Of a stretch of DNA of 64,000 bases, positions 1 through 64,000 are shown piece after piece. The position numbers and the translations under genes were made by a program. Source of the DNA: Flavobacterium ovatum. GTDB lineage: Bacteria > Bacteroidota > Bacteroidia > Flavobacteriales > Flavobacteriaceae. Position 1 is the first letter of the stretch, and every line of letters begins with the position of its first letter. The DNA lies in NCBI RefSeq assembly GCF_040703125.1, contig NZ_CP160035.1, positions 620,001 to 684,000 of the forward strand, in the 5' to 3' direction. Under the pieces are notes generated by a model. The model was given only the letters and a program-made list of their open reading frames with translations. It did not search any database and was not told the origin of the DNA.

Positions 1-593
1 CTCCAAACGGAAATCCGATTAACTATGAACGATTAGAGTTCTTGGGTGACGCTATGTTAAGTGCTGTAATTGCTGGACATTTATTCAACAAAGCTCCTTT
101 GGGAGACGAAGGATACCTAACTAAAATGCGCTCAAAAATAGTTAGTAGAGAACATCTGAACGAATTAGGTAAAGATTTGAATTTAATTAAGTTTGTTCAA
201 AGTAAAGTACCCATCAACCATTTTGGCGAAAATATCCATGGAAATATTTTCGAATCATTGATTGGAGCTATATATCTAGACAAAGGATATGTTTACTGTG
301 AGAAATTTATTCAAAAAAGAGTTATCATACCCTATGTTGATATTTCACGATTAGAAGGGAAAGTAATCAGCTACAAAAGCTTAGTAATTGAATGGTGTCA
401 GAAAGAAAAGAAAATTTTTCACTATGATATATTTGAAGATAATGGAATAGATGGACAACGACTTTTTGGAGTAAAATTAAGCATTGACGACAAGGTGATA
501 GCCAAAGCCAGAGCCACCTCAAAAAAGAAGGCCGAGGAAAAAGCTTCTCAACGTGCCTACTTCGCTTTTCAAACTCAAATAGACAAAAAGTAG
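1..593 (+). CDS. rnc: Ribonuclease III, 3' part of gene
   Basis: Cytoplasmic endonuclease that cuts double-stranded RNA during rRNA and mRNA maturation. The gene runs in from the left edge (open from base 3), so about 40-50 N-terminal residues are missing. Visible residues 8-19 read YERLEFLGDAML, the RNase III signature holding metal-binding Glu and Asp; a further catalytic acidic residue is Glu84 in the segment FESLIGAIYLD. Residues about 123-188 form the double-stranded RNA-binding domain, ending in a lysine-rich helix (SKKKAEEKAS). The stop is TAG at 591-593. The next genes on the strand are the IPExxxVDY gene and pyk, an order I know from flavobacteria. Identification is secure; only the start lies outside the window. 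Confidence 0.97.
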   Translation, partial: PNGNPINYERLEFLGDAMLSAVIAGHLFNKAPLGDEGYLTKMRSKIVSREHLNELGKDLNLIKFVQSKVPINHFGENIHGNIFESLIGAIYLDKGYVYCEKFIQKRVIIPYVDISRLEGKVISYKSLVIEWCQKEKKIFHYDIFEDNGIDGQRLFGVKLSIDDKVIAKARATSKKKAEEKASQRAYFAFQTQIDKK

Positions 594-706
594 GAAAAAC
601 AAACCAAAACTACAACGTTTGCGTTTGGAATTTAAAGAAATCATTGCAATATCAGTACTTATACTTAGATAGAAATGCTATATTTACATCTTGATTTAGA
701 ATCACT

Positions 707-1195
707 ATGGCTATTCATAAATTAGATATCGGTGAATTTGACGAAATAGATTATTATCTAATTGCGATACATACATCATTAGAAGATTATAGATTAGCCT
801 ATTTCATTAATCAAAAATTGCCTATCAATTTAGGCAAAAGTAAAGATGAAGTTCATATAAAGATAAAAGGAGGAGAGACACAGTTCTCTAGATTTTATTA
901 TGATGATACTGAGAATAGTGTTGCATGGGATTTGATACAAAATACAAATGAAGTTTTTCAACAGAATCGAGAAACTACAAATAATTTGTTTTCAGATTCA
1001 ACTATTGAAATGGCAACCAAAGTCTATTTACTTCCTGAATTGAAAAAGGTAGATTATTTTTTAAAAATCGAAAACTCAAATGATACTATTGATGTATCCA
1101 AAATAAAACAAATATTAAATACAATTGATGAAATTTCCACGGCCTATGCTGTAGAAACTGATCAAATAAAATCAAAAAACAATTTAATTTTCTAA
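707..1195 (+). CDS. IPExxxVDY family protein
   Basis: A 162-residue protein of unknown function. The family motif, normally IPExxxVDY, appears as LPELKKVDYF at residues 109-118. There is no signal peptide or membrane segment, so it is probably cytoplasmic. It is acidic and mixed alpha/beta in appearance. It lies 113 bp after rnc and only 5 bp before pyk on the same strand, so it is almost certainly co-transcribed with pyk. The family is named only from its motif and no activity is established; the fixed position between rnc and pyk in Bacteroidota is the only hint of a role. Confidence 0.85.
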   Translation: MAIHKLDIGEFDEIDYYLIAIHTSLEDYRLAYFINQKLPINLGKSKDEVHIKIKGGETQFSRFYYDDTENSVAWDLIQNTNEVFQQNRETTNNLFSDSTIEMATKVYLLPELKKVDYFLKIENSNDTIDVSKIKQILNTIDEISTAYAVETDQIKSKNNLIF

Positions 1196-1200
1196 CAACA

Positions 1201-2631
1201 ATGAGTACAAACAAAAAAACCAAAATTGTAGCCACACTTGGACCGGCTTGTAGCACAAGAGAGATTATCAAAGATATGATTGATGCTGGGGTAAATGTCT
1301 TCAGAATTAATTTTTCTCATGCTGATTATGAAGGTGTAAAAGAAAAAATAAACATAATCAGAAGTCTTAATGAAGAGTTTGGTTATTCAACTGCAATTTT
1401 AGGAGATCTACAAGGACCTAAACTTCGCGTAGGAATTATGGAAGACGGCATAGTAGTAAACGATGGTGATTTAATCACTTTCACTACTGCTGAAGAAGTT
1501 ATAGGAACTGCAAGTAGAGTTTTTATGAAATATAAAAATTTCCCTAATGATGTAAATGAAGGAGAAAGAATATTACTTGATGACGGTAAATTAATTTTTG
1601 AAATTGTTTCAACAGACAAGAAAACAGAAGTTGTTGCTAAAGTTATACAAGGTGGAGAATTGAAATCTAAAAAAGGGGTTAACCTTCCTAATACTAAAAT
1701 TTCACTTCCTGCATTGACAGAAAAAGATATTGCTGATGCTATTTTTGCAATTGGTCAAAAAGTGGATTGGATCGCGCTTTCTTTTGTGAAAACGCCACAA
1801 GATTTAAAAGACTTGCAAGATTTAATTGCTGAACATTCAGATGTTAAGATTCCGATTATTGCTAAAATCGAGATGCCAGAAGCACTTGAAAACATGGACA
1901 AAATTGTAGCTTACTGTGATGCCTTAATGGTAGCGCGTGGAGACCTAGGAGTTGAACTTCCTGCTCATGAGGTACCATTAGTACAAAAAGACTTAATCCG
2001 TAGAGCTAAAATGGCTCGTATTCCTGTAATTGTAGCAACACAAATGATGGAAACAATGATCACAAGTTTAACTCCTACAAGAGCTGAAGTAAATGACGTT
2101 GCTAACTCTGTAATGGATGGTGCTGATGCAGTAATGCTTTCTGGAGAAACTGCTGCTGGAAATTACCCAGTACAAGTTATTCAAAAAATGACACAAATCA
2201 TTGAAGCAGTAGAGAACTCTCCACTAATTCAAGTTCCACAAAACACTGCACAAATTAGAACAAAACGTTTTATTACTAAAACGATTTGTCGTCAGGCGGC
2301 TCTTATTGCTAATACTATTGGCGCTAAAGCAATTTGCACAATGACAAACAGTGGCTACACTGCTTTCCAAGTTTCTGCTTGGAGACCAAATGCTCACATT
2401 TTAGTATTTACTCCTAACAAAAGAATCTTAACTCAATTGAGTTTATTGTGGGGAGTTAGAACATTCTTCTATGATAAAGATAATAGTACTGATGATACCG
2501 TTACTGATGTAAACAACATCGTAAAAGCATCTGGTCTTGTTGAAACTGGAGATTTCTTAATCAACCTTGCAGCAATGCCAATCAAAGAAAAAGGTATGGT
2601 TAATACTTTAAGAGTTTCTGAAATAGAATAA
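1201..2631 (+). CDS. pyk: Pyruvate kinase
   Basis: Converts phosphoenolpyruvate and ADP to pyruvate and ATP, the last step of glycolysis, in the cytoplasm. At 476 residues it has the usual length for a bacterial enzyme. The N-terminal barrel strand FRINFSHADYEGV, the B-domain entry LGDLQGPKLR, the active-site signature PIIAKIE (residues about 217-223) and the downstream MVARGDLGVELP and MLSGETAAGNYPV blocks are all intact. The C-terminal allosteric domain follows from about residue 350. It starts 5 bp after the IPExxxVDY gene and is closed by a strong terminator hairpin at 2653-2688. Confidence 0.98.
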   Translation: MSTNKKTKIVATLGPACSTREIIKDMIDAGVNVFRINFSHADYEGVKEKINIIRSLNEEFGYSTAILGDLQGPKLRVGIMEDGIVVNDGDLITFTTAEEVIGTASRVFMKYKNFPNDVNEGERILLDDGKLIFEIVSTDKKTEVVAKVIQGGELKSKKGVNLPNTKISLPALTEKDIADAIFAIGQKVDWIALSFVKTPQDLKDLQDLIAEHSDVKIPIIAKIEMPEALENMDKIVAYCDALMVARGDLGVELPAHEVPLVQKDLIRRAKMARIPVIVATQMMETMITSLTPTRAEVNDVANSVMDGADAVMLSGETAAGNYPVQVIQKMTQIIEAVENSPLIQVPQNTAQIRTKRFITKTICRQAALIANTIGAKAICTMTNSGYTAFQVSAWRPNAHILVFTPNKRILTQLSLLWGVRTFFYDKDNSTDDTVTDVNNIVKASGLVETGDFLINLAAMPIKEKGMVNTLRVSEIE

Positions 2632-2652
2632 ATCTTAGCTTGAACTAAATCT

Positions 2653-2688
2653 AAAAATCCGTCTTGTAATTGAACAAGACGGATTTTT
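2653..2688 (+). terminator. Rho-independent terminator after pyk
   Basis: Inverted repeat of 15 bp, arms 2653-2667 and 2673-2688 (core ATCCGTCTTGT), with a 5-nt loop and a T-run on the plus strand. It lies 22 bp after the pyk stop codon. Confidence 0.9.
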
Positions 2689-2716
2689 TATTTGTAGAAA
2701 ATTTCCGAAAATTGTA

Positions 2717-2780
2717 TTTAATAAAAAGCTTACTAATGCCTTGAACTTTCAAAGAGTAAACTCCCCTCGGTAAAACCCTA
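2717..2780 (-). pseudogene. Decayed copy of a T9SS C-terminal tail
   Basis: This 64-bp stretch matches the 3' end of the neighbouring PL6 lyase gene (2907-2970) with about ten differences. Read on the minus strand it still encodes LPRGVYSLKVQGISKLFIK, against LPKGVYSLKVQGISELFIK in the intact gene. The TAA stop that follows LFIK in the lyase is TAC here, so the frame reads on into unrelated sequence. No upstream catalytic part remains. The simplest reading is the last scrap of a duplicated or deleted gene encoding another T9SS cargo. A short open frame (2651-2836) covers it but does not look like a functional gene. Confidence 0.7.
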
Positions 2781-2849
2781 GTAGACTGTGCTTTTTTCTG
2801 ATTACTGATAGAAAGTTGGCTATATTGCAATGGCAAATAGGAATGTGTA

Positions 2850-2867
2850 CGAAGTCGAGAGACTTCG
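2850..2867. repeat. Small perfect hairpin downstream of PL6 gene
   Basis: CGAAGTC (2850-2856), loop GAGA, GACTTCG (2861-2867). The 7-bp GC-rich stem lies 37 bp after the lyase stop codon on the minus strand. There is no clear T-run, so it may protect the 3' end or be part of a repeat rather than terminate transcription. Confidence 0.4.
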
Positions 2868-2903
2868 CAGAACAGACTTAATTAAAAAATATTTGCAAGA
2901 GTT

Positions 2904-4694
2904 TTATTTAATAAAAAGCTCACTAATACCTTGAACCTTCAAAGAGTACACTCCTTTTGGCAAAGCACTAACATCAATTTTCCCATTAGTTCCATTAACG
3001 ACAGTTTCCAAAGCAACTTTACTTTGCATGTCTATGATTTGTATTTTACCTAAATTATTTTCTCCAAAAGAAACATTCAAGTACTCGCCTTGAACAGGAA
3101 TTGGGTAAAGCGAAAGATTTTGAGTAGAGACTTTGTGGCAAAAAACGCCTAAAGTTGCGGAGGCTCCAAAACCTACTTTTATACCAACATCGCTTACCTT
3201 ATAAGGCACTCTGACTCCACCAGCTCCAAATTCTTCAGCTCCTGCGTCAAAAAGTGAAGGTCGAATTCCATCCAAAATATCTTTTGTTAGAAAACTATAA
3301 GTTCCTATTCCAGCATCAATTGCAGTACTCCCTAATGGTATTCTATAAAAATCAGTATCGCTAGCCAAAAGTCCTGAAGAAACAGTTTGATTACTTGTCA
3401 GATTACCATTCAGGGTCCAAGTGCCGGATTGTTTAATATTTCCTGTAAAGGTATAAGGAGAAGAAGAGTCTGCCGCTATAATTTCTTCAACTGCTTTCTT
3501 AGTAGAAGTAGGCATTAAAAACAGATTATTAGCAGCAACCATGTTTAATGCCGGTAACGTATTAGAACCACCCCCAAGTCTAATACCATAATCTCCATTT
3601 ACAAATGTATTATTAGTAATCATTATATTTTTCACTTGGTAATAACCACTTAGATTTGCACCACCTACTGAAGTAGAAATTCCGCCAATTAAATTAATCC
3701 CACCCAAATTAGAAGAAGTTCCTCCGCCAGCAGCAGTTGATTTGATCGAATTTACATTTTCTATATAATTATTATATATCTTATGATTTTCGCCTAATAC
3801 TCTAATTCCTCCAGAAAATAATTGGTTATTGGCTAAGAAATAATTGCCATAGACTTCACAATTATTGCCATGTCTAAGGGTCAAAGAACCGCTATAATTA
3901 CTAAAAGTATTGTTATAGTATTTGTTGTTACAGCTTTTATTCGAAATTACTTCAATTTCCCCAAACCAATTACTGAACAAATTATCATAAACTTCGGTAA
4001 ACGAATCATATAGCGAAGTACTACTATTCCCTATACGGATGGCATCTTGATCATTATATTGATCTACATAATTCCCTACAAATGTTCTATCGGCAAAATA
4101 ATTGTGATGAATTTTGGTGTAATTTGGCGCATTAACATCTCTATTGTCATTAATAGTGCTACCTATTCCATTTTTCCCTATAAATGAGCAATAACTTATT
4201 TCGTTATATTGTCCATAAAGCAAAATCCATTTATAGACAAGGGTAGTAGTGGCAGACTGAGCAGTTGTACCGTTATAGGCATCTATTTTAACATTTGTGA
4301 CAGTACAATTACTACAGGTATTGGAACTGGCGTCTCTAAATTTGATAACAGGTTCAATAGTAATACTAGTGGCAACCAAATTAGATGGGTTTCTAAAAAC
4401 AACTCCCTGAAATGTAATGTAAGCACCACCCATTGCGACTCTAGAGTTTCCTTCAAAAAATACTTGACCTGGGGTTTGTGCTTTAATTATTATGGGTTTC
4501 GCAGCTGTTCCAGTTTTATTAATATTAATATAGGTATCAGACCAAACACCGTCAGCCAGAATAATTATTGCTCCTGCACTCGCAGTTGAAATCGCAGTTG
4601 TCAGTTCCGTTTTTGTACTTACCAACTGGGCATTAGCTGATAATGAAAGTAACAAGATAAAAAAATGTAGTACCAGTAGTAGTATTCTTTTCAC
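2904..4694 (-). CDS. Secreted PL6 alginate lyase (chondroitinase B-like) with T9SS tail
   Basis: Predicted polysaccharide lyase family 6 enzyme that cleaves alginate (or a similar uronate polymer) by beta-elimination outside the cell. The 596 residues comprise a signal peptide (1-22, ending SANAQ), a single right-handed beta-helix (about 25-490) and a C-terminal T9SS type A sorting domain (about 525-596, LPKGVYSLKVQG and a terminal lysine). The catalytic set seen in chondroitinase B and AlyGC is present with the same spacing: Glu246, Glu248 (calcium ligands), Lys253 and Arg274 (in LRHGN), with Lys to Arg 21 residues apart. Upstream lie a TAGGTTTG -7 box and a perfect AATTGGTTAACCAATT palindrome shared with other uronate genes of the window. 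Alginate as substrate is inferred; dermatan-type substrates cannot be excluded. Confidence 0.88.
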   Translation of the reverse strand: MKRILLLVLHFFILLLSLSANAQLVSTKTELTTAISTASAGAIIILADGVWSDTYININKTGTAAKPIIIKAQTPGQVFFEGNSRVAMGGAYITFQGVVFRNPSNLVATSITIEPVIKFRDASSNTCSNCTVTNVKIDAYNGTTAQSATTTLVYKWILLYGQYNEISYCSFIGKNGIGSTINDNRDVNAPNYTKIHHNYFADRTFVGNYVDQYNDQDAIRIGNSSTSLYDSFTEVYDNLFSNWFGEIEVISNKSCNNKYYNNTFSNYSGSLTLRHGNNCEVYGNYFLANNQLFSGGIRVLGENHKIYNNYIENVNSIKSTAAGGGTSSNLGGINLIGGISTSVGGANLSGYYQVKNIMITNNTFVNGDYGIRLGGGSNTLPALNMVAANNLFLMPTSTKKAVEEIIAADSSSPYTFTGNIKQSGTWTLNGNLTSNQTVSSGLLASDTDFYRIPLGSTAIDAGIGTYSFLTKDILDGIRPSLFDAGAEEFGAGGVRVPYKVSDVGIKVGFGASATLGVFCHKVSTQNLSLYPIPVQGEYLNVSFGENNLGKIQIIDMQSKVALETVVNGTNGKIDVSALPKGVYSLKVQGISELFIK

Positions 4695-4732
4695 TTTTGT
4701 AAATTTTTAAGAGTATGATTTATTTTATTAAG

Positions 4733-4740
4733 CAAACCTA
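4733..4740 (-). promoter_or_regulatory. -7 box (TAGGTTTG) of the PL6 lyase promoter
   Basis: Exact match to the Bacteroidota -7 consensus TAnnTTTG on the minus strand. A TTG sits 22 bp upstream (4763-4765) as the -33 element. It gives a leader of roughly 30 nt before the lyase start codon. Confidence 0.65.
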
Positions 4741-4775
4741 TTAAATAAAATAGGATAGATTGCAAAAAAGGCCTT

Positions 4776-4793
4776 AAATTGGTTAACCAATTG
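4776..4793. promoter_or_regulatory. Uronate-type GntR operator, site 1 (PL6 lyase)
   Basis: AAATTGGTTAACCAATTG, containing the perfect 16-bp palindrome AATTGGTTAACCAATT. It lies 82 bp upstream of the PL6 start codon, just above the -33 element. It matches sites at 53473-53490 and 55988-56005. The TGGTNNACCA core is the operator style of FadR-subfamily GntR regulators such as UxuR/ExuR. Confidence 0.7.
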
Positions 4794-4944
4794 TGTTTTT
4801 AAACAAAAAACCTTACAGAATAATAAGTCTTTTATCTAACAACACTGTCCATCCCGCCAAATACAATAACACCAATAAGTTCTTATAAAACATAAACTTT
4901 ATCTAAAATTTAGAATCTCCATTTCGAACTATAATTATTTAATT

Positions 4945-4952
4945 TATCTTTG
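4945..4952 (+). promoter_or_regulatory. -7 box (TATCTTTG) of the Bax inhibitor-1 gene
   Basis: Exact TAnnTTTG match 22 bp before the start codon at 4975. The -33 TTG is not clear. Confidence 0.55.
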
Positions 4953-4974
4953 ATGCAATAAATAAATTACAATT

Positions 4975-5742
4975 ATGGAATTTAAATCACGCAACCCGTT
5001 TTTAAATAATAAATCATTCTCTCCTACTTCAAAAGCAGAGCAAATACATGAAGCAACTGTAATTGGTCAAGATCAAGAAATGACCCTTGCTGGAACGATT
5101 AACAAAACGGCATTATTATTCTTATTACTTACAGCTTCGGCAATGGTGATTTGGTGGATGGCTTTTAATGGTATGAATCCGATTCTCCCTGCTATTGGTG
5201 GCGCAATTGTTGGTTTAGTATTAGTTGTTATTTCGGCTTTCAAACCACAATATTCTGGTTATTTAGCTCCTGGATACGCCTTATTTGAAGGTTTATTCAT
5301 TGGTGGTATCTCCGCTATTTTTGAAGCACAATATCCTGGAATAGTAATTCAAGCTGTAGGAGCTACTTTTGCCACTTTCCTAGTATGTTTAGGATTGTAC
5401 AAATTCAAAATTGTAAAAGTAACTGAGCAATTTAAATCGGTTGTGATTGCGGCTACTTTTGCTATTGCAACATATTACCTGATTTCTTGGGTAGTTTCAA
5501 TGTTTACTAGTTTTCAACCAGTACACTACGGAAATTCTATGATGAGTATTGGAATAAGTGTATTTGTAATTATTATTGCTGCTTTGAACATTTTCTTAGA
5601 TTTTGATAGAATCGAAAAAGGGGTCCAAGAAAAAATGCCAAAATACATGGAGTGGTTTGGCGCTATGGGATTAATGATAACACTTGTTTGGTTATACATT
5701 GAATTCCTAAGGTTACTTTCTAAACTTTCAAGCAAAGACTAA
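4975..5742 (+). CDS. Bax inhibitor-1 / YccA family membrane protein
   Basis: A 255-residue integral inner-membrane protein with about seven hydrophobic segments after a polar N-terminus of about 50 residues. Later segments include the conserved region DFDRIEKGVQEKMPKYMEW, which has the acidic residues typical of the YccA/BI-1 (TMBIM) fold, and the terminal helix LVWLYIEFLRLLSKLSS. Bacterial homologues include a pH-gated calcium leak channel (BsYetJ) and the FtsH modulator YccA; which role applies here cannot be told from sequence. It is monocistronic, with its own -7 box and a terminator at 5775-5806. Confidence 0.92.
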   Translation: MEFKSRNPFLNNKSFSPTSKAEQIHEATVIGQDQEMTLAGTINKTALLFLLLTASAMVIWWMAFNGMNPILPAIGGAIVGLVLVVISAFKPQYSGYLAPGYALFEGLFIGGISAIFEAQYPGIVIQAVGATFATFLVCLGLYKFKIVKVTEQFKSVVIAATFAIATYYLISWVVSMFTSFQPVHYGNSMMSIGISVFVIIIAALNIFLDFDRIEKGVQEKMPKYMEWFGAMGLMITLVWLYIEFLRLLSKLSSKD

Positions 5743-5774
5743 TTTTGCCATTAACGGCACATCTATTATATACT

Positions 5775-5806
5775 AAATCCTTCTTTTTGAGAAGGATTTT
5801 TTTTTG
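5775..5806 (+). terminator. Terminator after the Bax inhibitor-1 gene
   Basis: Stem AAATCCTTCT / AGAAGGATTT (5775-5784, 5790-5799), 5-nt loop, followed by a T-run on the plus strand. As dinB converges from the other side it may act in both directions, but the T-run favours the plus strand. Confidence 0.85.
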
Positions 5807-5861
5807 TTTTAGTAGTTCCACTAATGCTTTCTAACTACAATTATATCAACCAAACTTGAAA

Positions 5862-6953
5862 TCAAAACTTAAACTTCAACTGCACTGCTACAACCACTTT
5901 CTTTTCCGTGGTCTCCGTATTCAAGTTACTCATAGAAATACCAAGTAAACGTACCGAATCTTTCATTCGTTCTTGGTATAAAAGTTCTTGAACGGTTTCC
6001 AGGATCAATCCTTTATCGGCTATGAAATAAGGCAAGGTTTTAGAGCGGGTTTGTTGCGTGAAATCGCTGTATTTTATTTTAAGCGTTACCGTTTTGCCTG
6101 AAACGTTATTCTTCTTTAACCTTCGCTCTAAGGAAGCTGCTATCCCTTGCAATTTTTCCAACATAAAGATTTCGGAAGATAAATTTGTTTCAAAAGTATG
6201 TTCTGCTGCTACTGATTTTGATATACGATTTGATTTTACGGGACTGTTGTGAATTCCGCGAACCACGTTGTAATAAAAAGCACCTGACTTACCAAAGTGT
6301 TTTTCTAGAAATTCCAAAGATTTTGATTTTAAATCTAATCCTGTAAAAATACCCAATTGGTACATTTTCTCAGTAGTTACCTTCCCCACTCCGTAAAATT
6401 TCCGGATAGCCAACACTTCTAAAAAAGACTCGACCTCATCTGGATTTACAGTTTTTTGACCGTTGGGTTTGTTATAATCACTAGCAATCTTGGCAACAAA
6501 TTTATTGATCGAAATTCCTGCCGATGCCGTCAAACCTACTTCGTTAAAAATACGAGTCCTAATTTCCTCTGCTAAAAGACTTGCACTGGGGTTTCCTTTT
6601 TTGTTTTGGGTGACGTCTAGATAGGCCTCGTCCAATGAGAGCGGTTCAATCAACTCGGTATAATCCTTGAAAATGGCTTGAATTTTTTTGGAGATTTCTT
6701 TGTAGCGCTCAAAACGAGGAGGAACAAAAATCAATTCGGGACAATTTCTCTTGGCTTGTAAACCACTGATGGCAGATCGTACTCCAAATTTCCGTGCTTC
6801 GTAACTTGCAGCAGCTACCACACCACGATTTTCGGATCCACCTACGGCAATGGGTTTTCCTCTTAATTCGGGATTATCAAATTGCTCTACAGAGGCAAAA
6901 AATGCATCCATATCAATGTGTATAATCTTTCTATTTAAGAGCGGCTCATCCAT
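5862..6953 (-). CDS. dinB: DNA polymerase IV (Y family)
   Basis: Error-prone translesion polymerase. The 363 residues include the N-terminal palm motif IIHIDMDAFFASVEQ (residues 10-24, catalytic Asp14), SLDEAYLD (106-113, catalytic Asp108 and Glu109), the helix-hairpin-helix region around residues 180-205 (RKFYGVGKVTTEKM) and the little-finger domain. The C-terminus, VAVQLKFKF, looks like a beta-clamp binding peptide (QLxLF type). A TAnnTTTG box (TAAATTTG, 6958-6965) lies only 5 bp before the start codon, so the message may be nearly leaderless. It is a single gene, converging on the Bax inhibitor-1 gene. No LexA box was recognised. Confidence 0.96.
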   Translation of the reverse strand: MDEPLLNRKIIHIDMDAFFASVEQFDNPELRGKPIAVGGSENRGVVAAASYEARKFGVRSAISGLQAKRNCPELIFVPPRFERYKEISKKIQAIFKDYTELIEPLSLDEAYLDVTQNKKGNPSASLLAEEIRTRIFNEVGLTASAGISINKFVAKIASDYNKPNGQKTVNPDEVESFLEVLAIRKFYGVGKVTTEKMYQLGIFTGLDLKSKSLEFLEKHFGKSGAFYYNVVRGIHNSPVKSNRISKSVAAEHTFETNLSSEIFMLEKLQGIAASLERRLKKNNVSGKTVTLKIKYSDFTQQTRSKTLPYFIADKGLILETVQELLYQERMKDSVRLLGISMSNLNTETTEKKVVVAVQLKFKF

Positions 6954-6957
6954 GTGA

Positions 6958-6965
6958 CAAATTTA
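6958..6965 (-). promoter_or_regulatory. -7 box (TAAATTTG) of dinB
   Basis: Exact TAnnTTTG match on the minus strand directly before the dinB start codon. If used, the transcript would have almost no leader. Confidence 0.45.
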
Positions 6966-7020
6966 GCTAGGATTTTCTTTGAGATGTGAATTTGTTATTA
7001 AAATAATTTACTTTTGGAAA

Positions 7021-7175
7021 CGGGCTAGCCCAGATGGTAGTGGTAGCCCCGAAGGCGAAAAGCTATTTTTTACGGGAGATGCAGAGCGACTAAAATAAGC
7101 TCCTGCAACGAACCTAGTAAAAAAGCTTTTGAACTGAGGGCTATAACGGACAGCTGGAATAAGCTCCTAATTAAA
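7021..7175. repeat. REP-like intergenic repeat, variant D
   Basis: GC-richer, non-coding stretch between dinB and the CYTH gene. On the minus strand it begins TTAGGAGC...TTCCAGCTGTCCGTTATA, resembling the start of the better-preserved copies at 10473-10620 and 22067-22201 (AAGGAGC...TTCCCGCTTTCCGCTATA). It contains the hairpin-prone segment CCCCGAAGGCGAAAAGC and two copies of AGGAGCTTATT. It is diverged and I assign it to the family only tentatively. Confidence 0.45.
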
Positions 7176-7182
7176 CAAAGGT

Positions 7183-7653
7183 ATGATGATTGAAATAGAA
7201 CGCAAATTTTTAGTAACTTCTGAAGCATTCAAAAAAGAGGCATTTTCCGAAAAAAGAATTAAACAAGGTTATTTAAGCTCTGTTCCCGAAAGAACGGTTA
7301 GAGTTCGCACTAAAGGAGATCGTGGATTCTTGACCATTAAAGGCGCGTCAAATGAATCTGGACTGTCACGTTTTGAGTGGGAAAAAGAAATTACAGTAGA
7401 AGAGGCTGAGAATTTACTTTTATTATGCGAAAAGGGGACGATTGACAAGACACGTTTTGAGGTAAAAGTACACGGTCATGTTTATGAAATTGATGTGTTT
7501 TATGGAGAAAATAAAGGCTTGATTATGGCCGAAATTGAATTATTGTCCGAAACGCAGGCTTTTGAAAAACCATCTTGGCTGGGGCAAGAAGTAACGGGAG
7601 ATAAACGATATTACAACTCGTATTTAAGTTGTAATCCTTATATTCATTGGTAG
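7183..7653 (+). CDS. CYTH domain protein (triphosphate tunnel metalloenzyme)
   Basis: Small cytoplasmic enzyme of the CYTH/TTM superfamily, which hydrolyses or transfers triphosphate groups (inorganic tripolyphosphate, thiamine triphosphate, or cAMP formation). The 156 residues make a single CYTH domain. The signature ExExK is at residues 4-8 (EIERK), followed by alternating charged tunnel strands (RTVRVRTKGDRGFLTIKG; FEWEKEI; YEIDVFYGENKGLIMAEIEL). There is no fused CHAD domain. Bacterial single-domain members are often tripolyphosphatases, but the exact substrate is not visible. The start could equally be the second of the two adjacent Met codons. Its stop is 4 bp from the stop of the converging RlpA-like gene. 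Confidence 0.88.
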   Translation: MMIEIERKFLVTSEAFKKEAFSEKRIKQGYLSSVPERTVRVRTKGDRGFLTIKGASNESGLSRFEWEKEITVEEAENLLLLCEKGTIDKTRFEVKVHGHVYEIDVFYGENKGLIMAEIELLSETQAFEKPSWLGQEVTGDKRYYNSYLSCNPYIHW

Positions 7654-7657
7654 AAAA

Positions 7658-8128
7658 CTAATCAATTACTTCTTCGATAGTTACAACCATAATACCAATT
7701 CCCTTATTTTTAGCAATTTCCATAAAACCTCTTCTGGTCAAATCAATTTCACGACCTCTGGAGAAGGGACCTCTATCAGTCACTTCAACGATTATCGATT
7801 TACCACTTGCTTGATTGGTTACTTTTAATTTAGTCCCAAAAGGAAGTTTTCTATGTGCTGCAGTATAGGAGTTATTATCAAATTTATCTCCACTTGCGGT
7901 TCGCCTCCCATTAAATTTATCATGATAATAGGAAGCATTCGCATCTTTTTTAAAAATTTTTAGCTTAAGGTGCGGTTCTTGACGAACAGTATCTTTAACA
8001 GTTTTTACGGAATCTCTAGAAACTGACGTTTTATGCAAAGAAGCTTTTAATTTCTCAACAATGGAACTTTGACTGGTGGCTAGTCCAATAATAGCTATTA
8101 AAAAAAATAGTGTTATCGATTTTCTCAT
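7658..8128 (-). CDS. RlpA-like septal ring protein, secreted
   Basis: A 156-residue exported protein with a signal peptide (1-20, ending ATSQS), a charged linker (about 22-58) and a double-psi beta-barrel domain (about 62-154). The domain shows ASYYHDKFNGRRTASGD (65-81) and VTDRGPFSRGREIDL (116-130), which carry the conserved residues of the RlpA lytic transglycosylase family. There is no SPOR domain, so it would not bind denuded septal glycans the way E. coli RlpA does. Likely role: cleavage or remodelling of peptidoglycan in the periplasm. It lies 82 bp downstream of a small membrane protein gene on the same strand. Confidence 0.88.
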   Translation of the reverse strand: MRKSITLFFLIAIIGLATSQSSIVEKLKASLHKTSVSRDSVKTVKDTVRQEPHLKLKIFKKDANASYYHDKFNGRRTASGDKFDNNSYTAAHRKLPFGTKLKVTNQASGKSIIVEVTDRGPFSRGREIDLTRRGFMEIAKNKGIGIMVVTIEEVID

Positions 8129-8210
8129 TTTGATTTTTTTAATTATAATCTATTTTGCAAAAACCATACCCAGAGCTATAAATTTCTGAAATATGAAGTA
8201 AATTACTGCC

Positions 8211-8633
8211 TTACAACCATAAATTCCATGGTATTCTGCTCAAGATAAGCAACAATCCAATTCCATAAAAAATAGAAAATGTTTTAAATTTAGATTGACT
8301 AGTAATTAATTTTTTATGTTTAGACCATCCGATAGTGATTAAAGTTATAGCGATGATATTGATCAGTGGATGTTCAAGAGAAGTTAATCGCAACATTTTG
8401 TCAGACATTTGTCCAAGAGACGAAAATCCTAATGGAGATACGAAATACAATATCAATCCAAAAAGCAATTGAGTGTGTGTTCCAATCAACGCCATGATAC
8501 CTACTTTTCTATCCCAAGGGGTAAATTCTTTTTTAGAAAATAAACCAATAGCTGAATTAACTACAGCTAAAACCAATAAAAAAAGAGCCAAATAAGCCCA
8601 TCCCGAATGAAATTCTTTTAAGATATTGTACAT
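8211..8633 (-). CDS. Small four-helix membrane protein
   Basis: A 140-residue inner-membrane protein of unknown function. It has four hydrophobic segments at about residues 13-33 (AYLALFLLVLAVVNSAIGLF), 46-66, 86-103 and 119-137, with conserved-looking His9 (EFHSGW), His52 and His88. Homologues in Bacteroidota are sometimes labelled cytochrome b-like, but I see no established heme motif beyond scattered histidines and do not adopt that name. It lies upstream of the RlpA-like gene and may share its transcript. A pgi terminator lies just before its start. Confidence 0.8.
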   Translation of the reverse strand: MYNILKEFHSGWAYLALFLLVLAVVNSAIGLFSKKEFTPWDRKVGIMALIGTHTQLLFGLILYFVSPLGFSSLGQMSDKMLRLTSLEHPLINIIAITLITIGWSKHKKLITSQSKFKTFSIFYGIGLLLILSRIPWNLWL

Positions 8634-8674
8634 AAATAATTATTTTTTAAAACAAATATAAACAAAAAAGTCAT

Positions 8675-8709
8675 AAAAAAAAGCCTTAATGCTATAGAAG
8701 CATTAAGGC
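8675..8709 (-). terminator. Terminator after pgi
   Basis: Stem GCCTTAATGCT / AGCATTAAGGC (8683-8693, 8699-8709) with a 5-nt loop. The run of A at 8675-8682 reads as a U-tract on the minus strand. It lies 40 bp past the pgi stop codon. Confidence 0.9.
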
Positions 8710-8748
8710 CTTTGAGATTTAACACCTCTTTAACGAGCTGTACTATTC

Positions 8749-10392
8749 TTACTTATTTTTTAAAAAATAATTCAACAAAAATGAAGTAGAACTGTCGTGA
8801 TCTTTAACAGACTTAGTATTGATTTCCTCTAAAATAGAATTAGCCAATTGTTTACCTAATTCAACTCCCCATTGATCAAAACTGAAGATGTTCCAAATAA
8901 TTCCTTGAACGAAAATTTTATGCTCGTACATAGCGATTAATGAACCTAATGTCCTTGGAGACAACTTTTCGATCAAAATTGTATTCGTAGGTTTGTTTCC
9001 TGTAAATACTTTGAATGGCAAAAGATAAGCAGCTGTAGCTGCATCTAGTCCTTGTTTATCAAATTCAGCTTGAACCTGAGCAGTTGTTTTTCCGTGCAAA
9101 AGTGCTTCCGTTTGAGCGAAGTAGTTAGACATTAATTTGTCATGATGATCTTCGTCTCCGTAAAGTGGTTTTACATATCCAATAAAATCCGAAGGAATTA
9201 ATTTTGTTCCTTGGTGAATCAATTGAAAAAAGGCATGTTGTGCATTGGTTCCAGGTTCTCCCCAGATGATTGTTCCCGTTTGGTAATCTACCGGTTTCCC
9301 ATCACGACCTACACTCTTACCATTACTTTCCATAGTACCTTGCTGTAAGTAAGGTGCTAATTTTTGCAAATATTGTGTGTAAGGAATTAGTGCTTCGCTT
9401 TCTGCTCCAAAAAAGTTATTGTACCAAACGCTTAATAACCCTAAAATCACAGGTGCATTTTGATCAAAATCGGTAGTTTTAAAATGGGTATCCATTTCGT
9501 TTGCACCTTCCAATAACTGTGCATAATTATCATAACCAACTGCTAGACTTATTGTTAAACCTACCGCACTCCATAAAGAAAAACGACCTCCAACCCAGTC
9601 CCACATTGGGAATACGTTGTCAGGATTGATTCCGAATGCCGTTACTTTTTCTAAATTGGTAGAAACCGCCACGAAATGTTTGGCAACATCTTCTTGCTTA
9701 GCCGATTCCAAGAACCATTTGCGAATTGTTTCTGAGTTCGTCAAAGTTTCTTGAGTCGTAAACGTTTTAGAAACAATAACAAAAAGTGTTGTTTCTGGAT
9801 TTAATTTCTTGATGATCTCTTGCACATGATCCCCATCAACGTTAGAAACGAAATGAACATCTAGTTGATTTTTATAATATTTAAGTGCTTCAACCACCAT
9901 TGCAGGCCCAAGATCAGATCCTCCAATACCGATGTTTACCACATCTGTAAAAGCTTTACCTGTATATCCTTTTCGCTGTCCCGAAACCACTTCATTGGTA
10001 AACGCTTTAATTTTTGCTTTTACTTCATACACTTCTGGAATTACATTTACTCCATTTACAGTAACAACTTCTGACTCTTTGGCTCTCAAAGCGGTGTGAA
10101 GTACAGCTCTGTCCTCGGTTTTGTTGATAATAGCACCATCAAAATAATCGGCTATCGCTTCTTTCAAGCCCATTTCGTTTGCTAATTCCAGCAGTAAAGC
10201 AATGGTTTCTTGGCTGATATTGTTTTTAGAATAATCAATTAAGAAATCATTCCATTGAATATTAAATTTTTCTGTCCTAGAAGTATCTCCTTTGAACATC
10301 TCTTGCATAGAAACGTTTTTAATTGCTTCAAAATGTTTTTGAAGTTTGCTCCAAGAGGCAGTTGTTGTTGGATTAATTGTTTGTAAAGCCAT
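8749..10392 (-). CDS. pgi: Glucose-6-phosphate isomerase
   Basis: Interconverts glucose 6-phosphate and fructose 6-phosphate in glycolysis and gluconeogenesis. At 547 residues it is the long form, like E. coli Pgi. The phosphosugar-binding stretch [21 protein letters not shown] signature 1 ([12 protein letters not shown]) and signature 2 ([13 protein letters not shown]) are intact, as is the active-site His region ([11 protein letters not shown]). It is a single gene with its own terminator (8675-8709) and, upstream, a REP-like repeat. Confidence 0.98.
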
Positions 10393-10472
10393 TTTTATTT
10401 AGTTCAAGTTTTTTAATGGTCGTAAAAATACTGAAAATACTTTAAACTGATTTAATTACACTAAGTTGTTTT

Positions 10473-10620
10473 ATAAGGAGCAGAAAATTGGGTGGTTTCA
10501 GGCAATTGGTTTCCCGCATTCCGCTATATCTTGTGGGGGCAAAACCAAAGCCCCCACAAGGATGCCTCCCGAAACTTCGGGACAGTCGGGGCTAAAGAGC
10601 TATTATTGTTCTGAATTTGG
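10473..10620. repeat. REP-like intergenic repeat, copy A
   Basis: Non-coding GC-rich element between pgi and the next gene. It reads TAAGGAGCA, then GGTTTCAGG, TTCCCGC, TTCCGCTATATCTTGTGGGG, a strong stem (CTTGTGGGGGC at 10530-10540 with GCCCCCACAAG at 10550-10560), a second small stem (TCCCGAAACTTCGGGA), and TCGGGGCTAAAGAGCTA. The same blocks occur in the same order, inverted, at 22067-22201, and the beginning recurs at 63957-64000. A 67-codon open frame across it (10466-10669) is an artefact of the repeat. Confidence 0.8.
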
Positions 10621-10683
10621 GAAATTCCTTAAAAACCAAAAAAAGCACAACTCTCGCTGTACTTTGTAGATGACAAAACTAAT

Positions 10684-11112
10684 TTAAATATGAGTAGAAT
10701 CATATTCTTTAATTAAATTCTCTAATGCTGGTTTTCTTTCATAAAACAAATCATCCTTTGTGATTTCCAATAAATATTCATGAATTATTCTATATGATTC
10801 TTCGTTTTGAATTTTCCCTTTATTCAACAGGTCTTGAATAGCATTGATAGTAACCGAGTCACCGGACAAATCATCCTCAAACTTGTCTTTTAAAATTAAC
10901 TCGAGTTGTTTACCATCATTCCGAGACAAACCTTTTGCCCAAGAATTCAAATCCCTAGATAAACTCTTCAAATCTTTTACTTTCTTGTTCTTATAAGCGT
11001 CGTTTACAACTGTTTCGAATTGCCTAATAATGGAGCCGTCTTTACTTTTCGAAAGTAAAAAATGAATGATTATTGTTGCTCTTTGATATAAATAATCGAT
11101 TTCTTTTATCAT
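10684..11112 (-). CDS. Hypothetical protein, alpha-helical, 142 aa
   Basis: I do not recognise this family. The 142 residues are soluble, highly charged and apparently all-helical (for example KDGSIIRQFETVVNDAYKNK and VKDLKSLSRDLNSWAKGLSR), with no signal peptide, membrane segment or cysteine motif. It stands alone between a REP-like repeat (downstream) and a 340-bp gap containing two perfect palindromes. Codon use looks ordinary. It could be a small regulatory or immunity-type protein, but nothing in the sequence decides this. Confidence 0.6.
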   Translation of the reverse strand: MIKEIDYLYQRATIIIHFLLSKSKDGSIIRQFETVVNDAYKNKKVKDLKSLSRDLNSWAKGLSRNDGKQLELILKDKFEDDLSGDSVTINAIQDLLNKGKIQNEESYRIIHEYLLEITKDDLFYERKPALENLIKEYDSTHI

Positions 11113-11291
11113 TAACTTTTTCTTAAATTAAAATAGTATAAAACCCGCGTCTTCAAGTTCCTTAATTCGTATTTGAAGGTAAACACAAGAACTTACAATA
11201 TCAAATATAGGATTTAATTGCAATTTTAAGTGAAGAATAAATTTTTCTATAAGTTCACATAATGACCAAAAAACACTGTTAACCCATATTA

Positions 11292-11328
11292 ATCATTACT
11301 AATGAGTAATATCTATCATTACTAATGA
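11292..11328. promoter_or_regulatory. Two identical palindromic operator-like sites
   Basis: ATCATTACTAATGA occurs twice (11292-11305 and 11315-11328), offset by 23 bp, about two helical turns. Each contains the perfect 13-bp palindrome TCATTA-C-TAATGA, and the second extends to 15 bp. The spacing and symmetry suit a dimeric repressor of the TetR or MarR kind. No such regulator gene is in the window. Confidence 0.5.
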
Positions 11329-11394
11329 TAGACATGACCTTTGCAAAAATAAACCAACATAAAATTACGGCAAAGCAAACATTTGAGATAATAA

Positions 11395-11432
11395 AAAAGA
11401 GAACCATTATCCGAAGACCATGATTCTCTTTT
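11395..11432 (-). terminator. Terminator after the M23 peptidase gene
   Basis: A 13-bp stem with one wobble pair (arms 11395-11407 and 11420-11432, core AGAGAA/TTCTCT), followed on the minus strand by a U-run. It lies about 20 bp past the stop codon. Confidence 0.8.
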
Positions 11433-11452
11433 ACAATTAGGTTTAATTTATT

Positions 11453-12676
11453 TTACAAATTCCCTATGCTGTCCAATTCTCTCTTGAGCGGTTCTATAGT
11501 TTGTAAATACTTAGACTTATAAGTTCCTGTCATAGGTTCACCTGAAGGCAAATTTAACCTCAAAGCATCCACTTGAACACCATTTTTCCAAAAACGATAA
11601 CATACGTGAGGACCAGTAGCTAACCCAGTGCTTCCCACCTTACCAATAACCTGACCTTGTGTAACTCTTTGCCCACGTCGCACTAAAATCTTAGACATGT
11701 GTAAATATTGAGTAGAATAAGTTCCGTTGTGTTTTACCTTGACATAATTCCCGTTTCCAGCGGTATAACCTGTCATTTCTACCACTCCAGAAGCAGTAGT
11801 AGTTATAGGTGTTCCAGTTGGTGCGGCATAATCCGTTCCTTTGTGTGCTTTCCATCGTTTCTGTACGGGGTGAAATCTATTACCTGAAAAACGTGAGGAT
11901 ATTCGACTGAATTTAATAGGTGTTTTTAGAAAGAAATTTTTCAGGGTTTTTCCGTCCTCGTCGTAAAATTCGACTTTGCCTGAAGAAGCATCTTTGATAA
12001 ATGGAAATGCATAATTAATTTTCCCTTTATACTCGAAAAACATCCCTTGAAGCTCGTCAACGCCATTATATATAGAATCATTTACAAAACGTTCTGTAAA
12101 TACGATTCCAAAACGATCTCCTTTTTTTAACTTAAAAAAGTCGATGGTCCAAGAATATACTTTAGTAATCTGACTTGCTAATCCAGCATCTACACCAGCC
12201 CTGTCAAGTGTTTCAGACAAGGATCCTTTTAAAACACCTCCAATACTTTTCTTTCTTATTGTAATAGGCCTCGTCTTTTTGTAGGCTACAATAACAGTAT
12301 CTCTAAAATCAAAAACGTAATAATTTAAAGCATCTCGTTGATAAATAAAAACCTCTAGTTTATTAGTTTTATTTTTAGACCGGAGCATAGTATACGCTTT
12401 ATTAGGCCTAATAACTCTAACGTCAAAAGTATCTTTTACACTTTGAACTATTTCATAAACCTTACGATCACCTATATTTTGTCTTTCTAGAATAGTTCCA
12501 AAAGTATCCCCCTTTTTAACTGTATCCTCAACAACATTAAAATCAGCATAGTTAAATCCAAAATCCGAATGCTCTAATTTAGGTTTTACTGTTTTTTTTA
12601 TTTCTACTTTTTTTTCTGATTTATTGCAAGAGAATAGCGTAGTTAATACGATAATAATGGATACTAAATGCTTCAA
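11453..12676 (-). CDS. M23 peptidoglycan endopeptidase lipoprotein
   Basis: Predicted cell-wall endopeptidase anchored in a membrane by lipid. The 407 residues comprise a lipoprotein signal (LTTLFSC, Cys17), a linker, a LysM-like or adaptor region with paired beta-rich repeats (about 50-210) and a C-terminal M23 domain (about 250-375). The first zinc motif is intact: His278 and Asp282 in HKGTDYA. The second motif, normally HxH, reads GPHVCYRF, so His357 remains but the second ligand is Cys359. It likely trims peptidoglycan cross-links during growth. It lies 28 bp downstream of the tryptophan dioxygenase gene and ends in a terminator at 11395-11432. Confidence 0.9.
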   Translation of the reverse strand: MKHLVSIIIVLTTLFSCNKSEKKVEIKKTVKPKLEHSDFGFNYADFNVVEDTVKKGDTFGTILERQNIGDRKVYEIVQSVKDTFDVRVIRPNKAYTMLRSKNKTNKLEVFIYQRDALNYYVFDFRDTVIVAYKKTRPITIRKKSIGGVLKGSLSETLDRAGVDAGLASQITKVYSWTIDFFKLKKGDRFGIVFTERFVNDSIYNGVDELQGMFFEYKGKINYAFPFIKDASSGKVEFYDEDGKTLKNFFLKTPIKFSRISSRFSGNRFHPVQKRWKAHKGTDYAAPTGTPITTTASGVVEMTGYTAGNGNYVKVKHNGTYSTQYLHMSKILVRRGQRVTQGQVIGKVGSTGLATGPHVCYRFWKNGVQVDALRLNLPSGEPMTGTYKSKYLQTIEPLKRELDSIGNL

Positions 12677-12704
12677 ACTTTGATTTCTTTTTTATATTTT
12701 TAAT

Positions 12705-13640
12705 TTACTTTTCTTCTCCCCAATTTTCCAATTCCACTACAGACCATAACTCCGGAAAAAATATTCTCTTTTGATATTTAGGATGCATGTATTTTCTCCA
12801 GTCACTTCCTCCAGTAGCTTCACCATCACCTTGTCCACTTTGGTCAATGTATTTTATAGCTACTTTTAAATGTTGCATCACCCATGTGATATTTATAGTA
12901 TAATCTAAATGTCTCATCGCTTCAATAAGCACTGAATTATTTTGATCATCAACTGAAAGTTGTTTGAATTTTCGCCAAATATTACAACTTTTATGTTCTT
13001 CCATAAAAGTTAAGAAAGTTGCTTTGTATTTCTTTTCAAATGACTCTAGAGTGAATGATTTTTTACCTGTTTGATGATCCTTTCCTGCGGCTTGCCAATA
13101 CAATTTTTCAAAAACATCTTCTACAGACATCCTTTTATCAATTGTTTTTCTATATCTATAATCTACTAGATTAATCAAATCTGTAGAACTAAATTCAATC
13201 AAACGGTATTGAGCACTTTGGAATCCGCTGGCTGGCGTAAGTGTATTTCTAAATTTCATGTACTGTTCTACATCCATACCATTCTCCATAATACTGAATG
13301 AAGTAGTCAGCATATCAAAATAACGGCTTACTCTTTCCAGTCGTTCTGCAAAAAAATCAGCCTGGAGATTAGGAGTATTGGCTATTTGATCTATTTCCCA
13401 AAGTATCATTTTAAAAGTTAACTCGTTTACTTGATGGTATAGGATAAAAACCATTTCATCAGGTAAGGTTGTTCTTTGAACTTGCAAATTTAACAATGCA
13501 TCAGTATGTATATAATCCCAATAAGTCATGGGTTTAGACCAAAGCAACCCTTCTAGTTGTGTATCTGTCTTTTGGTCTATAGCTTCGTATTTTAATTCTA
13601 TATTTTTTAAAATAGTGCCCGTACTCTCCTTAATGTTCAT
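12705..13640 (-). CDS. kynA: Tryptophan 2,3-dioxygenase
   Basis: Heme enzyme that opens the indole ring of L-tryptophan to N-formylkynurenine, the first step of the kynurenine pathway. The 311 residues show YHQVNELTFKMILWE (68-82), FRNTLTPASGFQS (130-142, with the Arg that binds substrate carboxylate), a candidate proximal heme ligand His257 (WVMQHLKVA) and ATGGSDWRKYM (275-285), the TGGS substrate loop. The start codon overlaps the stop of the DUF3108 gene by one base (TAATG), which indicates coupled translation. A second kynurenine-pathway enzyme, 3-hydroxyanthranilate dioxygenase, is at 63422-63952. Confidence 0.95.
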   Translation of the reverse strand: MNIKESTGTILKNIELKYEAIDQKTDTQLEGLLWSKPMTYWDYIHTDALLNLQVQRTTLPDEMVFILYHQVNELTFKMILWEIDQIANTPNLQADFFAERLERVSRYFDMLTTSFSIMENGMDVEQYMKFRNTLTPASGFQSAQYRLIEFSSTDLINLVDYRYRKTIDKRMSVEDVFEKLYWQAAGKDHQTGKKSFTLESFEKKYKATFLTFMEEHKSCNIWRKFKQLSVDDQNNSVLIEAMRHLDYTINITWVMQHLKVAIKYIDQSGQGDGEATGGSDWRKYMHPKYQKRIFFPELWSVVELENWGEEK

Positions 13641-14410
13641 TACATTTTTATTTTAAATGGATTGCTCAATCCCTTAAATGCTTCCAAATCTGCTTTTATT
13701 GAACCAACGGCTAAACTAGCCTTTATTCGGATAGGCAACCTATTGTCATCATCTGATATCCAAACAGTTAAGCTCTCTTGTTCCTTAAATATCCGACCTG
13801 ATTGAACCAGTGGTCGAAACACCATTGTAGAAACGATTCCAAATTTAGTGGTAATATCTTCACGACCTACATACTTTAACTTAAATTTTGTGGTTTCATC
13901 ATCAAAAAACATATCTATAACGATTGATTCTCCAATTTTCAATTTATCAATACCTGGATGATTTCTTAAGTAGTAAAAAGAAGATAAAATATCTTGGGTA
14001 TTATTAGGGATAACAAACGTTTTCTCATTCTTGTTTTTATAATCTTTTACTAAGATTTTATTAGACGGTTGATTAAAAAAACCTTCTTGATTTTTCGTGT
14101 AACCACCCTCGTCTATTTTTCTTACAAAACGATATGGGTTCCCTGAATCTTTATCTATATAGCTTTCATATAAATCATCTACTTTAAAAAAGAAACGAGA
14201 CATTCCAGTAGTGTAACCTTTTCCAATGACGTGGAATGCTTTTTTATTATCTATCACAGCATCTTGAACCTCAAGTGTTGCGTATCCTGCATTTACAAAG
14301 CCGTAATGGATTCGAAATTTAAACCATTCTCCTGGTCCAAAAGCATCATCATTGCGAGAATCAAAACCAAAGATGGAAATCAATATTAAGAAGAGTACTA
14401 ATTTTTTCAT
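13640..14410 (-). CDS. DUF3108 domain exported protein
   Basis: A 256-residue exported protein of unknown function. It has a signal peptide (about 1-18, KKLVLFLILISIFGF) and then a beta-rich DUF3108 domain with typical stretches FKFRIHYGFVNAGYATLEV, FFFKVDDLYESYID and LTVWISDDDNRLPIRIKA. The domain is related in fold to periplasmic or outer-membrane lipid-handling beta proteins. It is co-transcribed and translationally coupled with tryptophan dioxygenase through a TAATG overlap, and the M23 peptidase gene follows. Whether it has anything to do with tryptophan breakdown is unknown; the coupling may only reflect shared expression. Confidence 0.85.
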   Translation of the reverse strand: MKKLVLFLILISIFGFDSRNDDAFGPGEWFKFRIHYGFVNAGYATLEVQDAVIDNKKAFHVIGKGYTTGMSRFFFKVDDLYESYIDKDSGNPYRFVRKIDEGGYTKNQEGFFNQPSNKILVKDYKNKNEKTFVIPNNTQDILSSFYYLRNHPGIDKLKIGESIVIDMFFDDETTKFKLKYVGREDITTKFGIVSTMVFRPLVQSGRIFKEQESLTVWISDDDNRLPIRIKASLAVGSIKADLEAFKGLSNPFKIKM

Positions 14411-14465
14411 AACTTACTTTATTTATTGATTAGGAATACAAAATTTGTTCCAAATATATTAAAAC

Positions 14466-14576
14466 ATAAAAACTCAGTCAAATAATGACTGAGTTTTTAT
14501 ACTATTAACTAACCAAAAAACTATAAATTATGAAATTTATATCAAATAGGAAGGAAACCACCCCCTCCGTTTTGTG
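14466..14576 (-). ncRNA. Candidate small RNA, about 110 nt
   Basis: A free-standing transcription unit is visible with no reading frame. A TAACTTTG box (minus strand, 14581-14588) matches the -7 consensus TAnnTTTG, and about 110 nt downstream there is a strong terminator (stem AAAACTCAGTCA / TGACTGAGTTTT, 14469-14497, with T-run). The RNA would begin near 14575. It carries a 5' hairpin candidate (GGAGG pairing with CCTTC in GGAGGGGGTGGTTTCCTTCC), then AT-rich single-stranded sequence with GTTTTTTGGTTAG. The DNA above it has a further symmetric element (TTTATGAAG ttg CTTCATAAA). Known flavobacterial small RNA families such as Flavo-1 exist; I cannot say whether this belongs to one. Confidence 0.55.
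14469..14497 (-). terminator. Terminator of the candidate small RNA
   Basis: Perfect 12-bp stem AAAACTCAGTCA / TGACTGAGTTTT with a 5-nt loop and T-run on the minus strand. It lies 58 bp before the DUF3108 start, so it would also insulate that operon from transcription coming from the insertion element. Confidence 0.85.
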
Positions 14577-14636
14577 ATTACAAAGTTAAGCAAGAACATT
14601 GAATATTTTACATCAAAACCCGTAATTCTAATACGA

Positions 14637-14657
14637 TTTATGAAGTTGCTTCATAAA
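14637..14657. promoter_or_regulatory. Palindrome upstream of the candidate small RNA
   Basis: TTTATGAAG / CTTCATAAA, 9-bp arms separated by 3 bp. It lies about 50 bp above the -7 box of the small RNA. Symmetry and position suit an operator or activator site; no regulator is suggested. Confidence 0.4.
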
Positions 14658-14823
14658 AACGGTTATTTTTTTACATATTACAAAAAAACAGGTTTTTTTA
14701 TATTATCCTTATAATTATAACTTAAAAGTTTTACGATAAAAAAAACAGCAAAAAGAACAATTTGTTAGATTTTGTGTCTAGTCCTAAATAAACGATACAG
14801 ATTATTAGACTAAAAATAATTAA

Positions 14824-15690
14824 TTAAACACTTGCAAGAACTTTTTTGCAAGTGTTTTTTGTTTTATATGTTCTCATTTTAATTTGATTCTGCAAGTGCA
14901 TTTGATTTGGTGTTAGCATATAATTAGAATAATGTGGTCGTAATTCGTTATATATATCAACTGATTCTTTTACGATTTTCTTCATAATTTTCAAATCTAG
15001 ATTATATTTATCAATCATAAATTCCTGTTTTAGAATTCCATTTATTCTTTCAGCGACCGCATTTTCATATGGATCAGAGTTCTGTGTCATACTTGGCAAT
15101 ATTCCATTTTTACTTAGGATGTTTTGGTAATCATTGGCACAATATTGCAATCCTCTGTCTGAATGATGAATCAAAGGTACTTCCTTGTTTTTTCTTTGCT
15201 GTATAGCCATCTTTAGGGCTATAACACTGCTTTCGGTGTTCATATTGTTAGCAACATAATAACCCACTATCTTTTTAGAATAAGCATCAGTAACGATACT
15301 TAAATAACACGGTTTATCTCTTTTCCCAATGTATGTTATATCAGAAACCCAAACCTGATCGGGTCTATTTATTTCTAAATCTAGAATTTTATTTTGGTGT
15401 TTTCTAAAGCGATGATGTGAATTAGTTGTAATGTGATAACTGCGTTTTGGTTGGATTAATAAGTGATTAGCTCTGAGTATATCAAATAATTTATCTCTAC
15501 CAATTTTCATTGGTTTAAGCTCGTCCAATAACAAAAGATATGATTTCTTAGTGCCTAATCTAGGCATTGATTTTCTTATATCCATAACCAATGAAACCGC
15601 TTGAATTGCTTTAGATTCTTTGATAACTTTCCTTTTAATTCTACGATAATAAACCTGTCTGTCTACCCCGAACAAATTACAGGCGAACAT
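14824..15690 (-). CDS. IS3-family transposase OrfB (DDE catalytic subunit)
   Basis: The 288 residues carry an N-terminal helical HTH_21-like region (about 35-95, PRLGTKKSYLLLL) and an rve/RNase H-like integrase core. The catalytic triad is Asp117 (VWVSDITYI), Asp178 (HHSDRGLQY) and Glu214 (NAVAERINGILK), with exactly 35 residues between the second Asp and Glu. Its ATG overlaps the orfA stop by one base (TAATG), allowing reinitiation. It also lies in the -1 frame relative to orfA, and the orfB frame is open back through an AAAAAG run, so a -1 frameshift fusion is possible too. The last codons overlap a strong hairpin (14827-14856). Confidence 0.95.
   Translation of the reverse strand: MFACNLFGVDRQVYYRRIKRKVIKESKAIQAVSLVMDIRKSMPRLGTKKSYLLLLDELKPMKIGRDKLFDILRANHLLIQPKRSYHITTNSHHRFRKHQNKILDLEINRPDQVWVSDITYIGKRDKPCYLSIVTDAYSKKIVGYYVANNMNTESSVIALKMAIQQRKNKEVPLIHHSDRGLQYCANDYQNILSKNGILPSMTQNSDPYENAVAERINGILKQEFMIDKYNLDLKIMKKIVKESVDIYNELRPHYSNYMLTPNQMHLQNQIKMRTYKTKNTCKKVLASV
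14827..14856. terminator. Hairpin at the end of orfB
   Basis: AACACTTGCAA / TTGCAAGTGTT (14827-14837, 14846-14856), followed by T-run on the plus strand. It would stop transcripts entering the element from the left, a common self-protection device of insertion sequences. Confidence 0.65.
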
Positions 15691-16124
15691 TATTGTTTGC
15701 TGTTCTTTTTGTTTAAAATGGTCGATTGTTCGGGTGATGAGTTTTTTCGGATATCAATTTGATATTCTTTCTCGGCTATTTCAATCATCATATCAAAAAT
15801 GATTGCTTTTTTATCCGCAACAAAGGCTTGTTGTTCCAAAAAGGACTTCTGCTTCTCTAGAAGTTTTACTTTGGCTTCAAGCTCCATTATCTTTTGTTCT
15901 GGTGACTTTGACATAGTAAATGGTGTTTGGTTCTCCCAATCAAAGTTACCAAATTTCTTGAGCCAATTGACTACAGTTTTTCTACATTGAATTTCATACT
16001 TTTTTGTAGCAGCTGTTGCCGTAAGATGTCCTCGTTCAATTTCTTGGACAATTTGCAATTTAAAAGACATTGAGTAATCTTTTTGCGTTCGCTTAACATA
16101 GCGTGTTTCTTCATGTTTTTCCAT
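15690..16124 (-). CDS. IS3-family transposase OrfA (DNA-binding subunit)
   Basis: A 144-residue protein with an N-terminal helix-turn-helix (about 15-60: MSFKLQIVQEIERGHLTATA, then RKTVVNWLKKFG) followed by a leucine-zipper coiled coil (about 73-98: IMELEAKVKLLEKQKSFLEQ), the usual OrfA layout for terminal-repeat binding and dimerisation. It starts 40 bp inside the right terminal repeat. Its stop codon shares one base with the orfB start. Confidence 0.92.
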   Translation of the reverse strand: MEKHEETRYVKRTQKDYSMSFKLQIVQEIERGHLTATAATKKYEIQCRKTVVNWLKKFGNFDWENQTPFTMSKSPEQKIMELEAKVKLLEKQKSFLEQQAFVADKKAIIFDMMIEIAEKEYQIDIRKNSSPEQSTILNKKNSKQ

Positions 16125-16168
16125 AAGGATACTTTTTGTGTATCGCTATTTCAGGACGGGACATTGAT

Positions 16169-18406
16169 TTAAAATAAAAACCCAATGCTTATCCAAGAGA
16201 ACCCTTTTGCGTTATCTGGTGACCAAGAGTGCTTAATTTCGATTGGACCAATAATAGTTTCTAGCCCATAACCAATTGCATAACCTGAATATTTAGGCAC
16301 CGAAACCCAGTCATTAATGTTCTTGAAAATTTTATTGCCCAAGTTGGCATAATTAGCAGCAAAGTTAAAATGATTGTTTTTATAAAACTCATAATCCAAA
16401 TTAACCGTTGATTTTATATAACTATTAGCCCCTAAACTTAAAAAATCATAGCCATAAAACGGCCTAAAGTTATTGATTGGATTAAATCCATAGCCACCTA
16501 AAACAAAATTTAAAAAAGGCACACTTTTATCTCCTACTGAAAAACCCGCTTCATTTCTAATTGTTACCGTGAAATTATTGCAAATAGATATTGCTCCCCC
16601 AAAATCTCCTTTCATTATTGTAAATGGATTGAAGGCATTTGTATAATCAGAAGACCATAAATAGGTATTAATGTCTCCTGAAAAATACCATCCTTTTTTT
16701 GGAAAATGTTTATCATCAAGATTGTCAACTTTAAGGTAACCAAAAGCACTTAAATAAGTGCTATTATCTAATACTGGATTCACATTGGACAAGGTTTCTG
16801 ATTTTATTTTTAAATATTTTAACTCCAGACCACCTCCCATTAAAATTTTTTGCAAAAACCAAGATTGAAAATAAACCTGATTGGTTATATCCTTAAAATC
16901 TACATTTACGGTATTTGTTCCTAAAAAGGCAAAATCTAAACTCCCCTGAGTATTGGTTACATTACGGTTAAACTGATTGAACTGCGATTTAAAACCTACA
17001 TTAAAATTATATCCATCCTCTATATAGTAGTCAAAATTATAACGCACGTTGTCCCCTAGTACGATATCTAGAGAGGCAATATCATTTTTAAAAAAACGTT
17101 TCTTTTGCGTTACATTAATTAAAACTGCACTTTTAAACAACTCATCATAATGTAAACCAAATTTCAGAAGTGATTTAATAGGCTGTTCCTTCAATACTAG
17201 ATTTAAATCATCGCCTCCTTCAATATTAGGAGTCAAAAAATAATCAATACTGCTAAAATTATGAGTGGCATCAATATTATTAACTCCTTGCTCTAGTTGT
17301 TTATACGTTATTTCAGTATCTGCCTTAAAACGTAATTTTCCCGTAATATATTCTTTGGTATAATTATCTAACTCATTGCAATTAATCTTCTGAATTTTAA
17401 GTTTCTCCTGTTTTACATTCAAAGGAGGCTTTATATATTCATTATTCTCGTCAACTAAAGCCTTTAATTTTTCATATACTGAAAAAGCAGCTTCTTCCCC
17501 TTTTTTTACAATTTCATCACCTAAGTCAAATGAAATCACCCCATAATCTTTTATATCAGGTTTAATGTAAATATCTGTTTTTAGTACATTCCTCTTCATT
17601 TTTTCAATAGAATGGAGATTGGTGATCTGAACCAATATGCGTGTTGCGTCATTTAAAGCTTTTTTATCTAATAAATCATTTTGTACGTCGACACCAATAA
17701 TAATATCCGCACCTAAAGCCTTTATTTCGTCAATTGGGTAATTATTAGTTACCCCTCCATCTATTAACAATTCTCCATTTAATTCTATTGGAGAAAATAA
17801 AGATGGAAATGCAGCGCTAATAATCATGGCTTGCGCTAAATTACCTTTATCCAAGATAACCTGTTTCCCTGTTTCAATATTAGAACCTATACATAAAAAA
17901 GGGGTAGGTAACTCATTAAAATCCCTAACATACCTTACTCCTCTTGTCAATTTACTTAATAAATTAAAATTGTAAAGTCCTTTAGAAAGTGCTTCTGGAA
18001 TCCCGATTCTAAATTTATCAAAAGGCAACACTAAAGCATACCGTTCATCATTCTGTTTTTCGTAAAAATTCTTTGACGACCTCGGAATATAATCACTTAA
18101 TAATTCATCAAAATTAGTTGCTTTAAATATCGAATCTAATTGAGCCGCATTATAACCTGTAGCATATAGTCCACCCACGATGGCCCCCATACTTGTACCT
18201 CCTATATAATCAACTTTTACTCCTGCCTCTTCGAGTACTTTTAATACCCCAATATGAGCAAAACCCTTTGCTCCACCACCACTCAAAACCAAACCCACTT
18301 TGGGTCTTTTTTGTTCTTGAGCTACAAGCTGAAAACCAGCAAGAAGTAATAGAATAAGAGTGATATATCTTTGCATATATAATAATCGGGTTTTCATAAA
18401 TTCCAT
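16169..18406 (-). CDS. Patatin-like phospholipase fused to Omp85-type barrel
   Basis: Outer-membrane protein of the PlpD/RssA type: a periplasmic lipid acyl hydrolase (patatin) joined to a POTRA-like and BamA/Omp85-like 16-strand barrel. It has a signal peptide (about 11-30, ITLILLLLAGFQLVAQ), oxyanion loop GGGAKG (43-48), nucleophile Ser72 in GTSMG and catalytic Asp216 in DGG. The patatin domain ends near residue 300, a POTRA-like segment covers about 320-390, and beta-barrel strands run to the terminal Phe (WISIGFLF). The better start is probably Met11 (18376), which opens a clean signal peptide. It follows uvrC by 9 bp. An IS3 element sits directly after its stop codon, but the gene itself is complete. 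Confidence 0.92.
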   Translation of the reverse strand: MEFMKTRLLYMQRYITLILLLLAGFQLVAQEQKRPKVGLVLSGGGAKGFAHIGVLKVLEEAGVKVDYIGGTSMGAIVGGLYATGYNAAQLDSIFKATNFDELLSDYIPRSSKNFYEKQNDERYALVLPFDKFRIGIPEALSKGLYNFNLLSKLTRGVRYVRDFNELPTPFLCIGSNIETGKQVILDKGNLAQAMIISAAFPSLFSPIELNGELLIDGGVTNNYPIDEIKALGADIIIGVDVQNDLLDKKALNDATRILVQITNLHSIEKMKRNVLKTDIYIKPDIKDYGVISFDLGDEIVKKGEEAAFSVYEKLKALVDENNEYIKPPLNVKQEKLKIQKINCNELDNYTKEYITGKLRFKADTEITYKQLEQGVNNIDATHNFSSIDYFLTPNIEGGDDLNLVLKEQPIKSLLKFGLHYDELFKSAVLINVTQKKRFFKNDIASLDIVLGDNVRYNFDYYIEDGYNFNVGFKSQFNQFNRNVTNTQGSLDFAFLGTNTVNVDFKDITNQVYFQSWFLQKILMGGGLELKYLKIKSETLSNVNPVLDNSTYLSAFGYLKVDNLDDKHFPKKGWYFSGDINTYLWSSDYTNAFNPFTIMKGDFGGAISICNNFTVTIRNEAGFSVGDKSVPFLNFVLGGYGFNPINNFRPFYGYDFLSLGANSYIKSTVNLDYEFYKNNHFNFAANYANLGNKIFKNINDWVSVPKYSGYAIGYGLETIIGPIEIKHSWSPDNAKGFSWISIGFLF

Positions 18407-18415
18407 TTCTAATAA

Positions 18416-20227
18416 TTAGCTGGGCTCTTGTTCCATTTTTGATTTGTAAAATTCGACAATTTTTTTGGCTTTTGACACTCCAATAACATCCGAAATTTCT
18501 TTTTCAGTCACCAACTGCAATCTTTTAACACTTTTGAAGTGCTGAATCAAAGTAAGCATCGTTTTCTCGCCAATTCCTGGTATGGATTCTATCGAAGAAT
18601 TCAGTGCTTCTTTACTTCGTCGGTCTCTGTGATGAGTGATTCCAAAACGGTGGGCTTCATTTCGCAATTGCTGGATAACCTTCAAAGTCTCTGACTTTTT
18701 ATCTAAATACAAAGGCACCGAGTCTCCAGGATAAAATAATTCTTCCAATCTTTTCGCAATACCAATTATGGCAATTTTTCCTCTCAACTCTAACGCATCC
18801 AAACTTTTCAAAGCCGATGATAATTGTCCTTTTCCACCATCAATAATAATCAAGTTTGGCAAAGGTTCGTTTTCGTCCAGCAAGCGTTTGTAACGGCGGT
18901 ACACCACTTCTTCCATCGAAGCAAAATCATCCGGTCCCACGACTGTTTTGATATTGAAATGTCGGTAATCTTTCTTACTTGCTTTTCCATCCTTAAAAAC
19001 CACACAAGCCGCAACGGGATTCGTTCCCTGAATATTCGAGTTGTCAAAACACTCAATATGTCTCGGTTCTACAGGCAATCGCAAGTCTTTTTGCATTTGC
19101 GCCATAATTCGATTGGTATGACGATCGGGGTCTACAATTTGCAGTTGTTTCAACTGTTCTATTCTATAAAACTTAGCATTACGGATAGACAAATCCAAAA
19201 TCTGCTTTTTATCTCCCAATTGCGGAACGGTCACTTTGAGACTTTCTCCCAAATCAACAGCAAAAGGCACAATCACTTCTCTAGACAGTAATTTGAAACG
19301 ATTCCGGAGTTCGATAATCGCCAATTCTAGCAATTCTTCATCTGTTTCGTCCAATTTCTTTTTAATTTCCATGGTATGCGAACGAATAATAGCACCATGC
19401 GAAATCTGTAAAAAATTCACATAAGCCGCTCCTTCATCAGAAACAATAGAGAACACATCTATATTGGTAATCTTTGGGTTTATAATCGTAGATCGGGATT
19501 GATAATTCTCTAGTATCTCAATTTTTTCTTTGATTTTTTGAGCTTCTTCAAAATGCATATTTTGCGCCAAATCCATCATCACCTTCTTGAAATCTTTCAA
19601 ACTACTCTTGAAATTCCCTTTCAAAATATCCCGGATAGCATCTACTTGTTTTTGGTATTCTTCAAGTGGTTCATGTCCTTCACAAGGCCCTTTGCAATTG
19701 CCAATATGATATTCCAAACAAACCTTAAACTTACCCGAATCAATATTCGATTGACTCAAATCAAAATTGCAGGTTCGCAACGGATAAAGTTCTTTGATCA
19801 ATTCCAAAATCGTACTCACGGTCTTAAAACTCGTATAAGGACCAAAATACTCCGAACCATCTTTGACCATTCTTCGAGTGGCAAAAATTCTCGAAAAAGG
19901 TTCTTTTTTTATACAAATCCAAGGGTAACTCTTATCATCACGCAACAATACATTGTATCGAGGTTGTAGTGTTTTAATCAAATTATTTTCCAACAACAGC
20001 GCATCGGTTTCTGTAGGTACTACAATGTGCTTGATGGTCACAATTTTCTTGACCAAAACATTTGTTTTGGCACTATCATGAACTTTATTAAAATAAGACG
20101 AAACTCGCTTTTTTAAGTTTTTGGCCTTACCCACATATAAAATCTTCCCGTCTTTATCGTAGTATTGGTAGACACCTGGCCCATCTGGCAAAGTTTGTAT
20201 TTGAAGTTCAAGAGGCGGGATTGACAT
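18416..20227 (-). CDS. uvrC: UvrABC excinuclease subunit C
   Basis: Makes both incisions in nucleotide excision repair with UvrA and UvrB. The 603 residues include the N-terminal GIY-YIG nuclease (about 14-95: GPGVYQYYDKDGKILYVGKA), a Cys-containing zone (CNFDLSQ, CLEYHIGNCKGPCEGH), the UVR domain that binds UvrB (about 200-235), the RNase H-like second nuclease (about 380-540: HIECFDNSNIQGTNPVAACV, IIDGGKGQL) and a terminal helix-hairpin-helix pair (IPGIGEKTMLTLIQHF). It is followed after 9 bp by the patatin gene, which it probably co-expresses. Two near-identical TTTTTGATTGCAGATT repeats lie directly upstream. Confidence 0.97.
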   Translation of the reverse strand: MSIPPLELQIQTLPDGPGVYQYYDKDGKILYVGKAKNLKKRVSSYFNKVHDSAKTNVLVKKIVTIKHIVVPTETDALLLENNLIKTLQPRYNVLLRDDKSYPWICIKKEPFSRIFATRRMVKDGSEYFGPYTSFKTVSTILELIKELYPLRTCNFDLSQSNIDSGKFKVCLEYHIGNCKGPCEGHEPLEEYQKQVDAIRDILKGNFKSSLKDFKKVMMDLAQNMHFEEAQKIKEKIEILENYQSRSTIINPKITNIDVFSIVSDEGAAYVNFLQISHGAIIRSHTMEIKKKLDETDEELLELAIIELRNRFKLLSREVIVPFAVDLGESLKVTVPQLGDKKQILDLSIRNAKFYRIEQLKQLQIVDPDRHTNRIMAQMQKDLRLPVEPRHIECFDNSNIQGTNPVAACVVFKDGKASKKDYRHFNIKTVVGPDDFASMEEVVYRRYKRLLDENEPLPNLIIIDGGKGQLSSALKSLDALELRGKIAIIGIAKRLEELFYPGDSVPLYLDKKSETLKVIQQLRNEAHRFGITHHRDRRSKEALNSSIESIPGIGEKTMLTLIQHFKSVKRLQLVTEKEISDVIGVSKAKKIVEFYKSKMEQEPS

Positions 20228-20271
20228 TTTTTGATTGCAGATTGTTGATTAACGATTTTTGATTGCAGATT
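20227..20271. repeat. Two direct copies of TTTTTGATTGCAGATT
   Basis: Copies at 20228-20243 and 20256-20271, 28 bp apart, in the leader of uvrC. I see no symmetry or function; it resembles low-complexity dispersed intergenic sequence. Confidence 0.5.
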
Positions 20272-20442
20272 TCGTTGGAGTGGATCTTTGATTTTTTAAA
20301 ATTAAAAAATTAGCCACATATTAAACGTATTTTACAGATTTTTGTCAAACAAATTTACAAATAACATTTTTCTAAAACGAAAAACTGCTCATAACTTATA
20401 ATTCATCACTTATAATTTATATTTTTAAACTTTATTTAAAAC

Positions 20443-21420
20443 ATGAAGCAACACAAACAGTTAATTATACTAGGAGAAACCATTTTGCCTGGCCAAAGCA
20501 AAACCATCGATATGGAAATTGCCAAATTGCACAATGCTGCCCGACTAAAAATCCCAGTCATCATTCAGCGATCCAAAATCGATGGACCAACCGTACTTTT
20601 TTCGGCAGGTATTCATGGCGACGAAATCAACGGTATCGAAATCGTACGCCAAATCATCACTCAAAAAATTAACAAACCCAAACGAGGAACCATTATTTGT
20701 ATTCCTATCATCAACATGTTTGGTTATATCAATATGTCCCGCCAATTTCCAGACGGACGTGATTTGAATCGTGTATTTCCTGGAAGTAAAAAAGGATCTC
20801 TTGCTAGTAGATTCGCGCACCACATTCTAACTGAAATAATACCACACGTGGATTATGCAGTTGATTTTCATGCCGGTGGAGCTAGTCGTTTCAACGCACC
20901 GCAAATCCGATTGGTACCTGATAATGAAGAACTCAAACAATTGGCCGATATATTCAACGCTCCCTTTACTTTGTTTTCCAAAAATATTTCGGGTACATTT
21001 CGAAATGCTTGTCAAAAAAGCCAAGTAAAAATGCTGCTATTCGAGGGTGGAAAATCATTAGACATCAATGATGATGTTGCACAATCAGGAATAGAAGGTG
21101 TCAAGCGATTTTTATCTTTCCTAGAAATGCTAGACCCAAAACAAAACATTGAGCTAAAAGAAACCGAAAGCATTTACATCAAAAAATCAGTGTGGTTGCG
21201 TGCTAATTGCTCGGGAATGCTTCACGACCACAACAAAATTGGGCAATTTGTCAAAAAAGGGGATCTCCTTGCGACCATCACCGACCCTTTTGGCAAGTTT
21301 GAGCAAAAAGTAAAAGCGCCCAACGATGGTTACATCATCAATGCCAACCATTCGCCAATTGTTTATCAAGGAGATGCAGTGTATCATATTTCCAAAAGTT
21401 TGTATAATGAGCCAGAATAA
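20443..21420 (+). CDS. Succinylglutamate desuccinylase/aspartoacylase family deacylase
   Basis: Zinc-dependent M14-like hydrolase of the AstE/AspA family, 325 residues, cytoplasmic. The zinc motif HGDEINGIE has His58 and Glu61; further conserved blocks are PDGRDLNRVFPG, VDFHAGG (third zinc ligand) and LFEGG (catalytic Glu region). The C-terminal beta domain (about 240-320, with GQFVKKGDLLATI) resembles a biotinyl/lipoyl-type barrel. Substrate is not clear: arginine succinyltransferase pathway genes are absent nearby, so it is better called a generic N-acyl amino acid or amide deacylase. The next gene overlaps its end by 14 bp, so the two are translationally linked. Confidence 0.88.
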   Translation: MKQHKQLIILGETILPGQSKTIDMEIAKLHNAARLKIPVIIQRSKIDGPTVLFSAGIHGDEINGIEIVRQIITQKINKPKRGTIICIPIINMFGYINMSRQFPDGRDLNRVFPGSKKGSLASRFAHHILTEIIPHVDYAVDFHAGGASRFNAPQIRLVPDNEELKQLADIFNAPFTLFSKNISGTFRNACQKSQVKMLLFEGGKSLDINDDVAQSGIEGVKRFLSFLEMLDPKQNIELKETESIYIKKSVWLRANCSGMLHDHNKIGQFVKKGDLLATITDPFGKFEQKVKAPNDGYIINANHSPIVYQGDAVYHISKSLYNEPE

Positions 21421-21976
21421 AAAAGCGTTACGTACCAAATACAAAACACTTAGACAAAACCTCACTACAGAGCAAGTCGAAGAAATGAGTTTGGCGATTG
21501 CCAATAAACTAATCGCTTTTCCTATTTGGGACAAAACCTATTTTCATGTTTTCCTACCCATAATGGAACATAATGAAGTCGATACTGAGTTAATTTTACA
21601 CCTACTTTCTGGTAAAGACAAAGAAATTGTAATCTCCAAAGCCGATTTCGAAACTCGCGGAATGACACATTATCTATTAACAGACAACACCCAAATTAAG
21701 AAAAACGAATATAACATTCCAGAACCTTTGGACGGATTAGAAGTGCCTTCCTCCAAAATTGACGTTGTTTTTATTCCCTTATTAGCCTTTGACCAAAAAG
21801 GAAATCGAGTGGGCTACGGCAAAGGTTTTTACGATAAATTCTTAGCTGAGTGCAAACCAGAAACTATCAAAATCGGACTGTCTTTCTTTGCTGCAGAAAC
21901 AGTTATTGAAGATGTTTTTGAATCTGATATTGCTTTGGATTATTGTGTGACTCCAGAGAAGGTTTATGAATTTTAA
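21407..21976 (+). CDS. 5-formyltetrahydrofolate cyclo-ligase
   Basis: Converts 5-formyl-THF to 5,10-methenyl-THF with ATP, rescuing folate from a storage or inhibitory form. From Met at 21407 the protein is 189 residues, the family's normal size; an earlier in-frame ATG (21326) would lie well inside the preceding gene and add 27 unrelated residues. The N-terminus has KKALRTKYKTLRQNL (basic substrate/ATP region), and the C-terminal ATP-binding signature is FDQKGNRVGYGKGFYDKFL. It overlaps the deacylase gene by 14 bp. Confidence 0.94.
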   Translation: MSQNKKALRTKYKTLRQNLTTEQVEEMSLAIANKLIAFPIWDKTYFHVFLPIMEHNEVDTELILHLLSGKDKEIVISKADFETRGMTHYLLTDNTQIKKNEYNIPEPLDGLEVPSSKIDVVFIPLLAFDQKGNRVGYGKGFYDKFLAECKPETIKIGLSFFAAETVIEDVFESDIALDYCVTPEKVYEF

Positions 21977-22066
21977 ATAAAGTCAACTTTCCAAAAAACG
22001 AATATTTGGAACGCAGATGACGCGGATTCGCTATCGTGAGAACACAGATAAAACGAAAAAATCTAC

Positions 22067-22201
22067 AAATACAAAACAATATTAGCTCTTTGAGCCCCGA
22101 TTGCAGCGATATCCTTGTGGGGCGGGCGTTTATGCCCCACAAGATATAGCGGAAAGCGGGAACCCATATTACCTGAAACTGACAAATGTTTTGCTCCTTA
22201 G
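22067..22201. repeat. REP-like intergenic repeat, copy B
   Basis: Inverted relative to copy A (10473-10620). On the minus strand it reads CTAAGGAGCA, GTTTCAGGTAAT, GTTCCCGC, TTTCCGCTATATCTTGTGGG, stem (CTTGTGGGGC at 22114-22123 with GCCCCACAAG at 22134-22143), then AATCGGGGCT, AAGAGCTAATATTGTTTTG. All blocks match copy A in order, while loop and linker bases differ, which is what selection on the hairpin would give. It lies between the cyclo-ligase gene and the toxin-antitoxin pair. Confidence 0.8.
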
Positions 22202-22222
22202 AAAATACTAAAAGAAAATACT

Positions 22223-22230
22223 TATCTTTG
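22223..22230 (+). promoter_or_regulatory. -7 box (TATCTTTG) of the toxin-antitoxin pair
   Basis: Exact TAnnTTTG match 22 bp before the antitoxin start codon. No clear -33 TTG at the usual distance. Confidence 0.5.
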
Positions 22231-22252
22231 AAATACTAAAATCAAGGAACTT

Positions 22253-22468
22253 ATGGACATGCAATTGACAAAAATGGAATTGATTGAAATGCTTTTGAAC
22301 ACTAAAAAAGAATCCGTTTTAAATAAAATAAAAGCAATTTTAGAATCAGAACAAGAACAGCTTGCCGAAGGTGATTACAAAATCTTGGAAACTCGTAGAG
22401 AAAATCATTTACAAGGAAAAAGCAAATCTTATACTTGGGACGAAGTCAGAAAGAATCTCGCTTCTTAA
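22253..22468 (+). CDS. Antitoxin of a ParE/RelE-type toxin-antitoxin pair
   Basis: A 71-residue acidic protein, 3 bp upstream of a ParE/RelE-like toxin gene. It is helical, and the C-terminal part (RRENHLQGKSKSYTWDEVRK) resembles the toxin-wrapping tail of the addiction-module antitoxins found with such toxins in Bacteroidota. No ribbon-helix-helix or obvious DNA-binding motif is visible, so autoregulation is uncertain. The true start may be Met3. Confidence 0.82.
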   Translation: MDMQLTKMELIEMLLNTKKESVLNKIKAILESEQEQLAEGDYKILETRRENHLQGKSKSYTWDEVRKNLAS

Positions 22469-22471
22469 TCC

Positions 22472-22762
22472 ATGAAATACACATTAAAAATCAAAGAAGA
22501 AGCTTACTTAGATATTAAGGAAGCATATGATTATTATGAAGAGAATAGAAAAGGACTCGGAGAACGATTTCTGGATACTTTAGAGCTTTATTTAGAACGT
22601 GTGACAGTCTATCCTGAGCATTATCAGATAAAGAAAAGTCCATTTAGAGAAGTATTTATCAAAGATTTCCCTTATTTAATCATTTACGAAATTGAAGAGT
22701 ACAAAATTATAGTTTACGCAGTATTTTGTACACATAAAAATCCAAAAAAGAAACCAAAGTAA
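22472..22762 (+). CDS. ParE/RelE family toxin
   Basis: A 96-residue basic protein of the RelE/ParE superfamily: helical hairpin at the N-terminus (KIKEEAYLDIKEAYDYYEEN), then the conserved beta-sheet core and C-terminal strand YAVFCTHKNPKKK, where relatives usually have VFHT.RNPKKW. Members either cleave ribosome-bound mRNA or poison gyrase; the sequence does not settle which. It is co-transcribed with its antitoxin, 3 bp upstream. Confidence 0.88.
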   Translation: MKYTLKIKEEAYLDIKEAYDYYEENRKGLGERFLDTLELYLERVTVYPEHYQIKKSPFREVFIKDFPYLIIYEIEEYKIIVYAVFCTHKNPKKKPK

Positions 22763-22812
22763 TAGAAACACCCTCGAGAAATCAGCGGTTTTTTTGTACT
22801 GAATTCAGACCA

Positions 22813-22844
22813 CAAAAAAACGGACAAGTATTAAACTTGCCCGT
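22813..22844 (-). terminator. Terminator after lspA
   Basis: Stem ACGGACAAGT / ACTTGCCCGT (22820-22829, 22835-22844) with one mismatch and a U-run on the minus strand from the A-run at 22814-22820. It also separates lspA from the converging toxin gene. Confidence 0.85.
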
Positions 22845-22869
22845 TCTATAAATTTTTAAAAATGTATTT

Positions 22870-23475
22870 CTAGTAATCTTCTTTATGAAAAGCTTTTTTG
22901 TTGAAAACGATTAATATTCCAACCCCTGTTGAGATAGCGACATCGGCAATATTGAAGATCGCGTTGAAGAAAGTAAATTCTCTTCCGCCCCAGATAGGCA
23001 ACCAATCAGGTAAATATCCGTGCCAAAAAGGGAAATAAAACATATCGACTACTTTTCCGTGGAAGTATTTTCCATAAGGCTGATCGGTGAAAATAGTCGC
23101 TAATTGCGAGTGACTTTCGTCGAAAATAGCCCCGTAAAAAACAGAATCAATTATATTCCCTAAAGCGCCTGCAAAAATCAATGCAATCGCTATAACCAGG
23201 TAATTTGAACTGTGTTTGCGCTCTACCGAATCCCATAACCAGTAACCGATTCCTCCTACTGCAAAAATTCTGAAAACGGTCAAAAACAATTTTCCGTATT
23301 CACCAGGAATTTTAGTTCCCCAAGCCATTCCTTCATTTTCGACAAAAAGGATTTTACACCAGTTGAAAATTTCTACTTCTTCTCCGAGAATGAAATTGGT
23401 TTTTATATAGATTTTTGAAACCTGATCGACCATTAATATTAAGAATATTAATAGATACGCTTTAAGTAGTGACAT
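22870..23475 (-). CDS. lspA: Lipoprotein signal peptidase (signal peptidase II)
   Basis: Inner-membrane aspartyl protease that removes lipoprotein signal peptides. The 201 residues have four membrane segments. Catalytic Asp144 (KVVDMFYFP) and Asp178 (FNIADVAISTG) are present, as are the conserved Asn stretches VENEGMAWG and GALGNIIDS. It is longer than E. coli LspA (164 aa) because of an insertion between the catalytic aspartates (YLPDWLPIWGGREFTF), the pattern of Bacteroidota. Order ileS - dksA-like - lspA, with a terminator after each of the last two. Confidence 0.96.
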   Translation of the reverse strand: MSLLKAYLLIFLILMVDQVSKIYIKTNFILGEEVEIFNWCKILFVENEGMAWGTKIPGEYGKLFLTVFRIFAVGGIGYWLWDSVERKHSSNYLVIAIALIFAGALGNIIDSVFYGAIFDESHSQLATIFTDQPYGKYFHGKVVDMFYFPFWHGYLPDWLPIWGGREFTFFNAIFNIADVAISTGVGILIVFNKKAFHKEDY

Positions 23476-23512
23476 TATAATTTTTTTAAGTGCGTAAAAA
23501 TACTCTTTTTAT

Positions 23513-23539
23513 CAAAAAAAACGCTCCCAAAGGAGCGTT
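23513..23539 (-). terminator. Terminator after the DksA-like gene
   Basis: Stem AACGCTCC / GGAGCGTT (23520-23527, 23532-23539), 4-nt loop, U-run on the minus strand (A-run at 23513-23520). It lies between the DksA-like gene and lspA, so lspA expression probably depends on read-through or a weak promoter of its own. Confidence 0.85.
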
Positions 23540-23561
23540 AAATAATGCTGTAAGAAACTAA

Positions 23562-23942
23562 TTAACGTTGTAAGTTTTTGGCCTCGATACTCATGGTTGC
23601 ATGAGGAACGATTTTCAATCTTTCTTTCCCGATTAATTTTCCTGTTACTTTACAAACTCCGTAAGTTTTGTTTTCTACACGGAATAATGCGTTTTTCAAG
23701 TCGCGAATAAACTTCTCTTGACGAATAGCCAATTGAGAGTTTGCTTCTTTGGACATGCTTTCACTACCTTCTTCAAATGCTTTGAATGTTGGAGAGGTAT
23801 CGTCTGTTCCATTATTCAAATCATTCATATAAGCACTTTTGATTAAATTCAAATCTGCTTGTGCTTTTTCTATCTTGTTTAAAATAATTACTTTGAACTC
23901 CGCTAAATCAGCGTCTGAGTATCGTGTAGCTTCATCTGTCAT
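23562..23942 (-). CDS. DksA/TraR-like regulator with a single zinc-finger cysteine
   Basis: A 126-residue protein of the DksA/TraR group, which binds the RNA polymerase secondary channel. An N-terminal coiled coil (about 10-90) is followed by the finger region GVCKVTGKLIGKERL...PHATMSIEAKN. Of the four zinc-ligand cysteines of classical DksA only Cys97 remains, so zinc binding in the usual way is not possible, as in cysteine-poor DksA paralogues (DksA2-type). The gene starts 7 bp after ileS and probably shares its transcript. Role in stringent control is inferred from the family. Confidence 0.88.
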   Translation of the reverse strand: MTDEATRYSDADLAEFKVIILNKIEKAQADLNLIKSAYMNDLNNGTDDTSPTFKAFEEGSESMSKEANSQLAIRQEKFIRDLKNALFRVENKTYGVCKVTGKLIGKERLKIVPHATMSIEAKNLQR

Positions 23943-23949
23943 AACCCTA

Positions 23950-26900
23950 TTATTTAGTAATGTTTATTAATGTTTTAATATCATCAAATTCAATTTCAGT
24001 GCCATCTTCAATTTTTTCTAGAAAAATTAATTCTTCGGTCAATGTCTCTGATTTGATATAGTTTAAATTTTCTTTTACTGCCGCTTCTAATATACTGTTG
24101 CTTTGTAAATGAACCTTTATTTTATCGGTAACTTCAAAACCAGAATCTTTTCTTAGGTTTTGAATTCTATTCACTAATTCACGTGAAACTCCTTCACTTC
24201 TCAATTCTGGTGAAATTACAATGTCTAATGCAACTGTAATACCGTTTGAATTGGCGACTAACCATCCCTCAATATCTTGAGAGGTTATTTCTACATCTTC
24301 TAAAGTTAAAGTTACGGCATTTCCTGCAATTTCAATCGCTAAGCTTCCTTCACGCTCTAACTGATTGATCTTTTCGTTAGAAAAACCCTGTATCTCCTTA
24401 GAAACCAACCCCATATCTTTCCCAAAACGCGGCCCTAATGCTTTAAAATTAGGTTTAATTTGCTTCACTAATATCCCTGAAGCATCGTCCAAAAGCTGTA
24501 TTTCTTTGACGTTTACCTCAGCTTTTATTAGGTCTGAAATCGCTTCAATTTCCAATCGTTGATTGTTGTCAAGTACTGGTATCATTACCTTTTGTAGTGG
24601 TTGACGCACCTTGATCATTTCCTTTTTCCTTAGTGATAAAACTAGTGATGAGATGGTCTGTGCTTTCTGCATTCTACTCTCCAACGATTTATCAACAAAG
24701 TTTTCAACGTATTCTGGGAATTTCGCCAAATGTACACTATCAAATTCTTCTGTTTGAGTAGTCAAAGTTAAGTCTCGGTAAAGCTTATCCATAAAAAATG
24801 GCGCAATAGGAGCACTTAGTTTACTTACCGTTAACAAACAAGTGTAAAGTGTCTGATAGGCAGCGATTTTATCTTGAGCATATTCTCCTTTCCAAAAACG
24901 ACGACGACACAAACGCACATACCAGTTACTCAAGTTTTCTTGCACGAAATCTGAAATGGCACGAGCGGCTTTGGTTGGTTCGTAATCGGCATAAAAACCA
25001 TCTACGTCTTTTATCAAAGTATTCAACTCCGAGATAATCCATTGGTCAATCTCTGGTCTTTCGTTCATTGGAATATCCGCTTCCTTGTATTGGAAACCAT
25101 CGATATTGGCATACAAACTAAAGAATGAATAGGTATTATAAAGAGTTCCGAAGAATTTACGACGAACCTCAGCAATTCCTTCTAAGTCAAATTTTAAGTT
25201 ATCCCAAGGATTTGCATTGGCAATCATGTACCAACGAGTCGCATCAGGACCATATTCTCCTAAAGTAACAAACGGATCAACCGCATTTCCTAGACGCTTG
25301 GACATTTTTTGTCCGTTTTTATCTAATACCAATCCATTCGAAACTACATTTTTATAAGCTACTTTATCAAAAACCAAAGTTCCGATAGCGTGTAAAGTAT
25401 AAAACCATCCACGAGTTTGATCGACACCTTCGGCAATAAAGTTGGCTGGAAAATCTTTATTCTCATCAATTTTTTCTTTGTTTTCAAAAGGATAATGCCA
25501 TTGTGCATACGGCATAGCTCCGGAGTCAAACCAAACGTCAATCAAATCAGCTTCGCGTTTCATAGGTTTTCCTGAAGCAGAAACCAACGTAATCCCATCG
25601 ACTACATTTTTATGCAAATCAACGATATCGTAATTAGATTCGGCCATGTTTCCGATTTCAAATCCTTTGAAAGGATTTTCAGTTTGAACACCAGCTGCAA
25701 CAGCTTTTTCGATTTCTTCGTACAATTCTCCTACCGATCCAATCAAGATTTCCTCTTGTTTGTCTTCGGTTCTCCAAATTGGCAACGGAATTCCCCAGAA
25801 TCTAGATCGAGATAAGTTCCAGTCATTGGCATTTTTCAACCAGTTTCCGAAACGTCCTTCTCCAGTTGCTTTTGGCTTCCAGTTGATGGTTTCGTTCAAT
25901 TCGAACATTCTATCTCTAACTTCTGTGATTTTGATAAACCAAGAATCTAGCGGATAATATAAAATAGGTTTGTCTGTTCTCCAGCAATGTGGGTAACTGT
26001 GGACATATTTTTCGACTTTAAAAGCCTTATTTTCTTCTTTTAATCGAATGGCAATCTCGACGTCTATAGAACGTTCTGGAGCTTCGCCATCATTATAATA
26101 TTCATTTTTAACGTACTTACCAGAATAGTCTCCTAAGCCGTCAATGAATTTTCCTTGTAGATTAACCAAAGGAACTGCAGTTCCATTTTCGTCTAAAACT
26201 AATAATGGTGGTACTTCTGGAGTTGCTTCTTTCGCTACTTTAGCATCATCTGCTCCAAAAGTTGGTGCAGTATGTACGATTCCAGTTCCATCTTCGGTAG
26301 TAACAAAATCTCCTGAAATTACTCTAAAAGCATTTTCTGGATTTTGGTATGGCAAAGCCAAAGGCATTAATTGTTCGTAACGAATTCCAACTAAATCAGC
26401 ACCTTTTGCTTCGGCGATGATTTGATATGGAATTTTCTTGTCTCCACCTTTATAGTTTTCGAAATCTGTAGCTTCTTCAGATGCAAAGAATCCTTTTCCA
26501 AATTGTTTTCCAACTAAATTTTTAGCTAAAACAACATTGGTAGGCAAGAAAGTATATTGATTGAATGTTTTCACAACAACATAATCGATTTTTGGCCCAA
26601 CTGTCAAAGCGGTATTCGATGGCAAAGTCCAAGGAGTAGTCGTCCAAGCCATGAAATGAATGTCTCCAAGTCCTTGAAAAGAAGTCGGCAAAGTTTCGTT
26701 TATTGTTTTGAACTGTGCTACAATCGTAGTATCAGTAACATCTCTATAACTTCCTGGTTGATTTACTTCGTGAGAAGATAATCCCGTTCCTGCTTTTGGA
26801 GAATACGGCTGAATAGTATATCCTTTGTACATCAAATCCTTATTGTAGATTTGTTTCAAAAGCCACCAAACCGATTCCATGTATTTGGATTTATAAGTAA

Positions 26901-27351
26901 TATACGGATCTTCCATATCTACCCAATACCCCATTTTTTCGGTAAGGTCATTCCAAACATCGGTATAACGCATTACGGTTTTCTTACATGCTTCGTTGTA
27001 TTCTGCTACCGTAATTTTGGTTCCAATATCTTCTTTGGTAATTCCCAAAGCAGCCTCAGTACCTAGTTCTACGGGTAAACCGTGGGTATCCCAACCTGCT
27101 TTTCGTTTTACTTGATAGCCTTTTTGGGTTTTGTATCTACAAAAAATATCTTTGATTGCACGTGCCATCACGTGGTGAATTCCTGGTAATCCATTTGCCG
27201 ATGGTGGCCCTTCAAAAAACACGTAAGGCTCAGCGCCTTCTCTAGTGGTTACACTTTTTTCGAATATGTTTTTTTCTTTCCAAAAATCAAGTACTTCAGA
27301 CGCTACCGTAGGTAAGTCAAGTCCTTTGTATTCAGTAAATTTTGTGCTCAT
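23950..27351 (-). CDS. ileS: Isoleucyl-tRNA synthetase, type 2, with GXHH signature
   Basis: Charges tRNA-Ile. From Met at 27351 the protein is 1133 residues, the length of type 2 (IleRS2) enzymes, and longer than the approximately 930-940 residues of type 1. An upstream ATG (27465) would add 38 unrelated hydrophobic residues and lies above a promoter-like TACTTTCG (27377-27384), so it is rejected. The class I nucleotide-binding motif is GIHH at residues 57-60 (PSANGLPGIHHVMARA) instead of the canonical HIGH. The second signature, KMSKR, is at 682-686. The editing domain (CP1) lies between. The gene heads a transcript with the DksA-like gene. Confidence 0.96.
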   Translation of the reverse strand: MSTKFTEYKGLDLPTVASEVLDFWKEKNIFEKSVTTREGAEPYVFFEGPPSANGLPGIHHVMARAIKDIFCRYKTQKGYQVKRKAGWDTHGLPVELGTEAALGITKEDIGTKITVAEYNEACKKTVMRYTDVWNDLTEKMGYWVDMEDPYITYKSKYMESVWWLLKQIYNKDLMYKGYTIQPYSPKAGTGLSSHEVNQPGSYRDVTDTTIVAQFKTINETLPTSFQGLGDIHFMAWTTTPWTLPSNTALTVGPKIDYVVVKTFNQYTFLPTNVVLAKNLVGKQFGKGFFASEEATDFENYKGGDKKIPYQIIAEAKGADLVGIRYEQLMPLALPYQNPENAFRVISGDFVTTEDGTGIVHTAPTFGADDAKVAKEATPEVPPLLVLDENGTAVPLVNLQGKFIDGLGDYSGKYVKNEYYNDGEAPERSIDVEIAIRLKEENKAFKVEKYVHSYPHCWRTDKPILYYPLDSWFIKITEVRDRMFELNETINWKPKATGEGRFGNWLKNANDWNLSRSRFWGIPLPIWRTEDKQEEILIGSVGELYEEIEKAVAAGVQTENPFKGFEIGNMAESNYDIVDLHKNVVDGITLVSASGKPMKREADLIDVWFDSGAMPYAQWHYPFENKEKIDENKDFPANFIAEGVDQTRGWFYTLHAIGTLVFDKVAYKNVVSNGLVLDKNGQKMSKRLGNAVDPFVTLGEYGPDATRWYMIANANPWDNLKFDLEGIAEVRRKFFGTLYNTYSFFSLYANIDGFQYKEADIPMNERPEIDQWIISELNTLIKDVDGFYADYEPTKAARAISDFVQENLSNWYVRLCRRRFWKGEYAQDKIAAYQTLYTCLLTVSKLSAPIAPFFMDKLYRDLTLTTQTEEFDSVHLAKFPEYVENFVDKSLESRMQKAQTISSLVLSLRKKEMIKVRQPLQKVMIPVLDNNQRLEIEAISDLIKAEVNVKEIQLLDDASGILVKQIKPNFKALGPRFGKDMGLVSKEIQGFSNEKINQLEREGSLAIEIAGNAVTLTLEDVEITSQDIEGWLVANSNGITVALDIVISPELRSEGVSRELVNRIQNLRKDSGFEVTDKIKVHLQSNSILEAAVKENLNYIKSETLTEELIFLEKIEDGTEIEFDDIKTLINITK

Positions 27352-27519
27352 TTTATCCTTTTCTTTAATCGAAGTGCGAAAGTAAGGAATTTTGAGTAAA
27401 TGTGATAAAAGATAAAAGAAAAAGACCGATTTGAACCTATTAATTAGATAAAAGGAATAAAGCAAATAGAAAAATGAGGATATAGACTATTATTAATTCG
27501 AAAAATTAAAAAACAATAG

Positions 27520-28245
27520 TTAGTCCAATGAATTCTTAGCTACAAATTCAAGGAAATTACTTTTGTATTGATCTGAAACAGTGATGCGCTGATTATTGAT
27601 CACAATTTGACTGCGTTCAATCACATCAATATTGTTTAAGGCAACAATAAATGACCGATGTACACGCATAAATTGATCTCCAGAAAGTTCTTCTTCGAGC
27701 GTTTTCAGACTCATTAAAGTCAAGATGGGTTTTGGATTGTTGATGAGCCATATTTTGACATAATCTTTTAAACTTTCAAAATACAAAACCTCTTTAAGAT
27801 TGATTTTCAATTGCTTGTATTCTGATTTTACAAAAAGAAAATCAGTAGTTTCAGGATTCTTTTTTTCTTGATTTTTAACTAATTCAAACCATTCTTTGGC
27901 TTTGTTAGATGCCATCAAAAACTCTGAATAATCGAAAGGTTTCAGCAAATAATCTAATGCTTCGGCTTTGAAACCTTCAATGGCATATTGATCAAAAGCC
28001 GTGGTAAAAATAATTCTTGTTGATTTTGGAAGTACTTTGGCCAATTGCAAACCCGTTAAATCTGGCATTTGTATGTCCAGAAAAATCAAATCTACTTTTT
28101 CTTCATCTAAGTAAGAAAGAGCTTGTATCCCGCTGCTGCATTTTTTTACTAAGTGTAAAAAGGGAGTTTTGAGTACATAACTTTCGACCAAATTTAGCGC
28201 CATTGGTTCATCATCAACAATCAAACAAGATATTTTATCGGCCAT
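27520..28245 (-). CDS. LytTR-type response regulator
   Basis: A 241-residue regulator: receiver domain (1-120) with acidic pocket Asp11/Asp12, phosphoacceptor Asp57 (LIFLDIQMPDLTG) and Lys in LLKPFDYSEF, then a LytTR DNA-binding domain (about 140-238, with DYVKIWLIN and FMRVHRSFIVALNNID). It is the last gene of the efflux operon, 59 bp after the histidine kinase that presumably phosphorylates it. LytTR proteins bind direct repeats near promoters; the target is probably the promoter before the TolC gene. Confidence 0.94.
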   Translation of the reverse strand: MADKISCLIVDDEPMALNLVESYVLKTPFLHLVKKCSSGIQALSYLDEEKVDLIFLDIQMPDLTGLQLAKVLPKSTRIIFTTAFDQYAIEGFKAEALDYLLKPFDYSEFLMASNKAKEWFELVKNQEKKNPETTDFLFVKSEYKQLKINLKEVLYFESLKDYVKIWLINNPKPILTLMSLKTLEEELSGDQFMRVHRSFIVALNNIDVIERSQIVINNQRITVSDQYKSNFLEFVAKNSLD

Positions 28246-28304
28246 TTTATGCGTACTTTTTATTTGTCTTTACTCAAAATCAAACATTTGGAATGAGCAT
28301 ACTT

Positions 28305-29339
28305 TTATATTTCGATTTGTAAATTTACCGAAAAGGTATCATTTTCTACTTTTTCTGTAAAAGAATGTTTTTCTGGATAAAGTAAAGACAGGCGTTTCTC
28401 CAAATTATCTAATCCTATACCGGAACCACTTTTGTCGGTTTCTGTTTTTGGAAAATTATGATTCTCAGAATAAAAGTACAATTGCTTTCCTTCTATTTTC
28501 AGCTTAAAAATAATATCTGATGTCTTATCTGCCGAAACTCCGTGTTTAAACGCATTTTCGATTAAAGAAATGAACAACAAAGGAGAGATCTGTAAGTCTT
28601 GTTTTAAATCTGGAAACTCATACTTCACTTTTGTAGCGTCGTGCAATCTCAACTTCATTAACTCAATATAATTAGTCATAAAGTTGATTTCTTTTATCAA
28701 ACTCACTTTTTCATTGTTGGTTTCATACAATAAATAACGCATCAATTTCCCTAAACTATGTATGGTTTGCTTTGCCATTTCGGGCGAAATATCTACTAGC
28801 GAATAAATATTGTTCAATGAATTAAAGAAAAAATGAGGCTGCAACTGGTATTTTAAATGCTGTAACTCTGATTCTAGCCTAATATTTGAAGCTTCCGCAC
28901 GTTCAGCTTCCGTTTTCATCCATTTTTCGATTACTTTTAATGCCAATGAAAAAATTACAGGTACCGCAAAAGAAATGAAATCAACGTAAATAAAAAAATT
29001 TCTTGGCGGTCGCTTTAAAGCAACTTTATTTTCAGAAAAATAATTATCTAAAAAATACTGTCTGATAGTCGTATTTACACCCACAAAAAACGAAACCAAA
29101 GCCACGTTAATCAGGATGTAAACCCACTGCTTTTTGGTAAAAAAGAAACGATCAATTACGATAAAGAAATTTAAATAAAAAAGAGTTGCATAAAAAAATA
29201 GTGGAATCCAAGAATGCACGACCACTTTGGTAATCTCTTGATTTTGACCGTATGACAACAAATAAGGCAGGCTAAATAAAACTAACCAAACCATTACATG
29301 AAAAAAAACTATACCAGATTTACTCTTTATAAAATTCAT
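28305..29339 (-). CDS. LytS-type sensor histidine kinase
   Basis: A 344-residue membrane kinase with four membrane segments (about 10-30, 42-62, 72-95, 128-148), no large periplasmic sensor domain, then the His_kinase domain with phosphoacceptor His169 (YQLQPHFFFNSLNNI) and an HATPase_c domain (about 235-344; NAFKHG, GSGIGLDNLEKRL). The short extracytoplasmic loops suggest it senses something in or at the membrane, or the state of the adjacent MacB-like permease. It lies 11 bp after the permease gene. Confidence 0.94.
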   Translation of the reverse strand: MNFIKSKSGIVFFHVMVWLVLFSLPYLLSYGQNQEITKVVVHSWIPLFFYATLFYLNFFIVIDRFFFTKKQWVYILINVALVSFFVGVNTTIRQYFLDNYFSENKVALKRPPRNFFIYVDFISFAVPVIFSLALKVIEKWMKTEAERAEASNIRLESELQHLKYQLQPHFFFNSLNNIYSLVDISPEMAKQTIHSLGKLMRYLLYETNNEKVSLIKEINFMTNYIELMKLRLHDATKVKYEFPDLKQDLQISPLLFISLIENAFKHGVSADKTSDIIFKLKIEGKQLYFYSENHNFPKTETDKSGSGIGLDNLEKRLSLLYPEKHSFTEKVENDTFSVNLQIEI

Positions 29340-29350
29340 TTATTCAATTT

Positions 29351-30571
29351 TTATTCGTAACGAAGCGCTGTTATAGGATCTAAACTTGATGCTTTTTTAG
29401 CAGGATACCAACCAAAAAATATTCCTGTGATAGCACATACAACAAACGAAATCACAATGGAAGTACTAGTCACTGACACTGGCCAATGCAACACATTTTC
29501 TATAAAATAAGTAGCTCCAAGTCCCAAAGATACACCAATTATACCGCCCGTAATACTGATCAAAATAGCCTCGATAAGAAATTGCATCAAAATATCAGAC
29601 CCTCGCCCTCCTACTGCCATACGCAAACCAATTTCTCGGGTACGCTCTTTTACCGAAACATACATGATGTTCATAATCCCAATTCCACCCACTAATAATG
29701 AAATACTCGCAATTGCTACTAACAAAACCGTTAGCATCTCACTGGTAGAACTAAATGTTTTGATCATTTCTTCCATTGATATAACATAAAAATCGTCTGC
29801 TTGATTTGTCGTTAAATTATGATTTTTTCTCAATAAAGTATTAATTTCAAGTACTGCATTTGGCGCATCTTCTTCACTTATAGACGAAACCACGATAGAT
29901 TGTAAATGCGTGATTGCCAAAATTCTTTTTTGTACTGTTGTGTAAGGCACAAGGATAACATCATCTTGATCTTGACCACCAGTACTTTCCCCTTTACTTT
30001 CTAAAACTCCAATAATTTTAAGCGGAATACTATTAAAACGGATCATTTTACCAATAGGACTTACTCCTTCTTCAAATAAATTTTCAGCAACTGTTTGCCC
30101 AATAACTGCCACTTTTGCTGCTGAACTTACTTCTTTTTCCGTAAAGTTACTTCCTTCGGCTACATCCCATATTTTAATTTTCAAATAATCTGGCGCCACT
30201 CCATAAACTGAAGTTGGCCAGTTATTCGCTCCATAAATGGATTGACCTCCACTATTTACCAATGGCGAAAAAGAGGTTAGCAAGGTGGTTTCCTTCTTAA
30301 TGGCTTCATAGTCGTTTAAAGTCAAGGTTTCCATGGCGCTACTTCCTTGACTTACGCCACCACGCACATCACTACCAGGTTTTATAGTAATCATATTAGA
30401 ACCCATACTCGAAATTTGAGTTTTAATACTCTCTTTCGATCCTTCCCCAATGGCCAGCATGGCAATTACAGAGGCTACCCCAATGATGATTCCTAGCATT
30501 GTAAGAAAGGTGCGCATCTTGTTAAGCACAATTGCTTTCCAGGATATTTTTAATAAATTTTGCGTTCTCAT
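29351..30571 (-). CDS. MacB-like ABC transporter permease
   Basis: A 406-residue inner-membrane subunit of a tripartite efflux pump. It has one N-terminal membrane helix (about 20-42, FLTMLGIIIGVASVIAMLAI), a large periplasmic MacB-PCD domain (about 45-270) and three C-terminal helices of the FtsX fold (about 285-390; LVGGIGIMNIMYVSVKERTR). The MacB nucleotide-binding domain is a separate protein here, encoded 1 bp upstream. It acts as a mechanotransmission pump that drives substrate from the periplasm into TolC. Confidence 0.94.
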   Translation of the reverse strand: MRTQNLLKISWKAIVLNKMRTFLTMLGIIIGVASVIAMLAIGEGSKESIKTQISSMGSNMITIKPGSDVRGGVSQGSSAMETLTLNDYEAIKKETTLLTSFSPLVNSGGQSIYGANNWPTSVYGVAPDYLKIKIWDVAEGSNFTEKEVSSAAKVAVIGQTVAENLFEEGVSPIGKMIRFNSIPLKIIGVLESKGESTGGQDQDDVILVPYTTVQKRILAITHLQSIVVSSISEEDAPNAVLEINTLLRKNHNLTTNQADDFYVISMEEMIKTFSSTSEMLTVLLVAIASISLLVGGIGIMNIMYVSVKERTREIGLRMAVGGRGSDILMQFLIEAILISITGGIIGVSLGLGATYFIENVLHWPVSVTSTSIVISFVVCAITGIFFGWYPAKKASSLDPITALRYE

Positions 30572-30572
30572 A

Positions 30573-31319
30573 TTAGTCTTCTTCTACTGGCAAAGCTAAA
30601 AGTGCTTCGGCTGCCGATTGAACATTGTTGTTAATGTAATCTTGGATGATATGCCCGTCTTTCAACACGATAGTTCTCCCTGTAAATGTGGCAATATCTG
30701 GCTCGTGGGTTACAAACAGAATGGTTTTTCCTTGCTTGTTCAATTCTTGAAACAAAGCCATGATTTCGTATGAAGTTCTCGTATCTAGATTTCCTGTAGC
30801 TTCATCAGCAAGAATCACTACCGGCTCATTTACAAGAGATCTTGCAATCGCCACTCTTTGTTGTTGCCCACCTGAAAGCTGCGAAGGCGTATGATCAAGT
30901 CTTGCTGATAGATTGACTTGTTCCAAAGCTTTGAATGCCTTATCATGAATTTCCTCTGGCGATAGTTTTTTAGTACTATAAAGCAAAGGCAACTCCACAT
31001 TTTCTATTGCGGTAGTTCTAGCTAATAAATTATAAGATTGAAAAATAAAACCAATTTTCTCGTTTCTAATTCGAGCCAACTCGTTTTTAGTCAATTCTTT
31101 TATCGAAACACCATCTATTTGATACAAACCAGAATTGGGTTGGTCTAAACATCCCAAAACATTCAGGAGCGTACTTTTTCCAGACCCACTCGTTCCCATT
31201 ATGGTTACAAATTCCCCTTCTTGAATACTGAACGAAATTCCTTTTAAAGCATGAACCGTCTCTTCACCCATGGTAAAAGAGCGTTTCAAATCTTCTATTT
31301 TAATGATTGTTTTTGACAT
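30573..31319 (-). CDS. ABC transporter ATP-binding protein (MacB/LolD type)
   Basis: A 248-residue ATPase. Walker [10 protein letters not shown] is followed by the Q-loop ([13 protein letters not shown]), signature [14 protein letters not shown], Walker [14 protein letters not shown] and H-loop (FVTHEPD). The sequence order and short size match MacB/LolD-type ATPases that pair with FtsX-fold permeases. It sits between the adaptor gene (5 bp) and the permease gene (1 bp). Confidence 0.96.
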
Positions 31320-31324
31320 AATTC

Positions 31325-32536
31325 TTATTTTTTTCCACGTGGTTTAGTCATGAACGGACTCTCATTGTCCCCTGCTTCCGATTTTACTTCGGCTTTTGTC
31401 AAAGCTTTTAGATTATATACAACTTCTTCACCCGCTGACAATCCGCTAACGATTTCAACATTTACACCGTCACTAGTACCCGTCTTAATAGCTTTGGATG
31501 CGATTCCTTTGCTTGTCATCACCCAAATTGTAGCTGTTTCTGATGTAGTTCCTGACTTAGCAACCTCAGCAACTGATGAAAATCCATTTGTTTTTTGATA
31601 GTTGTTCAAAACTTCCATGTCTGGTTCAAAATTCACTCCTTTTGCTTCAAGCGTTAACACATTTTTTAATTCTAACGTATAAATTGTAATTGTTGCCGTT
31701 AATCCTGGTTTTAATTTCAAATCTGGATTTCCTGCCTTTATAACCACTGTATAAGTCACAACATTTGAAGTTGTTGTCGGGTTTAATCTCACTTGGGTAA
31801 TCACCCCAGCAAACTCTTCTCCTTGATATGCATCTACTGTAAAAGAAACTCGTTGTCCTTGTTTTACCTGACCAATATCTGCTTCATCCACATTTGCTTC
31901 TACTTGCATTTCGCTCAAATCTTTGGCAATTGTAAATAATGTTGGAGTGCTTAAACTGGCCGCTACAGTTTGCCCTTCGTCTACTGCTCTCGATAAAACC
32001 ACACCATCAATAGGCGAATAAATGCTAGCATAACTCAAATTTGTTTTGGCTTTCGCTAAATCTGATTGTCTTTGCGAAACAACGCTTTTCGCATTATTCA
32101 ATTTATATAAAGACTCATCATAATCTGACTTACTAATCACTTTGTTTTCGAATAATGTTTTTTGGCGATCAAAAACCGTTTGCAAATAACGTTGCTCATT
32201 GGTCGCACCGTTATAAGATGCTTGTGCCAACACTACTGCTGAATTTAGAGTCGTTTTATCTAATTCTGCCAATAATTGTCCTTGCTTTACAACCGAATTG
32301 TAATCAACATAAATTTTTTCTACCACACCCGAAACTTGCGTTCCCACACTAACCTCAGTAATTGGCTGTAGCGTTCCCGTTGCAGTAACTGTTGTCACTA
32401 CATCGCCAGACTTGGCTTTAATTGTCTCTACTTTTATAGCAGCCGTTTCAGGACCCGAAACAAAGTTATATCCTAGATAGGCAATGGCTACAATCGCTAT
32501 AATAACAGATGCTTTGATTATTTTATTCTTGTTCAT
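31325..32536 (-). CDS. MacA-like periplasmic adaptor (HlyD family)
   Basis: A 403-residue membrane-fusion protein with one N-terminal anchor helix (about 6-27, IIKASVIIAIVAIAYLGYNF), a split lipoyl domain (about 50-85 and 160-200; GTQVSGVVEKIYVDYNSVVK and SIYSPIDGVVLSRAVDEGQT), a helical hairpin (about 90-165), beta-barrel (YQGEEFAGVITQVRLN) and a membrane-proximal domain. It links the MacB-like permease to the TolC protein encoded 4 bp upstream. The C-terminal tail is longer than usual for E. coli MacA and ends in MTKPRGKK. Confidence 0.95.
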   Translation of the reverse strand: MNKNKIIKASVIIAIVAIAYLGYNFVSGPETAAIKVETIKAKSGDVVTTVTATGTLQPITEVSVGTQVSGVVEKIYVDYNSVVKQGQLLAELDKTTLNSAVVLAQASYNGATNEQRYLQTVFDRQKTLFENKVISKSDYDESLYKLNNAKSVVSQRQSDLAKAKTNLSYASIYSPIDGVVLSRAVDEGQTVAASLSTPTLFTIAKDLSEMQVEANVDEADIGQVKQGQRVSFTVDAYQGEEFAGVITQVRLNPTTTSNVVTYTVVIKAGNPDLKLKPGLTATITIYTLELKNVLTLEAKGVNFEPDMEVLNNYQKTNGFSSVAEVAKSGTTSETATIWVMTSKGIASKAIKTGTSDGVNVEIVSGLSAGEEVVYNLKALTKAEVKSEAGDNESPFMTKPRGKK

Positions 32537-32540
32537 GTTC

Positions 32541-33863
32541 TTAAAGTTTAATTTCGTTTCCTTGATAAAATTGTAATAATTGAAAGTATAATATGTTTAA
32601 ATACTTGGCTTGAATGTAATTCTGTTGCGCATTGGTATAAATGTTTTGACTAACCACTAAATCCGTTGTACTTAAATCGTTCAGCTCGTATTTTTTCTGA
32701 GCCAATTTGTACGATTCGGCCGCCGCATCAGTTGCCATTTTTGAAGCTTCTAATTGCTCTACCGAAGCAGTGGCGTTTTGCCAAGACGTTTCAATTTTTC
32801 TGTACAATTCTTTTTGAGATGCTTGTGCTTCGATATCTGCTTTTTCTATTTCAATCTTTGCCAATTGAACTTGTCCTTTGGTTTGATTTCTATTAAAAAT
32901 TGGAACTGATAATGACAACCCTACTCTTTGATTAAAGTTCAAATTCAACTGATCAGTAAAGTTGGCTTCTTGAACACTTGTATAACCCGAACCTAAGCTT
33001 CCCGAAAGCGATAATGTAGGCAAATAAGCTCCTTTGGCAATGTCCAAACCTGTCTCTGAAACAGATTTACTTAATGCAGCCGCTTTTATTTCTGGTAAAT
33101 TACTTAAGGCTTGATTGTAAACAGTTGCCTTATTTGGTATCGCTGCTATAACGGTATTTTGAGTTTCTAGGTTTGCTATTTCAAAACTGTCTTCAGGACC
33201 TAATTCCAGTAATTGTTTTAAAATAATAAGCTGTTGTGCATAACTATTTTTCACAGCAACAAGCGTATATTTATTGGTAGCCGCCTGCGAAACCGCGTCT
33301 GTATAATCTTTTATCGCAATTGTTCCAGCATCTAATCGTGCTTTGGATCTAGCAACTTCTTTCTCTGAGGAAGTTAAATTGTTTTGCGCAATACTAATTG
33401 CTTCTTTATTGTATAAAGCCTGAAGATAAGCTTCGGTTATGCTCAATGCCACATTATTCTTAGCTTCTTCTAAATAAAGAGAATTTTGTTCTACAAGTAA
33501 TTCATTTTGCTTGATTTTATTGGTCAGTTGATTTCCTTGAAATAAAGTTACAGACGATGTCAACACCGGACTTGTTGAATTTATTTGTTGCGAAACATAA
33601 GTACTGGTAATAGGATCAATCGTAGTTCCGCTAGAAAAGTTTTGAGAAATATTCCCAACCAAATTCGGCAAACGCATTGACTTCGATTTGTCGTAATTTA
33701 CTTGAGCTGATTGAAGTGTTAGTGCTACTGATTTTACGGTAATACTGTTTTCCTTAGCGTAGATTATACAATCTTCCAAAGTCCATAATTTATCTTCATT
33801 TACTGTTTGAGCAAAAGAGAAGATGGAAATAAGTAACATCCCGATGATTTGATATAGTTTCAT
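32541..33863 (-). CDS. TolC family outer-membrane efflux protein
   Basis: A 440-residue exported protein with a signal peptide (1-19, ending FSFAQ) and two TolC/OEP repeats of long coiled-coil helices (about 25-230 and 235-440), each with the characteristic alternation such as EEAKNNVALSITEAYLQALY and KYELNDLSTTDLVVSQNIYT. It is the first gene of a six-gene operon: TolC, adaptor, ATPase, permease, histidine kinase, response regulator. Substrates of the pump cannot be read from sequence; macrolides, peptides and lipids are known for the family. Confidence 0.95.
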   Translation of the reverse strand: MKLYQIIGMLLISIFSFAQTVNEDKLWTLEDCIIYAKENSITVKSVALTLQSAQVNYDKSKSMRLPNLVGNISQNFSSGTTIDPITSTYVSQQINSTSPVLTSSVTLFQGNQLTNKIKQNELLVEQNSLYLEEAKNNVALSITEAYLQALYNKEAISIAQNNLTSSEKEVARSKARLDAGTIAIKDYTDAVSQAATNKYTLVAVKNSYAQQLIILKQLLELGPEDSFEIANLETQNTVIAAIPNKATVYNQALSNLPEIKAAALSKSVSETGLDIAKGAYLPTLSLSGSLGSGYTSVQEANFTDQLNLNFNQRVGLSLSVPIFNRNQTKGQVQLAKIEIEKADIEAQASQKELYRKIETSWQNATASVEQLEASKMATDAAAESYKLAQKKYELNDLSTTDLVVSQNIYTNAQQNYIQAKYLNILYFQLLQFYQGNEIKL

Positions 33864-34021
33864 TTGATATTAATTTTTATCAAACTTCCTTATAATCCGT
33901 CGTCTATTAAAGTGTAATAGATAAACGAGTTGTTTTTACAGCTACAAAGCCGTTTTTTATAGATGAGAATTTTTACTATTAGCAACAGTATTCAACTCAA
34001 AAGAAAAGCGAGTATCTAGAC

Positions 34022-34735
34022 TTAAGCAAAAACCTCCTTCAAAACTTCTAATGATTTTGGATTTTTAAAACCATCCAAATGCAAGCGATAATAATCCATT
34101 AAGACTTTTAAAAGGAGTTGTCTTTCGAGCACATGAAAGATTTTTTGGTTGTTATCAAATTTCAGACTTATTAATTTTTTGAATAAGCTGGTTTGATGTT
34201 CTGTGAGTGAATCTATACCTATAAAAGGAGTAAAATGACCTTCTCTCATTTCAAAAAAAGGTTGGTCAATATCAGAAATATCAGGATAAAAACCCAAATA
34301 TTTAGTTACTTCTAGCAATAAAATAAGATGAAAGTTGGCGATTTCGTCATGATTGTCTAGCCATAATAGCGCAGTCTCTAGAAAATCAAATAGCAACTCA
34401 TTCTTTTCTTCTTCATGAATCGAATGATACAATACCTCTGAAAGAAAAAGCACCATCGTACTTTTGTAAATATCGGTATGTATGGTTTGGAAAGGCGTGC
34501 TAATTTTAATTTCTTTGAAATTCTCTAGCGTTCCTTTGTTTTTATGAACGGCCTCAATTTCAAGAATAGAAAGCGGCTGAAAATAAGCAATTTTCTGGTT
34601 TGACTTTCGACCCGAAAAAGCAGAACGCACAAAATAAGATTTCAATCCGCTAGATTGCGTAAAACATTTAACAATCAAGCTTTTCTCTTGAAATTTAATG
34701 GAGGAAATTACGATTGCTTTGGTTTTTACTTGCAA
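34022..34735 (-). CDS. recO: DNA repair protein RecO
   Basis: Helps load RecA onto SSB-coated single strands in the RecFOR pathway. The 237 residues contain an N-terminal OB fold (1-80: KTKAIVISSIKFQEKSLIVK and SGLKSYFVRSAF) and a helical C-terminal domain (about 85-237). No zinc-finger cysteines are present, as in other Bacteroidota RecO. A TATATTTG -7 box (34764-34771) lies 29 bp upstream, overlapping the region just before the acyltransferase stop, so it probably has its own promoter. Confidence 0.93.
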   Translation of the reverse strand: MQVKTKAIVISSIKFQEKSLIVKCFTQSSGLKSYFVRSAFSGRKSNQKIAYFQPLSILEIEAVHKNKGTLENFKEIKISTPFQTIHTDIYKSTMVLFLSEVLYHSIHEEEKNELLFDFLETALLWLDNHDEIANFHLILLLEVTKYLGFYPDISDIDQPFFEMREGHFTPFIGIDSLTEHQTSLFKKLISLKFDNNQKIFHVLERQLLLKVLMDYYRLHLDGFKNPKSLEVLKEVFA

Positions 34736-34763
34736 TTTTTTTAGATTTTAAAACTTATTACTT

Positions 34764-34771
34764 CAAATATA
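34764..34771 (-). promoter_or_regulatory. -7 box (TATATTTG) of recO
   Basis: Exact TAnnTTTG match on the minus strand in the short gap between the acyltransferase gene and recO. Confidence 0.5.
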
Positions 34772-34779
34772 GTTTCATT

Positions 34780-35871
34780 TTATTTTAAATCAGTTCTATA
34801 CTTTTTTTTGAAATTTAGAAAATAACTTTCATAGTATTTAAAAGAAAAGTGTGCTATAATTATGGTAATACTTATGATTAATAAATTAACCATTATTATG
34901 TCTGCTACAGCTGGTAGATTAAATTTTTGGATAACTTTTAAATACATTAAACCAACAAACTGCATAACAATCACATGAAACATATAGATACCGTAAGATA
35001 TTTTGCCTAGGTAATTCATTAATTTGTTTTCCAGAATTTCGACTGGTTTTTGAACTAAAACCGAAATTGTTAATCCAAATAAAATCATACTAAGTAAGTT
35101 ATATGAAAATTCATTTAGATTATCCTCAAATATAGAGCTCACATAATATAAAATAAAGAGCAACAATACGGGATACTTTATCCTAATAACAAAGTCTTGC
35201 ACTTTTTTTCTATTTAAGAGTATAGCGCATAAACCACTAAAAGAAAAATAGAAAAACAACATATTATACCGCTTCAAGAAAACAAAGCTATCCGAAAAAA
35301 ACAATAAAAAGTACCCAAAAGTAAAAAGTGCTAGAAACGCAACTATTTTTTTGAATGGTAAAATAAAAAATATTGGTGCAATTATAAAGTAAAACTGCTC
35401 TTCAATTCCTATTGACCACAATATTTCTAAGATTCCTCCTGGCGAATAGGTGCAAAAAATATTTGGAAAAAAAGTTGCCGACAACACAATTCCCGTTAGT
35501 AAATCATAATTGTTTTCGTAGTTATAACCCAAAAAAGGTAAAATACTACGATAGTATAAAAATCCAAAAATTAAAACTAAATAATACAATGGAAAAATTC
35601 GCAACATCCTTCTAAAAAAAAAACTCCTTATATTGATTGTGTTTTTTATTTTCTTTTCTTCATAAAGTTGCTTAATAATTAAAAAACCGCTTAAAGAAAA
35701 AAACATATATACAGCTTCAGTCCCTTTATTAAAAATTGCTAAACCATTATAAAATGGAAAATTTCGATTTTCAAAAAATTGAGGAATATGAAAAATAACC
35801 ACCAACATTGCTAAAACAAAACGTATGGAGGTTAAATTTGGGAGATGTTTCATTTTATATCTTATAAACAA
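34780..35871 (-). CDS. Acyltransferase 3 (OafA/YrhL) family membrane protein
   Basis: A 363-residue integral membrane acyltransferase with about ten hydrophobic segments. The N-terminal family motif is LTSIRFVLAMLVVIFH, with the catalytic-type His, followed by the conserved arginine stretch FFFRRMLRIFPLYYLVL and the EQFYFIIAP block. Members move acetyl or other acyl groups onto surface sugars, peptidoglycan or lipids. The start is probably Met7 (35853), giving MKHLPNLTSIR. It is inserted between porZ and recO, 27 bp after porZ; its substrate may be a cell-surface polysaccharide, but nothing else in the window indicates which. Confidence 0.9.
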   Translation of the reverse strand: MFIRYKMKHLPNLTSIRFVLAMLVVIFHIPQFFENRNFPFYNGLAIFNKGTEAVYMFFSLSGFLIIKQLYEEKKIKNTINIRSFFFRRMLRIFPLYYLVLIFGFLYYRSILPFLGYNYENNYDLLTGIVLSATFFPNIFCTYSPGGILEILWSIGIEEQFYFIIAPIFFILPFKKIVAFLALFTFGYFLLFFSDSFVFLKRYNMLFFYFSFSGLCAILLNRKKVQDFVIRIKYPVLLLFILYYVSSIFEDNLNEFSYNLLSMILFGLTISVLVQKPVEILENKLMNYLGKISYGIYMFHVIVMQFVGLMYLKVIQKFNLPAVADIIMVNLLIISITIIIAHFSFKYYESYFLNFKKKYRTDLK

Positions 35872-35898
35872 TTAACGGAAACTGTTAACAATGAGTTT

Positions 35899-38181
35899 TT
35901 AGCGTATGATCATTACTTTTTTCACCTTTGTTTCTATACCATCTTCCGCCGAGATAAATATCATATATACTCCCGTAGCCACTTTGTGTTTTCCAAAAGC
36001 GGTAGTGTCCCACTCAATAGTCCCCCCTTCAGAAATGGTTTCATATACCAAATTCCCTTCGATATCTGTGATTTTGACATTTGCTTGATCTATTAAGCCT
36101 GAAATCTTGACTGTTCCTTCATATCCTGGACGAACTGGATTTGGAAATACGTAAGCATTGTTTAAGTCTGAACTGGCCTTAGTAGCTATGCCTTTAAAAG
36201 AAACCATCCCTTTACTTGTAGCGATATACACTTCTCCAGTTGCGTCATTTATTCCAACATCATTTACAGTATTACTGGGCAATGGCGAATTATTCGTTGT
36301 GAAATGATAAATTGTTTTTTGTCCATCTGGAGAAACTAAAAACACCCCTGAGTCTGCAGTCGCAATCCATTTATTATTGGCTCCATCCACAACGATATCC
36401 GTTATAAATTGCTCATACATTAATTCTTGTGCCAAACCATCCTCTAAAATTATTATAGGTTTTGTAGTCAACTGACCCTCCGTTTGAAAATCATTTATAT
36501 TAGACAAAACTCTTAGACCTTTAATAGTTCCTATCCATAATTGATTATTTTTATCTAGAGCTGGCACAATAACATTTTCCGCAGGTAAATTCCCTGAAGA
36601 ATCTCCAACAGTAATTATTTTAAATGTATTTGTTTTATCATTAAAACCTATTAACCCACCACTATTTGTAGCAATCCATTTTATATCATTTTTATCGATA
36701 GACATTCTACCAAAATGCGTGTTCTCTGCATTAGCAAGAGCATTATTCGTAGGGAAACCTTGCCATTCTCCGTTTGATTTCAAAACTTTTAAACCATTTT
36801 TAACCAAACTGTTTGTAATCCATAAATTACCTAACTTATCAAACGCAGCTCCATTTATCCTTATATCAATATAAGTCGGACCACCACCGGTCAAAGACTC
36901 CAACCCACTGTTTTTATCATTATACAAAATCGTCGGCACATCATCTTCAATTTTCAACAAGCCTGAAAAAAAAGAACTAACATACACTTGCTTCTCATTT
37001 AATGGATTTATTAGAACCCTGCAAATAGATTTCGCACCGAAAACTTTACTATACGGGATATCTAACCATCCACTACTACTTAATTTATTAAGGCCTAATG
37101 ATTTCAATGGATAAGGATTATATACTATTGAATATCCCCCATATACTGCCCACAATGAATTGGGAGCAACATCAATAGCAAAAATACTATTTTCCAAAGG
37201 GCCAGAAGGCGTACAGTTTTCAAAAGTAGAATTATTCACAATTGAAGTTATAAATAAACCTAAATCAGTTGTACCGATATAAATATTATCTCCTGATATA
37301 GAAGCACAACTAAGAACTGGATTTGTACTTGAAAGTTGACTATTCCCTATTTGACGAACTAAAACTAATTGCTTATTATACAAGTAAACAATCGTTGGTG
37401 TTGTAATTAATAAATAATCTCCAATTGCTCTTATGTCACTTATTGACTGGTTAAGATCGTTATTGTTTATAAAAGCATTATTACTGTATTTATAAACACT
37501 TCCTGAACTATTAACCGCAATTAATTCCGTGCCAAAAGCCTCGATTCCAGACCAATTTCCTGTAGAGACAATCGTCCATTGATTGAAGTCAATTAAGTTT
37601 TTATTCAAAACATTTGCTCTTCGGATTCCACTAGTTGTTGCAGCATATATATACCCGTCAAATACCGCTGTTTGAATGATACTCAACTCCGATCCATTAT
37701 CACCTATAAAATAAGTATCTCCAAAAAGCATAGTTTTTAAATTAAACTGTACAATACCGAAATCACAAGAGATATAAATGATTCCCTGGTATTCCATAAA
37801 ATGATTGACTTTTTTCACACCCGAAGGCAACTGTTTGTTTAAAATATCAACCACCCTTAATAACTTCCCGTCTGTTTCATTGATCACTGTTAGCAATCCA
37901 TTTTGATACCCAATTAAAGTTTTATTTAATGCCACACTATAATACAATGCACTTATAGTCTCACCTGACAAGCCATCAATAGTAGTGGTCGTTTTAATTT
38001 CATTGGTTAATGTGTTTTTAGAAAATAATGCGTTTTCCGAAGCTGCAAAAATAGAAGTTGCGTTAGTCGACAAATCCTTAATTTCATTATATGAAAAATA
38101 ACCTTGCCAAGACAAATTGCTTTGCGAAAAACACATTTGCATAGTGAATAACAACAGAAAGCTTAAGATTGTTTTTTTCAT
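35899..38181 (-). CDS. porZ: PorZ-like T9SS surface protein (two beta-propellers plus C-terminal domain)
   Basis: Part of the type IX secretion attachment complex that handles cargo at the cell surface. From Met at 38181 (760 residues) it has a signal peptide (MKKTILSFLLLFTMQMCFSQ), an N-terminal propeller of the PorZ type (WQGYFSYNEIKDL, TTTTIDGLSGETISALYY, GDTYFIGDNGS, IYAATTSGIRRA), a second propeller of two-component-regulator-type repeats (for example LWITNSLVKNGLKVLKSNGE, NQLWIGTIKGLRVLSN) and a C-terminal Ig-like sorting domain (FPNPVRPGYEGTVKISGL to KKVMIIR). An upstream ATG (38205) is rejected because a TATATTTG -7 box (38205-38212) overlaps it. Assignment to PorZ rests on the N-terminal propeller pattern and the domain order. 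Confidence 0.78.
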   Translation of the reverse strand: MKKTILSFLLLFTMQMCFSQSNLSWQGYFSYNEIKDLSTNATSIFAASENALFSKNTLTNEIKTTTTIDGLSGETISALYYSVALNKTLIGYQNGLLTVINETDGKLLRVVDILNKQLPSGVKKVNHFMEYQGIIYISCDFGIVQFNLKTMLFGDTYFIGDNGSELSIIQTAVFDGYIYAATTSGIRRANVLNKNLIDFNQWTIVSTGNWSGIEAFGTELIAVNSSGSVYKYSNNAFINNNDLNQSISDIRAIGDYLLITTPTIVYLYNKQLVLVRQIGNSQLSSTNPVLSCASISGDNIYIGTTDLGLFITSIVNNSTFENCTPSGPLENSIFAIDVAPNSLWAVYGGYSIVYNPYPLKSLGLNKLSSSGWLDIPYSKVFGAKSICRVLINPLNEKQVYVSSFFSGLLKIEDDVPTILYNDKNSGLESLTGGGPTYIDIRINGAAFDKLGNLWITNSLVKNGLKVLKSNGEWQGFPTNNALANAENTHFGRMSIDKNDIKWIATNSGGLIGFNDKTNTFKIITVGDSSGNLPAENVIVPALDKNNQLWIGTIKGLRVLSNINDFQTEGQLTTKPIIILEDGLAQELMYEQFITDIVVDGANNKWIATADSGVFLVSPDGQKTIYHFTTNNSPLPSNTVNDVGINDATGEVYIATSKGMVSFKGIATKASSDLNNAYVFPNPVRPGYEGTVKISGLIDQANVKITDIEGNLVYETISEGGTIEWDTTAFGKHKVATGVYMIFISAEDGIETKVKKVMIIR

Positions 38182-38204
38182 TATCTTCTTTTTATTTAAG
38201 TCCA

Positions 38205-38212
38205 CAAATATA
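38205..38212 (-). promoter_or_regulatory. -7 box (TATATTTG) of porZ
   Basis: Exact TAnnTTTG match on the minus strand. It places transcription start just before Met at 38181 and excludes the longer reading frame. Confidence 0.55.
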
Positions 38213-38246
38213 GCATAAAGATAAGAATTCGAGTTTTTAACATCAC

Positions 38247-38296
38247 AAAAAAGTCTTCTATATCTTTCTATACAAAAACAGAACGATACAGAAGAC
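38247..38296 (-). terminator. Terminator after gdhA
   Basis: Stem GTCTTCTATATC / GATACAGAAGAC (38253-38264, 38285-38296), 20-nt loop, U-run on the minus strand from the A-run at 38247-38252. It lies between gdhA and porZ. Confidence 0.75.
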
Positions 38297-38316
38297 CAAT
38301 TATTTAACCTCCAATA

Positions 38317-39660
38317 TTAAACTATTCCCTGAGCTAACATCGCATCGGCCACTTTTACAAAACCTGCTATATTAGCACCTCTTACATAATCTACATAACC
38401 TGTTGAGTCAGAACCATACTTAACACAAGAAGCGTGAATTGAGATCATAATCCCTTTCAACTTCTCATCTACCTCTTCGGCAGTCCAATTTAATCGCAAT
38501 GAATTTTGGGACATTTCTAGTCCCGATGTTGCAACCCCTCCCGCATTTGAAGCTTTACCTGGGGAAAACAATATTTTTGCTTTTTGAAAAACCATCAAAG
38601 CCTCTAATGTAGTCGGCATATTCGCTCCCTCTGTTACACAAATACAGCCATTAGCAACTAATGTCTTTGCATCTGCATCGTTAATTTCGTTTTGAGTCGC
38701 ACAAGGCATTGCAATATTACACTTCACCTTCCAAGGCTTCATATCTGCTACATATTTTGCTTTTGGATACTTAGAAACATACTCGCTAATCCTTCCTCTT
38801 AACTGGTTTTTAATATACATAATATGCGCTAACTTATCCGCATTTATCCCTTCCTCATCATAAATATAGCCTCCTGAGTCAGACATCGTAACTACTTTAG
38901 CTCCAAGCTGAGTCGCTTTTTCCACTGCATATTGCGCTACATTACCTGAGCCTGAACACACAATTGTTTTTCCTTGAATACCATCTCCTTTTGTCGCTAA
39001 CATATTTTGGGTAAAATAAACGGCACCATACCCCGTTGCTTCAGGCCTTACTAATGACCCTCCGTATGAAATCCCTTTACCCGTAAGGACTCCTGTAAAT
39101 TCATTACGAAGCCTTTTATACTGTCCAAACAAATACCCGATTTCTCTTCCTCCTACACCAATATCACCTGCGGGGACATCTGTATCAGCCCCAATGTGTC
39201 TAGATAATTCAATCATGAAGCTTTGACAAAAACGCATTACCTCATTATCTGACTTCCTTTTAGGGTCAAAGTCTGAACCACCTTTTCCACCTCCCATTGG
39301 CAAGGTTGTTAAGCTATTTTTAAAGGTTTGTTCAAATGCTAAAAATTTCAATATACTTAAATTCACTGATGGATGAAATCGAAGCCCTCCTTTATATGGG
39401 CCAATAGCTGAATTCATCTGAACACGAAACCCTCTATTGACCTGAGTGTTCCCACTATCATCAATCCAAGTTACTCTAAAAATCACGATTCTATCTGATT
39501 CGACCATCCTTTCAAGAAGCATCTTATTTTGATACTTCTCATTTTCTTCAATAAATGGTATTACTGTTTCTGCTATTTCCTGAACTGCCTGCAAAAACTC
39601 AGGCTCATTAGGATTTTTTTTAGCAACCTCTTCTATAAAATTGGTGATATTTTTTGACAT
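38317..39660 (-). CDS. gdhA: NADP-type glutamate dehydrogenase
   Basis: Makes glutamate from 2-oxoglutarate and ammonia. The 447 residues match the hexameric bacterial NADP enzyme in length. The substrate pocket and catalytic-lysine region PMGGGKGGSDFDPK are intact, with the preceding YKGGLRFHPSVN, and the Rossmann domain begins near residue 230 (VCSGSGNVAQYAVEKA). It is a single gene with a -7 box at 39705-39712 and a terminator at 38247-38296. An AAACGTTTT sequence between -7 box and start codon may be an operator. Confidence 0.96.
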   Translation of the reverse strand: MSKNITNFIEEVAKKNPNEPEFLQAVQEIAETVIPFIEENEKYQNKMLLERMVESDRIVIFRVTWIDDSGNTQVNRGFRVQMNSAIGPYKGGLRFHPSVNLSILKFLAFEQTFKNSLTTLPMGGGKGGSDFDPKRKSDNEVMRFCQSFMIELSRHIGADTDVPAGDIGVGGREIGYLFGQYKRLRNEFTGVLTGKGISYGGSLVRPEATGYGAVYFTQNMLATKGDGIQGKTIVCSGSGNVAQYAVEKATQLGAKVVTMSDSGGYIYDEEGINADKLAHIMYIKNQLRGRISEYVSKYPKAKYVADMKPWKVKCNIAMPCATQNEINDADAKTLVANGCICVTEGANMPTTLEALMVFQKAKILFSPGKASNAGGVATSGLEMSQNSLRLNWTAEEVDEKLKGIMISIHASCVKYGSDSTGYVDYVRGANIAGFVKVADAMLAQGIV

Positions 39661-39704
39661 AATTACTAAATTAAGAACATTAAGTAAACGTTTTCGTTGT
39701 TTTA

Positions 39705-39712
39705 CAAATATA
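39705..39712 (-). promoter_or_regulatory. -7 box (TATATTTG) of gdhA
   Basis: Exact TAnnTTTG match 45 bp before the gdhA start. The quasi-palindrome GTAAACGTTTTC (39684-39695) lies just downstream, in the leader, where a LacI-type protein could block transcription. Confidence 0.5.
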
Positions 39713-39874
39713 CATTTATAAAAAAAACTATTACATCTAATAGGCTGTTAAGTTTGACAAAAATCTTGTCCAAAAAAACAAATTAATCATCAAATTGTGA
39801 AAGTATTTATTTCAAATATTCATACAATTTTAGTATATTTTTAATTTAAAACCCAATTGGTACTTAGTATTTTA

Positions 39875-39882
39875 TATCTTTG
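39875..39882 (+). promoter_or_regulatory. -7 box (TATCTTTG) of the THC0290_0291 gene
   Basis: Exact TAnnTTTG match 24 bp before the start codon at 39906. A TTG at 39857-39859 is closer than the usual spacing. Confidence 0.5.
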
Positions 39883-39905
39883 TCTTGACTTGAAATATCA
39901 ACAAA

Positions 39906-40709
39906 ATGCACAAATCCTTCCCTATTATATTGCTTATTCTATTTGGATTTTCAAATACGACATATGCACAATTAGGTTTTTCGCATGAAGTGGGAATTAT
40001 AGCTGGTCCGGTTGCTTTTCAATCTGACTACGGACAACGATATGATTACAAAACAAATCTTGGGAATACTGGAATAGGCATTGGAATTATTCATTACATC
40101 AATTTCTCTTATGCCGCAGAATGTAATTGTTACACTCCAGAAACCTATTTTAATGACCATTTCAAACTCCGTTCTGAATTATCATACAACAAAACCGAAT
40201 TAGAACATTTAGGAGAATGGGTGAAACCGGAAAGAACCTCTCTTGGTGCAGACCAATTAAGAGCTATGAAAGGAAGCACACAACTCACTAACATTGGAAT
40301 GCAATTAGAATATTTCCCTTATAGTATTCGAGATTTCACTGCACGAAATGGGAGTCTAGGACCCTTTGTAAGTCTCGGCGCGCAATTCAGCTATTATAAC
40401 GCCGAAGCACACTCAACACTTGGGACATTGGGGACACCTCTAAGTACTTTTCCGAAATATTTAACTCCATCTGATAATCGTCCTTATGGATTCTCAACTG
40501 AAAGTAATTCAGTTTGGTCAATAGTCACCAGCCTAGGTACAAGATACAAACTAACTCCATTACGAGATTTAATGATTGATTTACGCTTTCAGTATTTTTT
40601 CTCCAATTGGGTAGATGGCCTGAATCCTAATCCAGATATTTATAAAGAAAACAAAGCTAATGACTGGTTAGTCTGGCTCAATGTAGGCTACATTTACTAC
40701 TTGCAATAA
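39906..40709 (+). CDS. THC0290_0291 family outer-membrane protein
   Basis: A 267-residue exported protein of a family confined largely to Flavobacteriia. It has a signal peptide (1-22, FGFSNTTYAQ), then a predicted beta-barrel with alternating strands and a C-terminal aromatic end (NVGYIYYLQ). The N-terminal block FSHEVGIIAGPVAFQSDYGQ is characteristic. Function is unknown. Relatives are sometimes named after the neighbouring glutamate dehydrogenase gene by mistake; there is no dehydrogenase fold here. It is a single gene with its own promoter and terminator (40715-40751), divergent from gdhA. Confidence 0.85.
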   Translation: MHKSFPIILLILFGFSNTTYAQLGFSHEVGIIAGPVAFQSDYGQRYDYKTNLGNTGIGIGIIHYINFSYAAECNCYTPETYFNDHFKLRSELSYNKTELEHLGEWVKPERTSLGADQLRAMKGSTQLTNIGMQLEYFPYSIRDFTARNGSLGPFVSLGAQFSYYNAEAHSTLGTLGTPLSTFPKYLTPSDNRPYGFSTESNSVWSIVTSLGTRYKLTPLRDLMIDLRFQYFFSNWVDGLNPNPDIYKENKANDWLVWLNVGYIYYLQ

Positions 40710-40714
40710 AACCA

Positions 40715-40751
40715 AAATCCCAATTCTAAAAGTATAGAATTGGGATTTTTC
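40715..40751 (+). terminator. Terminator after the THC0290_0291 gene
   Basis: Perfect 14-bp stem AAATCCCAATTCTA / TAGAATTGGGATTT (40715-40728, 40735-40748), 6-nt loop, T-run on the plus strand. Confidence 0.9.
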
Positions 40752-40900
40752 ACTTTCTCAAACATCTTAAAAAAAGAGAAAGTATAATTTATTAAAATTA
40801 ACTTAGCATATTGTTATTACTTAACAAAGTTAACTATTAACACACTGTAAAACAAGTAATTGTATTTTTATTTTTTTATCAAATTTAATTTTACAAAATA

Positions 40901-41890
40901 TCATAAACCCAGAATTTTTTCCAAAACCCAACTGGTATGCAAAGCCGATTTCCCAGTTGAAGGATGAATTGCATTCCCTAATAAATGTTCTCTCATGTTT
41001 TGTACATGATAAAACTGTACATTTTCTGGATGGTTAATAAAGTGCTCTGTTGTTCCTTTTTCATTTGTGAGCAGAATTGGGTGTTCCTCAAATATTGCAA
41101 ATTCAATCTTCCCTTTACTTCCCACAATATGAACAATATCTTCACGGGCAGCACAACCAAAATTCCAACTCCCAGTACCTGTAATTCCAGATTCATGAAT
41201 CCATGAAGCTACAATTGCATCTTTGGCAGAATACAGCCCTTGTTGGTTTGTATTAAAGCCTGAAACCTTCACTATATCTCCTAAGATATATTCGAACAAA
41301 TCTATACCATGACTAGCTAAATCATCAAAATATCCACCTTTAGCAACCTTAGCATCTGTCCTCCAATTGTACTCTCCAGACAAATCTACAGGCGAAGTAG
41401 ATTTACTCAAATGCCAACTTATATGCCTAACAGTTCCTATTTCATTTTCATCAATCCATCTTTTTACCTGGGTGAATCTAGGTAAAGACCGACGATAATA
41501 AGCAACAAATAATGGAATATTTTTCGCTTCAAACGCATTGTATAGCACCAAACTTTCTTCATAAGTAGGAGCCATTGGTTTTTCAATACAACAAGGTTTT
41601 CCTGCAGCTGCTACCTTTAAACCATAATAGGCATGAGAGTCTGGTGGTGTTGCGATGTAGACTGCATCGATATCAGGATCATTGATTAAATCATCTGCGT
41701 TACTATACTGTTTCTGAATATCATGTCTTTTTGCGTAATCTGCACATTTTTCTGCATCTCTACGCATCACTGCTATTAGTTCAAAGCCTACTACTTTTTG
41801 GTAAGCAGGGCCACTTTTTACCTCAGTTACGTTACCACAGCCTATGATTCCCCAACGTATATTATTTGAAGTTACTAAAGTCGCATCCAT
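40901..41890 (-). CDS. Gfo/Idh/MocA family oxidoreductase
   Basis: A 329-residue NAD(P)-dependent sugar or polyol dehydrogenase. The Rossmann motif GIIGCGNVTEVKSGPAY is at residues 14-30, the conserved EKP motif follows at about 98-100 (CCIEKPMAPTYEES), and a C-terminal alpha/beta substrate domain carries the catalytic-type Asp/His block (YFDDLASHGIDLFEYIL). No signal peptide, so cytoplasmic. It lies downstream of the glycosylglycerate locus on the same strand but beyond a terminator (42012-42045), so it is probably a separate unit. The substrate is not evident. Confidence 0.9.
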   Translation of the reverse strand: MDATLVTSNNIRWGIIGCGNVTEVKSGPAYQKVVGFELIAVMRRDAEKCADYAKRHDIQKQYSNADDLINDPDIDAVYIATPPDSHAYYGLKVAAAGKPCCIEKPMAPTYEESLVLYNAFEAKNIPLFVAYYRRSLPRFTQVKRWIDENEIGTVRHISWHLSKSTSPVDLSGEYNWRTDAKVAKGGYFDDLASHGIDLFEYILGDIVKVSGFNTNQQGLYSAKDAIVASWIHESGITGTGSWNFGCAAREDIVHIVGSKGKIEFAIFEEHPILLTNEKGTTEHFINHPENVQFYHVQNMREHLLGNAIHPSTGKSALHTSWVLEKILGL

Positions 41891-42011
41891 ATCCTTTTAT
41901 TTAGAAACCTTTCTAATGAGGTTTGAATTTATGAATATCAAATTTAATTTAAAATTATATATCTAACCACATTTTACACGGGATTGTAAAATTATTAACA
42001 TACAAATTATT

Positions 42012-42045
42012 AAAAAAAACCCGTTATGCAGACAACATAACGGGT
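42012..42045 (-). terminator. Terminator of the glycosylglycerate operon
   Basis: Stem ACCCGTTATG / CATAACGGGT (42019-42028, 42036-42045), 7-nt loop, U-run on the minus strand. Between the stop codon and the stem the transcript has a run of 14 U followed by GGUUA. Confidence 0.9.
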
Positions 42046-42083
42046 AGATCCAAATGCATTCTATTAACCAAAAAAAAAAAAAA

Positions 42084-42599
42084 TCATCTTCCAAAATCGT
42101 CTTGTAATCGTACTATATCCTCTTCATCAGACGGGTTTTCCACATCGGTATGTTGCCAAATTTCGGCCACAACTCCCCATGTCTCCAGTCCTATCAAACG
42201 ATGTCTTTCGCCTTTATCCATTTGAATAAAAGCGCCAGACGCTAATTCTTGAATGGCTCCTTCTACATCTGTCAAACTGGTTTTCACGCCCACTTCTCCA
42301 CCTATAACCTTCCAAATCTCAGACCTTCTAAAATGGTATTGCCAAGACAATCTCTTATTTGGCTCTACAATAAGTATTTTTGGGCTTAACTTTTTAGTAA
42401 TCTGAATTTCATCCATTTCAAGATTAGGAAAAAATAGTTTTGCAAAAGCAGCGGCTTGACTTTCATCAATCACAAAAAAACCTCCCCAAGGACGGGTTTC
42501 ATCTTGCTTTACTACATTAAAATTATGCTCTTTTAAAACGGCAGCTATAGTTTCAAAAACTGCCTTTTTATCCATTGTAGATTTTATATCAAAATTCAT
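42084..42599 (-). CDS. Cupin protein related to sugar-phosphate isomerases
   Basis: A 171-residue protein with a cupin barrel like the C-terminal domain of type II mannose-6-phosphate isomerases: RPWGGFFVI, then VEPNKRLSWQYHFRRSEIWK (metal and substrate region; His90-like), and GAFIQMDKGERHRLIGLE. It is soluble, with no signal peptide. It is the last gene of the operon, 52 bp after glycerate kinase. A plausible role is isomerisation of the hexose (mannose or its phosphate) released by the hydrolase, but the enzyme class is inferred from the fold only. Confidence 0.75.
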   Translation of the reverse strand: MNFDIKSTMDKKAVFETIAAVLKEHNFNVVKQDETRPWGGFFVIDESQAAAFAKLFFPNLEMDEIQITKKLSPKILIVEPNKRLSWQYHFRRSEIWKVIGGEVGVKTSLTDVEGAIQELASGAFIQMDKGERHRLIGLETWGVVAEIWQHTDVENPSDEEDIVRLQDDFGR

Positions 42600-42651
42600 T
42601 TTATTCTAATTATTTATTAATAATCTAGATCTGATTCATAAACCAAAACCT

Positions 42652-43779
42652 TTATTTACTATAATTTTTAATCAATTGATAACTCATCTCAGTAAGGTGA
42701 GCCGAAGCATTTTCGATAGCATCATTAACAGTTACACCTAATTCCATTATAGATTGCACACTATAAGGTTTCAAGTTCTCTTCAATCAAGGCTGCATCTT
42801 TAACAACTCCCGCCAAAATTGAAAACGGAATTTGATGTTCACGAGCTCTTTCGCTAATTCCTTTAATCACTTTTCCTTCAATCGTTTGTTTATCAACACT
42901 ACCTTCACCAGTAATAATCAAATCAATTTTATTTTTTACCAAGGCATGAAATCCTGTTTGTTCCATAACAAAATCAATTCCAGACTGAATTTTAGCATTC
43001 AAAAAACAAACGGCTCCAGCTCCCATTCCACCAGCTGCCCCCGCACCTGGTAAATTGGCTACATCTTGACCCAAATATTTCTCTACTTGCTTGCTAAAAT
43101 TTCTTAAGCCCAAATCCAATTGTTCAATTTCATCTGCCGAAGCTCCTTTTTGAGACGCATAAACATATGCCGCTCCATTACTGCCATACAACGGATTCTT
43201 CACATCACAAACCACCGTAAATTCAACATTATTCAAATCAAAATGCACTTCATCATTTTCAATCCTGTCAATGCGAATCAATTCTTTTCCAATAGGATCA
43301 ATTTCTTCTCCTTCTTGCGAATAAAATTTATATCCGAGCGCAGCCGCCATTCCAATTCCAGCATCATTGGTTGCACTTCCGCCAATAAATAAAATTATTT
43401 TTCGAAAACCTCTTTTCAGTGCATCTTTTATCAATTGTCCCGTTCCAAACGAAGTCGAATTACTGCAATCTCGTTTACTCTCCTGTACCATCAATAAACC
43501 CGAAGCATTTGCCATTTCTATAAAAGCCGTATCTTCATTATGGCGATAAGGTGCAATGGTGCTATTAAACAAAGGGTCTTTTACCACCACCAAAACTGTT
43601 TTTAGCTCAAAATAATTTTGTAAAATTGTCAAAGTTCCTTCACCTCCATCGGCTAGCGGATGCTTAATGGTTTCAATAGTAGCGTCAAATTTATTAATTC
43701 CGCTTTCAATTGCATTGCAAACCTCCATCGCAGACAGCGAACCTTTAAATTTATCTGGTGCTATTAAAACTTTCATCAC
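42652..43779 (-). CDS. Glycerate kinase, type 1 (GlxK/GarK family)
   Basis: Phosphorylates D-glycerate with ATP, in this family usually to 2-phosphoglycerate, feeding lower glycolysis. The 375 residues show the N-terminal IAPDKFKGSLSAMEVCNAI, HPLADGGEGTL, the hallmark GGSATNDAGIGMAAALG, GAGAAGGMGAG and the late ITGEGSVDKQT. No signal peptide. It follows the symporter gene after a 299-bp gap that contains a large hairpin repeat, and precedes the cupin gene. A glycerate kinase beside an MGH1-like hydrolase is the main reason to propose glycosylglycerate as the substrate of the locus. Confidence 0.94.
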   Translation of the reverse strand: MMKVLIAPDKFKGSLSAMEVCNAIESGINKFDATIETIKHPLADGGEGTLTILQNYFELKTVLVVVKDPLFNSTIAPYRHNEDTAFIEMANASGLLMVQESKRDCSNSTSFGTGQLIKDALKRGFRKIILFIGGSATNDAGIGMAAALGYKFYSQEGEEIDPIGKELIRIDRIENDEVHFDLNNVEFTVVCDVKNPLYGSNGAAYVYASQKGASADEIEQLDLGLRNFSKQVEKYLGQDVANLPGAGAAGGMGAGAVCFLNAKIQSGIDFVMEQTGFHALVKNKIDLIITGEGSVDKQTIEGKVIKGISERAREHQIPFSILAGVVKDAALIEENLKPYSVQSIMELGVTVNDAIENASAHLTEMSYQLIKNYSK

Positions 43780-43929
43780 ATTTACTTTTTAAAATTAAAA
43801 AAGAACACTCTCGGTGGTATTTTGCTTTTATCCAAAACCCAAATTAGCAGAACTAATTTAGGCTTTTGAACTAGTAAGCATTCTCAAGAGTGTTCGTTTA
43901 AATCTATTTCCTTTTCAAAATAATTATTT

Positions 43930-44052
43930 GGGCGCGCCACCATCCTCAAAAAAAGGGCCAATAATCTATACGCTTATAAGCCCTTTTTTCAGGATGCTGT
44001 CGGGCTATCCGCACCGCTATGGCGGTTTGCTTCTATCCCTCACGCAAACCCG
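43930..44052. repeat. Large hairpin repeat inside the operon (REP-like, variant E)
   Basis: Between the symporter and glycerate kinase genes. It begins GGGCGCGCC, has a 17-bp imperfect stem (CATCCTC-AAAAAA-GGGC at 43941-43958 with GCCC-TTTTTT-CAGGATG at 43980-43996), then GTCGGGCTATCCGC and GCTTCTATCCCTCACGCAAACC. The last phrases are of the kind seen in dispersed Bacteroidota intergenic repeats. It may attenuate or stabilise the message and so set the level of the two downstream genes. Confidence 0.65.
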
Positions 44053-44078
44053 TTAAAACATATATTATTCTATAATTA

Positions 44079-45701
44079 TTAGCGTATCCCAGCCAAAATC
44101 GATGGCAAACTAAAACTAACTCCAAGAATGATTATAAAGAATACAACCAAGATGATAACATCTTTTGACAAAACATCTTCTCTCTTTAGTTTAAAATCAA
44201 TATTGAAATCTTTGTTTTTCTCTGTTTTAAACAAAGCACTAAATACTAAAGCCAGTACAAAAGTGATTACAAAACCGGTAAGGTTAAACCAAATCCAGAA
44301 AATATCCTCAAAGAAATATTTGATGCTAATATTAATCAAAACCCCCCCTATAATCCCAACATTCATACCAATATAATTGACTCTTTTGACCAATATAGCA
44401 ATAATAAAAGTAGCTAATATAGGTCCGTAAAATTGTGACGAAATCATATTAATCAACTCAATCACCGTTCCACCAGTATTCCCAAAAAGATAGGCTGATG
44501 CAATACACACAAAGCCCCAGAACACGATCGAAATCTTAGACAATTCCATATATTTTGCCTGGCTCAATTTGACTTTACCTCTATTAAAAAGATCTTCTAC
44601 AGTCACCGCTCCCAAAGAGTTGATTGTAGAACTCACAGAAGACATTGCCGCAGACAAAATCCCAACGATCAAAATTCCAATCATACCATGAGGTAAATAT
44701 TTCATGATGAAAACAGGCAACATCAAATCAGGTTTAATACCGCTAGTTGCAAACTCTTTTGGATAATGTTTTTGTGTAACCGCTGCAATTTCACTCATAA
44801 AATCAGGTGTTAAATGCACCAAAGCTCCAATGATTAAACCCATAATACAATAGGTCAATACTACTGGAAAACGCAACAATCCATTCGCTAACAATATATT
44901 TTTAGCAGCCTTTTCATCCTTCGCAGACAACAATCGTTGCGCTTGTGTTTGATCGGTTCCATAATAAGATAAGTACAAAAATAATCCCCCTAAAATCATA
45001 GGTAAAAACCCAAAGGTACCACCATCAAATCCTAAATTATTCATGTCTACCACTTGCAAACGCTCTGTTTCAAAACCGTTGAAATTAGGATTCGCTTTCA
45101 ATAAATCCCATCCGTAATAAATACAAATTAGCAATCCACCAAAAAGGATAATCATCTGGATGGCATCACCCCAAACTACAGCTTTCATCCCACCCATTAA
45201 CGAATAAACAATAGTGATAACGGAAATCAAAAGGATAGTATAATGAAAACTAATATTCAAAACTGATTGCAAAATAATAGCAATGGTATAGACCGCAACT
45301 CCTGTTGATAAGGAACGGCTAATTTGAAAAACAAAACTCAAAACAATTCGAGTAGAAGTCGAAAAACGTCTTTCGACAAACTCATAAATACTCACAATAT
45401 TCGCTCGATAAAGAGGCGGAACAATAATTAAAATAATTCCAATCATGGCCAATGGCACTGCCAACTCAAAGGTCAACCACTTCATTCCTCCTCCTTGCGC
45501 TAAACCAACAAACGCAGGCGCCGAAATAAAACTGATGGCAGAGAGTTGGGTCGCCATGGCAGATAAACTTAATGGAAACCATCCCATTTCCTTACCTCCT
45601 AGAAAATAATCCTTTGCATCTTTGTTTTCTTTGAAAACAAATCCTAATCCTAAAAAGGCAATTAGGTAAACGATAACCACTATATAGTCTATCCAGTTCA
45701 T
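44079..45701 (-). CDS. Sodium:solute symporter (SSS family)
   Basis: A 540-residue inner-membrane transporter with about 14 membrane helices. It has the SSS N-terminus (IDYIVVIVYLIAFLGLGFVF, then KDYFLGGKEMGWFPLSLSAM), the family block GGMKAVVWGDAIQM, and QRLLSAKDEKAAKNI, typical of sodium/sugar (SGLT-like) members in Bacteroidota. It lies 20 bp after the GH63 gene. Because that hydrolase is cytoplasmic, this symporter is the likely importer of the intact glycoside. Confidence 0.94.
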   Translation of the reverse strand: MNWIDYIVVIVYLIAFLGLGFVFKENKDAKDYFLGGKEMGWFPLSLSAMATQLSAISFISAPAFVGLAQGGGMKWLTFELAVPLAMIGIILIIVPPLYRANIVSIYEFVERRFSTSTRIVLSFVFQISRSLSTGVAVYTIAIILQSVLNISFHYTILLISVITIVYSLMGGMKAVVWGDAIQMIILFGGLLICIYYGWDLLKANPNFNGFETERLQVVDMNNLGFDGGTFGFLPMILGGLFLYLSYYGTDQTQAQRLLSAKDEKAAKNILLANGLLRFPVVLTYCIMGLIIGALVHLTPDFMSEIAAVTQKHYPKEFATSGIKPDLMLPVFIMKYLPHGMIGILIVGILSAAMSSVSSTINSLGAVTVEDLFNRGKVKLSQAKYMELSKISIVFWGFVCIASAYLFGNTGGTVIELINMISSQFYGPILATFIIAILVKRVNYIGMNVGIIGGVLINISIKYFFEDIFWIWFNLTGFVITFVLALVFSALFKTEKNKDFNIDFKLKREDVLSKDVIILVVFFIIILGVSFSLPSILAGIR

Positions 45702-45721
45702 AATTAATTATTTTAAAACTA

Positions 45722-47032
45722 TTATTGATTTTTCATGTCCAAATACAAAGCCGCACTCCAAGAGAAATTCCCTCCTCCATACCCTTTGTTCTCTGTCTCA
45801 TAAGCTGCTTTTATGGGATTAAAATACTCATAAAAACCCACTTTTGATAATAATTCAAAACTATCCGATTTTACTCTGTCGGCAATTTCAGTGTAGCCGT
45901 AATCTTTCAATCCGTAATACAACATCCAGTTAAGGTTGATCCAAACCGGTCCTCTCCAATATTTTTTTGGATTGAAACGTTCATTCGTAGGATCAAAAGA
46001 CGCACATAAATACATATCGTCACCACCAAACTTAGTCATCATAGTATTAATGATTGTTGCTGCTTGTTCCTTGCTTGGAATTCCTGCAAACAAAGGAGAA
46101 AAGGATGATGAACTCACAAAACGAATTGGTTTTTCATTCCTTAAATCATAATGAACATAAGCGCCTAATTCTGCATCGTACAATTTCGAATTAAAAGAGG
46201 CTTTACTTTTTGTTTGCCATTTTTCTAGTTGTGCAATTTTGTCTTCGTTTCCTCCAATGATTTTGTACAAATCAATCAATGCTTCATTTGACTTAATCAA
46301 CATAGCATTGAAAAGCGGATCTTGTACTAAGAACGGAGAAAGTTCGGCAATTTTTTGGTCATCATAATTGTGCTCTTTGGCAATATCTATAATGTACAAA
46401 TAATGGTCGTATTCTCTATTAGAAGGACGCTCCGAAGGATCAATAAGCTTTGTGTCTTTTCGTTCAAAAGTATAAGTTGGCGGATCCATTGTTTCCCAAA
46501 TATCATCCCATAGAGGCGAATTATCTGTTCCCGATTCCCAATTGTGGTAGATGTACACCAAGCCTTCATTTTGAGGATCTCTCTTACTATAGAAATAGTT
46601 GTGATTGTCGTATACTTTTCCAATATTTTCTATAATAAATTGGAGTACATCCTCTTTGTTTTGTGCTATTTGATACATTTTTTCTAATGTAAAGCCCAAA
46701 ACAGGTGGTTGCGTCATTCCTGTTGAAGGATACTCTTTGTTAGACAAAGGATGCAACTCGGCTTGGTGAAAATCTGGTCCAGGAAAATAAGAATCTGACT
46801 TTTGATGAAAAACAATGTGCGGTATAAAACCATTCTCCCATTGTGCATCAAGAAGTGTTTTCATCTCAGCCTTCGCTTTTTCCATATCATAATGCGCAAA
46901 TCCAAGGGCAATAAATCCGGAATCCCATTTCCATTGAAAAGGGTATAAACCTTTACATGGAATTGTATATCCTCCTGCTTGGAAATTTTCATTCAATATT
47001 TGTTGTGCTTCTTTAGTTAAATCAGTAGCCAT
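45722..47032 (-). CDS. GH63 / MGH1-like glycosylglycerate hydrolase (predicted)
   Basis: A 436-residue (alpha/alpha)6-barrel glycoside hydrolase with no signal peptide, hence cytoplasmic. It begins with the substrate-side block FQWKWDSGFIALGFAHYD (32-49). WESGTDNSPLWD (165-176) holds the probable acid Asp170, and YEYFNP (401-406) the probable base Glu402, with KYWRGPVWINLNW (357-369) and GGGNFSWSAALYLDM near the end. Order and spacing match GH63 mannosyl- and glucosylglycerate hydrolases; other trehalase-like enzymes remain possible. It lies 20 bp before the symporter gene and 71 bp after the TonB-dependent receptor gene. Confidence 0.8.
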   Translation of the reverse strand: MATDLTKEAQQILNENFQAGGYTIPCKGLYPFQWKWDSGFIALGFAHYDMEKAKAEMKTLLDAQWENGFIPHIVFHQKSDSYFPGPDFHQAELHPLSNKEYPSTGMTQPPVLGFTLEKMYQIAQNKEDVLQFIIENIGKVYDNHNYFYSKRDPQNEGLVYIYHNWESGTDNSPLWDDIWETMDPPTYTFERKDTKLIDPSERPSNREYDHYLYIIDIAKEHNYDDQKIAELSPFLVQDPLFNAMLIKSNEALIDLYKIIGGNEDKIAQLEKWQTKSKASFNSKLYDAELGAYVHYDLRNEKPIRFVSSSSFSPLFAGIPSKEQAATIINTMMTKFGGDDMYLCASFDPTNERFNPKKYWRGPVWINLNWMLYYGLKDYGYTEIADRVKSDSFELLSKVGFYEYFNPIKAAYETENKGYGGGNFSWSAALYLDMKNQ

Positions 47033-47103
47033 AATCAGATATTTTTTAATAAAAAGAATGCTAGTACAGTTTGCAAAAGCATCCTTTTATTGTAATTAAT
47101 TTA

Positions 47104-49698
47104 TTAGAAATTGAAAGTCAAGTTCATCAAAGCAGTTCTAGGAATAATAGGTCTTCCTACAAAGAATTGCTCATCTGTTTGATTATCACCTAATCTTGGA
47201 GAACCTTCTGTGATTCCAGCAGAGTTAAACAAGTTGAAAGATTGTGCTCCAATACGAAGTGTTTCGTTGTCTTTACCCACATTGAATGTGTACCCTAAAC
47301 TTAAATCCACAATTCCAAAACCTTTTAATAAAACCGTATTAGCATCATTAGTGTATTTGTCACCTGCGTAGTTATAATCAAAATTTGCATCGAAGTTTGA
47401 TTTGTCATAAGACAATCCCAGTTTTGTCATTACATTCGGTTGTCTTGCCAATTTGTTTCCAACGAAAGTTGGGCTATTCTCTGACTTAGTCAATTCATGT
47501 TTTTGGTAAGTAAAAGTTCCGTTGAAAGCAAATCCATCTACAAATCTCCAGTTCCAAGTAGTTTCAATACCTGCTGATTTAGTATCTTGTAAATCTACTT
47601 TTTCAGTAAATCCACCTAGACCGTCATTTAAAAATGCAATGTTTCTTCTATCAGATAAGTTAAGAGAGAAAAGCGCTGCCGTTCCAGAAAAATTTCCTTG
47701 ACCATATTTAATACCTACCTCAGATTGAATAATTTTTTCAGGAGAATAAGTAGAATGACCTCCATTAGCATTAATTTTTACAGAACGCAATTCAGGAAAG
47801 AAATACCCTTTAGAAAAGTTACCATAAACACTAGTGCTTTGGCTTATTTTGTACAATGCTGCCAATGAAATTGCATAATCATCTGTAGAAACTTTTGCAG
47901 TTTCATATGCTCCAGTTCCCCAAGTTACATTTTCAATCTTAGCGTTTCCTGCAAAAGTGCTCATTTTAAAAGCTGCTGTCTTTTCGTTTTGAATAGTTCC
48001 AGAAGCTGTTTCATGTCGGATACCAATATCAAAATTCCATTTGTCTAATTTAATTTGATCTGTTAAGAAAAAAGCCAATTTATTACTCGTAACATTTTTG
48101 TTTGAATATCCAGCTCCTCTATTCGTTACACCATCTACAGTATAACCAGAAAGGTTGACTAATCCTGGACTATTGCTATATTCGCTTAAATAACTAGTGG
48201 TAACATTCATATCTCCCGCAGAAGCTCTAGACATAAATGTCCCCGCTGTTACAGTATGAACTCCCATTTTATTAATCAATTTAATCTCGGAAACTAATTC
48301 ATCTATTGGACGAACTCTATCTAATATTCTGTTTTCGAATAAAAGTGCATTTGCTGGTAAAGCTGCACCGTTTAGAGTTGTAAAATTACCTGCTGCTATA
48401 CTTCTTGCTGCTTTATATTGATCTTGAGTTTCAACAACTTTAGGCCCCGTTAATCCACTTCCGTCTAAGAATAAATTAAACTGGTGTTTGTAACTCGATT
48501 TTCTAATTTTAGCATCAATAGAGAAATTATCTGAAAAATCGTGAACAAAATTCGTCATAAAATAACCCCCTTTTGTAGCAACCCCATCTCTGATATTCGT
48601 TTTGAAAATTCCATCAGGCGTAGCATAAGAGATATTTGCAGCTGCAGCAGTTTGCAAAGTCACGATTTCATTACCATCATTACCAATTGGTCTTTCTCTG
48701 CTTCCACCTTGTAATGGGTAAGGCAAAAAGAATTGTACTTTGTCATCAATCACCTGTCCTGAGAAAGTAATGGTACTTTTCTCCGTTACTTTTTTCACAT
48801 TTCCACGAATTTGGTACCCTTCAGTTGGCAATCCAGTTTTGATTGGTCCTTCATCGTAACGATAAAAACCTGTAACAGCATAGAACATATTAGAATCTTT
48901 TCCTCCTAATTGACCGCTAGATAAGAAATCTGCTTTGTATCTTGAATTAGTTCCTACTTCTGTTTTGAAAATATTTTTTGGAGTAGTTGATCCTGTTACA
49001 CTTGTATAGTTAATAATACCTGCTACAGAACCTGCACCATATAATACTGATGAACCACCACGAATAAACTCTAAACTTTTCATTCCAATATCTGTTCTGA
49101 AATAAACATCATGCGCAGATGAGTTCAATCCAAAAGTTGATAATACTGGCATTCCATCAATTTGAATAGGATTAAACTGAAATTGTCCTCCAGAAGGTAA
49201 ACCTCTCACAAATACATTGGATCCTACCTCACCACCACCATTTTCTGTGGTAATCCCAGGAACACTTCTCAAAATATTGGCTTGACTACTTGTATTAAGC
49301 TTGGTCAAATCCTTAGCACTAAAAGAAGTTACTGAAACTGGTGTTTCTTTTTGAGAACGTTTTACCGATGTACCCGTTAATACTACTTCGTCAAGCATTT
49401 CCATACTCTCTATTAATGTAAAATCTAAGGTTACTTCATTCCCTGCTAATTTTACACTTTTAGTTTGTTCTTTAAAACCAATAGTAGCGACTTTGATTTT
49501 TTTATCACCACTTAATTTAGTGATTAATACATATTTCCCGTCGAAATCTGTTGTTACTCCAACATTGGTACCAACAATAACAACATTCACTTGTGGGATT
49601 GGATTGTTCTTTTCATCCAATACCGTTCCTTTTACAGTGGTTTGCGAATAGGAAACAGTTCCTATTAACAACAAAAATACTTTGATATAGTTTTTCAT
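47104..49698 (-). CDS. TonB-dependent outer-membrane receptor
   Basis: An 864-residue outer-membrane transporter: signal peptide (1-19, GTVSYSQ), a carboxypeptidase-regulatory-like beta-sandwich (about 20-100; VKGTVLDEKNNPIPQVNVVI), plug domain (about 110-230; PVSVTSFSAKDLTKLNTSSQ and VFVRGLPSGGQFQFNPIQID) and a 22-strand barrel ending in ALMNLTFNF. No SusD-like partner follows, so it is not a classical SusCD system; this suits a small substrate. It is the first gene of the operon, and two tandem operator-like repeats lie about 100 bp upstream beside the divergent LacI gene. Confidence 0.94.
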   Translation of the reverse strand: MKNYIKVFLLLIGTVSYSQTTVKGTVLDEKNNPIPQVNVVIVGTNVGVTTDFDGKYVLITKLSGDKKIKVATIGFKEQTKSVKLAGNEVTLDFTLIESMEMLDEVVLTGTSVKRSQKETPVSVTSFSAKDLTKLNTSSQANILRSVPGITTENGGGEVGSNVFVRGLPSGGQFQFNPIQIDGMPVLSTFGLNSSAHDVYFRTDIGMKSLEFIRGGSSVLYGAGSVAGIINYTSVTGSTTPKNIFKTEVGTNSRYKADFLSSGQLGGKDSNMFYAVTGFYRYDEGPIKTGLPTEGYQIRGNVKKVTEKSTITFSGQVIDDKVQFFLPYPLQGGSRERPIGNDGNEIVTLQTAAAANISYATPDGIFKTNIRDGVATKGGYFMTNFVHDFSDNFSIDAKIRKSSYKHQFNLFLDGSGLTGPKVVETQDQYKAARSIAAGNFTTLNGAALPANALLFENRILDRVRPIDELVSEIKLINKMGVHTVTAGTFMSRASAGDMNVTTSYLSEYSNSPGLVNLSGYTVDGVTNRGAGYSNKNVTSNKLAFFLTDQIKLDKWNFDIGIRHETASGTIQNEKTAAFKMSTFAGNAKIENVTWGTGAYETAKVSTDDYAISLAALYKISQSTSVYGNFSKGYFFPELRSVKINANGGHSTYSPEKIIQSEVGIKYGQGNFSGTAALFSLNLSDRRNIAFLNDGLGGFTEKVDLQDTKSAGIETTWNWRFVDGFAFNGTFTYQKHELTKSENSPTFVGNKLARQPNVMTKLGLSYDKSNFDANFDYNYAGDKYTNDANTVLLKGFGIVDLSLGYTFNVGKDNETLRIGAQSFNLFNSAGITEGSPRLGDNQTDEQFFVGRPIIPRTALMNLTFNF

Positions 49699-49795
49699 AA
49701 CTTAGGTTGATTAAATTAATTTATTTGGTTATTTGTTTCAGCTAATTTATAATGGAACACAATCATTTGATACCAAAAATTAACGAAATATTAAC

Positions 49796-49819
49796 GGGAA
49801 CGTTTGCGGGAACGTTTGC
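49796..49819. promoter_or_regulatory. Tandem LacI-type operator (two 12-bp repeats)
   Basis: GGGAACGTTTGC occurs twice back to back (49796-49807, 49808-49819). Each contains AACGTT, and the reverse strand reads GCAAACGTT, close to the central AAACGTTT of many LacI-family operators. It lies 45 bp before the LacI-type gene and 98 bp before the TonB-receptor gene, so it can serve both divergent promoters. Confidence 0.65.
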
Positions 49820-49863
49820 GACAGTAAATTATTTTTATAACTTTACCAAGAATATAGCAAAAT

Positions 49864-50895
49864 ATGAGTAAAAAAAATATCATAACCCTAAAAAAACTGG
49901 CTCAGGATTTAGAATTATATATTTCAACAGTTTCCAGAGCTTTGAACGACCATTCTGATATCAGCGACGAAACAAAAGAGCGCGTTAAAGCTTATGCTAG
50001 CAAAGTGAAGTACGTTCCCAATCTCTTTGCCAAAGGATTTCGTTCTCACAAAACCAACATTATTGGGGTTATTATCCCGAATATAGAACACCGTTTTACA
50101 TCGACCTTACTTAGAGGTATTATTTCGGCATCAGAACTCAACGGATATAAGGTTATTATTTGTGAATCATTTAATAGTGATGCAAAACAATCCGAATTAT
50201 TAGAAACGATGATTCAGTTTGGAGTTGATGGTGTTTTATTGTCCTTAACCAAAAAAACCAAAAATGTAGATGAGATTCTCGAAATGATGAAGCATATTCC
50301 GCTTATATTATTTGACCGAATTTCGAATAAAGTACCCTGTACACAAATTATCATTGATGATGAAGAAGCCGCTTTCCAAGCAGTAGAGCATTTGATCAAT
50401 ACAGGCAAAAAAAGAATTGCTATCATCAAAGAGACAGACAGTTCCAATGTGTCTGAAAGACGGTATCAAGGTTACTTAAAGGCCTTGCGCAAACACAACC
50501 TAGAAGTTGATGAAAGTCTTATTATGAGCTCTGAAGATTTGTCTATCGAAGAAGGGCAACGTCAAACCAAAATATTATTGAGCTTACAAAATAGACCCGA
50601 TGCGATTTTCACTATTATTGACGAAGCTGGAATTGGAGCAATAAAAGAACTTAAAAAAAATAAAATCAAAATTCCCAAAGAAGTTGCAGTTGTAGGCTTT
50701 AGTAATTCGACTTTCTGTACAATTATACAACCCAAGATGTCGAGCATTGATCAGCCTGGTAACCGAATTGGAGAGGTAGCTGTTAAGTATTTAATCGAAG
50801 AAATAAATTCAGATGAAACAGTACACCATAAAACCATCGAAATAAAAACCAATCTAATTGTTAGAAAATCATCATTTAATCCTTTGAAAAAATAA
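49864..50895 (+). CDS. LacI family transcriptional regulator
   Basis: A 343-residue repressor: N-terminal helix-turn-helix (about 6-55; ITLKKLAQDLELYISTVSRA, LNDHSDISDETKERV) with hinge region, then a periplasmic-binding-protein-like sensor domain (about 60-335; IIGVIIPNIEHRFTSTLLRG, AIFTIIDEAGIGAIKELKKN). It is divergent from the TonB-receptor operon with two tandem operator-like repeats between them, so it probably controls that operon. The inducer is presumably the imported glycoside or a product such as glycerate. Confidence 0.94.
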   Translation: MSKKNIITLKKLAQDLELYISTVSRALNDHSDISDETKERVKAYASKVKYVPNLFAKGFRSHKTNIIGVIIPNIEHRFTSTLLRGIISASELNGYKVIICESFNSDAKQSELLETMIQFGVDGVLLSLTKKTKNVDEILEMMKHIPLILFDRISNKVPCTQIIIDDEEAAFQAVEHLINTGKKRIAIIKETDSSNVSERRYQGYLKALRKHNLEVDESLIMSSEDLSIEEGQRQTKILLSLQNRPDAIFTIIDEAGIGAIKELKKNKIKIPKEVAVVGFSNSTFCTIIQPKMSSIDQPGNRIGEVAVKYLIEEINSDETVHHKTIEIKTNLIVRKSSFNPLKK

Positions 50896-50969
50896 ATTAT
50901 CATTACAACGTTACCGATTTTCAAAACCTTTGAGCCTTACAGCCTTCGTGCCAAAATACAAACCTATTA

Positions 50970-51012
50970 TAAAAAACAAAGGGAAACTCCGAACCACCAG
51001 AATTTCCCTTTG
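50970..51012 (-). terminator. Terminator after the two-domain PL6 gene
   Basis: Stem CAAAGGGAAA / TTTCCCTTTG (50977-50986, 51003-51012), 16-nt loop, U-run on the minus strand. It is preceded on the transcript by 15 U and GGUUA (51013-51032). Confidence 0.85.
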
Positions 51013-51060
51013 TAACCAAAAAAAAAAAAAAATATTAAAAAAACCAATTAATTCCTTCTA

Positions 51061-53367
51061 CTAGTACATCATTTTTTGCTTAAGATTTTCTTCAATCTTA
51101 ATCTCTCCAGAATTTTTAATGATATTGTCTTTTGGAGCTTGTCCTTTTTCTCCCCATAATACTGCAATTGCTGCAATTGGATTATTGGTAAAATTGTTAT
51201 TTGCCAAAACTACATTTACAATTCCTCTAGTTTTAACCAAAATTCCGCTAGCTTCTTCTTTACCAGAATTGATAACTGTATTATTTTGAAAAACTAAATT
51301 TCCTCCAATTGTAGATTCGTCATAACCACCACGGTAGTAATCCAAAACACTTGATTGTATGGCGTCAAATTTTGAATTTTTGATATACACAAACTCAGCA
51401 TTGTACTCTCCCAAATCTTCATCTTCGTCAGCTAAACGAATTCCTCTTTTACAGTTTTTAAAAACCGAATTATCAATCGAAATGGTATCTGCAAAAGCAT
51501 CTTTATACGCATTCAAGACCGTATCAAAATCACTAACTTCAATATTATTTGCCCAAAGGTTATAAGCGCTTTTCATGTTTTTTTCTAAAGTTGCAAAAGC
51601 ATATTGCTCTTTATTCCCTTTCATAATCAAATTCTCCACCACCAAGTTTCCTTTTGGCTCCATCAAAAAAACAGGACTTTTGGCGGCTCCTAAATACAAA
51701 AGCGTTGCTTTGCTCTTTTTATCTTTGGCCTTAATGGTTATTGCCTTATTAATAACTAAAGATTCATTAAGCGTATAAACTCCTTTTTTCAATTCGATAA
51801 TAGTTCCAGCCGCAGCAGCTTCCAACGCAGACACTAATTCTTTAGCAGTCCCAACTTTTATCGTTTTTGAAGCCTCTGCTTTTTTCTCTGTCGAAAACCA
51901 ATTGGTTCCGTAGTCTTTTGCAGCAATCGTTCCTTTGCTATTATCTACTGGTAACACTAGAGCTCCAATCGCATTTGAAACTGTTCTGTCCTTTCCAAAA
52001 ATATCTTTTTTGATGTTTTCAAAATCAAAACCTTGGTAAGCGTCAATATTATTGGCTGTTGGAACATACAACCAATCGGATATCTTAGTTACCGAAAAAT
52101 TCTCTGTTTGGATTCCTTTGTCTTTTACATCACTATTATTAGGACTGTTTAGAATGTTATTTTTAAACAAAACACCATCTACTTTGTCGTATGCTTTTAC
52201 CGGAAAATCATTGGGTGTTTGATTGTAAATAACATTGTTTGCTACTACAATTCTGTCTGGTCTAGCCGAACGAATTTCTGAAGCAGGAAGCACATCCTTT
52301 TTATCCATATTGGCACCAACACTAAACTGCCAGGGTGTAATACAATCTACAAAAGTATTATAGGCTATTACCGCATCGGTTACTTGATTGTAACGGTTTA
52401 GTGGTGATTTTGGAACGCCATTCATAACAGCCAATGCACTACGAAATTCTTCTCCTTTTATTTTGTAAAAATAATTATTAGTAATCCAATGACCCGTATT
52501 TACAACGCGAACACCTCCCATGAAATCAGACTTTTCATCTCCTATAAATATATTCCCATCAATGGTACAGTAATTTCCGTGACGCAACACCAATGAACCT
52601 TCAGATTTGTAGAAAATATTATTTCGGTATTCATTATAATTTGATTTGTTCGAAATGATTTCAACTTCTCCGTCACATCTTTCGAATAAATTATGAGAAA
52701 CTATAGTGAATGACGGAGCCATCGAAGTTCCACTATCTCCTATTTGAATGGTTTCACCGTGTGGCCCACCTTTTCTTGGTCTTGGCCCAAAATGATTGTT
52801 CGTAATTTGGTGGTAGTTATTTATATGTTCGTTTCCTTTCAATACCACCATAATAGTTGGTCCTTGATTGGATTTACCAGTAATGTAATTATGATCCAAT
52901 TGATTGTTTCTTCCCCAAAATTCGATCCAGTGATCATCATTCACACGGTTTAACTGTGTAAAATCTTCTATTACACATTGAGTTACTTTACAATGGTTGG
53001 CTATATTTTTTTTATCAATATGAAAATCAATTATAGTACTTGATGGTGTGTATCCATTTCTAAAATACAATCCGCTTACCTCAAGGTAGGTTCCTCCTAT
53101 TTTCAAATCAGAAACTCCTTCGATAAAAACCTTTCCAGAGGTTTCTGCTCTCAAAACAATCGGTGCATTTTGAGTTCCTTTTCCTGTAAATTGAATCTGA
53201 ATATCTTTCCAAACTCCATTTGTCAGCACAATCTCGTCTCCAGCTTTTGCTTCTTTAATCGCCGCTTTTAACTCTTGTTGATTCGCAACTTTAGTACTCT
53301 TACCGGCATCGGTTGGACAAAACGAAAACAATAAAAAAATTACTCCTAAGAAAATTACCTTCTTCAT
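51061..53367 (-). CDS. Two-domain PL6 alginate lyase (AlyGC-like)
   Basis: A 768-residue exported alginate lyase with a signal peptide (1-22, FLLFSFCPTDAG) and two right-handed beta-helix domains: catalytic (about 25-480) and C-terminal (about 510-755; TIKVGTAKELVSALEAAAAG onward). The catalytic set is Glu234, Glu236, Lys241 and Arg262 (in LRHGN), with Lys to Arg 21 residues apart as in AlyGC (Lys220/Arg241). No T9SS tail, unlike the first PL6 enzyme of the window, so it is probably periplasmic or bound to the outer membrane. AlyGC is an exo-lyase, and a similar role on oligo-alginate is likely. A uronate-type operator is 106 bp upstream (53473-53490), shared with the divergent RraA-like gene. 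Confidence 0.9.
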   Translation of the reverse strand: MKKVIFLGVIFLLFSFCPTDAGKSTKVANQQELKAAIKEAKAGDEIVLTNGVWKDIQIQFTGKGTQNAPIVLRAETSGKVFIEGVSDLKIGGTYLEVSGLYFRNGYTPSSTIIDFHIDKKNIANHCKVTQCVIEDFTQLNRVNDDHWIEFWGRNNQLDHNYITGKSNQGPTIMVVLKGNEHINNYHQITNNHFGPRPRKGGPHGETIQIGDSGTSMAPSFTIVSHNLFERCDGEVEIISNKSNYNEYRNNIFYKSEGSLVLRHGNYCTIDGNIFIGDEKSDFMGGVRVVNTGHWITNNYFYKIKGEEFRSALAVMNGVPKSPLNRYNQVTDAVIAYNTFVDCITPWQFSVGANMDKKDVLPASEIRSARPDRIVVANNVIYNQTPNDFPVKAYDKVDGVLFKNNILNSPNNSDVKDKGIQTENFSVTKISDWLYVPTANNIDAYQGFDFENIKKDIFGKDRTVSNAIGALVLPVDNSKGTIAAKDYGTNWFSTEKKAEASKTIKVGTAKELVSALEAAAAGTIIELKKGVYTLNESLVINKAITIKAKDKKSKATLLYLGAAKSPVFLMEPKGNLVVENLIMKGNKEQYAFATLEKNMKSAYNLWANNIEVSDFDTVLNAYKDAFADTISIDNSVFKNCKRGIRLADEDEDLGEYNAEFVYIKNSKFDAIQSSVLDYYRGGYDESTIGGNLVFQNNTVINSGKEEASGILVKTRGIVNVVLANNNFTNNPIAAIAVLWGEKGQAPKDNIIKNSGEIKIEENLKQKMMY

Positions 53368-53472
53368 AACGCTATTGACTTTTTTATTTTAATTACTTAA
53401 TTTTAAAGAGAAATATTGTTTTTTAACTACTGTTAAAATAGTACCCTTAAATTACTTATCTTTACACAACTT

Positions 53473-53490
53473 AAATTGGTTTACCAGTTT
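53473..53490. promoter_or_regulatory. Uronate-type GntR operator, site 2 (PL6 / RraA-like)
   Basis: AAATTGGTTTACCAGTTT in the 185-bp gap between two divergent genes, 106 bp from the PL6 start and 63 bp from the RraA-like start. On the plus strand it overlaps a TTTG that could be the -33 element of the RraA-like promoter. It matches site 1 at 15 of 18 positions. Confidence 0.7.
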
Positions 53491-53552
53491 GGGTTTCCAA
53501 ATATAGACATAATTTATTGATTTCAATAGCATTTCTTTTAAAAAAATAAAAA

Positions 53553-54266
53553 ATGACAAAACTATCATCAGCTACTAGAGCAAAATTAAAAACAGTAAGC
53601 ACACCTACTCTTGCGACTTGTTTGTATAAAAAAGGATTTAAAAATCAGTTTATTCAAGATGTAAGACCTTTACAATTAGGCAAACCTACTATGGTGGGTG
53701 AAGCTTTTACTTTGCGATACATTCCCGCAAGAGAAGACCGCAATACGATCACAGTTTTTAGAAATGCCGATCATCCTCAAAGAGTTGCCGTTGAAACTTG
53801 TCCTGAAGGAAGTGTCCTAGTGATTGATAGCCGCAAAGATGCTCGCGCTGCATCTGCAGGAGATATTTTGGTCACTCGATTAATGATGCGCGGTGCTGCA
53901 GGAATTGTGACTGATGGCGGCTATAGAGATTCGGCATCTATTGCCAAATTACCTTTTTCGGCTTATCACAATCGACCTTCGGCACCTACTAATTTAACTT
54001 TACACGAAGCATTGGATATTAATATCCCCATTGCTTGTGGCGATGTTGCCGTTTTTCCGGGCGATGTGCTTGTAGGTGATGATGATGGTGTGATGGTTAT
54101 TCCAGCTCATATTGTTGATGAAGTGGCTGATGAATGTGTCGAAATGACTTTGTTTGAAAATTTCGTTTTAGAAAAAGTAGCAGAGGGCAGACCTATTATA
54201 GGACTATATCCTCCAACGCATGAGAAAACATTAGTTGATTATGATGAATGGAAAAAGGAAAAATAG
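53553..54266 (+). CDS. RraA-like (HMG aldolase/oxaloacetate decarboxylase fold) protein
   Basis: A 237-residue cytoplasmic protein of the RraA / 4-hydroxy-4-methyl-2-oxoglutarate aldolase superfamily. The active-site block is GDILVTRL (103-110) with GAAGIVTDGGYRDS (114-127), where Asp121, Arg125 and Asp126 match the metal and pyruvate-enolate residues of the aldolases. It is longer than E. coli RraA (161 aa) and resembles members found in sugar-acid catabolism. Together with a shared uronate-type operator and the nearby dioxovalerate dehydrogenase, an aldolase or decarboxylase role in uronate breakdown is more likely than RNase E inhibition. Confidence 0.85.
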   Translation: MTKLSSATRAKLKTVSTPTLATCLYKKGFKNQFIQDVRPLQLGKPTMVGEAFTLRYIPAREDRNTITVFRNADHPQRVAVETCPEGSVLVIDSRKDARAASAGDILVTRLMMRGAAGIVTDGGYRDSASIAKLPFSAYHNRPSAPTNLTLHEALDINIPIACGDVAVFPGDVLVGDDDGVMVIPAHIVDEVADECVEMTLFENFVLEKVAEGRPIIGLYPPTHEKTLVDYDEWKKEK

Positions 54267-54353
54267 CCACCGATTAAAATGGTTATTACAGATCTATTCC
54301 GTTTAATCATTCTAATCGGTGGCAATAAAATATATAATCGTGATTTTTCTTAA

Positions 54354-55901
54354 TTACCCAATTCCTTCATTTGAAAAGGCTCCATCAACAAATCTCATAA
54401 TTTGATCAGGATTTTCATTTTTCAAAGCATTCGGCAATAAAAACGCAGGATAATCTTGGAAACAAACCGGACGTACAAAACGTTTTATAGCTTGTGTCCC
54501 AACCGATGTAGATTGCGGTGCGGTTGTCGCTGGATATGGACCGCCATGTACCATGGCATGACAAACCTCAACTCCTGTTGGATATCCGTTGATTAAAATT
54601 CGACCTACTTTTAATTCCAAAATCTCTAGGAGTTCTTTATAATTTTCTAAATCCATTAGAGTTCCATGAACCGTAGCTGTTAAATGTCCTTCTAAATTCC
54701 GAGCCGCTTTTAGAATTTCCTCTTTGGTTGTTGCTTCGACTAAAACTTGCGATGGACCAAAATTCTCTTCTGCCAATGATGGCGTTTTGAAATAAGTAGC
54801 AATGGCTGTTTTGAAAACAGTAGCTACTCCGGCATTTGCAGCACTAGCACCTTTACCATGAGCCAATTCAATAACGTTTTCAAGTGCTAATGTATTCTCA
54901 ATGTTCTTTTGGTAGGTTTTACCTATTCCCGCGGTCAACATCGTTCCTGCAGGAGTTTCACTAATATTTTGAATTAACTGATTGTAGAACTCATCCGCAC
55001 TAGCAGACTTTTGAATAAACGCTAATCCTGGATTGGTACAAAATTGCCCAACTCCCTGTGCTATTGAAACTGCCATTCCAGAAGCTATAGCGGTCGCTTT
55101 CTCTTTTAAAATTTCAGGTAAAATAAAAACTGGATTGGTACTTCCCATTTCGGCAAAGACTGGAATAGGTTCTGGTCTGGCATTTGCCAAATCAAATAAA
55201 GCTTTTCCTCCACCAAATGAACCAGTAAAGCCTACTGCTTTTATAGAAGGATGACTCACCAAGGCTGCACCTAATTCATTTGTATTTCCTTGTACTAAGG
55301 TGAAAGTCCCTTTTGGCATTCCACAAACAGCGATTGCTTTTTCAAATGCAGAAGCCACTAAAGCAGAAGTTCCTGGATGTGCTGGATGTCCTTTAAAAAC
55401 TACGGGACAACCCGCAGCTAAAGCCGAAACAGTATCTCCTCCAGCCACAGAAAAAGCCAAAGGAAAATTACTAGCACCAAAAACAGCTACTGGTCCCAAA
55501 GGCAATAACATCTGGCGAATATCAGATTTAGGCAATGGTGCTCTATCTGGTTGTGCTTGGTCAATTTTAGCTTCTATCCAAGAGCCTTCTCGTACGAATG
55601 AAGCAAATAATTGTAATTGTCCAACGGTACGACCACGCTCTCCTTGTAACCTTGTCATTGGCAAAGCTGTTTCAAGATGACATCTTTCTAATAAAGCATC
55701 CCCAAGGTTTACAATTTCTTTACCTATTTGATCTAAAAAATCAGCAATAGCATTTTTATCTTTTTTACGATATACATCAAAATCAGTAACGGCTTGCTTT
55801 ACAACTACATCCAATTCTAAGAGGGTTGTATTCAAAAAATTCCCTTCTAAAGGTTCTTCTGTAGCAGGATTAAACGCAAAAAATTCTGGATTTGTACTCA
55901 T
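54354..55901 (-). CDS. 2,5-dioxovalerate (2-oxoglutarate semialdehyde) dehydrogenase, NADP-type
   Basis: A 515-residue aldehyde dehydrogenase of the type that oxidises 2-oxoglutarate semialdehyde to 2-oxoglutarate, the last step of non-phosphorylating sugar-acid and hydroxyproline pathways. Residues FGASNFPLAFSVAGGDTVSA and FKGHPAHPGTS are hallmarks of this subfamily. The catalytic pair is Glu251 (FAEMGSTNP) and Cys288 (GQFCTNPG). No signal peptide. A -7 box (55957-55964) and a uronate-type operator (55988-56005) lie upstream. No hydroxyproline genes are nearby, and the operator ties it to the alginate lyases. Confidence 0.9.
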   Translation of the reverse strand: MSTNPEFFAFNPATEEPLEGNFLNTTLLELDVVVKQAVTDFDVYRKKDKNAIADFLDQIGKEIVNLGDALLERCHLETALPMTRLQGERGRTVGQLQLFASFVREGSWIEAKIDQAQPDRAPLPKSDIRQMLLPLGPVAVFGASNFPLAFSVAGGDTVSALAAGCPVVFKGHPAHPGTSALVASAFEKAIAVCGMPKGTFTLVQGNTNELGAALVSHPSIKAVGFTGSFGGGKALFDLANARPEPIPVFAEMGSTNPVFILPEILKEKATAIASGMAVSIAQGVGQFCTNPGLAFIQKSASADEFYNQLIQNISETPAGTMLTAGIGKTYQKNIENTLALENVIELAHGKGASAANAGVATVFKTAIATYFKTPSLAEENFGPSQVLVEATTKEEILKAARNLEGHLTATVHGTLMDLENYKELLEILELKVGRILINGYPTGVEVCHAMVHGGPYPATTAPQSTSVGTQAIKRFVRPVCFQDYPAFLLPNALKNENPDQIMRFVDGAFSNEGIG

Positions 55902-55956
55902 AGTGATATTATTTAATTCTTTAAAAAACTAATCATTTTATAATAATTAGAGTAGG

Positions 55957-55964
55957 CAAAGATA
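55957..55964 (-). promoter_or_regulatory. -7 box (TATCTTTG) of the dioxovalerate dehydrogenase gene
   Basis: Exact TAnnTTTG match on the minus strand, 56 bp before the start codon. The position expected for the -33 element falls at the edge of the operator (55988-56005). Confidence 0.6.
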
Positions 55965-55987
55965 CCCAAAAATAATGGTGTTTCCAT

Positions 55988-56005
55988 AAACTGGTCAACC
56001 AATTT
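55988..56005. promoter_or_regulatory. Uronate-type GntR operator, site 3 (dioxovalerate dehydrogenase)
   Basis: AAACTGGTCAACCAATTT, 87 bp upstream of the dehydrogenase start codon and abutting the -33 position. It matches sites 1 and 2 in the TGGTNNACCA core and in the A/T flanks. Confidence 0.7.
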
Positions 56006-56247
56006 AAAAATTAACTTGGTTTTGAATCAAAAAAACAAGGACTACTAATACCGTAAAAAAATGGTAGAGAAAAATTGTATTCTTCAAAAATAAGTGAATT
56101 AACAAGCAAAAACATATTTCTTAAGATTTGATTGATAAATGACCACCGAAAATACCCTGTCAGAATAAAAAAATAAGTAAATTAGTCCATTGACTGCGTT
56201 TTTATAATCAAAAATAACTATTTATTAAACTTTTAATAATACCGGGA

Positions 56248-57684
56248 ATGATAAAATTAACACCTAATTTAAACCCAAAAGGATGGGATGAGATGTTTTC
56301 TAAGGCTGGAGTGAGGGAACCTTATCGTCAAGTACTTGAAACCTTAGAGAGTTTAAACCTTGCACAACTTACTCAAAAACAAAAGCAGGCCTCAGATATT
56401 TTTATGAACCAAGGAATTACTTTTACGGTTTATAGTGACAATAACGAAGGGATCGAACGTATTTTCCCGTTTGACATTATTCCGAGAATCATAACTCAGG
56501 CAGATTGGCTAGAAGTAGAAACAGGTATTGCGCAACGATTAAAAGCGTTAAATTTATTTCTAGAAGATATTTACAACAACCAAAATATTATCAAAGACGG
56601 AATTGTTCCTGCTGCTTTGATTGCTTCTTGTCCACATTATTTACAAGAAGTACACGGAATTAAACTACCCCATGATATACATGTCCACATTGCTGGAATT
56701 GATTTGATACGCGGTGCCGACGGGGAATTTTATGTTCTGGAAGACAATTTGCGTTGCCCTAGTGGTGTGAGTTATATGCTTGAAAATCGAGAAATCACGA
56801 AACGCGTATTCCCTGAAATGTTCAAGAGCAACAACGTGAGTATGGTAGTGAACTATCCAATGATATTTCACAATATCTTGATTTCACTCTCTCCTAGAGC
56901 AATTTCGAACCCAAATGTAGTTTTACTTACCCCAGGAGTTTACAATTCCGCTTATTATGAACATACCTTTTTGGCACGTCAAATGGGGATTCCATTAGTC
57001 GAAGGTCGAGATTTAATTGTAAACAATAATAAAGTCTACATGAAGACTACTTCAGGTTTACAACAAGTGGATGTAATCTATAGAAGAATTGATGACGAAT
57101 ACCTAGATCCATTAGTATTCAAACCAGACAGTACTCTGGGGGTTCCAGGTCTTATAAGTGCCTATAAATTAGGAAATGTAGCACTAGTAAACGCAGTAGG
57201 AAACGGAGTAGCAGATGATAAAGCGGTTTATGTTTATGTTCCTGACATGATAAAATATTACCTGAATGAAGAACCTATTCTTAAAAATGTACCTACTTAT
57301 CAAATGGAAAACAAAGACGAACGGGAACACGTTTTTGCTAACATGGAAAACATGGTCATTAAAGAAACCAATCAAAGTGGAGGTTACGGAATGATTATGG
57401 GAAATAAAGCTACCCAAGAAGAACTAGAAGCCGCAAAAATTGCTATTGTTGCCGATCCTAGAAACTTTATTGCCCAACCTATAATCCAATTAAGTACTGT
57501 ACCTTGTTTTATTGATGGTGAATTAAAATTACGTCATGTAGATTTAAGACCCTATGCTTTATGTGGTCCCAAAGGAGTGGAAATTGTACCCGGTGGACTT
57601 ACTCGTGTTGCCTTGACTGAAGGCTCATTAGTAGTCAACTCTTCACAAGGAGGGGGCAGCAAGGACACTTGGATTATGAAATAA
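56248..57684 (+). CDS. Circularly permuted ATP-grasp protein (COG2308 type)
   Basis: A 478-residue cytoplasmic ligase-like protein of the CP-ATP-grasp family, which is predicted to join carboxylates to amines using ATP. Typical blocks are YSDNNEGIERIFPFDIIPRI, ADGEFYVLEDNLRCPSGVSY (metal/ATP-site Glu and Asp), VDVIYRRIDDEYLDPLVF and VKETNQSGGYGM, here IKETNQSGGYGMIMG. It is the first gene of a three-gene unit with an alpha-E protein and a transglutaminase-like protein, a gene set conserved across many bacteria. The product of the pathway is unknown. Confidence 0.92.
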   Translation: MIKLTPNLNPKGWDEMFSKAGVREPYRQVLETLESLNLAQLTQKQKQASDIFMNQGITFTVYSDNNEGIERIFPFDIIPRIITQADWLEVETGIAQRLKALNLFLEDIYNNQNIIKDGIVPAALIASCPHYLQEVHGIKLPHDIHVHIAGIDLIRGADGEFYVLEDNLRCPSGVSYMLENREITKRVFPEMFKSNNVSMVVNYPMIFHNILISLSPRAISNPNVVLLTPGVYNSAYYEHTFLARQMGIPLVEGRDLIVNNNKVYMKTTSGLQQVDVIYRRIDDEYLDPLVFKPDSTLGVPGLISAYKLGNVALVNAVGNGVADDKAVYVYVPDMIKYYLNEEPILKNVPTYQMENKDEREHVFANMENMVIKETNQSGGYGMIMGNKATQEELEAAKIAIVADPRNFIAQPIIQLSTVPCFIDGELKLRHVDLRPYALCGPKGVEIVPGGLTRVALTEGSLVVNSSQGGGSKDTWIMK

Positions 57685-57721
57685 TTAATTGAATCTATTA
57701 CACAATTTTAAACAACATTAT

Positions 57722-58675
57722 ATGGAAGTAAATATGCTTAGCCGCGTGGCGGATGGAATCTATTGGCTTAATAGATATATGGAAAGGACTCATGGAATGT
57801 TACTTACCTTAAACACTCAATACATTTTATCTTTCGACCAAGAAACTAATGACTATCAAGGCTATAAACCGCTACTAGAATATTATACCGCATTAACTAC
57901 TGAAGAAATAAACAAGGTACAATACGATACTAACTTTGTTTTAAATTACATTATTTGTGATGCAAAAAACAACAACTCTGTCAAGTGCCTGATTACAAAG
58001 GCTCGCGAAAATGCCAGAGGTGCTCAAGATAAGATTACCAAAGAATTATGGGAACACATCAACTCGATGTACCATTTTATGAATGACCCAGAGCTGCCTA
58101 ACCGACTAAAAACGGCCGAAGCAAGTGCAATATTATCTAAAATAAATAAAGATTTTTTATTATATAACGGGATATTTCACGTGACTATGCCACGTGGTAT
58201 TGGTTGGAGTTTTTCTATCATCGGAAAAAATATCGAACGCTGTTTGCAAACCATTACTTTCACTCAGGCCTTTTACAAACCTATTGATTATAACTTAGAA
58301 GGGGAAGAAAATTTATTGTACTGGAGAAAGCTTTTGTTATCACTATCTGGTTATGAATTGTACATGAAGAGCTATAGCAATATTCCCCATAACCGTAAAG
58401 TAGTGCAACAAGTAATTTTCAATAAAGATTTTGCGCATTCAGTTATCTATACTTTGGGATTGATTGAAACCAGTTTGAATAATTTATTCAAGGACAATCA
58501 TTTGAGCGAAGCTAGAACAATGCGAAATCATTTTGGAAGATTAAAGAGTGCGGTAGAGTTTACGGATTACCATAATTTAACAGATGAACAATTAGAACAT
58601 ATACTAGAGGATACAAAGACTCAATTATATAACTTTTCAGCTGATTTTTCTAAACTATTCTTTTCTTATACTTAA
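57722..58675 (+). CDS. Alpha-E domain protein (COG2307 type)
   Basis: A 317-residue all-helical soluble protein. The family N-terminus LSRVADGIYWLNRYMERTHG, with the pattern RVAxxIYWLxRYxER, is at residues 6-25. A TTG-initiated frame from 57689 would add 11 residues; Met at 57722 or 57734 is closer to the family start. The domain always travels with CP-ATP-grasp and transglutaminase-like genes, or is fused to the former, and is thought to assist the ligase; its biochemical role is unknown. It lies 37 bp after the ATP-grasp gene and 5 bp before the transglutaminase gene. Confidence 0.9.
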   Translation: MEVNMLSRVADGIYWLNRYMERTHGMLLTLNTQYILSFDQETNDYQGYKPLLEYYTALTTEEINKVQYDTNFVLNYIICDAKNNNSVKCLITKARENARGAQDKITKELWEHINSMYHFMNDPELPNRLKTAEASAILSKINKDFLLYNGIFHVTMPRGIGWSFSIIGKNIERCLQTITFTQAFYKPIDYNLEGEENLLYWRKLLLSLSGYELYMKSYSNIPHNRKVVQQVIFNKDFAHSVIYTLGLIETSLNNLFKDNHLSEARTMRNHFGRLKSAVEFTDYHNLTDEQLEHILEDTKTQLYNFSADFSKLFFSYT

Positions 58676-58680
58676 AAAAA

Positions 58681-59637
58681 ATGGCAGTATTCAAAATCGT
58701 ACACATCACAAAATATCAATACAATTGGCCTATCAAAGAGAGTATTAACGAAATACGTCTATATCCTCATAATTTTGTCAACCAAGATGTATTGCAATTT
58801 CAGCTTTTGATTACTAACAACCCAGAAGTGGCTGTCTCTACAGATAGTTTCGGGAATAAAGTCGGTAATTTTAGCACGCTTGAAAGCCATTCTGAAATGG
58901 TCATTGAAAGCCGTATGCTGGTACGCGTCAACCACTCGTTAAAAATTCCTGAGATTGACAATGATACTATACAAGATTTGCAAAAAGAAAAGCAAAAAAG
59001 TATCGCACTTCTCCGCTGTTCTTATCCTGAAGTCATTTCAAAACAAAATATAATTGACGAAATTCTTAACGAAATTGGCATTGAAAATAAATCCATTGTT
59101 ACATTAGCGCAAGAATGTAGCGCCTATATTTACAATCGCTTTACCTATACCAAAGGGATAACTACCATCAATACTACAGTAGATGAAATTCTAGAAACAA
59201 GAGAAGGTGTTTGCCAAGATTTTGCACATGTATTACTACAACTATTGAGAACAAGAGGAATTCCTGCTCGTTATGTAAGTGGTTATATTTGCCCTAACAA
59301 AGCTGGATTAAGAGGAGAAGGAGCAACTCATGCTTGGGTAGAAGTTTTCTCCCCTTCGCAAGGCTGGCTAGGCATTGACCCTACCAACAACATTTGGACC
59401 ATGGACAATCACGTCAAACTGTCGGTCGGTTTAAATTTTAATGACTGTACACCCGTAAAGGGAACTTTTAAAGGACTAGCCATACAATCGTTATCTGTTT
59501 TTGTGTCCATTGGATATGAAGATGGAAGGCATTTTGAAGAATTCAACGACGTGCAACAAGAGGAAATACCAGACGATGTGAAGGCGCAATTAGATTATAT
59601 TGAACAAACTCGCCAGCAACACATACAACAACAATAA
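58681..59637 (+). CDS. Transglutaminase-like cysteine protease family protein (COG1305 type)
   Basis: A 318-residue soluble protein with an N-terminal bacterial transglutaminase-like beta domain (about 1-90; YQYNWPIKESINEIRLYPHN) and a papain-like core (about 150-240). The catalytic triad is Cys178 (EGVCQDFAH), His217 (ATHAWVEVF) and Asp233 (LGIDPTNN). No signal peptide. It is probably a peptidase or amide-forming enzyme that works on the product of the ATP-grasp ligase two genes upstream. It ends before a bidirectional terminator (59661-59700). Confidence 0.92.
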   Translation: MAVFKIVHITKYQYNWPIKESINEIRLYPHNFVNQDVLQFQLLITNNPEVAVSTDSFGNKVGNFSTLESHSEMVIESRMLVRVNHSLKIPEIDNDTIQDLQKEKQKSIALLRCSYPEVISKQNIIDEILNEIGIENKSIVTLAQECSAYIYNRFTYTKGITTINTTVDEILETREGVCQDFAHVLLQLLRTRGIPARYVSGYICPNKAGLRGEGATHAWVEVFSPSQGWLGIDPTNNIWTMDNHVKLSVGLNFNDCTPVKGTFKGLAIQSLSVFVSIGYEDGRHFEEFNDVQQEEIPDDVKAQLDYIEQTRQQHIQQQ

Positions 59638-59660
59638 CAATCTACATATTAAAAAAACAA

Positions 59661-59700
59661 AAAAGGCTACCTGGGATTATTCTCAGATAGCCTTTTTTGT
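59661..59700. terminator. Bidirectional terminator between convergent genes
   Basis: Imperfect stem with arms AAAAGGCTAcCTG and CAGaTAGCCTTTT (59661-59697), with T-runs on both strands. It serves the transglutaminase gene (plus) and the ACT-like gene (minus). Confidence 0.85.
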
Positions 59701-59719
59701 TTTTTATAAAGTCTGTTTT

Positions 59720-60376
59720 TTAGTTTTTCAAATCTTTGATTACTTTGAAAGCAACATCAACTTGTTCTTCGCTCACTAAAATTGTAAATTCATTGGATGT
59801 TGATATAACCTCATTGATAATAATTCCTTCCCAAGCCAAACGTTGGAAAATGAAATAATAAATCCCTGGAATCACGATATTTTCTTTTGGCAATTTAACT
59901 GTAATTGATGCTAAATTGTCGATTTTTTGAAGTAATTTTTCGTTTACAAAGTGTTTATCTACTAGTGAATTCACACTGTTACTAACCACAATATTGATTT
60001 CATTAACCCCGCGAGAAGAAGTATAAAACACATCTGGAAAAGCATTGATGTCTGAAATTAATTCCGCTTGTTTATTCAAAACGGTTTCAGAAACTGCAAA
60101 GGCATAATCCGTCAAAGCAGAACGTACCGTAATCTCACCAATATTCTTGATTACCTTATTAATTTTATGGTTGAGTCTAAAGTCTAACTCCTCTGTTAAT
60201 CGCTTTAGAGACATCACCACAGCTCCTTGTTTCACTTCTTTTCCAAATTCACTTTCTAGTTCTGACATGATATTTCTAGACAGTGATGTCAAATTAATAA
60301 TCCCTAGAGATAAAGCGTTCAATAAAAATGGCTTTGTCTTAATGTAATTCTCTACAATTGACGATACAGTTTTCAT
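59720..60376 (-). CDS. ACT-like domain protein, putative small-molecule sensor
   Basis: A 218-residue soluble protein. The N-terminal third is helical (SIVENYIKTKPFLLNALSLG, then SLSRNIMSELESEFGKEVKQ) and could be a small winged or helical DNA-binding or dimer region. The C-terminal half has two beta-alpha-beta patterns typical of paired ACT domains (GVNEINIVVSNSVNSLVDKH and EFTILVSEEQVDVAFKVIKD). Homologues are often labelled aspartate kinase because of the ACT pair, but there is no kinase domain. It is a single gene; ligand and function are unknown. Confidence 0.72.
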   Translation of the reverse strand: MKTVSSIVENYIKTKPFLLNALSLGIINLTSLSRNIMSELESEFGKEVKQGAVVMSLKRLTEELDFRLNHKINKVIKNIGEITVRSALTDYAFAVSETVLNKQAELISDINAFPDVFYTSSRGVNEINIVVSNSVNSLVDKHFVNEKLLQKIDNLASITVKLPKENIVIPGIYYFIFQRLAWEGIIINEVISTSNEFTILVSEEQVDVAFKVIKDLKN

Positions 60377-60495
60377 AATCGATATAGGTATTTATACTTA
60401 GTTTTTATAGTTGTTTTTCTGCGGTCTGTTTTAAAAACTGGTGCAAAGATATATAAAAAACAATTTGTTACAAATATAACATGAAGATATTTGAA

Positions 60496-60855
60496 TTAAA
60501 AATGATAAAAAGCGTCTGTAAGGTGTTCTATTACAAAGGAATTATATTCTTTATGGATAGAAATCACATCAAAACGAACATCAACATCTAGGTTTTTTGC
60601 GCATACGTATTCGTCTATAGCCCTTGTAAGTAGTCGGATTTTCTTTGAAGTAACCGCATCAATTGGTAAACCAATTTCTATTGATGAACGAGTCTTTACT
60701 TCAACAACAACCAGTATGTCGTTAATCCTACAAACTATATCGATTTCGGCCTTTTGAAAACGCCAATTGGTGTCTAAAATAGCATATCCGTTTTCTTTTA
60801 GAAAATTTGCAGCCATTTCTTCGCCTAATTTCCCTAATTCATTGTGTGCAGCCAT
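60496..60855 (-). CDS. YraN/UPF0102 family nuclease-like protein
   Basis: A 119-residue small protein of the UPF0102 family with a PD-(D/E)XK-like core: LGKLGEEMAANFLKENGY (6-23), TNWRFQKAEIDIVCRINDIL and VVVEVKTRSS, giving the D-x(n)-ExK motif. It is probably a structure-specific nuclease or Holliday-junction-type protein; biological role is unsettled. It lies 67 bp after the LD-carboxypeptidase gene on the same strand. A stretch resembling the uronate operator (60660-60677) falls within the coding sequence and is likely chance. Confidence 0.9.
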   Translation of the reverse strand: MAAHNELGKLGEEMAANFLKENGYAILDTNWRFQKAEIDIVCRINDILVVVEVKTRSSIEIGLPIDAVTSKKIRLLTRAIDEYVCAKNLDVDVRFDVISIHKEYNSFVIEHLTDAFYHF

Positions 60856-60922
60856 ATTTCAATTATATTAGTATTTTTCAAAAAAATAAGTAGAGAAACT
60901 AAGTATGTTTTAATTGCACAAA

Positions 60923-61888
60923 TTACTCAAAAACTACGGTCGATTTAGTCGAATTTACATCAATTGTAACCACATTACCTAAAATTAAAGCTCGATTGTC
61001 TCGTATGTGTCCAGCAGGAAAATTAAAAATAATTGGAATGTTATATTTCTTGGTTACATCATCAATAATCTGCAACGCATTTTTACCCCAAGGAATATCG
61101 TTATCTTTCATAGTACTCATAGCACCTACCAGAATCCCTTTGATACTTTCGAGACAACCATTACGTCTTAGATTCATCATCATTCGATCCACATGATACA
61201 AATACTCGTCTAAATCTTCAATAAAAAGAATTTTGTCGCTACAATCAATAGATGATTGAGAACCAAACAAACTATATAAGATAGATAAATTTCCCCCTAC
61301 GAGCTCTCCAGTTGCTACTCCACAGCGATTCATAGGATCGGATGGAATATCATAACTCAATTGTTCCCCAAACAATGATATTCGCATGCTTTCTACAGCT
61401 TCCTTAGTAGCTCTAGGGACAGTAATTGGCATTATACCATGAATCGATTTATAGCCCATGGTATTCAAATGATTGTGTAAAACGGTGACATCACTAAAAC
61501 CTACAATCCATTTTGGACTTTCTTTAAACTTTGTGAAATCCAACAAATCAATGATTCGAACTGTGCCATATCCGCCACGAACACACCAAATAGCCTTGAT
61601 ATTAGGATTATCCATTTGAGTTTGAAAATCGGCGGCACGCTCTTCATCACTCCCTGCTAACTGGTTTTCTTCGAGTCCAATTGTTTTTCCTATACTAACT
61701 TCAAGTCCCCAACTGTGTAATAAATCAATCGAAGGTTTCAAATTATCAACATTGTTTTTTCGGGCTGTGGAAACAATAGCAACCGTATCCCCTTTTTGCA
61801 AGTAAGCAGGTGTAATCATAGTATTTTGAGATTGGCAATTAAAAATAGTTATCATAAAAAATAAAAGTACAAAATTGCACCTTTCCAT
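60923..61888 (-). CDS. LD-carboxypeptidase, S66 family, lipoprotein-like
   Basis: Removes the terminal D-residue of tetrapeptides in peptidoglycan recycling. From Met at 61888 (321 residues) it has a hydrophobic export signal with Cys18 (VLLFFMITIFNC), suggesting a lipoprotein, so it would act in the periplasm rather than in the cytoplasm like E. coli LdcA. The catalytic triad is Ser132 (GFSDVT), Glu224 (FIEDLDEYLYHVDRM) and His294 (PAGHIRDN). An upstream ATG (61924) would add 12 residues before the signal and is less likely. Confidence 0.9.
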   Translation of the reverse strand: MERCNFVLLFFMITIFNCQSQNTMITPAYLQKGDTVAIVSTARKNNVDNLKPSIDLLHSWGLEVSIGKTIGLEENQLAGSDEERAADFQTQMDNPNIKAIWCVRGGYGTVRIIDLLDFTKFKESPKWIVGFSDVTVLHNHLNTMGYKSIHGIMPITVPRATKEAVESMRISLFGEQLSYDIPSDPMNRCGVATGELVGGNLSILYSLFGSQSSIDCSDKILFIEDLDEYLYHVDRMMMNLRRNGCLESIKGILVGAMSTMKDNDIPWGKNALQIIDDVTKKYNIPIIFNFPAGHIRDNRALILGNVVTIDVNSTKSTVVFE

Positions 61889-62049
61889 TAAGGCTTTCGT
61901 AGGATAAAAAATAGGAATAAACATAAGGTGAAGATAAAATAAAAACTCCAGTTAATACAAAACCAGAGCAAAACAAATATACGTTTTTTTGAAAATAACA
62001 ATTGAATTCTGATACTAATTTGTATTTTTACTAGACCAATACTCCTACA

Positions 62050-63141
62050 ATGAAATTATTTTGTTTGGTTCTACTCTCCTTAGTAACGCTCTGTCAAGGG
62101 CAACCCAAAAAATACAGCATCCACACGGTTGCTTTCTATAATTTCGAAAACTTATTTGACACCATTAATAATCCCTTAACCAATGATGATGAATGGACGC
62201 CAAAGGGATTCCAACATTGGGACACCAAAAAATACAATAAAAAACTTCACAATTTATCCCAAGTTCTGGCTGAAATTGGCACAAATGAGAATACCAATGC
62301 TCCCACATTAATTGGTTGTTCAGAAATTGAAAACAGAAGCGTTCTCGAAGATTTAGTCAAGCAACCACTTATCATCAGCAAAGATTACGGCATTATTCAT
62401 TATGATTCCCCCGACAAACGTGGTATTGATGTAGCGTTATTGTATCAAAAAAAATATTTCAAACCTACCTCCTTTACTAACATCCCATTAATTATCCACA
62501 ATAAAGAGAGCAAACAAAGCCCCAAATCCGTAATCAAAGAAAACACCGAAGACGAACCCGAAATTAACTTTGACAACCATAGAATCTTCACTCGTGACCA
62601 ACTCTTAGTAACAGGATTTCTCGAAAATCAAGAAATCCATATTATAGTTAATCACTGGCCATCACGCTCTGGCGGAGAAAAGAAATCCAGTCCGCTACGC
62701 GAAGCTGCAGGAGCTTTAAACCGTAAAATAATTGATTCCCTACAACGCATTAACCCAGAAGCCAAAGTAATTACCCTAGGCGATTTGAATGATGGCCCTT
62801 TCAATAATAGTGTCAAAAAAATGCTGAACGCCAAAGCCAAAAAAACAGAAGTTCCCCCATTAGGAATTTTCAATCCATTTGAAGAAATGGCAAACCAAGG
62901 ATTCGGAACCATTGCGTATAGAGATTCTTGGGATATTTTTGACCAAATATTAATGACACAATCATTAATTCAAAATAATTTCTCCCAATTTCAATTCTGG
63001 AAAGCTGGTATCTACAACAAACCCTTCCTTATTACAACTTCCGGCCCCTACAAAGGCTATCCAAAACGACATTCCAACACCGAAATTGGCTATAGCGACC
63101 ATTTTCCAGTTTACATATATTTGATAAAAGAAACCAAATAA
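62050..63141 (+). CDS. Secreted endonuclease/exonuclease/phosphatase family protein
   Basis: A 363-residue exported protein: signal peptide (1-18, LLSLVTLCQGQ), then a DNase I-like fold. Conserved sites are FYNFENLFDT (30-39), GCSEIENRSVLEDL (acidic metal ligand), INHWPSRSGGEKKSS (catalytic His region), ITLGDLNDGPFN (Asp/Asn) and YSDHFPVYI (final His). It could be a nuclease or a phosphatase/phosphodiesterase; no other domain tells. It is secreted to the periplasm or beyond and could serve nucleic acid or phosphate scavenging. Single gene. Confidence 0.9.
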   Translation: MKLFCLVLLSLVTLCQGQPKKYSIHTVAFYNFENLFDTINNPLTNDDEWTPKGFQHWDTKKYNKKLHNLSQVLAEIGTNENTNAPTLIGCSEIENRSVLEDLVKQPLIISKDYGIIHYDSPDKRGIDVALLYQKKYFKPTSFTNIPLIIHNKESKQSPKSVIKENTEDEPEINFDNHRIFTRDQLLVTGFLENQEIHIIVNHWPSRSGGEKKSSPLREAAGALNRKIIDSLQRINPEAKVITLGDLNDGPFNNSVKKMLNAKAKKTEVPPLGIFNPFEEMANQGFGTIAYRDSWDIFDQILMTQSLIQNNFSQFQFWKAGIYNKPFLITTSGPYKGYPKRHSNTEIGYSDHFPVYIYLIKETK

Positions 63142-63180
63142 CAATATTAGCAACAGAATTAGAGTATTCGCACAACCGTT

Positions 63181-63330
63181 CCGGGAACCAAGTTGACACT
63201 AATTACACGAAATAACACGAATTTGGATGTTCAAAAATTTCAAGAAGTTAACAATATCATCAAAATTAGTGTAATTGTATTTCTAGAATCACTGAATTTG
63301 GTGCAAATTCGTGAAATGCGTGTCCAAAAA
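63181..63330. repeat. Degenerate intergenic inverted repeats
   Basis: Interleaved symmetric words: CACTAATT with AATTAGTG, and CACGAATTT with AAATTCGTG, spread over about 130 bp. No reading frame or terminator form. It resembles dispersed low-conservation repeats in flavobacterial gaps. Confidence 0.4.
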
Positions 63331-63421
63331 AACTCATGCTTTTGCCTTCACTAACCGTATTAGGCTTTCGCTTTTTGCCATCCTTTTTAGTACCTTAGCA
63401 AAACAGACTAAAAAAGACAAA

Positions 63422-63952
63422 ATGGCCATAGCAAAACCCTTCAACCTCCATAAATGGATTGACGAAAACCGTCATTTATTAAAACCACCTGTTGGAAATC
63501 GCAATCTATACAAAGAGTCAGGCGATTATATTGTCATGATTGTTGCTGGGCCAAATGCCCGTAAAGACTACCATTACAACGAAACCGAAGAGCTTTTCTA
63601 CCAAATAGAAGGCTCCATCAAAGTCATCATTCAAGAGGATGGGCAACGCAAGGAAATGACCCTCAACGAAGGCGATATGTACCTGCATCCAGCACAAATT
63701 CCACATTCACCCGTTCGCTCCGAAGGTTCCATCGGACTCGTAATTGAGCGCAAACGCAAGGGTCTCGGACTCAAAGACGGTTTGCTTTGGCACTGCGACA
63801 ACTGCAACCATAAGTTATATGAAGTCCACTTTGAATTACAAGACATCGAGAAAGATTTCCTAGAACATTTCAGGCATTTCTACGGTTCCGAAAAACTGAG
63901 AACCTGCGACAATTGTGGCACCACAATGGAAACCGACCCTAGATTTATATAA
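63422..63952 (+). CDS. nbaC: 3-hydroxyanthranilate 3,4-dioxygenase
   Basis: Opens the ring of 3-hydroxyanthranilate in the kynurenine route to quinolinate and NAD, or in tryptophan breakdown. From Met at 63422 it has 176 residues, and its residues fall at the same numbers as in the Cupriavidus metallidurans enzyme: iron ligands His51, Glu57 and His95, substrate residues Arg47, Arg99 and Glu110. The C-terminal rubredoxin-like site is Cys125, Cys128, Cys162 and Cys165. An earlier ATG (63311) would add 37 unrelated residues. With tryptophan dioxygenase at 12.7 kb it indicates a bacterial kynurenine pathway. Confidence 0.97.
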   Translation: MAIAKPFNLHKWIDENRHLLKPPVGNRNLYKESGDYIVMIVAGPNARKDYHYNETEELFYQIEGSIKVIIQEDGQRKEMTLNEGDMYLHPAQIPHSPVRSEGSIGLVIERKRKGLGLKDGLLWHCDNCNHKLYEVHFELQDIEKDFLEHFRHFYGSEKLRTCDNCGTTMETDPRFI

Positions 63953-63956
63953 TATT

Positions 63957-64000
63957 TTAAGGAGCCAATTCCCGCTCCCGACGCTTCGGGACGCTTTAGT
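63957..64000. repeat. REP-like intergenic repeat, copy C (cut by window end)
   Basis: TTAAGGAGCCAATTCCCGC followed by a small hairpin TCCCGACGCTTCGGGA, matching the start (TAAGGAGC...TTCCCGC) and the small hairpin (TCCCGAAACTTCGGGA) of copy A. The rest lies outside the window. Confidence 0.65.

Follow-up and report, generated by a model that had tools for sequence, protein, structure and literature searches.

An operon on the minus strand of Flavobacterium ovatum, preceded by a divergent LacI-type gene, probably serves the use of mannosylglycerate (digeneaside), a photosynthate of red algae. The unit is expected to take up the intact glycoside and likely to cleave it in the cytoplasm, with mannose and D-glycerate as products, both predicted to feed glycolysis. 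The direct observations are the gene families and their conserved order, the active-site residues of the hydrolase, the operator, and a recurrent phosphomannose isomerase at the operon end. The first-pass annotation had proposed a glycosylglycerate locus here. Its core stands as a prediction, in that an MgH-type hydrolase, a glycerate kinase, an uptake pair and a local regulator are conserved as a unit; its claims of completeness, of a link with alginate and of undescribed status do not.

In the proposed scheme, a TonB-dependent receptor and a sodium:solute symporter would import the intact glycoside, and the hydrolase would cleave it with inversion in the cytoplasm. The glycerate kinase would phosphorylate the glycerate to 2-phosphoglycerate, the product of TIGR00045-class enzymes, while a cupin may isomerise mannose-6-phosphate to fructose-6-phosphate. 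Either the glycoside or one of its products would release LacI from the operator.

Gene content and operon limits

The window is the whole 64,000-nt stretch of DNA analysed. Within it, five genes share the minus strand in the order receptor, hydrolase, symporter, glycerate kinase and cupin, with intergenic gaps of 71, 20, 299 and 52 nt (Table 1). This gene run, the divergent LacI gene and the tandem operators had all been annotated before and were found in place. The glycerate kinase likely starts at the ATG at 43776, one codon within the GTG-opened reading frame. The hairpin at 42045-42019 probably marks the operon end; the region contains seven terminator-like hairpins against a shuffle mean of 5.4, so the hairpin is weak evidence when taken alone. 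A Gfo/Idh/MocA gene (40901-41890) was considered as a further member and rejected: a 193-nt gap and the hairpin set it apart, and among the relatives (best 80 of 290) it occurs in the nearest one, L051, only. It is probably separate from the operon.

Table 1. Features of the predicted mannosylglycerate operon, in window coordinates.
Feature	Position	Strand	Profile matches and predicted role
TonB-dependent receptor (TBDR)	47104..49698	-	CarbopepD_reg_2, Plug, barrel PF00593; predicted outer-membrane uptake
MGH1-like (GH63-type) hydrolase	45722..47032	-	PF22422; predicted cytoplasmic mannosyl-/glucosylglycerate hydrolase
Sodium:solute symporter (SSS)	44079..45701	-	PF00474 and TIGR00813 above cut-off; predicted inner-membrane uptake
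Glycerate kinase (TIGR00045 class)	42652..43776 (ORF opens GTG 43779)	-	PF02595 and TIGR00045 above cut-off
Stand-alone type-II phosphomannose-isomerase-like cupin	42084..42599	-	PF01050
Terminator-like hairpin with T tract, 3' of cupin	42019..42045	-	hairpin scan
LacI-family regulator, divergent	49864..50895	+	PF00356, PF00532
Tandem LacI-type operator (predicted)	49796..49822		two AACGTT-centred sites, 49799-49804 and 49811-49816

Conservation among relatives

The relatives' set consists of 80 named loci, the best 80 of 290. The same gene set had been proposed as something to look for in other Flavobacteriia, and a five-gene set does recur across these loci: the hydrolase is present in 80, the symporter and the glycerate kinase in 79 each, the receptor in 76 (by tblastn) and a divergent LacI relative in 75. 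Gene order is kept in dozens of related bacteria from many genera. Five records of Zobellia and many of Maribacter within the best 80 of 290 have the set. Isomerase adjacency was counted on the 78 loci with a called glycerate kinase reading frame; L052, where a deletion fuses the symporter into the kinase, was left out.

The locus had also been said to fit the neighbouring alginate lyases. A PL6 gene adjoins the operon in 1 of the best 80 of 290 relatives, namely L051 (hydrolase identity 97%), and a functional tie to the adjoining alginate genes was rejected. Other optional genes were judged unrelated as well, among them an acetyltransferase-like cluster from 17 loci, of which one representative was profile-scanned.

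Predicted uptake across two membranes

The receptor reaches 91.7 bits against the SusC/RagA model TIGR04056, below the cut-off of 368.25, and none of the ten window proteins profile-scanned around it matches a SusD family. By these profiles, the locus would not qualify as a SusC/SusD-type polysaccharide utilisation locus. The best solved chains for the symporter are Na/iodide, multivitamin and monocarboxylate cotransporters, a bacterial SSS protein (5nv9) and SGLT1.

Regulation

Of 72 LacI-TBDR intergenic regions, one from the window and 71 from relatives, 68 contain the hexamer AACGTT, compared with 266 of 3550 random windows from the same loci. Two exact copies 12 bp apart are found in 49 of 71 relatives and in 56 of 7100 random windows. 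These counts cover the 71 of the best 80 of 290 loci with fewer than 600 bp between the called LacI and receptor reading frames, and the random windows, being drawn from the same loci, occasionally include a true site. The tandem operator exceeds chance, and the 12-bp pair opens regulation to direct test.

A wider regulon was considered and rejected. The double operator has one mismatch-free place in the genome, and two further places carry three mismatches, a level at which a reversed control pattern gives 16 places (at most three mismatches).

Predicted fate of glycerate and hexose

For the glycerate half, the kinase scores 426 bits with PF02595 (cut-off 23.3), 403.1 bits with TIGR00045 (cut-off 168.45) and 239 bits against the solved structure 3cwc, 'Putative glycerate kinase 2'.

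All steps from the outer membrane to lower glycolysis had been described as encoded together, but the locus has no kinase for the sugar half. What it does have is the cupin, which matches PF01050 with a modest 41.5 bits (cut-off 23.6) and shows RPWGGFF and EEDIVRLQDDFGR in the alignment; a start motif RPWG and an end motif DDI-R mark type II phosphomannose isomerases. Archaeal stand-alone phosphomannose isomerases rank first in a structure search, the best with a Z of 14.5, which is 1.0 above an unrelated cupin, and the second with 13.9, within 1 of that same cupin. PDB sequence searches with the window cupin and that of L063 gave no useful match. Elsewhere in the genus, six of ten places with the cupin lie near GH130, GH92 or GDP-mannose genes, and the scanned stretch around the other four has no mannose gene.

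Among the best 80 of 290 relatives, the cupin is present in six and absent from L051; in five of the 78 counted loci, it starts 2 to 14 nt past the glycerate kinase. Ten further loci from seven genera have a class I ManA directly after the kinase, starting -20 to +28 nt from its stop codon, and neither isomerase follows immediately in the remaining 63. One ManA representative was scanned by profile (TIGR00218, 155.9 bits; cut-off 116.2), while the other nine were assigned by clustering. On the tree, with unlabelled rows left out, a single label change suffices for the ManA loci, so the ten need not be independent gains. The recurrence of a phosphomannose isomerase after the glycerate kinase is a new genomic argument for mannose as the sugar.

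Profile searches with ROK and PF02685 (Glk) found no match in the window's genome, with matches in 12 of 14 and 4 of 14 control genomes, respectively; a PF00349 search was uninformative, matching in no control genome. When the reading frames of the relatives' loci (best 80 of 290) were searched by phmmer with two queries each for ROK and PfkB, one kinase-like reading frame was returned, a ROK gene 61 nt past the glycerate kinase in L091. The window's genome has four PfkB genes (five matches, two within one gene), and none is proven as a mannose kinase. One (L133), near 6-phosphofructokinase II, exceeds the cut-off of TIGR03168, a model for the 1-PFK subfamily that carries the description hexose kinase. 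The other three fall below every listed cut-off: L134 is ribokinase/fructokinase-like and adjoins a polyol-dehydrogenase-like gene close to genome position 1,183,762, L135 is ribokinase-like, and L136 is most similar to the kinase portion of a KHG/KDPG aldolase-kinase fusion.

Given that the profile searches found no ROK or Glk hexokinase in the genome, an isomerase-first route was considered, in which mannose becomes fructose before phosphorylation and the cupin fills the slot held by class I ManA in other genera. A joint reading would have the cupin turn mannose into fructose, a PfkB-type fructokinase phosphorylate it, and the repressor read two overlapping pur-box-like operators 12 bp apart across the family; taken together, this is rather improbable.

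The hydrolase and its probable substrate

The 436-residue hydrolase covers the whole PF22422 profile (1-356) with 305.4 bits (cut-off 27) and carries WESGTDNSPLWD and YEYFNP. It had been called signal-less; by eye, its N-terminus indeed has no signal-like hydrophobic run, and a crude pattern finds none in the 80 relatives' hydrolases (best 80 of 290). Its closest solved structure is Thermus thermophilus TTHA0978 (2z07/4wva; 320.6 bits); the mycobacterial glucosylglycerate hydrolase MhGgH scores 220-227 bits. Alignment to D182/E419 of MhGgH gives D170 as the acid and E402 as the base.

A total of 19 catalytic or substrate-contacting positions was taken from PMC6608630, in MhGgH numbering: Y36, W40, W42, D43, H78, Y88, F89, Q115, W177, G180, D182, R216, Y222, Y375, W376, W381, E419, Q434 and W436. 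The window hydrolase and all of the best 80 of 290 relatives are identical to MhGgH at 18 of these. The exception is position 434, which is Gln in MhGgH and Phe in the window, in 80/80 relatives and in all seven other references, including the Thermus MgH (TthMgH), to which the window hydrolase is alike at 19/19. The protein is predicted to be an MgH-type hydrolase with conserved glycerate contacts, and it probably cleaves glucosylglycerate too.

Glucosylglycerate, which occurs as a solute in marine cyanobacteria and in other bacteria, might itself be the main natural substrate, cut to glucose and glycerate with mannosylglycerate at most a side substrate. The 18 shared residues are in keeping with this, as is the top NCBIfam match, the GgH equivalog NF047898 (328.8 bits, below the cut-off of 550). 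In L068, L100 and L123, moreover, the operon contains a sucrose-phosphorylase-like GH13 gene (L068 and L123 scanned, L100 by clustering), and in L068 a mannosylglucosylglycerate-synthase-like gene adjoins the hydrolase (419.9 bits, below the cut-off of 640); together, these genes point to glucosyl substrates in those three relatives. For the window, this alternative is nevertheless unlikely, given the MgH-like Phe434 throughout, the two kinds of phosphomannose isomerase that follow the kinase in 15/78 loci (from the best 80 of 290), and the absence of a ROK or PF02685 match for a glucokinase in the genome. The tree is useless as an arbiter between the two specificities: computed without the Rubrobacter enzyme, it places the 81 Bacteroidota rows in a clade of their own, whose branch, like that of MhGgH, is very long.

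Still less probable is the cleavage of another small alpha-glycoside (mannosylglucosylglycerate, trehalose or glucosylglycerol), with the kinase acting on a different acid. A match to the trehalase model PF01204 (58.9 bits) and the synthase-like gene of L068 lean this way, but the window hydrolase and 80/80 relatives all keep the glycerate contacts Y36, W40, Y88, R216 and Y375, and 79/80 loci (best 80 of 290) pair the hydrolase with a glycerate kinase. In addition, glucosylglycerol is not cleaved by MhGgH, according to PMC6608630. Finally, it is very improbable that mannosylglycerate, which other organisms use as a compatible solute (PMC8490865), is scavenged or recycled for osmoprotection and not for carbon, since it is predicted to be destroyed once inside, the glycerate kinase and isomerase are catabolic, and a local LacI regulator suits nutrient induction. 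Use of mannosylglycerate as a nutrient remains the preferred reading.

If it is correct, many algae-associated flavobacteria make use of a red-algal photosynthate by way of a compact uptake operon that lacks SusD. With the operon as a marker, metagenome sequences could also be screened for digeneaside consumption, which is so far prediction-based in the literature examined.

Comparison with known systems

The first-pass annotation knew of no described Bacteroidota locus of this kind, yet the literature already credits Zobellia and Maribacter with digeneaside degradation. In PMC8072126, Maribacter dokdonensis is given homologues of the digeneaside-degradation genes of Zobellia galactanivorans, among characterised algae-adaptive traits (its reference Barbeyron 2016b), and PMC6298971 counts digeneaside among possible flavobacterial substrates. 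A literature search for texts joining at least three of mannosylglycerate, Flavobacteri, glycerate kinase and TonB-dependent found none. The locus is a well-supported further example of a kind for which digeneaside degradation was already predicted, and not a new system. The Zobellia and Maribacter trait concerns the same bacterial class and the same proposed substrate; Zobellia and Maribacter loci among the best 80 of 290 lack the phosphomannose-isomerase-like cupin of the window operon, and Z. galactanivorans itself is not in that set, although other Zobellia species with the five-gene set are.

At the level of the enzyme, Thermus TTHA0978 is the closest solved relative, alike at all 19 positions, but long tree branches separate it from the flavobacterial hydrolase, whose gene belongs to an uptake operon that also encodes a receptor and a symporter, next to a regulator. 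TTHA0978 was compared as an enzyme only. MhGgH of Mycolicibacterium (Mycobacterium) hassiacum has the fold family and catalytic pair in common with the window hydrolase, but differs by Gln434 and by its lower score (against 321 bits for TTHA0978). In PMC6608630, it is tied to recovery from nitrogen starvation and not to uptake.

In Escherichia coli, MngR, MngA and MngB bring about import of mannosylglycerate by a PTS with phosphorylation, followed by a GH38 mannosidase. Use of external mannosylglycerate under a local regulator is common to this system and, by prediction, to the window locus, but where E. coli has a PTS and a GH38 mannosidase, the window locus has a TonB receptor, a symporter and a GH63-type hydrolase.

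Organisation of the locus

All six genes of the predicted glycosylglycerate (mannosyl- or glucosylglycerate) locus seen in the first-pass annotation could be placed, with the LacI gene alone on the plus strand (see table). The gaps from TonB-dependent receptor (TBDR) through hydrolase, sodium:solute symporter (SSS) and glycerate kinase (GK) to cupin are 71, 20, 299 and 52 nt, and a hairpin with a T tract lies downstream of the cupin. By a crude pattern, an N-terminal hydrophobic run is present in 0 of 80 hydrolases from relatives; for their receptors, where the pattern allowed a few more letters and a somewhat different stretch, it is present in 71 of 72. Both N-termini in the window agree by eye. 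The host genome is a single contig of 4.25 Mb, of which the window covers 64 kb.

Features of the window
Feature	Position	Strand	Remarks
Flavo-1 RNA (RF01705)	22089-22167	plus	65.7 bits
PF01050 cupin	42084-42599	minus	
Glycerate kinase	42652-43776	minus	
SSS-GK spacer	43780-44078		299 nt; two strong inverted repeats
SSS symporter	44079-45701	minus	
MGH1-like hydrolase	45722-47032	minus	
TBDR	47104-49698	minus	
LacI	49864-50895	plus	
PL6-type (Chondroitinas_B) protein	51061-53367		768 residues; no Pfam match past residue 450 at the threshold used

Conservation of the gene set

A profile built from eight hydrolases was run against named genomes and confirmed 290 relatives; the 80 best were retained. 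Among these, Flavobacterium sp. 7A is closest by hydrolase (97%). The five-gene set recurs: tblastn with the window proteins finds the hydrolase in 80 of the 80 loci, SSS and GK in 79 each, TBDR in 76 and LacI in 75. De novo ORF clustering of the same loci returns the same five core clusters (in 80, 79, 78, 74 and 72 loci), with no other cluster in more than 17. By tblastn, the cupin is matched in 6 of the 80, and the neighbour genes Gfo, PL6, RraA, ALDH and GDH in one each, always Flavobacterium sp. 7A. Because some contigs stop within the locus, these counts are lower bounds. At E ≤1e-60, the hydrolase occurs in 43/299 sampled Flavobacteriaceae genomes and 19/395 sampled Bacteroidota (window's own genome included in both).

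The cupin was recently gained or lost, because in Flavobacterium sp. 7A the surrounding genes, alginate genes among them, are retained but the cupin is missing (L051:14393-14712); the hairpin there resembles the window's by eye. Close homologues are named 'phosphoheptose isomerase' in some public records and 'mannose-6-phosphate isomerase' in others; family match and neighbourhoods favour the latter.

In Frigoriflavimonas asaccharolytica (hydrolase 92% identical to the window's), the operon looks decayed, because a deletion joins symporter residues 1-273 to glycerate kinase from residue 181 (L052:11331-12720). In a Eudoraea MAG (L068:8661-13049), the hydrolase is flanked on one side by a glycosyltransferase gene resembling mannosylglucosylglycerate synthase and on the other by a GH13 gene resembling sucrose phosphorylase; this is possibly a mannosylglucosylglycerate or glucosylglycerate variant of the operon.

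Hydrolase specificity

The closest solved structure is TTHA0978 from Thermus thermophilus (320.6 bits across residues 6-431); mycobacterial glucosylglycerate hydrolase (GgH) entries score 220-227 bits. According to PMC6608630, the Thermus protein (PDB 4wva) is a mannosylglycerate hydrolase (MgH); the paper also lists which residues of Mycolicibacterium hassiacum GgH (MhGgH) touch the sugar and glycerate or take part in catalysis. At 18 of 19 such positions, the window's hydrolase and those of all 80 retained relatives (best 80 of 290) are identical to MhGgH. Two of these positions vary among the other references: Physcomitrium and Marchantia carry Ser at H78, and Deinococcus carries Asp at Q115. 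The nineteenth position, Gln434, bonds the sugar in MhGgH (PMC6608630) but is Phe in the window, 80/80 relatives and 7/7 other references including Thermus; judged by sequence, the flavobacterial enzymes are thus MgH-like at this position. In a maximum-likelihood tree, the 81 Bacteroidota rows form one clade, on branches too long to assign MgH or GgH specificity.

Regulation and intra-operon spacer

The LacI-TBDR intergenic region contains GCAAACGTTCCCGCAAACGTT, two AACGTT-centred sites spaced by 12 bp. AACGTT occurs in 68/72 such regions vs 266/3550 random windows, and the exact pair in 49/71 relatives vs 56/7100; a looser form, one exact site with a partner 12 bp away that matches at 4 or more of 6 positions, occurs in 65/71. 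The random-window comparison covers AACGTT and the exact pair. Each half resembles the PurR box; two such boxes of 16 bp each, set this far apart, would overlap. Genome-wide, the mismatch-free pair is found at this place only, so the regulator probably acts locally.

The SSS-GK spacer has a predicted fold of -93.4 kcal/mol. Similarity to it is 85% in Flavobacterium sp. 7A and, over 88 nt, 76% at a further site of the same genome (L160); among fetched loci nothing else matches apart from the window's own pieces. The spacer may be a repeat element or an attenuator within the operon.

Fate of the hexose

The first-pass annotation had the whole pathway encoded in one place, which overstates the case on the sugar side, since a hexose kinase is not part of the conserved set (best 80 of 290 loci) and searches of the window's genome matched neither ROK nor PF02685, with positive controls; the PF00349 search matched no control and is uninformative. 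In one relative, L091, a ROK gene follows GK at a distance of 61 nt. The window's genome has four PfkB genes; one adjoining a polyol-dehydrogenase-like gene, below every listed family cut-off, is a candidate fructokinase.

Relation to published systems

As a prediction, glycosylglycerate utilisation is right in outline and better supported for mannose; completeness and lack of precedent do not stand. Mannosylglycerate is digeneaside, found in Ceramiales (PMC8490865) and also placed in early-diverging red algae (PMC8523428 again gives Ceramiales). Digeneaside is among possible flavobacterial substrates (PMC6298971), and PMC8072126 attributes degradation genes to Maribacter dokdonensis by homology with Zobellia galactanivorans traits (Barbeyron 2016b). 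Therefore, the substrate prediction is not new for the group, and the claim that no Bacteroidota locus had been described is not supported. Literature searches on both hydrolases and digeneaside yielded no experimental test of this prediction in Bacteroidota. To these reports the present analysis adds how widely and how constantly the gene set occurs, the comparison of active-site residues, the argument from phosphomannose isomerase, the paired operator and the gap at the hexose kinase.
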